From: a virus
IMG/VR virus record: IMGVR_UViG_3300009104_000083
Coordinates: 1-30,039 of that record
Direction: 5' to 3' (one strand)
Length of the DNA: 30,039 nucleotides
In this document: piece by piece, positions 1 through 30,039 of the stretch
How the letters are laid out: each line of letters begins with the position of its first letter
Numbering within the stretch: the stretch's first letter is position 1
Translations under genes and position numbers: made by a program
Notes under the pieces: model-generated
Told to the model about the DNA's origin: nothing
The model's database searches: none
The model's input: only the letters and a program-made list of their open reading frames with translations

Positions 1-140
1 GAAGTCCATGCTGTAGAACCATCACCAGACTTGAGCTTCTTTGTGTCTGTCTCAAGACCCAATTCGCCATTTGAAAGTGTTGGATTAGCAGAAGTCCAGT
101 TTGCGGCTGTGTCTCTGCGAATTTGAATTTTACTAGCCAT
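1..140 (-). CDS. fibre/adhesin N-terminus (Mtd_N-like), partial
   Basis: This is the first 46 codons of a minus-strand gene that runs off the left edge. It starts at ATG 140 and overlaps the stop of the upstream gene by one base (TAATG), so the two are translationally coupled. The start MASKIQIRRDTAANW followed by NGELGLETDTKKLKSGDG matches the short N-terminal domain of many phage fibre and receptor-binding proteins (the type named after the Bordetella phage major tropism determinant). This domain usually anchors a trimeric fibre to the virion. The receptor-binding part lies outside the window, so its target cannot be judged. Confidence 0.75.
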   Translation of the reverse strand, partial: MASKIQIRRDTAANWTSANPTLSNGELGLETDTKKLKSGDGSTAWT

Positions 141-793
141 TATGCTGACCCTCCATCTATTAACGGAATACCTGTGTAATTTGAAGTTGCTGTACCGCCG
201 TCTACACTTGCCGATCCAGCAAGTGCGTCAATGGCTTGTTTGACACGCAGGGGTGAGAAAATCTTACCAGTTGTTTCTGTTCCTGCTTCTGCCTCTGCCT
301 GTGTTGCAAGGTCATAAGCACCGGAAACCGAAATAAAAGAGAGCGTACCTGACCCGTTGGTGGAAAGGACGGTAGACGCATCGCCATCTGCTGTAGGATA
401 AGCTAACCCGCCAGCGGTTAAGTTCGTTGTTGCTAGAGTTGTAAGGCTGGATGTACCTGTACCCGTAATATTTCCGGTTACATCACCAGTTACATCACCA
501 GTGACATCACCAGTGACATTTCCGGTTACATTTCCTGTAATTGCGCCCGCAAAATTAGTGGTCGCAGTAATTACCGTACCGCTAATAGTTCCAGAAGAAG
601 TAATCCCAGTAGATGATAAAGCACCAGTGGTAACGCTAGAAGGATTTGTCCCTAACTCAATGACTGTTGCAGAGTTATTTTCAGTGAACAGGCGTTTATC
701 AGCGGTATTGACCGCTAACTCGCCTTCTACCAAATCCGAACTGCTTGGAACTGCGCTTGCGCTGCTAGAGTTCTTTGTAACAATAGTTGCCAT
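140..793 (-). CDS. fibre-like structural protein with Mtd_N-like N-terminus
   Basis: This 217-residue protein begins with a fibre-anchor-like stretch (GELAVNTADKRLFTEN, about residues 24-39). A low-complexity Gly/Thr/Val region follows with repeats of the type GNVTGDVTGD (about residues 85-112), as found in beta-structured fibre shafts. The C-terminal part has TQAEAEAGTETTGKIFSPLRVKQA, split here as TQAEAEAGTETTG and KIFSPLRVKQA, a motif frequent in phage tail fibres. It lies just after the capsid terminator and just before a second gene with the same kind of N-terminus. A role as fibre or accessory spike is inferred from family resemblance. A GGAG ribosome site precedes ATG 793. Confidence 0.7.
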   Translation of the reverse strand: MATIVTKNSSSASAVPSSSDLVEGELAVNTADKRLFTENNSATVIELGTNPSSVTTGALSSTGITSSGTISGTVITATTNFAGAITGNVTGNVTGDVTGDVTGDVTGNITGTGTSSLTTLATTNLTAGGLAYPTADGDASTVLSTNGSGTLSFISVSGAYDLATQAEAEAGTETTGKIFSPLRVKQAIDALAGSASVDGGTATSNYTGIPLIDGGSA

Positions 794-810
794 GCTTTGC
801 TCCGTTAATT

Positions 811-839
811 AAAAAATCGGGGGGAAATTAATCCCCCCC
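811..839 (-). terminator. strong intrinsic terminator after the capsid gene
   Basis: Read on the minus strand, a run of seven G, an 8-nt AT-rich loop and six C form a G/C-only stem followed by GATTTTTT. This is a textbook Rho-independent terminator. It sits between the major capsid stop and the fibre gene start and would lower fibre expression relative to capsid. Confidence 0.88.
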
Positions 840-855
840 AAAGGATCAAAGGAGA

Positions 856-1806
856 TTAAGCATTTACAACCATGTTAAATGCTGCATCAGGACGATAGGT
901 TTTAACGCCATAAATAGTATCAGCGGTAAACAACGTACCTAACCACTCCTGCTTGTACTGGGTCTGAGAGCGAATATTTTGCTGTTCAGCAAGAATAAAG
1001 GCTTCCTTGTGGAACAAGGTTGCTGCTTTAAGCTCACCGCCAGCACTATTTTCTGACGCAGTCTCAGTAACAGAACAGTTGGTAGAAACATAAATGTCTA
1101 TGCCATAAATGTTTCCGATCTTGCCGTTTTGTACGCCTCGTCCGTCAACAAAGTCAGAAGAAACATAACGGTCAATACCCATCATAGTCGAACGCAAAGA
1201 AGGTGGAACAACAAAGTATCTTTCATCGAAAGGTACGTCATTGTCATCCATCAACTTAATAAGACCCCTAAATGACGCATCGGTGACGAGGTCTGAAGTT
1301 GTTACGGTGTCGACTGCATAGGCAGTTAAACCAGAAGAGGCATCAGTGTAGTAAGAACCAGAACCAACCCAGTTATCACTGGCATCACCAATGTTCTTAC
1401 CTTCGTTGTGGAGGTCTACGTCCGTCTGGGTAGCAAGCGCATAGCCAGCATCCTCGGTATAGAATCCTCTCATAGAAGCTAATGCTTGAATTTCAGCAAC
1501 ATCTTCCATCAGCTTTGAATACTCGTAGTGCTTGTTAATTGCAACCTGCACTTCGCTTTCTGTATTCGCCTGAACAGTGACCGCCGTTTTTGCTGCTTTG
1601 GCAGTCGCCGAACCCCTGGTGGGAGCTGGTATATGGATGGTGTCGCCCTTCTTACCTACCATGGGTAGCCGTTTTACAAGGCCAGCCATTACTAGGCGTT
1701 TTTCGTATGCAGCGCGTATTTCATCACTCCATAGCTCGGGTATAAAATTTGCCTGAGTAGTAGTATCACTAAAACCACCCGTGGCTGGATATACTGAAGT
1801 AGCCAT
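856..1806 (-). CDS. major capsid protein
   Basis: A 316-residue protein with the features of HK97-fold coat proteins of podoviruses: an N-terminal arm with FIPELWSDEIRAAYEKRLV (residues about 21-39), then KKGDTIHIPAPTRGSA, which resembles the coat families of N4-gp56 or P22-gp5 type. Later segments such as DDNDVPFDERYFVVPPSLRS also fit (residue selection and panel binding usually follow a known phage coat pattern). Position directly after the scaffold gene and before a strong terminator supports the call. A GAGGA ribosome site lies before ATG 1806. The exact coat subfamily is uncertain. Confidence 0.85.
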   Translation of the reverse strand: MATSVYPATGGFSDTTTQANFIPELWSDEIRAAYEKRLVMAGLVKRLPMVGKKGDTIHIPAPTRGSATAKAAKTAVTVQANTESEVQVAINKHYEYSKLMEDVAEIQALASMRGFYTEDAGYALATQTDVDLHNEGKNIGDASDNWVGSGSYYTDASSGLTAYAVDTVTTSDLVTDASFRGLIKLMDDNDVPFDERYFVVPPSLRSTMMGIDRYVSSDFVDGRGVQNGKIGNIYGIDIYVSTNCSVTETASENSAGGELKAATLFHKEAFILAEQQNIRSQTQYKQEWLGTLFTADTIYGVKTYRPDAAFNMVVNA

Positions 1807-1823
1807 CGTTTAATTCCTCAAAA

Positions 1824-2609
1824 TTAATTACGAATTACACGACCCTCAAGGTATGCCCGTTCAATTTCTGAACTTCGATCTGCATAGGCTTGCGGGTCTT
1901 CATTTTTGAGTCTTCTTAAATCGGATGCCCTGTACTTCTTCTTGCTTACGGGTTCTGAGCTACCTGTTGCGCTGCCTGTTGAAGCAGCCCTTACAGACGC
2001 AGAACGGGTGGATTTTTCAACTGGCTTTTCACTTATGGCATTTGCGCGTTTCCATTCGTTAAAAATGTAATTAGCACTTTCAATGTTCATGTCGTGATTA
2101 GCTTCGTTAAATAACCTCATCCTCGTATTATCTTGAGAAATCCAGTCTATAAACTTCTGATCCTGTACGATTTGCACCATATCAGGATGCCTTGCCATGA
2201 TTTGCTGTGCAGCATTCTGCTGTTTAAGCTGCAACAACTCCTCTTGCGTCTGTTTAAGAGCTGGGTGTTCCTCTATAGATTGCTTGATAGCACGTTCAGG
2301 ATCACCAAAATAATCTAACTCTTCTTTAGGCTCGGCTGACTTTTGTTCTTGGAGCTGGCCCTGGATAAAAGTATCTGCTTGTTTGTACGCATCAATTTGC
2401 TGTCTAGCATCTCTAACTTCTTGAGACTGCCTTCCAATCATAACTTCTTGATCTGAAAGCATTTTTTCCAAATCTTCGCGTGACTTTGAAGCAAATTTAG
2501 ATTCAGGCTCAGGAGGGCTTTCAGGGGCTTCCCCCTCAGTGCTTATCTCCTCTACGGATGCCGCCTCTACATTATCTTCGGACTCTTCGTTTAAAAGTTT
2601 TGCTGCCAT
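1824..2609 (-). CDS. capsid assembly scaffolding protein
   Basis: A 261-residue, highly charged, Glu/Gln/Lys/Ser-rich protein without a globular hydrophobic core. It has long predicted helices (residues about 40-130, many Gln and Glu) and a basic C-terminal third (KKKYRASDLRRLKNEDPQAY). This composition and the position between portal and coat genes are typical of phage scaffolds, which direct head assembly and leave or are cleaved before DNA packaging. The basic C-terminus is the part that usually binds coat protein; that is inferred by analogy with P22. Confidence 0.75.
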   Translation of the reverse strand: MAAKLLNEESEDNVEAASVEEISTEGEAPESPPEPESKFASKSREDLEKMLSDQEVMIGRQSQEVRDARQQIDAYKQADTFIQGQLQEQKSAEPKEELDYFGDPERAIKQSIEEHPALKQTQEELLQLKQQNAAQQIMARHPDMVQIVQDQKFIDWISQDNTRMRLFNEANHDMNIESANYIFNEWKRANAISEKPVEKSTRSASVRAASTGSATGSSEPVSKKKYRASDLRRLKNEDPQAYADRSSEIERAYLEGRVIRN

Positions 2610-2658
2610 AATTAACCTCGGAAATTACAAGACCTATCGGCTACCTTGTTGCGAAAGA

Positions 2659-2892
2659 CTACGAGTTAGCTACCTTCCGCTCTGCTTTGATTCTTTCTTG
2701 CCGCATTTTAGCCCACTTCATCGTAGCAGTAGGATAATCCCCACTAATCGGATCAATAGCTAAACTGGGACAAGAAACTACTCTGGTTGACTCTTGATTG
2801 CAGATGTCACAAGTATCTTGATAAACAGATTCATCTACAAGCCTTTCTACATAATGCCCATCAGGACATTTAAAGTCATAGATTCTTTTCAT
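2659..2892 (-). CDS. small FmdB-type zinc-ribbon protein
   Basis: A 77-residue protein with MKRIYDFKCPDGHYVERLV at the start and CDICNQ at residues 28-33. The arrangement Cx3Hx(n)CxxC is that of FmdB-like zinc ribbons, which are common as small genes beside phage portal and scaffold genes. The function there is not known. The C-terminal half is basic (KMRQERIKAERK). It overlaps the end of the upstream gene by 17 bases. Confidence 0.6.
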   Translation of the reverse strand: MKRIYDFKCPDGHYVERLVDESVYQDTCDICNQESTRVVSCPSLAIDPISGDYPTATMKWAKMRQERIKAERKVANS

Positions 2893-3112
2893 CTTCGTTT
2901 ACCAATAACTCAACCTGAGTTTCTAAAGAAGCTATAAAGGCGATAATATTTAATTGTCCCTTACGGAACTGCAAATCATCGTTGTCTTTAGTCGCTTCTA
3001 CTGAATTACATTCTTCCTTACTTTTGGATAAATCCTCTAGTAATATTTTCCAGCCTTTAGTACGAAACATATCGTACATGGCTTCAACATATTTTTCAGT
3101 CTCCTTATCCAT
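2876..3112 (-). CDS. hypothetical protein in head operon
   Basis: A 78-residue, soluble and mostly helical protein with GWKILLEDLSKSKEE (about residues 20-34) and LQFRKGQLNIIAFIASLE in its second half. Proteins of this look often sit between portal and scaffold genes in podoviruses, but I do not know their role. It is translated from ATG 3112 just after the portal gene and overlaps the zinc-ribbon gene. A structural-chaperone or head-completion role would be speculation. Confidence 0.55.
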   Translation of the reverse strand: MDKETEKYVEAMYDMFRTKGWKILLEDLSKSKEECNSVEATKDNDDLQFRKGQLNIIAFIASLETQVELLVNEDEKNL

Positions 3113-3145
3113 ATTAAATTAACATAAGTCCCTATTAACGAACAA

Positions 3146-5206
3146 TTAGTTATTTAATTGCATCTTTCTGTTTTCAATATTAACTCGTTCCTGTTCAACG
3201 CCTAAACGCTCCTGCTCAATCCCTAGCTTTTGTTCGTCTACAAGCGTATCGGCTATCTTAGCCCTTCTCATAAATTCATCTTTATCCATCTCGCCTTCGG
3301 CTTTCATTGTTGTTGCCAAAGCCTTGAGTCTGTCATTTTCCAGATCAATCGGAATAGCCTTGGTTTCTGTGGCAATCTTACCAGCTCTGGCCTGAGATTC
3401 CGCAGCCTGACCATTAAGCGCATTCGTCTGAGATTGCTGAAATTGTAACTGTGATTGCTGTGCCACCTGTGCCATTTCCTGTGCTTGAGGATCGGGCTGT
3501 GAAGCCTGTTCAATCGCTTGCATTAACTGTTCCCTGTTTTGAAGCTGCATATTATCAACAATAGATTGAACCAGAATCGGATACATTGGAGATTCCTGCC
3601 CCATAGTCTGAAGTAGCTGAACCAACTGCGTTACTTCGTATTCACGGGCAATAATTCCTAGTGTGGAAGTGACTTCAAAAATGTAGTCATTAACTGGGTA
3701 GTTTTCAGGGTCAAACTGCATATAACGACAAGCAGCACTTTTAACAAAAGGAATTAAAAAACTGTCTTGGAAGTTAATAAGAGTTCGCTTATGACGCTTA
3801 ATGATTGCGCCTAAGTTCATGCTTATGCCAGCAGCAGTAGCTTCACCATTGATAGAACCTGGAACACCAGCCGAATCGATTGCACCAGTGGCAGTCTGCA
3901 CCATTCTCTGCAAAGACTCAGCTTGAGCAAAGGTAATCTGTGAAACCTGCCCGAAATTAAAGGGCTGTAAGACTTCTCTTGGATCACCCGTGGTTAATAA
4001 TATCTTTCCTGCCCTGACTTCAGGCCTTGCCCCTCTTGGCATTCTGGTTGCATCCATAGCCACCATAGGCGCATTGGTTAAAGCTAACGCATCAATTCTG
4101 GCCCTTAATTCAGCATCGAGAGCCTTTTGAGAGTTATAGCCCTTTTCGCAAACGCCTCTTCCCCAGAACCTTCCTGGTACTACATCCCAAGGGAAAGCGA
4201 TAACAGGTCTGTCACCCATCATGTAAGGATTTAACTGTGCTTTTAAAATAGTTGTTTTATTAGCGATGACAACACAGGCTTCAACGTAATAGCTTTCTTT
4301 TACTTCAACCTCTACTTCTACCTCTACATCATCTTCAACAATTTCTTCAACACCGTCTTCAATAGTTTCTTCAAGGCTTTCTTCTGTTTCTTCAAAATCT
4401 ATATCTTCGGTATGCTCTTTAATCAAGTAGCGTGGAACAAGCCCATAATATTTTGTTAAACGGACTTTGTTTTCAGGCTCCTGAGATAAGTTTGGATCAG
4501 CTTCTAAAGCATCATCTCCGTAAGTCTGAGCATAGAACTCAACATCTTCATAAACACCCTGCTCCTGCAACAGCTTAATGGTATGCGGAGAAACGTATTC
4601 ATCAATCGCTACACCAATGGAGTCTTCTACGCTCGTTGCAATCGGGTCTATTAGGAAATTCTGAGGAAGAACGGGCTTTAGCTTAACTACCATCCTTTCG
4701 GTTTCATTAACCCCAAAGGCTTGCATAGTCCCATCTGGCATGGGCTGGGTAGCAGGGGCAAGCTCTGTATCCATGTCCATGACAATCTCTGCAATGCCTG
4801 TGCCAAAAACAGCAGCATTAATCAGGCATTCGCCTACCTGCTTACGAATCTTGTGCTTTCTGAAGTCTTCGTTAAGTTTTGCCCTTAGATAAGCTATGTC
4901 CTGACTTTCAGGGTCACGCATATCATCACGAATCGTAAAGAAAGCTCCACGACCAAAGGTTGCTTCTTCTATTTCGGCTACGCTGGACTCGACCGCTTGT
5001 TGTAAGGCAGGACTTACTATCTCGGAGCGTTCACTCGGGCGCGTTTTATTGTCAGGATTAAAATGTCCACGCCAGAGATCATAGTATTCTTCAAACTTCT
5101 CTTCATAGTTGGAATTATAATGTTCGCGCCACTTTTCACATTTAGCGATTACCCAGCTTTCAAGGGATTCGCTTTCATAAATGCTGTCATCGAATAGTTC
5201 GTCCAT
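3146..5206 (-). CDS. portal protein
   Basis: A 686-residue protein at the place expected for the portal, directly after terL. The N-terminus (WREHYNSNYEEKFEEYYDLWRG, split as WREHYNSNYEEK and FEEYYDLWRG, residues about 26-47) and TRPSERSEIVSPALQQAVES (55-74) are typical of P22-like portals. The last 130 residues are Gln-rich and helical, like the barrel region of such portals. An acidic Glu/Val/Asp stretch at residues 267-304 looks like an insertion. The portal forms the DNA entry ring at one vertex and binds the terminase and the tail adaptor. Confidence 0.88.
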   Translation of the reverse strand: MDELFDDSIYESESLESWVIAKCEKWREHYNSNYEEKFEEYYDLWRGHFNPDNKTRPSERSEIVSPALQQAVESSVAEIEEATFGRGAFFTIRDDMRDPESQDIAYLRAKLNEDFRKHKIRKQVGECLINAAVFGTGIAEIVMDMDTELAPATQPMPDGTMQAFGVNETERMVVKLKPVLPQNFLIDPIATSVEDSIGVAIDEYVSPHTIKLLQEQGVYEDVEFYAQTYGDDALEADPNLSQEPENKVRLTKYYGLVPRYLIKEHTEDIDFEETEESLEETIEDGVEEIVEDDVEVEVEVEVKESYYVEACVVIANKTTILKAQLNPYMMGDRPVIAFPWDVVPGRFWGRGVCEKGYNSQKALDAELRARIDALALTNAPMVAMDATRMPRGARPEVRAGKILLTTGDPREVLQPFNFGQVSQITFAQAESLQRMVQTATGAIDSAGVPGSINGEATAAGISMNLGAIIKRHKRTLINFQDSFLIPFVKSAACRYMQFDPENYPVNDYIFEVTSTLGIIAREYEVTQLVQLLQTMGQESPMYPILVQSIVDNMQLQNREQLMQAIEQASQPDPQAQEMAQVAQQSQLQFQQSQTNALNGQAAESQARAGKIATETKAIPIDLENDRLKALATTMKAEGEMDKDEFMRRAKIADTLVDEQKLGIEQERLGVEQERVNIENRKMQLNN

Positions 5207-5207
5207 A

Positions 5208-6452
5208 TCAATACCCTGCTACGGAGTCTAAAAGTTCGTGATCATCGAACTCATATTCTGGTTGGTAAGTTATCTTTTGAAGTTGGTCAATATACGCTAA
5301 TGCGTCAACGCAGTCATCATGCGTCAATATATCGGGGAACTGATAAAGCTCGTCCAAAAAAACATCGTTCCATTCTCCCCGATTTAATTTAATCTTCCCG
5401 TTTTCAAAACGTCCCTGTAAAGCCCACATAACACGATCAGTCTTGCTTTTATTTCCATGCGTTAGTTCTTCGATTTTAAAATACCTGTTGTATTGGCGCA
5501 TAAGGTCTGTCAAAGGGCTAATTACTGCCTGTTTCGCAATGCCCCTTTCAATCCCTACCGAAATAGGCTCATAGTCCCTAACTACCTGGAATATCTTAAT
5601 AGCGGTCTGGTTTAAGTCCCACCGCCCATAAATAATGTCTTTAACCCACCAACCGTGTTCATTTACCTTAACAACCGCTATAGCCGTATTATCAAGTCTG
5701 GTGTTTTTGGTTTTGGGCTTGTTCATTTCAGCAAACCCCGCAAGGTCAGCCGCTACATAATATTCACCACCCATAGGTTCTTTTTCGTCAAAGATTACCC
5801 ATTCTTCCTTAAAGACCTCACTGCCTCTGGCTTCAAAAGAAGCCATGAATTCCTGCCGAAAAGCGTAAGAGGACATAGACTTCTTAGCCCCGTCAATCTC
5901 CGCTTTATCCAGAAGGCTGTTGTCATAGCTCGTATAATGCCAAGACCTGTAACCCTCTGTTTCTTCAGCTTGTTTGTAAAGCTCGTAAAAATGGTTACGC
6001 CCTATAGGTGTTCCAATAAACAAACAACCACCCCTTAAGTCAGTCAGCGCAGGTCTTAATATGGATTCCCACACTTCAGGCTTCATGTCTGCGTATTCGT
6101 CCATAACCAGATAAAACAGGCTTATACCCCGCATAGTCTCTGGCCTGTCAGCCCCTTTGAGCGAGATAATAATATTGTTGGTCAGGGTGATCTGCATATT
6201 GTTGACATGAGAAGCCTTAATCACTTCACTTCCCAGTTCAAGCAGCATATTCCACATAATGTCCCTAGCCTGACCTTGGGTTGGAGCCACATAGAAAATA
6301 TGGCCTTTGTCAGTGCTAAGGGCTTTAACAAGCAGCAAATAAGCCGCTAGGCGGGACTTTCCAGTACGTCTTCCGGCAGCAACAACCTTGAAACGGCTGT
6401 CATCACCCCAGACTTCTTCTTGCCAGGGCAATAAATTTATATCGAGTTTCAA
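5208..6452 (-). CDS. terL: terminase large subunit
   Basis: A 414-residue packaging motor with an N-terminal ATPase and a C-terminal RNase H-fold nuclease. Visible motifs are LLPWQEEV (7-14), a Walker A-type GRRTGKS (27-33), Walker B with LVMDE (D118, E119), the nuclease acidic residues D236 in VAADLAGF and E302 in VGIERG, and DDCVDALAY (379-387). The start is TTG at 6452: an in-frame TAG lies three codons upstream and no ATG occurs before the conserved N-terminal motif. The TTG overlaps the stop of the upstream 40-residue gene (TTGA), which indicates translational coupling. Confidence 0.95.
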   Translation of the reverse strand: MKLDINLLPWQEEVWGDDSRFKVVAAGRRTGKSRLAAYLLLVKALSTDKGHIFYVAPTQGQARDIMWNMLLELGSEVIKASHVNNMQITLTNNIIISLKGADRPETMRGISLFYLVMDEYADMKPEVWESILRPALTDLRGGCLFIGTPIGRNHFYELYKQAEETEGYRSWHYTSYDNSLLDKAEIDGAKKSMSSYAFRQEFMASFEARGSEVFKEEWVIFDEKEPMGGEYYVAADLAGFAEMNKPKTKNTRLDNTAIAVVKVNEHGWWVKDIIYGRWDLNQTAIKIFQVVRDYEPISVGIERGIAKQAVISPLTDLMRQYNRYFKIEELTHGNKSKTDRVMWALQGRFENGKIKLNRGEWNDVFLDELYQFPDILTHDDCVDALAYIDQLQKITYQPEYEFDDHELLDSVAGY

Positions 6453-6571
6453 CGGCTTCTACGGGATTTTCTTACGTTGGTCATTTTCTGCCCTGTCCGT
6501 TGAGCCTGCCTTCTAGCAGCCGCCTTTCCTTTGGCTGTATACGGATAATGCTTTTTACCGACTCTAGGCAT
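6449..6571 (-). CDS. small basic protein (40 aa)
   Basis: This short gene starts at ATG 6571 and encodes 40 residues, 15 of them Lys or Arg, beginning MPRVGKKHYPYTAKGKAAA and ending in KSRRSR. I recall very similar small basic proteins (VGKKxxPYTxxGKAAA) as widespread in marine phages, with no assigned role. It could bind DNA or RNA given its charge. Its stop codon overlaps the TTG start of terL, so it may serve to couple translation into terL. Confidence 0.7.
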   Translation of the reverse strand: MPRVGKKHYPYTAKGKAAARRQAQRTGQKMTNVRKSRRSR

Positions 6572-6579
6572 ATCTCACC

Positions 6580-6759
6580 TCAATTTAATCTAAGATCACT
6601 AATAGACCACTCGCCCGTTTTGATAAAGGTTTCCCCTACATCAACCTGACGGAATTCTCTGGTCGATATGAATTTTCCTTCGTTATCCCTGTATTGGTAC
6701 AAAGTAATAGAACCGTCTTCATTATGGGTTTCACGGTAGGTGGTAACATCATCCTTCAT
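6580..6759 (-). CDS. hypothetical protein (59 aa)
   Basis: An open frame of 59 codons from ATG 6759, beginning MKDDVTTYRETHNEDGS and continuing ITLYQYRDNEGKF. It is hydrophilic with alternating polar and hydrophobic residues that suggest beta strands. It overlaps the end of the nuclease gene by 11 bases and lies 8 bases before the 40-residue basic gene, so it fills the operon without gaps. No family is recognised. The tight packing and lack of any competing frame support it as a real gene. Confidence 0.55.
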   Translation of the reverse strand: MKDDVTTYRETHNEDGSITLYQYRDNEGKFISTREFRQVDVGETFIKTGEWSISDLRLN

Positions 6760-7147
6760 GCTTTAACGCCTTTCGGTTAGCCAGATGTGCTTTTTGAATT
6801 TCCTTCTTGTTCTGTCCGGTATAGGGAACCGCTAACTTTTCCCTGATAAGGATTTTCGTAATAAATCCCTTTCCCGTTTTAAACTCACCCAAGTACCTTC
6901 CAAATTTTCCTTTCTTCGTTGTTCTAAGCGGGTAGGACTTGCCGAGCTGTAAATGTTCCTGAACGCATTTCTTTGCAAGTAATCCATGCGCTTTTTCCTG
7001 TTTATCTCTTGTGCGAGATTCGGGAGTATCAATACCAGCAAGACGTATACGCTGCTTATGAAGCCAGCAATCAAAACCAAGATTAATGTCGACATCTATC
7101 GTATCCCCATCAATAACCCTGACTATCGTAGCTTCGTACTCATACAT
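6749..7147 (-). CDS. thermonuclease-fold (SNase-like) nuclease
   Basis: A 132-residue protein of the staphylococcal nuclease family. Key residues are all present and even keep similar numbering to the model enzyme: VIDGDT (11-16), RIRLAGIDTPE (33-43, with R35, D40 and E43) and FGRYLG (82-87, with R84). It should be an active calcium-dependent phosphodiesterase on DNA or RNA. No signal peptide is seen, so it acts inside the cell. Its place between the terminase subunit genes suggests a job in packaging or in host DNA degradation, but that is inference. Confidence 0.85.
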   Translation of the reverse strand: MYEYEATIVRVIDGDTIDVDINLGFDCWLHKQRIRLAGIDTPESRTRDKQEKAHGLLAKKCVQEHLQLGKSYPLRTTKKGKFGRYLGEFKTGKGFITKILIREKLAVPYTGQNKKEIQKAHLANRKALKHEG

Positions 7148-7156
7148 AACAAATAC

Positions 7157-7582
7157 CTACACATCATCTTCCTCAATAGCCTGGACTTCTACTACCTCCT
7201 TCTCCTGAACCAACGAATTTACGTTAATTTGAATCTGGGGCTTCTCGGCCGTTCTAAGCTTGTTTTCGCTCCACCCTGCCTGAGTCTTGAGGAAAAAGAT
7301 TGCGGCCGTTGTATCGCCTCCTATGGCTTTGTTGACCAGATTAGACGCTACTTCCGCGACCTTATCACTCTTGTGTTTTTTATACAGTGCAGCAACCTCT
7401 TCATCACGTTCCAGTATTTTAAAGAAAGTCCTGCGGGGAATCTTCAGGGAATCAGCAATCATATCAGTCGTTAAATAAGGAGCCATCCAAGTCAGCTTCT
7501 CCTTTTGCTCTTCAGTAAGCACAATCATCGGCCTACCGCCTAAATTCTTTTCAGGGGCTTTGTCAGGTACTAGGTCAGTCAT
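7157..7582 (-). CDS. terS: terminase small subunit-like DNA-binding protein
   Basis: A 141-residue protein that leads the late operon. It has a helix-turn-helix segment TTDMIADSLKIPRRTFFKIL (about 38-57) and a helical stretch ending in TTAAIFFLKTQAGW (about 91-104), both typical of phage small terminase subunits that recognise the packaging site and form a ring. The acidic tail EEDDV may contact the large subunit. It begins 15 bases from a perfect parS sequence. An AGGATGTT sequence before ATG 7582 can serve as ribosome site. Confidence 0.75.
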   Translation of the reverse strand: MTDLVPDKAPEKNLGGRPMIVLTEEQKEKLTWMAPYLTTDMIADSLKIPRRTFFKILERDEEVAALYKKHKSDKVAEVASNLVNKAIGGDTTAAIFFLKTQAGWSENKLRTAEKPQIQINVNSLVQEKEVVEVQAIEEDDV

Positions 7583-7596
7583 GACATAACATCCTA

Positions 7597-7612
7597 TGTT
7601 CCACGTGAAACA
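7597..7612. promoter_or_regulatory. parS: perfect chromosomal-type parS (ParB-binding) sequence
   Basis: The 16 bases TGTTCCACGTGAAACA equal the consensus parS to which chromosomal ParB proteins of most bacterial phyla bind (TGTTNCACGTGAAACA). It is an imperfect palindrome centred on CACGTG. It lies 14 bases upstream of the terS start in the divergent control region. A given 16-mer is expected about 1e-5 times in 30 kb on both strands. I saw no second CACGTG-centred copy and no ParA or ParB gene in the window, so the protein that binds it would come from the host or from outside the window. Confidence 0.85.
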
Positions 7613-7641
7613 ATATAATCCGAACTTTTAGAACTTTTCGA
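7612..7641 (-). promoter_or_regulatory. candidate late promoter facing terS, abutting parS
   Basis: On the minus strand TCGAAA (7641-7636) and TATATT (7617-7612) are separated by 18 bases, giving 4/6 and 5/6 matches to the sigma70 boxes. The start of transcription would fall inside the parS sequence, about 20-25 bases before ATG 7582. Two GAACT motifs overlap the -35 box and spacer. The match is moderate; other AT-rich hexamers nearby could serve instead. Confidence 0.4.
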
Positions 7642-7834
7642 CATATCTTGCGTTTTCCGAATAATACAAACCAGAAACCCGAACTACAAGCAGTTCACAG
7701 TTCCGGTTTTGTATGTGGGTGGGAACTATATAAATTAAGTAGGCCCGCGCCCCCTCCCCGTCCTCTTTTTCCGACCCCCTCAACATTAATGAACCTAAAC
7801 TGTTGGTTCTAGTTTGTTGGGGAGTGCTTGAACT
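7622..7834. repeat. GAACT motif array in the divergent control region
   Basis: The pentamer GAACT or its complement occurs seven times: 7622, 7631, 7681, 7692 (reverse), 7699 (reverse), 7723 and 7830. Less than one would be expected in the 391-base gap. Two form the direct repeat GAACTTTTAGAACTTTT, and two pairs lie in an 11-bp inverted repeat (7675-7685 with 7699-7709, one mismatch). The spacing between the early and late promoters suggests operator sites. The rest of the gap (7740-7870) holds a C-rich stretch and a purine-rich tract and shows no gene I trust. Confidence 0.45.
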
Positions 7835-7908
7835 GACTGCAGAGAAAAGAAAGAGAGAGAGAAGTACCCAAAACAAACAAATGATTTATTAGAAAACGTA
7901 AATAATTA

Positions 7909-7937
7909 TTGACCTGATGAAATGTTTAAACTAGAAT
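7909..7937 (+). promoter_or_regulatory. sigma70-type early promoter
   Basis: TTGACC (7909-7914), a 17-base spacer and TAGAAT (7932-7937) match 5/6 and 5/6 of the consensus. It lies 37 bases before the first early gene, so the leader is short. The spacer contains a GTTTAAAC palindrome (7924-7931). It is the best promoter in the window and indicates that host RNA polymerase starts the early operon. Confidence 0.8.
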
Positions 7938-7973
7938 CACTCTATCACTAAATAAAAGAGGATACTTATACAG

Positions 7974-8171
7974 ATGAAGCAATATCAAAGACACTTAGAA
8001 ATGGCCGACAAACTGGCAGCAGTTGGAAACTACGGCTTAGCCATTACCAACATTGAAGCCCTCATCAGATCAGCGAGAAGCGATAAAGCGAAAGCATACT
8101 TGCAATCTAAGCTTTTAGATATAGACCTTAAGCGGCTTATGATTATCGAACTGTTAGACGCCTCCAACTAA
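7974..8171 (+). CDS. hypothetical early protein (65 aa)
   Basis: First gene after the early promoter. The 65 residues are predicted to be all helix, with MADKLAAVGNYGLAITNIEA (10-29) and a heptad-like Leu/Ile pattern that recalls a single tetratricopeptide-type hairpin. No family is recognised. The GAGG sequence about 12 bases upstream is a weak ribosome site. First-in-operon position is typical of host-takeover genes, but nothing in the sequence shows the target. Confidence 0.55.
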   Translation: MKQYQRHLEMADKLAAVGNYGLAITNIEALIRSARSDKAKAYLQSKLLDIDLKRLMIIELLDASN

Positions 8172-8206
8172 TCTATCCAAATCAATTAACTAAGGAGAAG
8201 AAAGCA

Positions 8207-8467
8207 ATGAGCAGGCAATACCCAATCTACAACAAAGTCACCGCTTGTATCTATAAGTCAGATAAAAGCTACGGAGTGCGGGAAACTGGCGAGGTGGAAG
8301 TGTTAGTCGGTACATCCAGCAAGAACTCGCACCACTTCGTTAAGCACTCAACAACCCACAGAATCCATGACAACGGCGACCGTGAGTATAGATTTTATGT
8401 TGACGGCCAAGTGATCAAGACAGCAATCCTAAAGAAAGGCGAGTCTAAATTATCGATAACTAATTAG
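8207..8467 (+). CDS. conserved phage early protein, unknown role (86 aa)
   Basis: It begins MSRQYPIYNKVTACIYKSDK and has SKNSHHFVKHSTTHR (about 46-60) and DREYRFYVDGQ, a pattern I recall from a family of small phage proteins of unknown function. The fold is probably mostly beta. A strong AAGGAG ribosome site precedes ATG 8207, stronger than that of the preceding gene. A GC hairpin follows the stop. It appears soluble, with no catalytic motif visible. Confidence 0.65.
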   Translation: MSRQYPIYNKVTACIYKSDKSYGVRETGEVEVLVGTSSKNSHHFVKHSTTHRIHDNGDREYRFYVDGQVIKTAILKKGESKLSITN

Positions 8468-8484
8468 CTAAATTTTTAAAGAAC

Positions 8485-8508
8485 GAGAGGGCGTTTAAAC
8501 GTCCTCTT
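8485..8508 (+). terminator. hairpin after the second early gene, possible attenuator
   Basis: GAGAGGGCG, TTTAAA and CGTCCTCTT form a stem of about 11 pairs with G-T wobbles and a very short loop centred on a GTTTAAAC palindrome. No T-run follows (TTATGCC), so termination would be partial at best. It may instead protect or process the mRNA. Confidence 0.4.
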
Positions 8509-8544
8509 ATGCCGTAAGTATATAAAAACTAAGGAGAAAAAACA

Positions 8545-8964
8545 ATGAGCGCACAAGCAATCGAGACATACAGAAGCAAAAAACATTTAGGGCTCAGGGA
8601 GCAGGTTCAGACTTTAGTAGAGAAAGACCACAACCTTATTAGTTTAAATCCCGAAGTAATTGGGGTATTAAATTTAACTTACACAATGCTGAACAAATCT
8701 ATTATCGACGCAAATGAAAGTATCCGTCGACTGGCTATGCTTTTCCATGTTGATTACGACGAATTAAAAGCAGGTGAAAGACGTAAGATACCTGCTCTGT
8801 TTGCAACTGGAACAAAAAGCACGGTCACTTTTTATAAAACCAAACGAGGTGATAGGCGTATTTCTATCCAAAAAATCAACAAGGAAGCTGAGGTTGGAGA
8901 CACTCTGAACCTCACCTATGCCCACTCCGCAGATGGAAGTCTAATTCTGGTTGTGAGGGTGTAA
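8545..8964 (+). CDS. hypothetical early protein (139 aa)
   Basis: A 139-residue soluble protein with a helical first half (KKHLGLREQVQTLVEKDHN, residues about 11-29; NESIRRLAMLFHVDYDELK, about 58-76) and a beta-type second half (KSTVTFYKTKRGDRRISIQK). The first half could hold a helix-turn-helix, with LAMLFHVDYDELKAG like the second half of such a domain, but this is weak. A strong AAGGAG site precedes the start. No family is recognised. Confidence 0.55.
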   Translation: MSAQAIETYRSKKHLGLREQVQTLVEKDHNLISLNPEVIGVLNLTYTMLNKSIIDANESIRRLAMLFHVDYDELKAGERRKIPALFATGTKSTVTFYKTKRGDRRISIQKINKEAEVGDTLNLTYAHSADGSLILVVRV

Positions 8965-8966
8965 CC

Positions 8967-9119
8967 ATGAAAAAACTTCACAGAGCGGCCAAAAATTCTT
9001 GGATAGGGTATCGTGAGTTTGGCAAGGGAGTCCTGATTGGCGCGGCGTTTACATTTGGCGCGGCGTTTACGGCGTTTTATTTTTATGCCCTTATCACTTT
9101 TATTTTTCTTGTCGGGTAG
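8967..9119 (+). CDS. single-span membrane microprotein (50 aa)
   Basis: A 50-codon gene from ATG 8967, two bases after the previous stop, with GAGGGTG as ribosome site. It has a basic amphipathic head (KKLHRAAKNSWIGYREFGKG) and one hydrophobic segment (residues about 21-49) ending in LVG. The segment contains an internal tandem repeat of GGCGCGGCGTTTAC, giving GAAFTFGAAFT. It most likely sits in the inner membrane with the N-terminus in the cytoplasm. The role is unknown; early membrane proteins of phages often act in exclusion or in taking over the host. Confidence 0.55.
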   Translation: MKKLHRAAKNSWIGYREFGKGVLIGAAFTFGAAFTAFYFYALITFIFLVG

Positions 9120-9122
9120 CCC

Positions 9123-9368
9123 ATGAGCGTCATCAGACCATATCACGACCAAAAAGACACTGTGACTATTAAACTTAACGGAGCAGAGATTGAGTACGAG
9201 GTTAATTACGACGTAGTTTTAGCCGAACCGGACATTGGAGTATTCGGAAACGGCAACGTAGCGATTGTACTTAATTGGGCAAGAAACCTGGAGACTGATG
9301 AACACCTAAACGACAACACGATAATCGAGAGTTTGATTACAGACGAGCTGTTTAAACAGCTTCCCTAA
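9123..9368 (+). CDS. hypothetical early protein (81 aa)
   Basis: An acidic 81-residue protein (TIKLNGAEIEYEVNYDVV near the N-terminus, then NDNTIIESLITDELFKQLP at the end). It is predicted soluble with a beta-rich first half. It starts four bases after the microprotein stop, which shows cotranslation. Two terminator-like hairpins follow its stop, so it is probably the last gene of the first early transcript. No family is recognised. Confidence 0.55.
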   Translation: MSVIRPYHDQKDTVTIKLNGAEIEYEVNYDVVLAEPDIGVFGNGNVAIVLNWARNLETDEHLNDNTIIESLITDELFKQLP

Positions 9369-9375
9369 TTAAAAA

Positions 9376-9400
9376 CGCCACCCTGCATAACAAGGTGGCG
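9376..9400 (+). terminator. hairpin after the first early gene group
   Basis: CGCCACC (9376-9382) pairs with GGTGGCG (9394-9400) around an 11-base loop. A-rich sequence precedes and CTGTTGATTTGAT follows, so the T-tract is broken. It could act as a weak terminator in either direction. Confidence 0.5.
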
Positions 9401-9410
9401 CTGTTGATTT

Positions 9411-9439
9411 GATATTCCGAGCGAAAGAGAATATCTTTT
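9411..9439 (+). terminator. second hairpin with T-tract
   Basis: GATATTC (9411-9417) pairs with GAATATC (9429-9435), followed directly by TTTTAAATT. The loop holds GCGAAAGA. With the preceding stem it makes a tandem terminator at the end of the first early gene group. The stem is AT-rich, so its strength is moderate. Confidence 0.55.
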
Positions 9440-9443
9440 AAAT

Positions 9444-9801
9444 TGTCGGCGGGTTAGCAGCCCTTAATGCCGAGCGGGAAAGAGAGAAAGCACTGAGCAC
9501 TACCGACAGTCGCAATTCTCCTATCCCCTCAAGCAATAAGTCAAGCATTCCCGCCACAAGATATTGTGGTGTTGCCTATGTCCGACCACTAAAAACTCAA
9601 GACATACTCCAAGTGAGGTTAAGCGAAGACAAAATCTAGGCGCTGTCTAACCCTTGACAACCTAGCCCATGAAGTCTGATGTATTCAGGAGCGATTCACT
9701 CTGGAGAGTGGCCGAAAGGCGGGGGAACATTGAGTACCTGATACACATTTTTTGTGTATTACTGTTGATTCAGGCATGAGTTAAAGGATTAGCTTCATGG
9801 G
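9444..9801 (+). ncRNA. candidate structured noncoding RNA
   Basis: This stretch has no convincing gene but many complementary segments. The 3' part looks like a closed multi-branch domain: CCCATGAAG (9666-9674) pairs with CTTCATGGG (9793-9801) and encloses CTGA/TCAG (9676-9688), CACTC-TGGA-GAGTG (9697-9710), GCC-GAAA-GGC (9711-9720), and CCTGA/TCAGG (9737-9741, 9770-9774) around ATACACA/TGTGTAT (9741-9759). In the 5' part, TGTCGG pairs with CCGACA (9444, 9503), GCGGGAA with TTCCCGC (9474, 9548, which would make a pseudoknot), CCACAA-GATA-TTGTGG is a perfect hairpin (9554-9569), and GGTTA pairs with TAACC (9617, 9648). No known RNA family is recognised. Strand and ends are inferred. It could also be the leader of the next gene or an origin. 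Confidence 0.4.
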
Positions 9802-9846
9802 GGAAAAAGGGGAAGTTATAACTTATTGAAACTACAGGAGAAAATT

Positions 9847-10218
9847 ATGTCTGATGATGATGATTTTGATACAACAGACCCGTTCAAACTATATCGAAGC
9901 GATGACCCAGAAACCTCAGCTATTGGGGCGCACATTGTCAATAGCGCACACTTGAAACAGATAGTGTATGCGATGGTTAAGGACTCTGGCATGAGAGGAC
10001 TAACCCCGAAGGAAGCTGAAGTAGCCTACGAAAAGCTCTTAGGAAGAAGAGTTACTGGCGGGACAATTTCCGGCAGACCCAAAAATTTAGAAGAGGATGG
10101 TTTGATCTTTTATTTGGGGGATAAGCGCGACAACAGCAGGGTTATGCGAGTCAAGGACTGGGATGGAAAGTTATTTTTAAACGCAGCCGGAGAAGCGGCT
10201 TTAATTGAGGAGAAATAG
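9847..10218 (+). CDS. winged-helix-type DNA-binding protein
   Basis: A 123-residue protein with an acidic N-terminus (MSDDDDFDTTDP) and DDPETSAIGAHIVNSAHLKQ (about 18-37). A winged-helix-like part follows: GLTPKEAEVAYEKLLGRRVT, then GRPKNLEEDGLIFYLGDKRD, where the second helix and wing would lie. Phages carry many small proteins built like this, usually called regulators. I chose ATG 9847 because AGGAG (9836-9840) lies six bases upstream; a TTG seven codons earlier (9826) is unlikely. It follows the candidate structured RNA and may be controlled by it. Confidence 0.6.
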   Translation: MSDDDDFDTTDPFKLYRSDDPETSAIGAHIVNSAHLKQIVYAMVKDSGMRGLTPKEAEVAYEKLLGRRVTGGTISGRPKNLEEDGLIFYLGDKRDNSRVMRVKDWDGKLFLNAAGEAALIEEK

Positions 10219-10416
10219 ATGAGCATAAGAGAAACCAACTTAATTGTTTTTTCGGCAGAAGAAGCGCAGTTGCTGAGGGATGTAATCACTCAGCCTCAAT
10301 TAACTCAGGAAGCAGAACATTTGCGGGTTCTTGAACAGTTTATTTCGTCAACTCAGGATTTGATCGTTGATGAAATTAAAGTCTTTACAACTAAAGTTAT
10401 AGAGGCTGACGCATGA
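10219..10416 (+). CDS. hypothetical protein (65 aa)
   Basis: A short helical protein (FSAEEAQLLRDVITQPQ and LRVLEQFISSTQDLIVDEIK). It starts at the base after the previous stop, with GGAGAAATAG as ribosome site, and its stop overlaps the next start by four bases (ATGA). It belongs to the replication-type operon. No family is recognised. The charge pattern and short length fit an adaptor or loader subunit, but this is only a guess. Confidence 0.55.
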   Translation: MSIRETNLIVFSAEEAQLLRDVITQPQLTQEAEHLRVLEQFISSTQDLIVDEIKVFTTKVIEADA

Positions 10417-10772
10417 GGAGAAGGGTGGCGTATTGCCAGCAGTTTGAAAGGTTTTGGGCGCGGGCAGACCCCTCACTTGGAGCAAAAGGAAGCAAGAAGG
10501 AGGCTTACGCAGCATGGGCATCTATGGTGGAGTCACAAGAGGACGCAGCTTTTATCATTCAAGCCTATGATGCTCAGGCACAAGCTAAGCGAGAGCTTAA
10601 AGGGAAGGGGCTTTTCTTTGCCCCATTCCCAAACCTATGCAGATACATAAAGCACGAGAGGTTCGATGATGGAATTGATCAACAGCAAAGCACCGGAACA
10701 AAAGATGATAGAAGAAAAGAAGAGTATCGCGCCTACCTGGAACACGCGAGAGCCAACTGGGGAGATACCTAG
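10413..10772 (+). CDS. replication protein of helicase-loader/DnaT-like type
   Basis: A 119-residue protein with QFERFWARADPSLGAKGSK (10-28) and KKEAYAAWASM (28-38). Later GLFFAPFPNLCRYIKHERFD (about 66-85) has the form of the FxPxPxxWLxxxRW motif found at the C-terminus of phage replication initiators and DnaT-like helicase loaders. Those proteins bring the host DnaB helicase to the phage origin. A candidate origin lies 350 bases downstream. The family match is by motif only, so the exact biochemical role is uncertain. Confidence 0.55.
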   Translation: MRRRVAYCQQFERFWARADPSLGAKGSKKEAYAAWASMVESQEDAAFIIQAYDAQAQAKRELKGKGLFFAPFPNLCRYIKHERFDDGIDQQQSTGTKDDRRKEEYRAYLEHARANWGDT

Positions 10773-11079
10773 AGAGCTTTGGGCGCGGGTATGGGCTTCT
10801 TTGGAGCTAAGCGGCTTAGTTACTGATGGAGTAGCCAGTGCAACGTCAGAATTTTGGCGGTCAAACTGCAAGAAGTTTAGTAATCAAGCATTAATAGAGG
10901 GAGCTAAGCGGTCTACGAATTTTGATGGCGGAAAATTGACGCTTCCTAAATTCAAAAAACTCTGCTTTGAAAACACAGCGTTTAAACGCTACGCAAAAGA
11001 AGAGTTAGAGAGCAAGCCACTCCCAAAAGAAGAGATAAAAAAAAGAATAGCCGAGCTAAAAGCCGCCTTGAAGATATAG
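10666..11079 (+). CDS. putative replication accessory protein
   Basis: A 137-residue protein read in another frame that overlaps the end of the previous gene by 107 bases; ATG 10666 has GAGAGG five bases upstream. It has PTGEIPRELWARVWASLEL (30-48), SEFWRSNCKKFSNQALIEGA (about 61-80) and a Lys/Glu-rich helical C-terminus (KEEIKKRIAELKAALKI). The layout fits the phage proteins that pair with a helicase loader, but I cannot name a family. The long overlap is unusual for this genome and hints that a later start may be used. Confidence 0.5.
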   Translation: MMELINSKAPEQKMIEEKKSIAPTWNTREPTGEIPRELWARVWASLELSGLVTDGVASATSEFWRSNCKKFSNQALIEGAKRSTNFDGGKLTLPKFKKLCFENTAFKRYAKEELESKPLPKEEIKKRIAELKAALKI

Positions 11080-11081
11080 AC

Positions 11082-11107
11082 CGGACAAAAGTTCAGAGTA
11101 TTGTCCG
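11082..11107 (+). other. inverted repeat after the replication genes
   Basis: CGGACAA (11082-11088) and TTGTCCG (11101-11107) form a perfect 7-bp stem with a 12-base loop, three bases after the upstream stop. No T-run follows, so it is either a weak terminator or a protein-binding site at the edge of the repeat and AT-rich region. Confidence 0.45.
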
Positions 11108-11120
11108 AAATTGTGAGGCG

Positions 11121-11215
11121 AATACGTTTGAGTACGTTTGAATACGGTTTCTAATAAACTTAATTATTGTTATTAATCCGTAAAAATTATATTATTTGGT
11201 TTATAAATAAACTAA
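11121..11215. other. candidate replication origin: 10-bp iterons plus AT-rich region
   Basis: Three 10-mers lie head to tail in exact register: AATACGTTTG (11121), AGTACGTTTG (11131) and AATACGGTTT (11141). The 10-base period puts them on one face of the helix, as with initiator-binding iterons. About 65 bases of very AT-rich DNA follow (11151-11215), suitable for unwinding. The position between helicase-loader-type genes and SSB/recombination genes supports an origin. No DnaA box was seen. The repeats could instead be operator sites for the promoter just downstream. Confidence 0.45.
11167..11195 (+). promoter_or_regulatory. candidate promoter for the recombination operon
   Basis: TTGTTA (11167-11172), 17 bases, TATTAT (11190-11195): 4/6 and 5/6 matches to sigma70 boxes, followed by a short leader with AAGGAG before ATG 11226. 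The whole stretch is AT-rich, which makes chance matches likely. Confidence 0.45.
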
Positions 11216-11225
11216 GGAGAACAGT

Positions 11226-11372
11226 ATGGGAAGAGTAAAAGAGGAGCTGTTAAGCGAAGCAGCTTGTTATGTTTGCGACAAAATATTGACGCATGAAGAG
11301 GAGAGCAAAGAGCTATGCTCTAAATGCGAAAACCAATCAGAGGAAGGAGAGCCAAATGCCAGTACAAATTAA
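11226..11372 (+). CDS. small zinc-finger protein (48 aa)
   Basis: A 48-codon gene with a strong AAGGAGA ribosome site. CYVC (14-17) and CSKC (31-34) make a four-cysteine zinc knuckle, with a very acidic spacer (HEEESKE). It overlaps the start of the next gene by 17 bases in another frame. Such mini zinc proteins often act as adaptors for transcription or recombination enzymes; nothing here shows the partner. Confidence 0.6.
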   Translation: MGRVKEELLSEAACYVCDKILTHEEESKELCSKCENQSEEGEPNASTN

Positions 11373-11955
11373 GGGCAAGCCATATGTAATGGTAAATGAG
11401 CGCTTAGAGCATATTCGCTCACAAGGGGAAGAGTATTACATTGATACGAGCATACAGTACATCAGCGAAGATCAGTCATTAGTGATTATGAAAGCCACAC
11501 TGTCCGACAAGGAGGGCAATGTTCTTTCTTCAGGTCACGCTCAAGAGAGCCAGTCAGACGCATCCTCAAAGGTCAATTCCACTAGCCACATAGAGAACTG
11601 TGAAACATCTGCTATTGGTAGATGCTTGGGCATCTATGGCATAGGCATAGATGGCTCTATAGCAAGCGCAGAGGAGGTCACTGACGCGATTATTAACCAG
11701 AAGGCTAATGAAGGTATAGCTAACGTGCTGGCTTGCTCTGAGGCTGCTAGGAGGCTGTTTGATGATGTTGTTGCTATCAAGGCGGGACTAAATGAGGCTG
11801 ATGATACGCACAGTATCGGTGATGCGGCGAGAGCTTGGTTTAATTTAGAGGAGTCAGACCAGAGGGCTTTATGGTTAGCCCCAAGCAAGGGTGGAATACT
11901 CACCACAGAAGAAAAGAGGAAATTGCAGTCATCACAAGTTAGAGAATCTATCTGA
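11356..11955 (+). CDS. putative ssDNA-annealing recombination protein (Erf/Rad52-like)
   Basis: A 199-residue protein starting MPVQIKGKPYVMVNERLEHI, with ATLSDKEGNVLSSGHAQE (about 57-74) and the strongly conserved ENCETSAIGRCLGIYGIG (about 90-107). It matches a group of phage proteins often annotated as single-strand binding or Erf-like annealing proteins, which pair complementary strands in recombination and in making concatemers for packaging. ATG 11356 is preferred over upstream in-frame ATG 11293 because AAGGAGA lies just before it. The adjacent SSB gene supports the role. Subfamily is uncertain. Confidence 0.55.
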   Translation: MPVQIKGKPYVMVNERLEHIRSQGEEYYIDTSIQYISEDQSLVIMKATLSDKEGNVLSSGHAQESQSDASSKVNSTSHIENCETSAIGRCLGIYGIGIDGSIASAEEVTDAIINQKANEGIANVLACSEAARRLFDDVVAIKAGLNEADDTHSIGDAARAWFNLEESDQRALWLAPSKGGILTTEEKRKLQSSQVRESI

Positions 11956-11968
11956 GTAAGGAGAAACA

Positions 11969-12427
11969 ATGAAAGGCTTAAATAAAGTATTGCTTATAGG
12001 AAATCTGGGGGCTGATCCAGATATTAGATACACCCAAGACAACGCGCCAGTGGCAAACTTCACTGTAGCAACCAATGAATATAGCAGCAAGAAGGAGCAG
12101 ATAACCGAATGGCATAAGTGCGTAGCGTTTGGTAGAGCTGGAGACAAGAACAATTTGGTCGAGAGATATATCAAACCTTATCTAAAGAAAGGCAACTCGG
12201 TTTACATTGAGGGCAGTCTCCAAACCACAAGTTACACAGACAGAGATGGAGTTAAGAAATATTCCACTCAAATAGTCGTGCGGGAGCTGCAAGGCTTATC
12301 CTCCTCAGCTCAGGGTGACTCTCAAGAAGCGCCGCCGAAACCCGCCGAAACCCGCCAAGAGCCGCCACAAGAAGCGGCCCAACAATTTAATCCAAGTGAG
12401 GACTTTGATGATGACATACCCTTCTGA
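11969..12427 (+). CDS. ssb: single-stranded DNA-binding protein
   Basis: A 152-residue SSB with the OB-fold start LNKVLLIGNLGADPDIRYTQ (4-23), ANFTVATNEY (29-38), EWHKCVAFGRAGD and VYIEGSLQTTSYTDRDG (76-92). The Pro/Gln-rich linker ends in the acidic tip DDDIPF (147-152), which in bacterial SSBs docks host replication and repair proteins. Keeping the tip suggests use with host enzymes. AAGGAG precedes ATG 11969. The repeat of GCCGCCGAAACCC in the linker region is a simple duplication. Confidence 0.95.
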   Translation: MKGLNKVLLIGNLGADPDIRYTQDNAPVANFTVATNEYSSKKEQITEWHKCVAFGRAGDKNNLVERYIKPYLKKGNSVYIEGSLQTTSYTDRDGVKKYSTQIVVRELQGLSSSAQGDSQEAPPKPAETRQEPPQEAAQQFNPSEDFDDDIPF

Positions 12428-12644
12428 CATACACCTGGGAAGGTGTATTAATATCGCGCATTCCATTAAGGACATTAAAAAAACTTTCATGGCTAAAGCC
12501 ATAGGGGTTACTGTTCAAAGGTACAGCAACATACTTAAAGACCCGAACCCAAGAATCCAGATTGCGCTTCAAGTATGCAATGTTTTGGGGATTAGTTTGG
12601 AGGAGCTGATTAGCTATGGTAACAAGCACGATAGTAACAAATGA
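12408..12644 (+). CDS. Cro/C1-type helix-turn-helix regulator
   Basis: A 78-residue protein with an XRE-type domain: KKTFMAKAIGVTVQRYSNIL (about 24-43) supplies the first helices with the recognition helix, and QIALQVCNVLGISLEELISY (51-70) the rest. The start at ATG 12408 has GAGGA six bases upstream; a longer in-frame version to 12315 would overlap ssb heavily. It overlaps ssb by 20 bases and the next gene by 29. It could bind the GAACT array or the iterons; the target is unknown. Confidence 0.65.
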   Translation: MMTYPSDIHLGRCINIAHSIKDIKKTFMAKAIGVTVQRYSNILKDPNPRIQIALQVCNVLGISLEELISYGNKHDSNK

Positions 12645-13086
12645 AAAAGACCTAAAGACTTGCAGCGATTCAATCAGGAAAATTGTAAAAAAGTCAGGAC
12701 ATTGTTCGGTAGCTTTCTCCTCTCAAGGGATGAAGTGCGAAGAGTTTGTTTTGAGAGGGCTTCCCCAAAACGCCTTATTTCATATATGGATAAGGGATGC
12801 GGCAGAAGCAGCGTTTGAGCAAGAGCCTACAGAGGTAGAGCTGGAGGGGATGAAAAGATACGTCAAGCAAAAATGCTATACACAAACCAAGCAAAATTTT
12901 TTAGTTCAATCGCTTGCAAACCCAAAGACAAAAGAAACTAGGCTGGATTTAACCTCAAGCTCTAAGTGGCTAAAGGGAGAAATGACTTTTGTTTTGGATT
13001 GGATGCAAGCGTTCTTTGCGGAGCAGGGTCTAATCCTAGAGGCAAAAGGCGAATATATAGAGCTTGTGGAAGCCCAGAGCAAATGA
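12616..13086 (+). CDS. NinB-like recombination protein
   Basis: A 156-residue protein with GLPQNALFHIWIRDAAEAA (about 49-67), resembling the QNxxxHxW core of NinB/Orf proteins, and LTSSSKWLKGEMTFVLDWMQ (about 116-135) at the place of the conserved Thr/Ser-Lys-xMTxF segment. Lambda NinB (Orf) helps load recombination enzymes on SSB-coated DNA. The neighbours SSB and a NinG-like protein match this context. It overlaps the regulator gene by 29 bases. The match is by pattern and needs a profile search. Confidence 0.5.
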   Translation: MVTSTIVTNEKDLKTCSDSIRKIVKKSGHCSVAFSSQGMKCEEFVLRGLPQNALFHIWIRDAAEAAFEQEPTEVELEGMKRYVKQKCYTQTKQNFLVQSLANPKTKETRLDLTSSSKWLKGEMTFVLDWMQAFFAEQGLILEAKGEYIELVEAQSK

Positions 13087-13214
13087 AGATCATTGTTGAG
13101 ATTGAGGAAGATGAAGCAGAAGAACTGAAGGATATGCTTAGAAAACTGGCAGAATTAGAGGAAGTCTTGGAAGAGTTACTAGAAAAGGTTTCAGAGGAAA
13201 AAGGAGAAGAATGA
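13083..13214 (+). CDS. acidic coiled-coil microprotein (43 aa)
   Basis: A 43-residue, Glu/Leu-rich protein (MKIIVEIEEDEAEELKDML, then LAELEEVLEELLEKVSEE). The ATGA overlap with the NinB-like gene and with the next gene marks it as a real operon member. A heptad pattern of Leu suggests a homodimeric coiled coil. The strong negative charge may mimic DNA or contact basic proteins such as recombinases; this is inference. No family is known to me. Confidence 0.5.
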   Translation: MKIIVEIEEDEAEELKDMLRKLAELEEVLEELLEKVSEEKGEE

Positions 13215-13516
13215 GCAAATACAAATCAACAGAACCTAGAGCTACACATACTTGTACTTGTTACGGGGGCTTGAAAGAGCAAGAGTATTATTATTGGGAT
13301 CGCAACCGTCCTTTCGGTTATTTAGTAATGGATTTGGTAGGGGTCACAGGTGGATTGAAGCTAGATGAAGACTTTTATGATTTAGACGAAATGGAACAAT
13401 ACGATGTAATGCAAGATTGGGTGATTACCTTGGAGTCGGAGTTTGACAAAACAAAATTACGCTACAACAAAAGATTCAAGCGGAAAAAGGAAAAGAGCGC
13501 AGAATGCCCAGATTAA
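13211..13516 (+). CDS. hypothetical protein (101 aa)
   Basis: An acidic and Tyr-rich 101-residue protein (EYYYWDRNRPFGYLVMDLVG about 25-44; DEDFYDLDEMEQYDVMQDW about 52-70) with a basic end (RYNKRFKRKKEK). A CTC motif near the N-terminus gives two cysteines, but there is no complete metal site. A GGAG site lies seven bases before ATG 13211, and its end overlaps the NinG-like gene by 13 bases. No family is recognised. Confidence 0.5.
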   Translation: MSKYKSTEPRATHTCTCYGGLKEQEYYYWDRNRPFGYLVMDLVGVTGGLKLDEDFYDLDEMEQYDVMQDWVITLESEFDKTKLRYNKRFKRKKEKSAECPD

Positions 13517-13929
13517 AAGTAACCCCCGCAGACCTCTGGTTTTCCAAGTGCATTAGAGAAGCAGCAGCATGGAAGTGCCAGTGCTGCGGCAAGCAATACG
13601 AAGAGGGAACCCAAGGGCTACACTGCTCACACTATTTCGGAAGAAGGGCTAACGCCGTTAGGTACTGCCCTGACAACGCTTTCGCCCATTGTTTCGGTTG
13701 TCACCAGAGGCTAGGAGCTAACCCAGATGATTTCCGATCTTGGGTTGCTGAGAGGATAGGGGAAGGAATGATTGATGTTCTTAGGGAAAAGCGGAATGAC
13801 ATAGGGTTAGCCAAATCAATTAAAAAGAACCTGAAGGATGTAGCCAAGCATTACAAAGCTGAATACGAAAGACTTAAATCAAAAAGGCTTCAAGGAGAAA
13901 TGGGAGAGCTTGAGGTTTTTGAGTATTAA
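13504..13929 (+). CDS. ninG: NinG/Rap-like recombination nuclease
   Basis: A 141-residue protein with a metal-binding HNH-type centre: WKCQCCGKQYEEGTQGLHCSH (C25, C27, C28, H40, C41, H43, written here as WKCQCCGKQY and GLHCSHYFGRR) then NAFAHCFGCHQRLG (58-71; C63, C66, H67). Spacing and the HCSHYFGRR segment fit lambda NinG/Rap, a Holliday-junction or branched-DNA endonuclease. The basic helical C-terminus (AKHYKAEYERLKSKRL) is usual. It is the last early gene and works with the annealing protein and NinB-like protein in recombination. Convergent genes follow. Confidence 0.75.
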   Translation: MPRLKVTPADLWFSKCIREAAAWKCQCCGKQYEEGTQGLHCSHYFGRRANAVRYCPDNAFAHCFGCHQRLGANPDDFRSWVAERIGEGMIDVLREKRNDIGLAKSIKKNLKDVAKHYKAEYERLKSKRLQGEMGELEVFEY

Positions 13930-14011
13930 CAGCGAGAGGAGAGCTACCTTTCACGCCTAATGACCCTGCTAACTCTCTGAAATGTAACGTAGAAGCGCGT
14001 GTTTACCGGAA

Positions 14012-14197
14012 TTAACGCATCTTTTTAAGAGTCTTTGCTAACCTAGCCCTTTGAGCGGTCTTCTTGCTAACCCCTATTCCTTTAGCGGCTTTGTTTAACT
14101 TCTTGGCGGGTATCTTCTCACCCTTCTTTACACCTAGAGTCTTTCTTAATGCTCCAGGTTTCTTGATTGCGCCTTTGATCCAGTTCTTTTTTGCCAT
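14012..14197 (-). CDS. small basic virion-type protein (61 aa)
   Basis: A 61-residue protein with 21 Lys or Arg, starting MAKKNWIKGAIKKPGALRKT and containing GVKKGEKIPAKKLNKAAKG. I recall this motif (IKKPGALRxxLGVxxGEKIP) from many marine phages, where its role is unknown; a DNA-binding or internal head protein is plausible. Its ATG overlaps the stop of the 948-residue gene (TAATG). It ends the right late block and faces the early block; the 82-base gap to 13929 shows no clear terminator. Confidence 0.7.
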   Translation of the reverse strand: MAKKNWIKGAIKKPGALRKTLGVKKGEKIPAKKLNKAAKGIGVSKKTAQRARLAKTLKKMR

Positions 14198-17043
14198 TAT
14201 TCTTCTCTCTTTTCTCTTTCTAAAAATTCTTCTGCCCCGCCACCAAAAAGGTTATACCACCACCGCCCAACAAGAGGGATGCTTCTAGCAGCCTTGGGAC
14301 TTATTTCCTCTCCGGAAGCCACCGCTTCTGCGGCATTATATGTATCTCTTGTAAGAGTCTGAAGGGCATTAAGAGGCGGGGCAATCGCATCAGTGGCGAG
14401 GGAAAACAAATCCCCACTTTCCAAACTTCTGTCTACTGCGTACCGAGAAGTCATTAAAGTGGCAAAAATGTAATTAATGAAATTATCGGGAACTCGGTCT
14501 ATCTGAAACTCTCTGCCCTGCATCCAGTTCTTAGTTTCTTGAACGGTGGCATTACCAAGACCGACTATCAGCGCATAAGCCAACGCATTTTTACCCGCCT
14601 CATTGTAATTACCTTTTTGTATTTGCTTTACTATAGTTTTATCAATTAGCTCTAGTTGTTTTAGGGCAAAAGATTTTAAAGAATAAAAGATTCTTCCGTT
14701 CGGTACTTGAAGGTATTTAAGAGGCGTATCTATAGGAGCTATGGGTTGTTGCCCAGAAAGTTCAGAAAACAAAAGAAGTTTAACATTTTCGCTAACTTTT
14801 CCTTCTCTTAGATCATTAGCCAAACTCTCAAACTCATCTCCATAAAACTTTCCCCACTTCTTTTCTAACTTTTTCATCCCTTTTTTAGTTTTGGCCAAAC
14901 CAGTATTGTAATGCCAAGCTGATTGCATAGATGATGTTTTGCCAAATCTATCTACTGCCCTAAACCCAGACCATGTAAAGACCTTATCCAGCGCCTTTGT
15001 CATAGAGTTAATATCTGAAAAGTCTTGAGAAATGTGTTTTTCTAAACCAAAATCTTTTAGGTTAGTAACCGTACTTCCTTTTATTGTATCTAAAACCCCC
15101 TTAAAAGCATTTCTGCCACCATACCTATACGCATTAATAAACAGATCGCCTAATTGAGTTGTGGCAGAAATAGGATTGCCAAGTAATATCATGTTAGAAA
15201 GAGCTTTTGCCCGCTGAACCCATTGGCTTGCGCTTTGTTCCCCAGGCCCGAATCTAGCTTCGAGTAGAGTTCTAATTTCTTCCGACCCAGCAGCATTTAT
15301 TTCACCAGCATCTATTTCTCTTGAAACAAGCGCCCCTATGCTTTTGTCGTAATCTATGTCATCTCCCAATGTCACTAAGTCTTTTCCAAAGAGTTTGTGT
15401 TTTTCAGTGTAATTCACGACTTTGGTTATATATTTGTCTAACGCTTCTGAAGCTGTAGGTGCGTAACGCTTCATAAGATCATCGTCAACCTTAACTAAGC
15501 GAGCTTTTTGAAATCCAGCTTTTCCTTTAGGTATGTATTGAGGGCTATTGCTTAAAAAATGTGATGCAACATTAGCTCTTTCTCCTTCGGTTAATTCTTC
15601 AACAGACTTATTCATCATATCTGCTTTTTGTTTTAGCTGTAGATCATAAAAAGATTTTTCTTCGACTAATCCTAAATCTTTTCTAACTCCAGCTACATCT
15701 TCTACAATGCCAGGAAAATGCTCTGCTCTATAAGGGGTAACTTTTTTTGTAATTTTATCTGAGTATTTTAAAATTTTGTCTAAAAGATTTTTTGTATTTG
15801 CTAAAGTCTCATCTACAGTAGAATAGTAATTCTCATTTACTTGAAACCTATCTATTCCTTGATTCTTTGCGAGTTGTGCAGCACCAGGATAATCCTGAGA
15901 GAGAAGTCTTTTGTAAAACTCTGTTCTAATTTCTGGTCGGCCAAGTAGCCGATCTAATACCATAAAATCTTCAGCTTCTTTTAAGAATTTAGCTTTAGTA
16001 CTGCGAATATCATAGTCATATTTTCTAACCCTTTTATAAACAGGAACAGAAACTCTTTCTAATCTACTACCCACTGTTTCTATAAAGTCACTTATAAATC
16101 CTGGTTTTACATAACCATCATTTGACTTTTTAAGCTCTAATATAGCTTTAGATATTTCTGGCTCTGGTATCTCAAGTTTTTGGGTAGAATTAGCAATTGC
16201 TTTTTCTATTTCTTTAGGTTTTATTTCTAGCCTTGATGCCGCAGCTAATAATAAATTTGTGTCTTCTAATCCTTCTGCTTGAAGCTCCATTATTTTGCTA
16301 TTTACTCTATCAATTACACCATTAGCTTTTGCTTGCTCTGCGGGTTTTCTAGCCCCTTTAATCGCTGTTTTTAGTCGATTATATCCTGGCGCAATTGATC
16401 TAAAGGCTTTATCTAATGTTGGTGCTAAAACTGCTCCCCCTGCTGTATACGCGCCCAGCATTAAAGGGTCTATTTTTCCTTCTTCCGCTAGTTGCCTAGC
16501 TCCTTCATAGCCCCCACCAATTAAACCACCAATCGCAGCCATAGCTCTTGGTGTTTGGCCTACTGGGGCTATAATTATGGGATCGGCTAATGAAGCAAGA
16601 AATACACCTAACATACCTGATGCTCCGGTGCTTTCTGTTTCTGCAAGTCTGCTTAATACTGGATATTGTTCTCTTTCTTCTGCGGCTCTTGTTGCTTGTA
16701 TCCGTTCTCTTCTTTCATTAACAGACAAATCCAGAAAATCATCACCATACAATTCTGTTGGTGAGGCATAGAATCCTTTTCCCGCAGTTCTGAAAAGGTC
16801 TATATTCCCCATAGGGAGCAAAGACTCTAAAAGAATTCCAGCATTTCCTGCTAAAGTTTCAGTCCTGTCCCATTCATACTTAAACTTTTCTAGAGCTGAA
16901 AAATCATCCATTTCTCTTTCTTTAGAATTAAAAGGAAGAGATTTGTTTTGAGCAAACGCAATAATTTCTTCGTTAGTTGCCCCGTCTGGATGCCTAACAA
17001 CAATTATTTCACCTGCTGGAGATTTAACTCTAGTTTCTGGCAT
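14197..17043 (-). CDS. large internal virion-type protein (948 aa)
   Basis: A 948-residue protein starting with SPAGEIIVVRHPDGATNEEI (8-27), a short N-terminal motif seen in many large phage internal or ejection proteins. A Gly/Ala-rich, membrane-prone region follows (residues about 145-200: GMLGVFLASLADPIIIAPVG), then a long helical body. No lysozyme motif was seen. In podoviruses such proteins are stored in the head and ejected to form a conduit for DNA. The gene is AT-richer than the packaging genes. The order after adaptor, nozzle and two other internal-type genes supports the call. Confidence 0.7.
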   Translation of the reverse strand: MPETRVKSPAGEIIVVRHPDGATNEEIIAFAQNKSLPFNSKEREMDDFSALEKFKYEWDRTETLAGNAGILLESLLPMGNIDLFRTAGKGFYASPTELYGDDFLDLSVNERRERIQATRAAEEREQYPVLSRLAETESTGASGMLGVFLASLADPIIIAPVGQTPRAMAAIGGLIGGGYEGARQLAEEGKIDPLMLGAYTAGGAVLAPTLDKAFRSIAPGYNRLKTAIKGARKPAEQAKANGVIDRVNSKIMELQAEGLEDTNLLLAAASRLEIKPKEIEKAIANSTQKLEIPEPEISKAILELKKSNDGYVKPGFISDFIETVGSRLERVSVPVYKRVRKYDYDIRSTKAKFLKEAEDFMVLDRLLGRPEIRTEFYKRLLSQDYPGAAQLAKNQGIDRFQVNENYYSTVDETLANTKNLLDKILKYSDKITKKVTPYRAEHFPGIVEDVAGVRKDLGLVEEKSFYDLQLKQKADMMNKSVEELTEGERANVASHFLSNSPQYIPKGKAGFQKARLVKVDDDLMKRYAPTASEALDKYITKVVNYTEKHKLFGKDLVTLGDDIDYDKSIGALVSREIDAGEINAAGSEEIRTLLEARFGPGEQSASQWVQRAKALSNMILLGNPISATTQLGDLFINAYRYGGRNAFKGVLDTIKGSTVTNLKDFGLEKHISQDFSDINSMTKALDKVFTWSGFRAVDRFGKTSSMQSAWHYNTGLAKTKKGMKKLEKKWGKFYGDEFESLANDLREGKVSENVKLLLFSELSGQQPIAPIDTPLKYLQVPNGRIFYSLKSFALKQLELIDKTIVKQIQKGNYNEAGKNALAYALIVGLGNATVQETKNWMQGREFQIDRVPDNFINYIFATLMTSRYAVDRSLESGDLFSLATDAIAPPLNALQTLTRDTYNAAEAVASGEEISPKAARSIPLVGRWWYNLFGGGAEEFLEREKREE

Positions 17044-17045
17044 AT

Positions 17046-18455
17046 CTAGTTTGCGGCCATAGCTGAGTTATTTAACATAGCGGAATAGTTAGAAATATAA
17101 GAATTAATTTGATCTATACGATTATCTATTTCTGTTGTATCAGCGTTTGTAGCTTCTCTATTTCTTTTTATTGTTAATGCATTTTCTAATTCAACTTCTT
17201 TATTTTGAAGATAACGATTTATTGCCTCATTTATAGGCTGATTTGCGCTTGTTAAATTATTTAAAACGATTTCAAAGCTATTATCTTTATTAAAGTTTTC
17301 TTGAGGATTAGGCTCATCTGGATTACTAACTTCAATTGGTGTAGGAACTACATCTGAATTAGCATCTTGGTTGTTTAAGTTTGCTTCTTCTTCGGTTACA
17401 ATTTCCCACTCTCCCGAACCACCGTTTGAAGGAACTGAATAATCTCCTAAATTTATTATTCCTTGTGCTAGAGCCTGTTTCCCTTCAGGTGTTTTTACCT
17501 GTTCTTTTATACGATTAATAATATCTAAAGGTGTAATTCCCTTATCTTTGTTTCTTTCTGCTGCATGATAAATCATATTGACTAAAGACATTTCGCTAGT
17601 AATAGGATCAATCTCATCGAAAGGAAGCCAAGTGTCTTTTCCTTCAGCAATTAGTGTAAGTTCTTCATCTCCTTCTATCATGGCTCGAATATTTGACATC
17701 TGTGGGCCAGAGGGAAATGGGTCTATATTTTGATTAGCACGTTGAGGAGATGCTGCAAGGTCAAGAAATGGTGCTGTTGGATCATTTATATCAATAGCAA
17801 CAATTCTATTTGAACCTGTAGTTGAATCAAATATTTCCTCAATTCTATAAGACTTTTCAGGCTCAGAAAAAATGTTTATAAGCGCAGTGGGCGTTAAATC
17901 TAATCCGGCATCAAGTAATTCTTTTACAGGATGACCGTCAGCTAACCGATTACTAGCAGCATTTCTAATATTTTTTCGACGTTCTTCTTCTTGGGAACTA
18001 GCCTCACTAGCAGATCGTCTTGCGTCAATTTGGCCTTGTATATTTTCCTCTTGCAAGCGTCGATACTCTCTTTGTGCATCACGATCTATAATTCTTTGTT
18101 TTTCTTCTGCAAATATAGCCGCCGCTGATGCTCCCCTTATAGGGTCAATATTAGAAAGAAGCCTTACCATTTCAGCTTGATCTGCGGGATTCTCCACATT
18201 AAGCCCACGCATTGCTCCTTGCAGTTGTTCTCCCTGCGTTTCCATAGGAAGCCCTGCTTGAACCCCAAACCTTCTAACAGCTTCTACATTTCTAGGGATA
18301 TTAGAACTAATACCCATAGCTAATTCCCTGATACCTGTAGGTAATCCGGCAAATTGGGCAGCAGAGGCTTGACCTTCGGCTAAGAGCCTTTGTTGTCTTT
18401 GTTGTCTCGGAGATGGTTCCGTCACGCCTAATGTTTTTGCTATGTCAAAAAGCAT
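17046..18455 (-). CDS. putative internal virion protein (469 aa)
   Basis: A 469-residue, mostly helical, Gln/Glu/Asn-rich protein (SPRQQRQQRLLAEGQASAAQ near residues 15-34; EEKQRIIDRDAQREYRRLQE at about 116-135). The C-terminal third is Asn/Asp-rich and probably partly disordered. No enzymatic motif is seen. It lies between the 420- and 948-residue virion-type genes, two bases before the latter, which resembles the row of three ejection proteins in T7-like and P22-like phages. This is a positional inference. Confidence 0.55.
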   Translation of the reverse strand: MLFDIAKTLGVTEPSPRQQRQQRLLAEGQASAAQFAGLPTGIRELAMGISSNIPRNVEAVRRFGVQAGLPMETQGEQLQGAMRGLNVENPADQAEMVRLLSNIDPIRGASAAAIFAEEKQRIIDRDAQREYRRLQEENIQGQIDARRSASEASSQEEERRKNIRNAASNRLADGHPVKELLDAGLDLTPTALINIFSEPEKSYRIEEIFDSTTGSNRIVAIDINDPTAPFLDLAASPQRANQNIDPFPSGPQMSNIRAMIEGDEELTLIAEGKDTWLPFDEIDPITSEMSLVNMIYHAAERNKDKGITPLDIINRIKEQVKTPEGKQALAQGIINLGDYSVPSNGGSGEWEIVTEEEANLNNQDANSDVVPTPIEVSNPDEPNPQENFNKDNSFEIVLNNLTSANQPINEAINRYLQNKEVELENALTIKRNREATNADTTEIDNRIDQINSYISNYSAMLNNSAMAAN

Positions 18456-18477
18456 AATTTATTCTCAAATGTCTGTG

Positions 18478-19740
18478 TTAAGTCCATGTTCTATAGTCAT
18501 ATGGATCATGGTTAGGATTATTTGGGTCATAACCAAAAGTGCTACCCCCAATCCTGTTAGTCTGATTAGCAGAAGCATCCCTAACAGCATTACCCGCTTC
18601 TCTGGCTACCAGCAAATCAAACAAGCCTTGTAAGGTTTGGTTCCTTAGATTTACAGCAGCACCCCTAGTGCCTAAGTCGTAATCAAGATAGCTCTGGCCT
18701 AAGTTCAATGCCTGACCGCCTAAGTCTCTTCTGGCAGCAGTAGAAATATTGGCTAGGTCTATTGAAGGCTGCATGGCTTGAATTAATGCAGTCTGTGGGG
18801 CATAGGATTGAGTAAGAAAACTACTCGCTATGTCTGCACCTAGCTGTTTTTCTAAGGCTTGCTGACCTAATGCACTTAGTCGTTGCTGGCTTTTCAGCTC
18901 TTGGTCAGTTCTTGCTTCGCCTATCGCCAAAGCCCTTTGGTTGGCAAGCGCTTGTGCATCTTGCCTAGCCATTTGCATAGCCATCATTGCGTCAGCGGCT
19001 TTCTGTTCTTCAATGGCTTTGCTTAAAGCAAACTGTTCAGGAGAACCGCCAAATTGAGCTGTCTGTAACCCCTGTCTTCCTCCGGCAACCAAAGCCGAAT
19101 TCAACGCTGTTTGCGCCCTTTCTTCTTCAGGGGCTCTTATTGCCCTCATTCTGTCATACGCAGTCTGTTCAGCATCAGCTAGGCTTGCAGCAGAAAAAGG
19201 ATCGGCATACTGCTTAAGATAATCGTCTTGTTTCAAATGCCGATATGTCCGACCTTGAGCATCCTTATCACCAACCTCAAGCAATCTCATTAAATTAGCT
19301 TGTTCAGAACGCATATCATCTGTGTATTGACCAGTAGCAGGATCAAATGTCCCATACTGACCTCTACCCAAAACAGCATCTATTAAACTGGAACCACCCG
19401 TTCTTAAAGATTTAGCTAGGGCTTCTTGCTCTGGGCTTAATGAAAAAGCCGCCCCACCCTGTGCGTCTGTTTGTACAGACCCCATAGGAAGGCCAGTAAC
19501 CCCAAAGGGTTTAAACGTAGTAGTTCCTGCTATTGTGTTATAAAGGTTTTGATCACCTGGAAAGCCTATAAATTCTTTGGCATCGGCTCCCATGCCCTCA
19601 AGTTTATTAACTGCACTTTCAGTAGCCGCTAATTGACCAGCCGCACCAATTAATGTGCCGTAGTTATCAATAAAACCGCTTAAAGCTGGCGGAAGATTTA
19701 AAGTTTTAGCAGGGTTAAAAATGTTAACTCCATTAGCCAT
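18478..19740 (-). CDS. putative internal virion protein (420 aa)
   Basis: A 420-residue, Ala/Gln/Leu-rich protein. The central part is a long helix (AEQTAYDRMRAIRAPEEERA, about 188-207, through KAADAMMAMQMARQDAQALA, about 247-266). Similar Ala/Gln-rich proteins follow the nozzle gene in many podoviruses and belong to the ejected set. ATG 19740 overlaps the preceding TGA by one base; an upstream TTG at 19743 is an unlikely start. The end DPNNPNHDPYDYRTWT is polar. No enzyme motif seen. Confidence 0.6.
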   Translation of the reverse strand: MANGVNIFNPAKTLNLPPALSGFIDNYGTLIGAAGQLAATESAVNKLEGMGADAKEFIGFPGDQNLYNTIAGTTTFKPFGVTGLPMGSVQTDAQGGAAFSLSPEQEALAKSLRTGGSSLIDAVLGRGQYGTFDPATGQYTDDMRSEQANLMRLLEVGDKDAQGRTYRHLKQDDYLKQYADPFSAASLADAEQTAYDRMRAIRAPEEERAQTALNSALVAGGRQGLQTAQFGGSPEQFALSKAIEEQKAADAMMAMQMARQDAQALANQRALAIGEARTDQELKSQQRLSALGQQALEKQLGADIASSFLTQSYAPQTALIQAMQPSIDLANISTAARRDLGGQALNLGQSYLDYDLGTRGAAVNLRNQTLQGLFDLLVAREAGNAVRDASANQTNRIGGSTFGYDPNNPNHDPYDYRTWT

Positions 19741-19973
19741 CAATAAGTCCCTCCATCAATAGTCCCTACTGAAAACGTGCCGCTTACTGTCAAATCGGCA
19801 GTCGTTACTGTTCCAGTAAAAGTAGGAGAAGCCGTATCACCCTTGGAATTAACCGCAGTCTGTACCGCTGTAAATTCTGTAGTGAACTCTGAGCCTTTTA
19901 TAACCTTATTGGCCGACCCAGACGGGAGTGAATCCTTAGCTCCGAAATTAGTTACTATCGTGTAATTGGACAC
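19740..19973 (-). CDS. short fibre-like structural protein (77 aa)
   Basis: A 77-residue protein that starts with GTG at 19973 and begins MSNYTIVTNFGAKDSLPSGS, with NKVIKGSEFTTEF next. This is a common N-terminal module of phage tail fibres (short anchor before a beta shaft), and SPTFTGTVTTADLTVSGTFS is shaft-like. Here the protein stops after the module, so it may be a stand-alone adaptor or a remnant of a longer fibre. It directly follows the nozzle gene without a gap. Confidence 0.6.
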   Translation of the reverse strand: MSNYTIVTNFGAKDSLPSGSANKVIKGSEFTTEFTAVQTAVNSKGDTASPTFTGTVTTADLTVSGTFSVGTIDGGTY

Positions 19974-21500
19974 TTAATTAATCCTCCCTATGAGGGAATG
20001 TATATTCAATTCTTGGAAAGCTATTTCATTTCCATCTACATTAGTTGTTAATCCTACAGAAACAAGGCTTCCACTGCCGCCTGTATTAATTTTTTCTGTA
20101 TTAATAAGAGAGATAGATGAAGAATATTCAGCAGTCGTATTGTACTCGCTAATATTATACTGACCAGAGCTAAACCCAGCCAAAGTATAAACCTGAGATT
20201 GATAATTTCCCTCGTAATCATAAGCCCAGTTAAGGGTTACATCAGCATTAGCCCCGTTAAAGGTTGTTACATTAACCTTCTTTAAAAACTTCAACCTAGA
20301 AGAATCACCAAAACTTAAAGGGTGAGAGAAATATTGCAGGGAAAACTCTGTGGTATTGTCTGTATAACTTGTGTATTCCGCTATCCCAGTGGCAACCCCT
20401 AGATATAAAGCGTCTGCGTCAGTTACAACAAAACATAAAGGTTCCATTGAAGTCCAGGTGGTTGTTCTATAACTCCCGTCTTCCAAGGGATACTTGGTAT
20501 CAAAGCAATAAACTACCCCGACAGTCGGGAAATTAATCAAGAAAAACGCATTATTAGGGTCATAAATAGACTTAATATTGCCCGTTTCAGCCTGAACCCT
20601 AGACTTAATATCATTGTTCACGTTCTTGGAAATATCGCCGATAGGAGCAGATTTTTCCTGAATGGTACGAGACAAAGAACGAACACCAGAGAAGTCTAGA
20701 AATAATATATCCTTACCTGTACTTTGAACCGCATCACGCCCGACACACCCAATATTATTAACTGTATCACTAAGAGACATATTGGCAGGATCGGTAGCCC
20801 CTGAATAAACAAGCATGGAACGCTTGCCCATAATGATTAAAAAGTTGTTGTGAGCAGCCAAGGCTGTAATTTCATCAAACCCATTAGGCCATACAGTAGT
20901 AACATCGAGACTACCGCTTGACCCTCCAGACCAATCAAGACCATCCAAAGAATCTGTCCAATATAAGGTCTTTTTATTAGAAGCAATGTCAGCAACCCAC
21001 AACCTTCCAAATGCAGCGAGACAAATATGCGCCTGTTGAGGGGTTCCTGCGACACTCCCATGAGCAGCAATAGTGGTTAATGCGCTGCTTGAAGCATCAT
21101 AAACTAAAGGGGCATGACCTCTTTGGAAAAAGTAAAACTTGTTTGCCAAACTAGCCATAGACCAATTATTAGCTGTGACTGTCAGGCTTCCGGTTATATC
21201 TGTGAGGGTAGAAGTGCCTGAAAATATCTTATTGTTCCCACAGGAAAATACAATTTTAGTGCCATCTTCCTGCACAAACTCTCCAATGGATTCAATTCCA
21301 GCAGAACTACCTAATACAGTAGCCCCGTTACTGGAAACCATTGTGTAGCCTTTTCGAGAAGCTATACGGCCTTCTTTGTCGATAATGCAATTATCCGCTA
21401 TGGCCGCATAACTAGGGTCTTGTAGCAAAGGAGCGTCCTGCGTATTTATTCCTCTAAACGCAGGAGCAGAAATTGTTATATTTTGTAGAGGCTGTGCCAT
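19974..21500 (-). CDS. tail nozzle / tubular protein B-like
   Basis: A 508-residue beta-rich protein. The start APAFRGINTQDAPLLQDPSY (13-32) followed by ADNCIIDKEGRIASRKGYT is a hallmark of podovirus nozzle or stabilisation proteins. The body shows repeated strand segments with ending motifs such as RLWVADIASNKKTLYWTDSL (about 170-189) that suggest a beta-propeller. It follows the adaptor gene directly, as in T7 gp11-gp12 and P22 gp4-gp10. It would form the distal part of the short tail. Confidence 0.75.
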   Translation of the reverse strand: MAQPLQNITISAPAFRGINTQDAPLLQDPSYAAIADNCIIDKEGRIASRKGYTMVSSNGATVLGSSAGIESIGEFVQEDGTKIVFSCGNNKIFSGTSTLTDITGSLTVTANNWSMASLANKFYFFQRGHAPLVYDASSSALTTIAAHGSVAGTPQQAHICLAAFGRLWVADIASNKKTLYWTDSLDGLDWSGGSSGSLDVTTVWPNGFDEITALAAHNNFLIIMGKRSMLVYSGATDPANMSLSDTVNNIGCVGRDAVQSTGKDILFLDFSGVRSLSRTIQEKSAPIGDISKNVNNDIKSRVQAETGNIKSIYDPNNAFFLINFPTVGVVYCFDTKYPLEDGSYRTTTWTSMEPLCFVVTDADALYLGVATGIAEYTSYTDNTTEFSLQYFSHPLSFGDSSRLKFLKKVNVTTFNGANADVTLNWAYDYEGNYQSQVYTLAGFSSGQYNISEYNTTAEYSSSISLINTEKINTGGSGSLVSVGLTTNVDGNEIAFQELNIHSLIGRIN

Positions 21501-22148
21501 TTATACCGCCAAAAAAGTCATTTCTACAGGGTACTTGTTAGCATCAATCGCTATTGCATCAGACAAGGCAATACTAGCTAGTCCAAACTGCTCTGCTGCG
21601 CTTTGCCCTCCTGTCTCACCCCTCTCTCTGAGAGCCATAGCAAAGGCAAGTTGCAAAACAGGATTAGAAGGAACGCTTAAACTTGTAGCATCTGCTGATA
21701 ACGCTGCTTGGGGAGTAACAACATCAAATCGCATTGCATACACGCCATCTGGCTTAGGGTAAACATCAACCTGAATATCACCATTAGAGTCTGTGCTGTT
21801 CATTGTAAAATAGTTCGGCGCACCAGAAGCAGGAGTGGCGTTATAAAATTGCGTATTAAAAAAAGATTTGGTGCGCTGCTGCAAAAACAGATTGCTTGTG
21901 TCATTCATGCAATCTTTTAGCACTGAATTTTGCCCTGCTCCGGTCAAAGCATAGGTATATGTTCCATCTACAGTATTGAAAGTAATAGTGTTTCTTAAAG
22001 CTGACCACTCCCAAGCCTCTTCAACTGTGGTTTTAGCGTCATTTACAAGATCGCCAATTAGTGTGCTGTAAGCGTTTTCTGTATTAGTAGAAACAGTAGT
22101 TTCTCTTAATCGTCTTAGGACACCATTTATCAAATTTAGGTAAGTCAT
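21501..22148 (-). CDS. tail adaptor / tubular protein A-like
   Basis: A 215-residue protein starting MTYLNLINGVLRRLRETTVS, with LIGDLVNDAKTTVEEAWEWS (30-49), where the TrpGlxTrp motif is typical of podovirus head-to-tail adaptors (T7 gp11-like). The middle is beta (YTYALTG, VDVYPKPDGVYAMRFDVVTP) and the end helical (LQLAFAMALRERGETGGQSA), as in that family. It would dock on the portal ring and hold the nozzle encoded next. Confidence 0.75.
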   Translation of the reverse strand: MTYLNLINGVLRRLRETTVSTNTENAYSTLIGDLVNDAKTTVEEAWEWSALRNTITFNTVDGTYTYALTGAGQNSVLKDCMNDTSNLFLQQRTKSFFNTQFYNATPASGAPNYFTMNSTDSNGDIQVDVYPKPDGVYAMRFDVVTPQAALSADATSLSVPSNPVLQLAFAMALRERGETGGQSAAEQFGLASIALSDAIAIDANKYPVEMTFLAV

Positions 22149-22154
22149 ATCCAG

Positions 22155-24065
22155 TTATCCTATTTGCATCATTTTTGCCAGCTCAATCAAAGAAGAGCCT
22201 GGAGTTCTTTGCCTATATCTTTCTTCTGTTTTGGCTAAAAAGTTAGAGGCTTTAGGAAATAAGGGCTGCCTTCCCTGTCCTAACACGGGCATTTGGGCAA
22301 GCTCAAAATCAGTAACACGAACCCCAGGGACATCCATTTGTATTGCCTGTCCTCTATCCATGTTTACATTAAACCCTACTGCTCCAGCCTGACCTCTTTC
22401 ACCTTGAGCGCCTCTTTCACCTTGAGTGCCAGCAGCACCTGTAGCGCCAGTTAAACCTCTTTCTCCAGTAGCACCTGTAGCTCCAGCTACTCCAGCGGCT
22501 CCAGCAGCACCTCTTTCCCCTTTATCACCTTTATCACCTTTATCACCTTTATCACCTTTGCCATTGCCATTACCATTACCGTTACCGTTGCCGTTGCCGT
22601 TTAGAACAACTCCATTTCCATTACTTCCATTTCCATTACTTCCATTTCCATTACTTCCATTTCCGTTACTTCCATTACCGTTGTCACCATTTCCATTACT
22701 TCCATTTCCATTACTTCCGTTCCCATTACTTCCGTTATTTGTATTATTGCTACCGCCTCCAGTTGTAGTAGTACCTCCGGTGGTGGTGGTAGTACCTCCT
22801 CCTGTAGTAGTGCCTCCCCCAGTGGTAGTAGTGCCTCCAGTGGTAGTAGTGCCTCCGCCGGTGGTAGCGGCAAGGTTTGGGTCGATCCCCCCTGCAACAG
22901 CATCTATAATGCCTGTAGTGTCAGCAGCAGGATTAGCCGTGGCATTAGCAGCAGCATTAGCAGCAGCATTAGCAGCAGCATTAGCAGCAACAGAGGTATC
23001 AACAAACCCACCTTCAATTTCACCGCTTGCAATTTTGTTTATTTGGCTCCAAAAATTTTCCCAGACAGGAGCCATAATTGCGTTGTAATCTGATTCCTCA
23101 GAAGAATCAGCAGAATGCTCTAACTGCCAACCACCTATGTTAAGTCCCTCACCAGCACGATCAATAGTGGGCCTATAAAGCACAACTGTATCGCCATCGT
23201 TAAAAGTGGTTCCTTCCGTACCTCCTACATCAGAGACACTAACAATTTCTGTTGCATCTCCCATTCTATTTCCGTCATTATCAAATGGCTGATAACCAAA
23301 AGTATCTGTGTCCTTATCATAAATCCAAGAATAACTAGCAGGTGTTGAGACTGCTGTGCTGGCACTTCCGGTTGAACCATCTCCACTACTAGCTGTTGCA
23401 GTTGAGTCAGTCAAAATACCGCCACCAGAGTCTTCTGTTGATGAAGATAAAATGTCCGTAGCAGATGTTTCTGAACTATCAGCCCCTTCTAAAGCGCTCT
23501 CAAGCGCACTAACAAGGCCACCCCCGCTAACAGAAATATTATTATCTACATTTAAAAACCCCGAATCCCCATAGCGAACACCGTATCTTGGATCAGAACT
23601 ATTAATTTCATTGCTAAAAGCATCGTCTATTCCAAACTGCCCCCATGTCTCTTGCAGGGCGTTTAAACGCTGCTCATCAGTCAAGTTGTAGTCATAAGCA
23701 GTTTTACTGATTAGCTCTGCTGTGTAGGTAGCTTTTTCTTGATTAGAAAGGCTAGGGTCGTTATTAAGAATATCTACAGCTTCTGCCAACTCGTCCTTAG
23801 TCAATATTTTATTTCTTAGATCATTAAATCTTTTTCTTTCTGGTGCGTAGGCAAGCTGATCTCCATGAGGCAGCATATCTTTGTACTTCTGCCACCAGTT
23901 TTCTCCCATGACAAGGCCGCCGTAACCTGGAGCATGAGGTTGTTCTCCAGTCCATTCAGCCCCAAAAATTCCCAATTCTTGAGCAGCATCTGGCGCAATG
24001 GATGCAGGCAAAACAGAACCCAACAGCCCACCACCACTAATTTTATTAAACAAATTTTCTGGCAT
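22155..24065 (-). CDS. collagen-like repeat virion-type protein (636 aa)
   Basis: The first 210 residues look globular (GGLVMGENWWQKYKDMLPHG, about 49-68; ILTKDELAEAVDILNNDPSL, about 86-105). A Ser/Gly/Asp-rich middle follows, with TYSWIYDKDTDTFGYQPF-like strand segments. Then come, in order, an Ala-Asn repeat (about 358-385), a Gly/Thr tract (about 390-440), an Asn-Gly-Ser tract (about 442-500) and about 20 Gly-X-Y triplets with GDKGDKGDKG and GATGERGLTGATG (about 500-560). The C-terminal 75 residues are again complex. Gly-X-Y triplets form collagen-like trimeric rods in phage fibres. It lies between the lysozyme and the adaptor genes. Function inferred as fibre or virion rod. Confidence 0.6.
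   Translation of the reverse strand: MPENLFNKISGGGLLGSVLPASIAPDAAQELGIFGAEWTGEQPHAPGYGGLVMGENWWQKYKDMLPHGDQLAYAPERKRFNDLRNKILTKDELAEAVDILNNDPSLSNQEKATYTAELISKTAYDYNLTDEQRLNALQETWGQFGIDDAFSNEINSSDPRYGVRYGDSGFLNVDNNISVSGGGLVSALESALEGADSSETSATDILSSSTEDSGGGILTDSTATASSGDGSTGSASTAVSTPASYSWIYDKDTDTFGYQPFDNDGNRMGDATEIVSVSDVGGTEGTTFNDGDTVVLYRPTIDRAGEGLNIGGWQLEHSADSSEESDYNAIMAPVWENFWSQINKIASGEIEGGFVDTSVAANAAANAAANAAANATANPAADTTGIIDAVAGGIDPNLAATTGGGTTTTGGTTTTGGGTTTGGGTTTTTGGTTTTGGGSNNTNNGSNGNGSNGNGSNGNGDNGNGSNGNGSNGNGSNGNGSNGNGVVLNGNGNGNGNGNGNGKGDKGDKGDKGDKGERGAAGAAGVAGATGATGERGLTGATGAAGTQGERGAQGERGQAGAVGFNVNMDRGQAIQMDVPGVRVTDFELAQMPVLGQGRQPLFPKASNFLAKTEERYRQRTPGSSLIELAKMMQIG
22395..22990 (-). repeat. 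stacked coding microsatellites (Gly-X-Y, Asn-Gly, Gly-Thr, Ala-Asn)
   Basis: Several kinds of short in-frame repeats follow each other: 9-base units of the type GGTGATAAA (about 22515-22560), 12- to 18-base units of the type GGAAATGGAAGTAAT (about 22615-22735), Gly/Thr units with ACCACTGGAGG (about 22755-22865) and 12-base Ala-Asn units with GCTGCTAATGCT (about 22935-22990). All unit lengths are multiples of three, so slippage changes protein length but not the frame. Confidence 0.85.
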
Positions 24066-24076
24066 AACTGTTATCT

Positions 24077-24526
24077 CTAAACGTAAGTGTTGGTCTTAAT
24101 CATATCGGTAACTTCTAATGCCCGACCCTTTACTTGCCTAGCCCAAAGGCTGTCCAAAAATTCTGCTGCTGCTGCGTCATAACTGCCTTTTTCCATATGA
24201 GCCAACGCCTTAACAAACTTGGAGAAACGAACTCTACCTAGATTGAAGTGCATATTGATAATCCCGTCACGCCTTGCACCGTCTTCCAGGTCATTAAACC
24301 AATCATATTCTGTGCTTAATTCTTGAATGGTTCTAACAATGTCATTAGAAAGCATGAAGTCAATTTCTTCCATGCTTAACCCAATGCCTTGATGCTGGCC
24401 GTCAGGGTGTATATTGCGCCCTGCGCCTATATGCCAAGTACCGTAGGCATCTTTGTAGGCACGCGTCTTAACACCTTCATGGCGCTTGAGTTGTTCTATG
24501 AGTTTTTCCATACCGTTAATTTCCAT
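24077..24526 (-). CDS. endolysin, GH24 (T4-type) lysozyme with Thr-to-His change
   Basis: A 149-residue lysozyme that would cut the glycan backbone of murein. RHEGVKTRAYKDAYGTWHIG (15-34) aligns with the T4 lysozyme active site: Glu17 and Asp26 match Glu11 and Asp20, but His32 stands at the place of catalytic Thr26. The C-terminal part (GARRDGIINMHFNLGRVRFS, about 95-114; SLWARQVKGRALEVTDMI) matches the family. No signal or anchor segment is seen, so export needs a holin. ATG 24526 overlaps the holin gene by 11 bases; ATG 24511, with GGAAA upstream, is an equally good start that gives a T4-like N-terminus. Confidence 0.85.
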   Translation of the reverse strand: MEINGMEKLIEQLKRHEGVKTRAYKDAYGTWHIGAGRNIHPDGQHQGIGLSMEEIDFMLSNDIVRTIQELSTEYDWFNDLEDGARRDGIINMHFNLGRVRFSKFVKALAHMEKGSYDAAAAEFLDSLWARQVKGRALEVTDMIKTNTYV

Positions 24527-24983
24527 TGTGGCTAGACCCGAAGTAGAAACTGGCGATACCGCTAACCAAGCCCCCAAGATAACCGAGAACAAGGTTGACA
24601 ATGGCGTCATCATTGCTTTCAGGCGCTTGCAGCGTAACCATAAATATATACGCCAAAAACCCAAGCATTGCCATAACTGCAATGACTTTAGGCGTAGGGT
24701 CTTTCGCAAATTTATCTCTTGCGTCCTGCCTATCCTCTGTCTCAAGCCTGAACCCCTCAATATTCGCAGTGAGCTTTTTTATCTCTAATTCTGCGTCTTG
24801 CAAGATTTCTGCTTTTTCTGGCTCTCGTTCTACAACTTCTTCTATTTGTTCTATGCTAGAGGTTTCATCCATTCCTAGCTTTTTAGCTGCTAATTTAACT
24901 GCCACTCCAGCGATAGGATTACTGCTGGCTACTGTTTTCACCAGCGTAGGAGCTAATGCTCCCAGAATCCCTTTAAGTTTCAT
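24516..24983 (-). CDS. holin of the GTA_holin_3TM type
   Basis: A 155-residue protein with a helical, charged N-terminal half (EQIEEVVEREPEKAEILQDA, about 46-65), then VIAVMAMLGFLAYIFMVTL (100-118) and DAIVNLVLGYLGGLVSGIAS (126-145) as membrane spans, ending FYFGSS, a common end in this holin family. A weakly hydrophobic N-terminal helix (AGVAVKLAAKKLG) may be the third span. The lysozyme gene overlaps its end, which marks the pair as the lysis core. It would open the inner membrane to release the lysozyme. Confidence 0.75.
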   Translation of the reverse strand: MKLKGILGALAPTLVKTVASSNPIAGVAVKLAAKKLGMDETSSIEQIEEVVEREPEKAEILQDAELEIKKLTANIEGFRLETEDRQDARDKFAKDPTPKVIAVMAMLGFLAYIFMVTLQAPESNDDAIVNLVLGYLGGLVSGIASFYFGSSHNGN

Positions 24984-25012
24984 ACAAAATCAACCATAAC
25001 TTTATTAACGCC

Positions 25013-25252
25013 TCAAGATTCCGAATCACTTTTGTCGGTTGCATCAGCGTTTTCCTCCGCAACAATCTCGTCAATAGTGTCGCAAGCATCCGGTATCGCT
25101 ATACCTGTGGTAACTTCAGTAGCAACTCTGCCCACTGCACGGATTCCTTTGTAAAGTTCAGAGCAGTATAATTGCTTGTTAGCGATCATCTCTTCACTTA
25201 CAGAACACCCCGATAATAAAAAAACAAATAATACTAAATATATTTTACGCAC
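25013..25252 (-). CDS. small lipoprotein, possible outer-membrane spanin
   Basis: A 79-residue protein from GTG 25252 with a lipoprotein signal: MRKIYLVLFVFLLSGC, Cys16 being the lipidation site after the LSG lipobox. The mature part of about 64 residues has two more cysteines (residues about 29 and 57) and an acidic end (EENADATDKSDSES). Ser at +2 predicts outer-membrane sorting. The site between holin and lipase suits an o-spanin, but mature o-spanins are often Pro-rich, which this is not. The start overlaps the lipase stop by 8 bases. Confidence 0.65.
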   Translation of the reverse strand: MRKIYLVLFVFLLSGCSVSEEMIANKQLYCSELYKGIRAVGRVATEVTTGIAIPDACDTIDEIVAEENADATDKSDSES

Positions 25253-25979
25253 CTTTTAATCCTTCTTTTTTCTTTGATTTTTCCCAATCAGTAAGAAAAA
25301 CATCTAATGACTTCCTGTAACCCTTCATAAAATGGTCACTCAGCATTTCGTCTTTTTCAGACAAAAAGTCACTTTTCTTAAAATCTTTATCGGGGTTTAT
25401 CCTGCAAGCACCATTATTTGCAAAATAAAGCTGATCTTGGCTGCATGACGCGCCATATAAGAGCCTTGGAATGCGAGCCACTATATCACTACCATGCACT
25501 ACAGAAACTTGGTTATCGAGCTGTAAGGGACGCTTAAAGCCTTTAAAAAAGGTATTTGGCTTCCCAAAGGTAACTAGGTTGAGATTTGAGTGCTTTTTAT
25601 GGACTTTCGCTGCCGCCAGCTCTGCTAAAGCTCCTCCTAGGCTATGACCACAAAATAGAGTTCTCTTCTTATAATCGAGTTTTTCTTCAATTTCTTTCCA
25701 TATTGACTTTATAGCTATTCGGAATCCTCCATGACAGAGCCTTCCAGCCCAAGGAAGAGGAACAACAAATGCGTCAGTTAAGGCATCTTGCCCTTCTGCT
25801 GTTCCTCTGAACGCTATAATATCTATGGTTTTCCTTCTGACAAAGAAGGCAGTTGTACTTGTTAGTTTAGATTCTATCTTTTCGGCATCTTTGTTCTGGT
25901 CTTTATAGGCTTTAATTGCCCATCCGCAGGCAACATTTAATAAAACGGGATCGACATTCATGTTATTACTCGCTGTCAT
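25245..25979 (-). CDS. class 3 lipase-like alpha/beta hydrolase
   Basis: A 244-residue hydrolase with all hallmarks of the Lipase_3 family: IIAFRGT (54-60, oxyanion region), CHGGF (82-86), GHSLGGA (111-117, nucleophile Ser113), GSDIVARIP (163-171, Asp165) and SDHFMKGY (214-221, His216). It should cleave ester bonds of lipids. No signal peptide or membrane span is seen, so it would reach the envelope only after the holin opens, or be carried in the virion. It sits in the lysis cassette, overlapping the flanking genes by 14 and 8 bases. Confidence 0.82.
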   Translation of the reverse strand: MTASNNMNVDPVLLNVACGWAIKAYKDQNKDAEKIESKLTSTTAFFVRRKTIDIIAFRGTAEGQDALTDAFVVPLPWAGRLCHGGFRIAIKSIWKEIEEKLDYKKRTLFCGHSLGGALAELAAAKVHKKHSNLNLVTFGKPNTFFKGFKRPLQLDNQVSVVHGSDIVARIPRLLYGASCSQDQLYFANNGACRINPDKDFKKSDFLSEKDEMLSDHFMKGYRKSLDVFLTDWEKSKKKEGLKGA

Positions 25980-26514
25980 TAAGAGGATTATCTAGCATTT
26001 GTTGTATTCTATTCTCTAGTTCTTCTCTAATCTCACGCAGCTCAACATCAACTTCTCTGAGAGTGTCATTTACCCTCTCTTCCAGAGCATATACATCATC
26101 GCGCAATTCTCTAGTGGTATTAGCCACAGCATCTTCTGCAATTCTAGCAATACTTTCGGTTTGACGCACATCGGCTTCAATCGTGTCTATTTGGTCATTA
26201 ACATTACTCAGCACCCTTTCAAGCTGATTCTCAACACCTTCGGTTTCTGCCCGTAATGACTCTTCAACGGTATCGAGTATTCGGTCTTGGTCGGTAAGCC
26301 GTGACTGCAACACTGCCAAGGCTTCATCATAACCGGAAAAATCAGGACTGACGTACTCCGTAATAGCTGTTTCCGCGTCTATAAGTCGTTGATATACCTC
26401 AAAACCTCCCCACATTGCACCACCCAAAGTCCCTAAAAGGGGGACAATTAGCAGTAATTTACTGCCTGAGAAGGTTGCTCCAGCAAATTCAATTTCAGTC
26501 TTATCATCGGTCAT
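25966..26514 (-). CDS. membrane-anchored coiled-coil protein, possible inner-membrane spanin
   Basis: A 182-residue protein with one N-terminal span (SKLLLIVPLLGTLGGAMWGG, about 18-37) followed by about 130 residues of heptad-rich coiled coil (ENQLERVLSNVNDQIDTIEA, about 95-114; EERVNDTLREVDVELREIRE, about 145-164). The N-terminus is short and cytoplasmic, so the coil would lie in the periplasm. This is the topology of an i-spanin, but larger than usual. It could also be a virion assembly factor. ATG 26514 overlaps the preceding gene by 11 bases. Confidence 0.5.
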   Translation of the reverse strand: MTDDKTEIEFAGATFSGSKLLLIVPLLGTLGGAMWGGFEVYQRLIDAETAITEYVSPDFSGYDEALAVLQSRLTDQDRILDTVEESLRAETEGVENQLERVLSNVNDQIDTIEADVRQTESIARIAEDAVANTTRELRDDVYALEERVNDTLREVDVELREIREELENRIQQMLDNPLNDSE

Positions 26515-28927
26515 ATTGCTGTCCTACTAAATCCTGGTATGTCTGTGCGCCTTGCCCTTGTAACGCCCTGACATTGCCGTCTACTGGCACATTTCCACCG
26601 TATATTTCTCTGTCCTGATACCATTGTTGCTGGTCAACTAAATTGATGTTATAGGCTTCCATTCCCTGAACTCTGCCCATTAAAAGAATTGTTAGGCTTT
26701 GATCCTCAAATCCACCGGAGTCCTGTATGCCCTCCAGTTGAGCTTCTTGAGCCTCTTCTATCTCTGCATCGCTCATGCTCTCAATGGCATTTTCAGCCCT
26801 GCGAACCGTTTGTTGCTCTTCTACACTCGGCGGTGCAACGTCAAACTGCCCGAAATCCGGTAGCTGGTTAGAAAGAAACTGCCCTATAGTCTGCCCTGTT
26901 GCTATGGCATCGTTAAAGTCCTGCTCAAACTGCATCTCTGTTACTGATGCACTTAGCTCCTGCATGACTTCAACCTCTTCAGAAGGTGTCTCTTCGGCGC
27001 TTTGAGTACCTATCTGATTAAAATTCTGTACTGGGCCTGTGGAAACAATGCCCTGAATCACCTCTATTTCAGGCTCAAAGCCTCCTGTATCACCAAATAC
27101 ATCAGTGAAGCCTCCGGTATCCATGCTCTGCTGTATGTCGGTCTGACCGAGTTGAGCAAGCTGCATAGAGCCTGAATCAAACACAATTCCTACTTCTGCC
27201 AGTGCCGCTGTCTGAGTTTCGTCAATAGCTTCACTTGCAAAACTAATGTCCGAAAAAGCAGTTTCAGTGGTAGGAGTGAGAGAAAACGTACCTTGCGAAA
27301 AAGCCTGAGTTGAAATAGTAGGCATAACAGAGGTTTCAGCTACGATACCTAATGCCAATTTCGTAATGTCCACTCCTCGCCTTTCTGGTTCTGCTACCTC
27401 CAGGATTGCCCTCTCTTCGGCAATCACCGCTTCAGGCTCTGCCACTTCTTCCTCCACCTCTAGTATAGACTCTTCGGCTATCTGAACCTGCGATTCTTCT
27501 ACAAGCCGCTGCTCTTCAACTCTTTCTTCTTCTATCCGCTGCTCTTCCTGAGCTTCAGATTCTTCTACAATTATCTCTTCAAAAACCTCTTCCGGTTCTT
27601 CAAAAACTTCCTCGACTACAGCTACTTCTTCAAAGGCTTCTACAATTGTTTCCTCAAAAACCTCCTCAAAAACCTCTTCCTCAAAAGGTTCCCCCTCAAT
27701 TACTGGGAGATCAGAAAATTCATCCATTCCATCATCATCAGAAAAGCCAGAATCATCCCCAGAAAGTAGATTGTCATTAACCATAACAACAGCAGCACCC
27801 ATCCAAGTATCTTCTTGATCCGATCCATCTAAGCTATACCCATTAGAGCCATCATCATAGGTGTCATCGCCGGAGTCGTACTCCACTACATCAATTTCTA
27901 CAACGTAGTAATCAGTGAGGTCATCATCGTCCACAAAATAATAGTCAGAGACATCATCGCCATCCACAACGTCCGTGTAGTCATCAGCCACCGTTGCTAC
28001 AAAGGTTGCCTCCCAGTACCCATCACAAGAAGGGTCATAGGTGGCATCTAATCCACATTGTTGCGCCAGATAGGCTGCCGCATAACCAGTACACTCTGAG
28101 TTGTACAACGCACTGATTCCACACTGTTGGGCTAGATAAGCAGCCGCATAACCACTACAGGCAGAGTCGTATAACGCGCTAATGCCGCATTGTTGGGCAA
28201 GGTAGGCTGCTGCATAACCGGAGCATGACGTACTGTATAGCGGATTAGCATTACACAGCTCCGTTAGAGAAGCGGAATATAGCGACCCACCCCCTTCCAG
28301 CACATTTCCGCTGAAACTTGCATCAAACGAATCCCAGTTATTATGTCCTCCAGTGCCATCATCAAAATACCGGAAAGTCTTATGCACAGAGCTGGTGTGC
28401 TGTTCTCCGATTAAGACATCATGTTTAATAATATCCAGCGCACCATAGCGGTACTCGTAAGTGTCATTCGCCCATAAAATAGCCTCAAAGTTATTGCTGC
28501 CTCGGTGATTTGGATAGGAATACTCTTTCATCCCATACCAACCGAACACAACGTAATCATCAAAAGACTTAAACAGCATCTTACTGCTGTTGTTTCGTAT
28601 TAAATCAGTCCAAAAGGGATACAGTGTTTCATCCCTGTACGGCAACGGCTGCGGAGTGTAATCACTACAGTTAAGCCCTGAAAAGTTGACACAGCCATTA
28701 GTGGACATTTTTGCCTTTCTATAAGTATTACCCCAGAGGTCAAAGTCAAATCCAAAATCTGGACTCCAGCCTGAGATGCAATCATCACAAGCGTTCATGT
28801 TGGTAGTCCCAGACATTCCCGACAGGTTTATAAGCGCCTGAGAGCCTTCATAGATATACGCAGTTGGATCGCTCGTGCTTGCGCCATAGGCAGTAGAGCA
28901 AAACAGTAAGGCTACTAACCACCTCAT
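26504..28927 (-). CDS. secreted Cys-repeat and acidic-domain protein (807 aa)
   Basis: The protein starts with a signal-peptide-like segment (MRWLVALLFCSTAYGASTS). Residues about 20-220 look like a nidogen-type or similar extracellular beta domain, with YRKAKMSTNGCVNFSGLNCS and YPFWTDLIR. Residues about 225-301 are four 22-residue repeats of the form CGISALYDSACSGYAAAYLA, each with two cysteines. A very acidic Asp/Glu region follows (about 305-520), then a Gln/Thr-rich C-terminal part. Start ATG 28927 has AGGAGA eight bases upstream and a one-base overlap with the previous stop; a TTG two codons earlier is less likely. Related repeat proteins occur, as I recall, in marine phages. An adhesin or host-surface role is inferred. 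Confidence 0.6.
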   Translation of the reverse strand: MRWLVALLFCSTAYGASTSDPTAYIYEGSQALINLSGMSGTTNMNACDDCISGWSPDFGFDFDLWGNTYRKAKMSTNGCVNFSGLNCSDYTPQPLPYRDETLYPFWTDLIRNNSSKMLFKSFDDYVVFGWYGMKEYSYPNHRGSNNFEAILWANDTYEYRYGALDIIKHDVLIGEQHTSSVHKTFRYFDDGTGGHNNWDSFDASFSGNVLEGGGSLYSASLTELCNANPLYSTSCSGYAAAYLAQQCGISALYDSACSGYAAAYLAQQCGISALYNSECTGYAAAYLAQQCGLDATYDPSCDGYWEATFVATVADDYTDVVDGDDVSDYYFVDDDDLTDYYVVEIDVVEYDSGDDTYDDGSNGYSLDGSDQEDTWMGAAVVMVNDNLLSGDDSGFSDDDGMDEFSDLPVIEGEPFEEEVFEEVFEETIVEAFEEVAVVEEVFEEPEEVFEEIIVEESEAQEEQRIEEERVEEQRLVEESQVQIAEESILEVEEEVAEPEAVIAEERAILEVAEPERRGVDITKLALGIVAETSVMPTISTQAFSQGTFSLTPTTETAFSDISFASEAIDETQTAALAEVGIVFDSGSMQLAQLGQTDIQQSMDTGGFTDVFGDTGGFEPEIEVIQGIVSTGPVQNFNQIGTQSAEETPSEEVEVMQELSASVTEMQFEQDFNDAIATGQTIGQFLSNQLPDFGQFDVAPPSVEEQQTVRRAENAIESMSDAEIEEAQEAQLEGIQDSGGFEDQSLTILLMGRVQGMEAYNINLVDQQQWYQDREIYGGNVPVDGNVRALQGQGAQTYQDLVGQQYDR
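28025..28255 (-). repeat. 66-bp Cys-containing coding repeats
   Basis: About three and a half tandem units of 66 bases encode 22-residue repeats with CxxxxLYxSxCxGYAAAYLAQQ. The first and last units are more divergent (CNANPLYSTSC; CGLDATYDPSCDGYW), which is usual for repeat arrays that grow by duplication in the middle. Even cysteine numbers suggest disulfides, consistent with export. Confidence 0.85.
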
Positions 28928-30039
28928 CAGCAACGTCTCCTGTGGGGCTGACAGTTGCGCCTGTTGCTTGACCTGCTTTCATTTTCCTTTACCTCTTCTT
29001 CTGCTTCTGCTTCGTCCCATGCAATTTGAGCCTCTGCGCCAATCAATCCCTCGTAAGGACAGGGAGTGCCTGCCATACGCATAGCGTCAAAAACACGCTG
29101 GTCTTGGCACATCAGGCTCACAGCAGCCACACGCATCCCCATATCGTAAAGCGTCTTGCCTAGTTTAATCCTTTCACAGTTTTCATCGGTAATAGACCTG
29201 CCACCAGAGAAGCCAAATATCTGGCTTTGCACTGCTCCTGAGATGCCAGTAGTACACAAATCCTGCGAGTAGCTAGACCCGATAGACGGAGCTATCGCGC
29301 TGGGTGGTGGTGACTCAATCCTCTGCGTCACCCTTTGCGTTGAGGTGCTTTGGCTGGTGTTGTTGTTTGTATTCTGATTGATGTTGTTTGCAGAACTGCT
29401 TATCTCACTGGTGCTTTGGGAAACATCCTGCGAACTGGTGAAATTCGTATTCGTGTTATTGCTCGTTGAATTTTGCGTTACGTCACTGGTGTTCTGATTA
29501 ACATTCGTTGAATTACTGGTGTTGTTTATCGTGGATACATTAGTGCTGGTGGAGTTATTTGTATTGTTTGATGTTGATACGCTGCTGGATGTTGAGTTAT
29601 TCGTATTTGTGTTGTTTGACGTATTCAGATTGGTGTTCTGATTCGTATTTACTGATGTATTGCTCGTAGTCGTATTATTAATATTTGAGTTATTAGCAGT
29701 GACCGTAGTTGCGTTTTGGTTAATGTTCAGGCTGGTATTATTGTTGGTATTGGTATTGACGTTATTTGAACTGCTGCTCGTCGTAACATTAGACGTGCTG
29801 TTATTGGTATTCAGATTCGTGTTCTGATTTACCGATGAACCAGTGTAATTAGTGGTGTTCTGGTTGGTATTTTGATTGACGTTTGTTGAAGTCGAGGTAT
29901 TCGTATTTGTCGATACGTTAGTATTCTGATTTACATTCTGGGATGAGCTGGTTGTCGTGTTGACGTTGGTATTGGTCGTCGTCGCCGTCGTCGTAGACGT
30001 AATATCCGTATCGTTATCCGTATTCACATTGGTCGTAGT
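28927..30039 (-). CDS. Asn/Thr/Ser-rich repeat protein with conserved C-terminus, 5' partial
   Basis: The frame is open to the right window edge; the GTG at 30027 is not a convincing start because the same Thr/Asn pattern continues upstream. About 230 residues are almost only Asn, Thr, Ser, Gln and Val (NVNQNTNVSTNTNTS). A complex C-terminal domain follows with RIESPPPSAIAPSIGSSYSQ, then DLCTTGISGAVQSQIFGFSG and RVAAVSLMCQDQRVFDAMRM, with several cysteines. Its stop overlaps the ATG of the secreted Cys-repeat gene, so the two are probably made together. A surface fibre or adhesin is likely, but the function is unknown. Confidence 0.65.
   Translation of the reverse strand, partial: TTTNVNTDNDTDITSTTTATTTNTNVNTTTSSSQNVNQNTNVSTNTNTSTSTNVNQNTNQNTTNYTGSSVNQNTNLNTNNSTSNVTTSSSSNNVNTNTNNNTSLNINQNATTVTANNSNINNTTTSNTSVNTNQNTNLNTSNNTNTNNSTSSSVSTSNNTNNSTSTNVSTINNTSNSTNVNQNTSDVTQNSTSNNTNTNFTSSQDVSQSTSEISSSANNINQNTNNNTSQSTSTQRVTQRIESPPPSAIAPSIGSSYSQDLCTTGISGAVQSQIFGFSGGRSITDENCERIKLGKTLYDMGMRVAAVSLMCQDQRVFDAMRMAGTPCPYEGLIGAEAQIAWDEAEAEEEVKENESRSSNRRNCQPHRRRC

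Follow-up and report, generated by a model that had tools for sequence, protein, structure and literature searches.

A chromosomal-type parS site at the head of a phage packaging operon: a possible operator for host ParB

The DNA analyzed here, referred to below as the window, is the whole 30,039-nt stretch of IMG/VR virus record IMGVR_UViG_3300009104_000083. Its left part contains a packaging operon read leftward, on the − strand, that begins with the gene for the terminase small subunit (TerS; 7157–7582; phrog_309, E 9e-11) and continues with those for an endonuclease (6749–7147; phrog_452, E 9e-33), the terminase large subunit (TerL; 5208–6452; phrog_2, E 6e-46), the portal protein (3146–5206; phrog_1216, E 4e-40) and, further on, the major head protein (856–1806; phrog_267, E 2e-47). 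Rightward, on the + strand, come three small early ORFs: e1, known from ORF reading (7974–8171; 65 aa, function unassigned), e2 (8207–8467; 86 aa, with relatives in 42 other viral contigs) and e3 (8545–8964; 139 aa, with relatives in many viral contigs). Beyond these lie genes for SSB, a NinB/Orf-like protein, a NinG/Rap nuclease and a Cro/CI-type helix-turn-helix (HTH) protein (12315–12644, + strand; PF01381, 31 bits), a possible phage regulator whose true start may lie downstream of the one listed. The two operons diverge from a control region of 391 bp (7583–7973), bounded by genes identified by homology. Automatic gene calls had placed it in a ‘convergent’ setting, but this was due to spurious ORFs.

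Within the control region, at 7597–7612 on the + strand, lies the sequence TGTTCCACGTGAAACA, which matches the 16-bp consensus of chromosomal-type parS without a single mismatch, just as the first-pass annotation of this DNA had claimed. The sequence is a palindrome with two mismatched positions, and the second match reported by the motif scan is this same palindrome read on the − strand; no other parS within three mismatches was found in the window. With an order-2 Markov model based on the window, 4.6e-6 occurrences of this string are expected, or 9.3e-6 counting both orientations; the four common parS variants together give 1.9e-5. The figure of about 1e-5 put forward earlier thus holds for a single window. 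Since the motif was chosen from many possible motifs and windows, however, we took the viral collection as background. Chromosomal parS sites lie near the origin, usually in several copies; here there is a single site, in a closed phage genome of ~37 kb.

The site is set tightly against the packaging operon. A spacer of 14 nt (7583–7596) separates it from the start codon of TerS; read directly on the − strand this spacer is TAGGATGTTATGTC, and it includes a possible Shine-Dalgarno sequence, AGGATG. The TerL start is 1,144 bp away. On the other side, also on the − strand, is a weak, putative sigma-70-like promoter, TCGAAA-18-TATATT (7612–7641), which agrees with 9 of 12 consensus positions and is a consensus match and nothing further. 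Its −10-like box, TATATT, abuts parS and overlaps it by one base, so that the predicted transcription start and the leader of the packaging operon would fall within or under parS. Searches for known RNA families and tRNAs returned none, nor was an intrinsic terminator found; an RNA hairpin in the leader was considered and rejected, its folding being no better than that of shuffled sequences (z −0.15).

A second contig, G001 (37,078 bp; pieces L355 and L356), matches the window at 100% identity wherever the two share sequence. Both of its ends map to window positions 24471–24589, an overlap of 119 bp, from which it follows that the genome closes at ~36,959 bp, although the overlap may be no more than the word length of the assembler. 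The window lacks 6.9 kb of this genome, a part that codes for tail-type and RCC1-repeat proteins. Three RCC1-repeat proteins occupy the tail-gene position in L355:5659–12629, together with a 590-aa protein that, by reading only, resembles a sulfotransferase fused to another domain. Elsewhere the phage carries a class 3 lipase gene (25245–25979; PF01764) near a lysozyme gene, and a similar lipase-like gene occurs in phages L212 and L214; a Gly-rich, collagen-like repeat protein with matches to tail-fibre families (22155–24065); and a protein of 391 aa, possibly fibrous and part of the tail or surface, which begins like a signal peptide and contains a long repeat rich in Asn, Thr and Ser (28927–30039; full gene L355:4457–5632).

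What the phage lacks bears directly on how the site might be used. Family searches of the window and the closed 37-kb contig found neither a ParB domain (PF02195; ParB_N) nor a tyrosine integrase, and no ParA was recognized among the PHROG results or the ORFs inspected. The first-pass annotation, which had reported no parA, parB or integrase, is thus borne out for ParB and, as regards the tyrosine type, for the integrase. Its suggestion that host ParB would be the natural ligand gains support from a perfect parS in a genome that, even when closed, has no ParB domain. As to that host, phages of Psychrobacter, Moraxella and Vibrio have relatives of TerS, and the Nin-type proteins would fit a gammaproteobacterial host. 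Genome matches to TerL were discarded as a guide: they led to contigs in four MAGs (L365–L368) assigned to Sphingobacteriales, Verrucomicrobiales, Planctomycetaceae and Crocinitomicaceae, which belong to unrelated phyla, and these are most likely phage contigs that were binned wrongly.

Relatives of the phage are of limited help with the site. Among TerL relatives (71–81% identity), no site within two mismatches was present in 80 loci, and none of 35 records had one within one mismatch; the TerS genes and control regions of these relatives are different from the window's, and tblastn with the window's TerS and early genes found no matches in them because those genes have been replaced there. 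TerS relatives (61–66% identity) have no parS at that place, nor, by eye, can their leaders be aligned with that of the window. For the control region as a whole no alignable relative was found: a single contig shares the flank, and it represents this very phage (100% identity), while the nearest other relative, L209 (83–93% nucleotide identity), ends inside terS, short of the 7597–7612 site. Two TerS relatives, G007 and G008, have one-mismatch sites at matching places inside the Zn-ribbon gene that follows portal, and these may be a coding coincidence. Exact parS sites are present elsewhere in the genomes of relatives that share e3 (L212/L213 and L281) or e2 (G084/G085), and six of 16 records picked as relatives have a site within one mismatch, compared with none for the reversed-pattern control. 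Since the exact sites of these relatives lie at other positions, parS seems to have been gained and lost among them rather than kept in synteny.

Scans of the viral collection returned at least 120 loci for parS and at least 120 for its palindromic variant. Of two control 16-mers, the reversed one returned a single locus and the core-swapped one 58, so some parS matches must be due to chance, and numbers alone are no proof. The positions of the matches differ, however. Among the matches listed, 33 of 120 parS sites are intergenic against 2 of 58 for the core-swapped control (Fisher p 4e-5), as are 52 of 116 sites of the palindromic variant (Fisher p 1e-9), which makes 85 of 236 for both scans pooled against the same 2 of 58. 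Sites inside genes, among the matches listed, tend to fall in the first fifth of the gene (29/83 and 28/60, or 57/143 together, versus 5/56 for the control), and gene-start proximity persists among the matches listed when the largest lineage is left out (83/206 versus 9/58, p 2e-4). From the intergenic fractions we estimate that roughly 70–90% of the intergenic parS matches are not due to chance, and because many phages show this excess, a real function is likely. Clear phage genes are present at nine of ten loci checked, the remaining one, L008, being less clear, and a ParB domain is encoded in four of 50 records with intergenic parS and absent from the other 46. Cultured phages near L069, L464 and L489 yielded nothing informative.

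Some phage-type contigs carry parS in clusters, with up to 11 sites in L045 and five each in L429 and L456, and L008 and L069 have tandem or closely spaced copies; the L069 record encodes a ParB domain, and none is shown in those of L008, L045 and L429. In three related phage loci (L012:1059, L026:88 and L066:4435) an exact parS lies inside a conserved 47-aa ORF, where it encodes VPRET. The VPRET codons are identical in all three while neighbouring codons differ, which is suggestive only, the loci having been gathered by exact parS.

Placement upstream of the terminase, as in the window, was seen in the first set of matches and predicted beforehand for the independent palindromic variant. Among the matches listed, parS lies no more than 3 kb upstream of TerL in 28 of 120 cases, the palindromic variant in 32 of 116 and the control in 3 of 58. 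The 63 loci thus gathered form 26 TerL clusters, one of which comprises 30 loci: a phage lineage with parS upstream of TerL, often 17–135 bp from its start. Flanking sequence varies across this lineage and parS is present, a retention biased by the gathering of loci by exact parS, and the distances from parS to TerL and to promoter-like boxes vary. Without this lineage, the terminase link is weak (31/206 versus 3/58, p=0.03) and does not exceed the intergenic background (p=0.20). A general rule that phage parS lies upstream of terminase was accordingly set aside; it was repeated with the palindromic variant, but rests mainly on one lineage. Pelagibacter phage HTVC027P, which belongs to the cultured relatives of the lineage, carries CGTTTCACGTGAAACA, a site with one mismatch, in a gap close to terS; four other cultured relatives have no site. 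Besides parS, a recurrent motif, AGGGGCCCC or AGGGGTCCC, occurs just before the TerL start codon in a lineage with a TerL of ~487 aa (L044, L431, L441, L494, L503, L507, L530 and relatives) that is related to Pelagibacter phages HTVC027P and HTVC023P.

ParB is known to act on transcription. In Pseudomonas aeruginosa, ParB at the intergenic sites parS3 and parS4 represses adjacent promoters (PMC5521831), and in IncC plasmids parS overlaps the −10 box of PparA, which ParB represses (PMC10954446). By analogy with these cases, we suggest that TGTTCCACGTGAAACA at 7597–7612 is a genuine host-type parS and the operator through which host ParB keeps the packaging operon in check, a reading to which we give a probability of about 0.42. 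On entry, ParB-CTP of the host, which we assume to possess a matching ParB, whatever its identity, would load at parS, which lies across the leader of the TerS–TerL–portal–head operon and probably across its transcription start as well. By occupying parS and sliding into the flanking DNA it would keep the operon off. As the phage DNA replicated, copies of parS would come to exceed the limited pool of ParB, occupancy per genome would drop, and the operon would be released: a late-gene switch that senses copy number. The first step, binding of the site by host ParB, is likely; repression and its relief, which lean on the precedents above, are about half as probable as binding. Extended further, this repressor would be the host ParB clamp in many ParB-less phages with host-type parS at operon starts, a generalization that strikes us as rather unlikely; the window phage and the 30-locus lineage would be its terminase-acting examples.

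Unintegrated phage DNA, or that of a slow infection, might instead be moved by host ParABS through parS, much as a plasmid might use the centromere system of another replicon. The closed genome without integrase and the presence of an HTH regulator would fit, and SGI1 is stabilized in precisely this manner by stolen parS sites, which bind plasmid ParB (PMC10954446). The first-pass annotation had found maintenance without integration attractive because no integrase was seen. That argument has been dropped: tyrosine integrases are present in four of 50 records with intergenic parS, and among 50 control records none passed the cut-off and one gave a weak match, so the integrase argues neither for nor against carriage. 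Nor does any other observation speak specifically for carriage without integration: no replication-and-partition cassette was seen, nor any sign of lysogeny beyond the one HTH protein, and partition has no need of a site at the start of an operon. That the site lies in the leader of the packaging operon, and that parS elsewhere gathers at gene starts, speaks for control of transcription rather than for passive partitioning, which we regard as unlikely.

Unlikely too, in our view, is that the site arose by chance, or that it is the operator of some phage or host protein and merely resembles parS. The core-swapped control does reach 58 loci by chance, most relatives are without the site, and the phage encodes an HTH protein of its own; yet just 9e-6 occurrences are expected in the window, and an intergenic place, rare among control matches (2/58), is common among those of parS.

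In many phages packaging starts close to terS, which the site adjoins, and ParB, with the SMC that it loads, might organize or position the phage DNA near that start. The 30-locus lineage and the site of HTVC027P are placed as this would have it, but most phages with parS have it elsewhere and we know of no link between ParB and terminase; a role in packaging is very unlikely. That many phage genomes act as decoys, titrating ParB and SMC from host origins and disturbing chromosome segregation, is to be expected of any parS-bearing DNA that replicates and recalls the destabilization of IncC plasmids by extra parS copies (PMC10954446) and the arrays of 5–11 sites in some phages, but it is a highly improbable purpose for the single site of the window phage, since it needs no special place, yet phage parS prefers gene starts.

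If host ParB does load on phage genomes via such sites, a core protein of chromosome segregation doubles as a regulator or carrier of phages, phage timing is tied to ParB dosage and SMC loading, and host-ParB use across phages acquires a simple sequence marker. The idea is directly testable in any laboratory host that has ParABS and tolerates deletion of parB. Searches of open-access texts turned up ParB-like proteins of phages and phage-borne ParABS cassettes, but no account of host-type parS in ParB-less phages; the 2007 parS survey of Livny and colleagues lay outside these texts, and priority is therefore uncertain.

Known systems resemble the window phage in some respects and differ in others. 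The site has the same 16-bp sequence as the chromosomal parS bound by ParB/Spo0J, but is present in one copy, on a phage, with no parAB or origin cluster nearby. Phages P1 and N15 and cyanophage Mic1 (PMC7156551) also carry a parS-type site, but they encode ParA and ParB along with a parS of their own, whereas the window phage has a host-type site and no ParB domain. Like the window's site, parS3 and parS4 of P. aeruginosa (PMC5521831) are intergenic; they lie beside promoters, where the window has a putative one, a 9-of-12 consensus match. They belong, however, to chromosomal genes near oriC and their repressive effect was measured, where ours is inferred. Then there is SGI1, whose parS-like sites hijack the ParABS of IncC plasmids (PMC10954446): like the window phage, whose closed genome also pairs a parS with no ParB of its own, it is a ParB-less mobile element; its parS copies lie beside promoters, that of the phage beside a putative one. 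SGI1 mimics a plasmid-type parS, for which binding has been shown; the phage has the chromosomal type.

Follow-up and report, generated by a model that had tools for sequence, protein, structure and literature searches.

We identified a structured RNA of about 370–400 nt on the + strand of a phage genome, and the evidence is secure that it represents a new RNA family within a known kind, the large structured phage RNAs. The RNA lies in the window, by which we mean the whole stretch of 30,039 nucleotides analysed (IMG/VR record IMGVR_UViG_3300009104_000083). The best explanation of its role, which we rate somewhat above even probability, is that of an operon leader with its own promoter, a cis-acting member of the new family.

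Locus and coding status

A 37,078-base contig of the same virus places the end of the window before its beginning. The structural genes of the window read leftward and the early genes rightward, the latter including SSB, a NinB-type, a NinG-type and a replication-type gene. The RNA region is located between a small gene (9123–9368, + strand) and the gene at 9847–10218 (+ strand), with the following features:

9409–9437, + strand: probable sigma70 promoter (−35 TTGATA at 9409–9414, 17-bp spacer, −10 TATCTT at 9432–9437)
9443–9815, + strand: structured RNA, from folding, relatives and covariation
within 9802–9846, + strand: conserved tail GGAAAAAGGGGAAG, nearly invariant in the window and the relatives L088 and L133
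9813–9824, + strand: perfect palindrome AAGTTATAACTT
9835–9840, + strand: ribosome binding site CAGGAG
9847–10218, + strand: downstream gene (123 aa), no family match

The region had been described as free of genes, and the analysis agreed: no frame was open in all three close members, and substitutions were distributed 9/11/9 over the codon positions. A protein-coding reading was rejected because no reading frame is kept and the substitutions lack a codon period. Elsewhere in the window, a perfect 16-bp direct repeat with its copies 18 bp apart (9037–9070) was observed within a 50-aa ORF (8967–9119).

Relatives and sequence conservation

Two close relatives (L088 and L133) and one distant relative (L020) were found; the RNA of L020 is identical in L023, which comes from another sample, and the family sample consists of four distinct sequences, three of them close. 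L088 was located via a neighbouring protein and L133 via a degenerate pattern with a variable tetraloop, and in both the upstream neighbours are the same as in the window. Over 194 gap-free columns (window 9631–9824), L088 and L133 were 85% and 86% identical to the window, respectively, and a sliding window–L088 comparison peaked at 86–87% identity at 9645–9844. The four-fold degenerate sites of shared genes were mostly 0.30–0.46 identical, which is near saturation, and the protein of the gene just upstream was 23–35% identical. The high identity of the RNA beside these low values indicates that the non-coding stretch is more constrained than its neighbours. Within the family, the 5' half is variable and the 3' half is conserved.

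A covariance model of the 194 columns matched L020 at 7673–7925 (E = 1.3e-4); blastn gave no link between L020 and the window RNA. A descriptor scan covering 2.9 Mb, the two strands summed, looked for hairpin D with helix E and a tail able to pair with loop D; L020 shared the top score among 234 hits of the generic descriptor, and the descriptor with the exact D geometry returned the four members only. The motif CTGWC-N8-GWCAAC was likewise confined, among the loci fetched, to family members. The model rebuilt with L020 yielded no further members in the loci or records examined, the full records of about 70 related contigs yielded the known members only, and blastn searches of phages and plasmids with the region returned nothing or chance matches. 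No second copy of the RNA was found in the same genome, and the RNA was absent from relatives of gene 8545 (L137–L169). The long non-coding gaps that precede other terminase relatives showed no model match and mostly ordinary folding.

Pattern matches in L083, L084, L086, L132 and L134 were rejected, the short tetraloop hairpin being all that they share and the surrounding sequence unrelated, as were two further matches in genome contigs in which the covariance model finds no match. Two non-coding stretches of the related phage L004 (2128–2365 and 3355–3585) had folds far below the energy of shuffled sequence (z of −3.3 to −5.7, on 20 shuffles only) and were unmatched by the family model. Also in L088, roughly nine units with a 36-bp period (GAGTCA...AGACAACCA) form an array at 3636–3960, flanked by a short IS110-like Transposase_20 ORF (2761–3627) and a replication-type gene; the array may be an iteron origin or have to do with the transposase-like gene.

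Folding energy and secondary structure

Folding energy was compared with that of dinucleotide shuffles. The region 9440–9846 folded at −123.4 kcal/mol, compared to −104.5 ± 5.6 kcal/mol for the shuffles (z = −3.39; 0/100 shuffles as low). The 3' domain (9655–9815; z = −3.95; 0/200 shuffles reaching the native energy) and the 5' part (9440–9655; z = −3.53; no shuffle reaching it) each behaved likewise. The native fold was far better than shuffled sequence, overall and in the 3' domain, in the energy check that the original prediction had proposed. Two pairings of the window MFE, a long closing helix of the 5' domain and a long-range pairing of F, were rejected since the relatives do not keep them.

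The predicted architecture is a variable 5' half of P1 (possible), K, A and B, a core of C, M, D and E, and then the tail. All elements are on the + strand:

9443–9449 with 9503–9509, + strand: P1 (possible), UUGUCGG with CCGACAG; UGUCGG/CCGACA in the window versus AAGUCGG/CCGACUU in L088
9451–9463, + strand: small hairpin K, GGG/CCC in the window versus GCGU/ACGC in L088
9463–9488 and 9516–9540, + strand: arms of the long interrupted hairpin A, architecture kept and sequence strongly different in L088 and L133
9554–9569, + strand: hairpin B, CCACAA-GAUA-UUGUGG, with an AU-to-UA double change in L088
9577–9582/9601–9606, + strand: hairpin C, its stem being UAUGUC/GACAUA, UUGGG/CCCAG or UUCAG/CUGAA
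9607–9617, + strand: hairpin M, CUC-CAAGU-GAG, its stem being CUC/GAG, GUC/GAC or GUCU/AGAC
9636–9665, + strand: hairpin D, with D1 CUAGG/CCUAG (9636–9640/9661–9665), D2 UGUC/GACA (9644–9647/9656–9659) and an 8-nt loop (9648–9655)
9666–9674/9793–9801, + strand: closing helix E, enclosing F, G, H, I and J
9675–9689, + strand: hairpin F
9697–9710, + strand: hairpin G
9711–9720, + strand: hairpin H, GNRA loop
9719–9727, + strand: conserved single-stranded GCGGGGGAA
9731–9738, + strand: conserved single-stranded UGAGUACC
9739–9761, + strand: hairpin I
9762–9773, + strand: hairpin J
9651–9655 with 9807–9811, + strand: pseudoknot PK, loop D CCCUU with tail AAGGG, invariant in the close members and replaced in L020

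In the 5' half, P1 would pair into the loop of hairpin A and so make a pseudoknot; this pairing is tentative because local pairing at the tip of A competes with it. Hairpin A in L088 reads CCAAGUG..GAUAGA..GUGGGA / UCCUAC..UCUAUC..CACUUGG. The predicted hairpin with a GATA loop, our hairpin B, proved real and carries a compensatory change. The loop of hairpin C holds the motif GACCAY..AACUCAA, and the pattern GACCAY-N(0-4)-AACUCAA occurred, among the loci fetched, in true members only (window, L133 and L020/L023), L088 having a variant.

Hairpin D showed three double compensatory changes in the close members and a replacement by UCCUG/CAGGA in L020, and its geometry (5 bp, 3 nt, 4 bp, loop of 8, 1 nt) is constant in all members. 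The 9-bp closing helix E, already seen in the original prediction, covaries (AU to UA); the three or four hairpins proposed inside it were corrected to five. L020 keeps helix E with another sequence (CCUGGAGAU/AUCUCCAGG), together with UGAGUACC and hairpin I, and the rest of its helix E interior consists of other hairpins. D1, E, C and M are all re-paired in L020 with other letters. The GAAA loop on GCC/GGC (hairpin H) was also real: the three close members carry GAAA, GCAA and GUAA, always GNRA. That the loop stays GNRA despite change suggests that it may make a docking contact.

Covariation, active strand and pseudoknot

Among the three close members, 5 pairs had both sides changed, compared to 1.7 expected, and 4/500 shuffles reached 5; in this count, helix C of L088 stands as MAFFT misaligned it, its reading by hand being UUGGG/CCCAG. 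Overall, 95.6% of cells paired in these members, compared to 34–45% with the partners slid. Broken pairs were fewer than under random substitution with the same number of paired columns (P = 0.0006 for window–L088 and P = 0.0004 for window–L133), values that are supportive and not exact because sites were assumed independent and only three sequences were used, which had partly served to derive the structure. Compensatory changes backed helices B, C, M, D1, D2 and E, so the covariance check proposed for homologues found what it sought. In one-sided changes, six cells gave G-U on the + strand (A-C on the − strand) and one the opposite, suggesting that the active molecule is the + strand.

The possible pseudoknot was confirmed as the pairing of 9651–9655 with 9807–9811. 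In L020, loop D is CUACAGAU, and its UACAGAU pairs with AUCUGUA after helix E as a perfect 7-bp match at the place of AAGGG; such a 7-mer arose in 0.14% of trials with a shuffled L020 tail.

These results also bear on the reading that the region has no RNA function and regulates at the level of DNA, its helices being due to chance. Chance alone can produce single helices of such a size, and a protein may bind at the AAGTTATAACTT palindrome, yet the reading is contradicted by the folding energy, the covariation, the strand-biased G-U changes and the replaced pseudoknot of the distant relative, and we consider it highly improbable. The compensatory changes and the folding beyond shuffles bear out the original proposal of a complex structured RNA. 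The use of AAGTTATAACTT as an operator used elsewhere is unsupported, since the window holds no second copy.

Probable promoter and leftward signals

The probable promoter at 9409–9437 is overlain by an inverted repeat (GATATTC 9411–9417 / GAATATC 9429–9435). L088 has a promoter-like site TTGATA-17-TATCTT with its own inverted repeat, and L133 has TTGCCA-17-TAAATT. Each match is 9/12 and weak singly; what counts is the common placement, the sites of the three close members ending 6–10 nt upstream of the first helix GUCGG. A sigma70-like promoter was not found in L020. The TTGACA box noted earlier at 9654 belongs to hairpin D and does not serve as a promoter element here; the likely promoter is TTGATA 9409 / TATCTT 9432. 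The two terminator-like hairpins said to precede the RNA were also corrected: that at 9374–9402 resembles a terminator leftwards only, and the inverted repeat at 9411–9435 overlaps the promoter.

Leftward terminator-like hairpins were observed upstream of the RNA promoter in the window (9374–9402) and L088 (1229–1247), and in these two members may be a sign that transcription crosses the RNA leftwards. A replication element, or one under antisense control, could use such signals; on the model of ColE1 RNAII, it would make a purine-rich primer, countered by an antisense RNA over the fast-changing 5' half. Leftward promoter-like sites lie inside hairpin D in the window and L133 but were not found in L088 or L020, and the leftward terminator just upstream of the RNA in the window and L088 is missing in L133 and L020. 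The 5' half does diverge fast with its structure kept, and GGGGGAAAAAGGGGAAG would favour an RNA-DNA hybrid; however, the purine run is short in L020 and no origin-like repeats occur at the RNA. We regard this explanation as improbable.

Downstream gene and start codon

Tail conservation extends to the ribosome binding site in the window, L088 and L133, and in none of the four members, within the stretches examined, did a terminator separate the RNA from the gene that follows. The distance from the pseudoknot end to the AUG is 35 nt in the window, 35 nt in L088 and 32 nt in L020, although the genes concerned are of two different kinds; in L020 no ribosome binding site stands out clearly. This fixed spacing, together with the conservation of the tail, favours cis action at the start of the operon. 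We saw no conserved segment able to pair with the ribosome binding site, and the predicted accessibility of the site varies from 0.49 to 0.88 across members, so simple sequestration is unsupported.

The product of 9847–10218 possibly has a winged-helix look by eye, unconfirmed; its AlphaFold model (mean pLDDT 46) was too weak to use. The gene after the RNA in L020 shares 72% identity over 127 aa with a terS-like gene sited elsewhere in L133, the terS-like label being a weak one drawn from position beside lysozyme and large terminase and from weak similarity only. A match of the window gene to this L020 protein was set aside as not significant. The L020 terS-like protein has a 42-aa N-terminal stretch (7948–8073) that is absent from its L133 relative, and its start (MTDSSDTFD) loosely resembles that of the window gene at 9847 (MSDDDDFD), loosely as if the RNA and the first codons had moved together. 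In L020 the RNA lies between two similar palindromes (GTTAGTGTTCACTAAC at 7507–7530 and GTTAGTAAGCACTAAC at 7929–7950), an arrangement that resembles paired operator sites.

Comparison with known RNAs

Membership of an Rfam family requires a covariance-model score at or above the gathering threshold of that family. The window had no match in Rfam 15, including GOLLD, ROOL, OLE, self-splicing introns, riboswitches and RNase P, and a permissive search of the window, L020, L133 and L088 stayed far below threshold, in line with the original statement that no known RNA family was recognised.

RNAs of the GOLLD/ROOL type are homo-oligomeric and often encoded near phage tRNA genes. The present RNA is likewise large, highly structured, phage-encoded and equipped with a pseudoknot, the likes of which those RNAs have as pseudoknots or loop-linker pairing. 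It could by this likeness be a trans-acting RNA that is cut from the primary transcript, folds and perhaps assembles in multiple copies, the D-loop/tail pairing then being possibly intermolecular. GOLLD combines a conserved 3' and a variable 5' region with loop-linker pairing, and the RNA shares its conserved 3' half, variable 5' half, GNRA loop and loop-linker pairing (PMC12286853). A single copy per genome and a position before unrelated genes, which implies that it is not tied to one target, also fit. Against this, the RNA is much smaller and lacks an Rfam match, the 30-kb window contains no tRNA genes, the 3' end has no terminator or processing signal so that the RNA reads into the next gene, and conservation continues to the ribosome binding site. 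We consider this reading unlikely.

HK022 put is an RNA of about 70 nt with two stem-loops, present in two copies downstream of early phage promoters (PMC9378689), and EAR (eps-associated RNA) lies within its own operon (PMC7858274). By analogy, the RNA could be a processive antitermination leader, the nascent RNA binding RNA polymerase so that the whole operon is read. It lies on the sense strand at the head of an early operon, just past the promoter (in the window group), and is independent of the following gene; as a structured sense-strand element within an operon it also resembles EAR. As to the placement downstream of an early promoter, the three close members have a promoter-like site, and none was found in L020, whose RNA precedes a terS-like gene. 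In contrast to put, the RNA has more than 10 helices, a pseudoknot, a length of about 370–400 nt (five times that of put) and one copy per phage instead of two, and antitermination does not require conservation up to the start codon. Terminator-like sites in the downstream operons were no more frequent than in shuffled sequence, leaving little to read through except Rho; compared to EAR, the RNA is phage-borne, has no Rfam match and has no clear downstream terminators to overcome in view. This explanation too is given a low probability. By the defining tests that could be run, the RNA qualifies as neither a GOLLD nor a put RNA.

The conserved multi-branched core, the near-invariant single-stranded linkers and the pseudoknot shortly before a start codon are shared with complex riboswitches and protein-binding leaders, from which the RNA differs in having no match to a known Rfam aptamer and no conserved sequestering of the ribosome binding site.

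Proposed function and significance

In the window group the RNA is on the sense strand, follows a probable promoter of its own, has no terminator and adjoins a start codon, as expected of a cis-acting leader; in L020 no promoter was found. We place cis action a little below even probability on this sequence evidence; the weights given to it, to the GOLLD-like reading and to antitermination are judgements and were not computed. In the cis-acting leader model, the RNA would be transcribed from its own sigma70 promoter as the 5' leader of the following operon, the E domain (GNRA hairpin and invariant purine-rich linkers) would recognise a protein or small molecule, and closing or opening of the D-tail pseudoknot 32–35 nt before the first start codon would set expression of the first gene, be it through translation, transcript stability or elongation. 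Such recognition with pseudoknot switching is what we infer to be the most likely mode of working, at just under an even chance.

The RNA precedes an early gene in one group and a terS-like gene in another. Because these genes are unrelated, no single gene is an obvious target, and the arrangement favours a portable module, which could be a leader that responds to a signal, an antitermination element or an RNA that is released. It is rare for a new RNA family to combine more than 10 helices with a covariation-backed pseudoknot and a near-invariant core, and a core of this kind usually has a specific recognition or catalytic job. The RNA is among the best conserved stretches of the genome, though it encodes no protein, which indicates that the phage probably depends on it. 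It is possible, at clearly less than an even chance, that the family is a class of pseudoknotted phage RNA moving between operons, and acting either as a regulatory module complete in itself or as an RNA machine in its own right that assembles via the D loop and the tail. Its position before two unrelated genes makes the RNA open to testing as a portable module.
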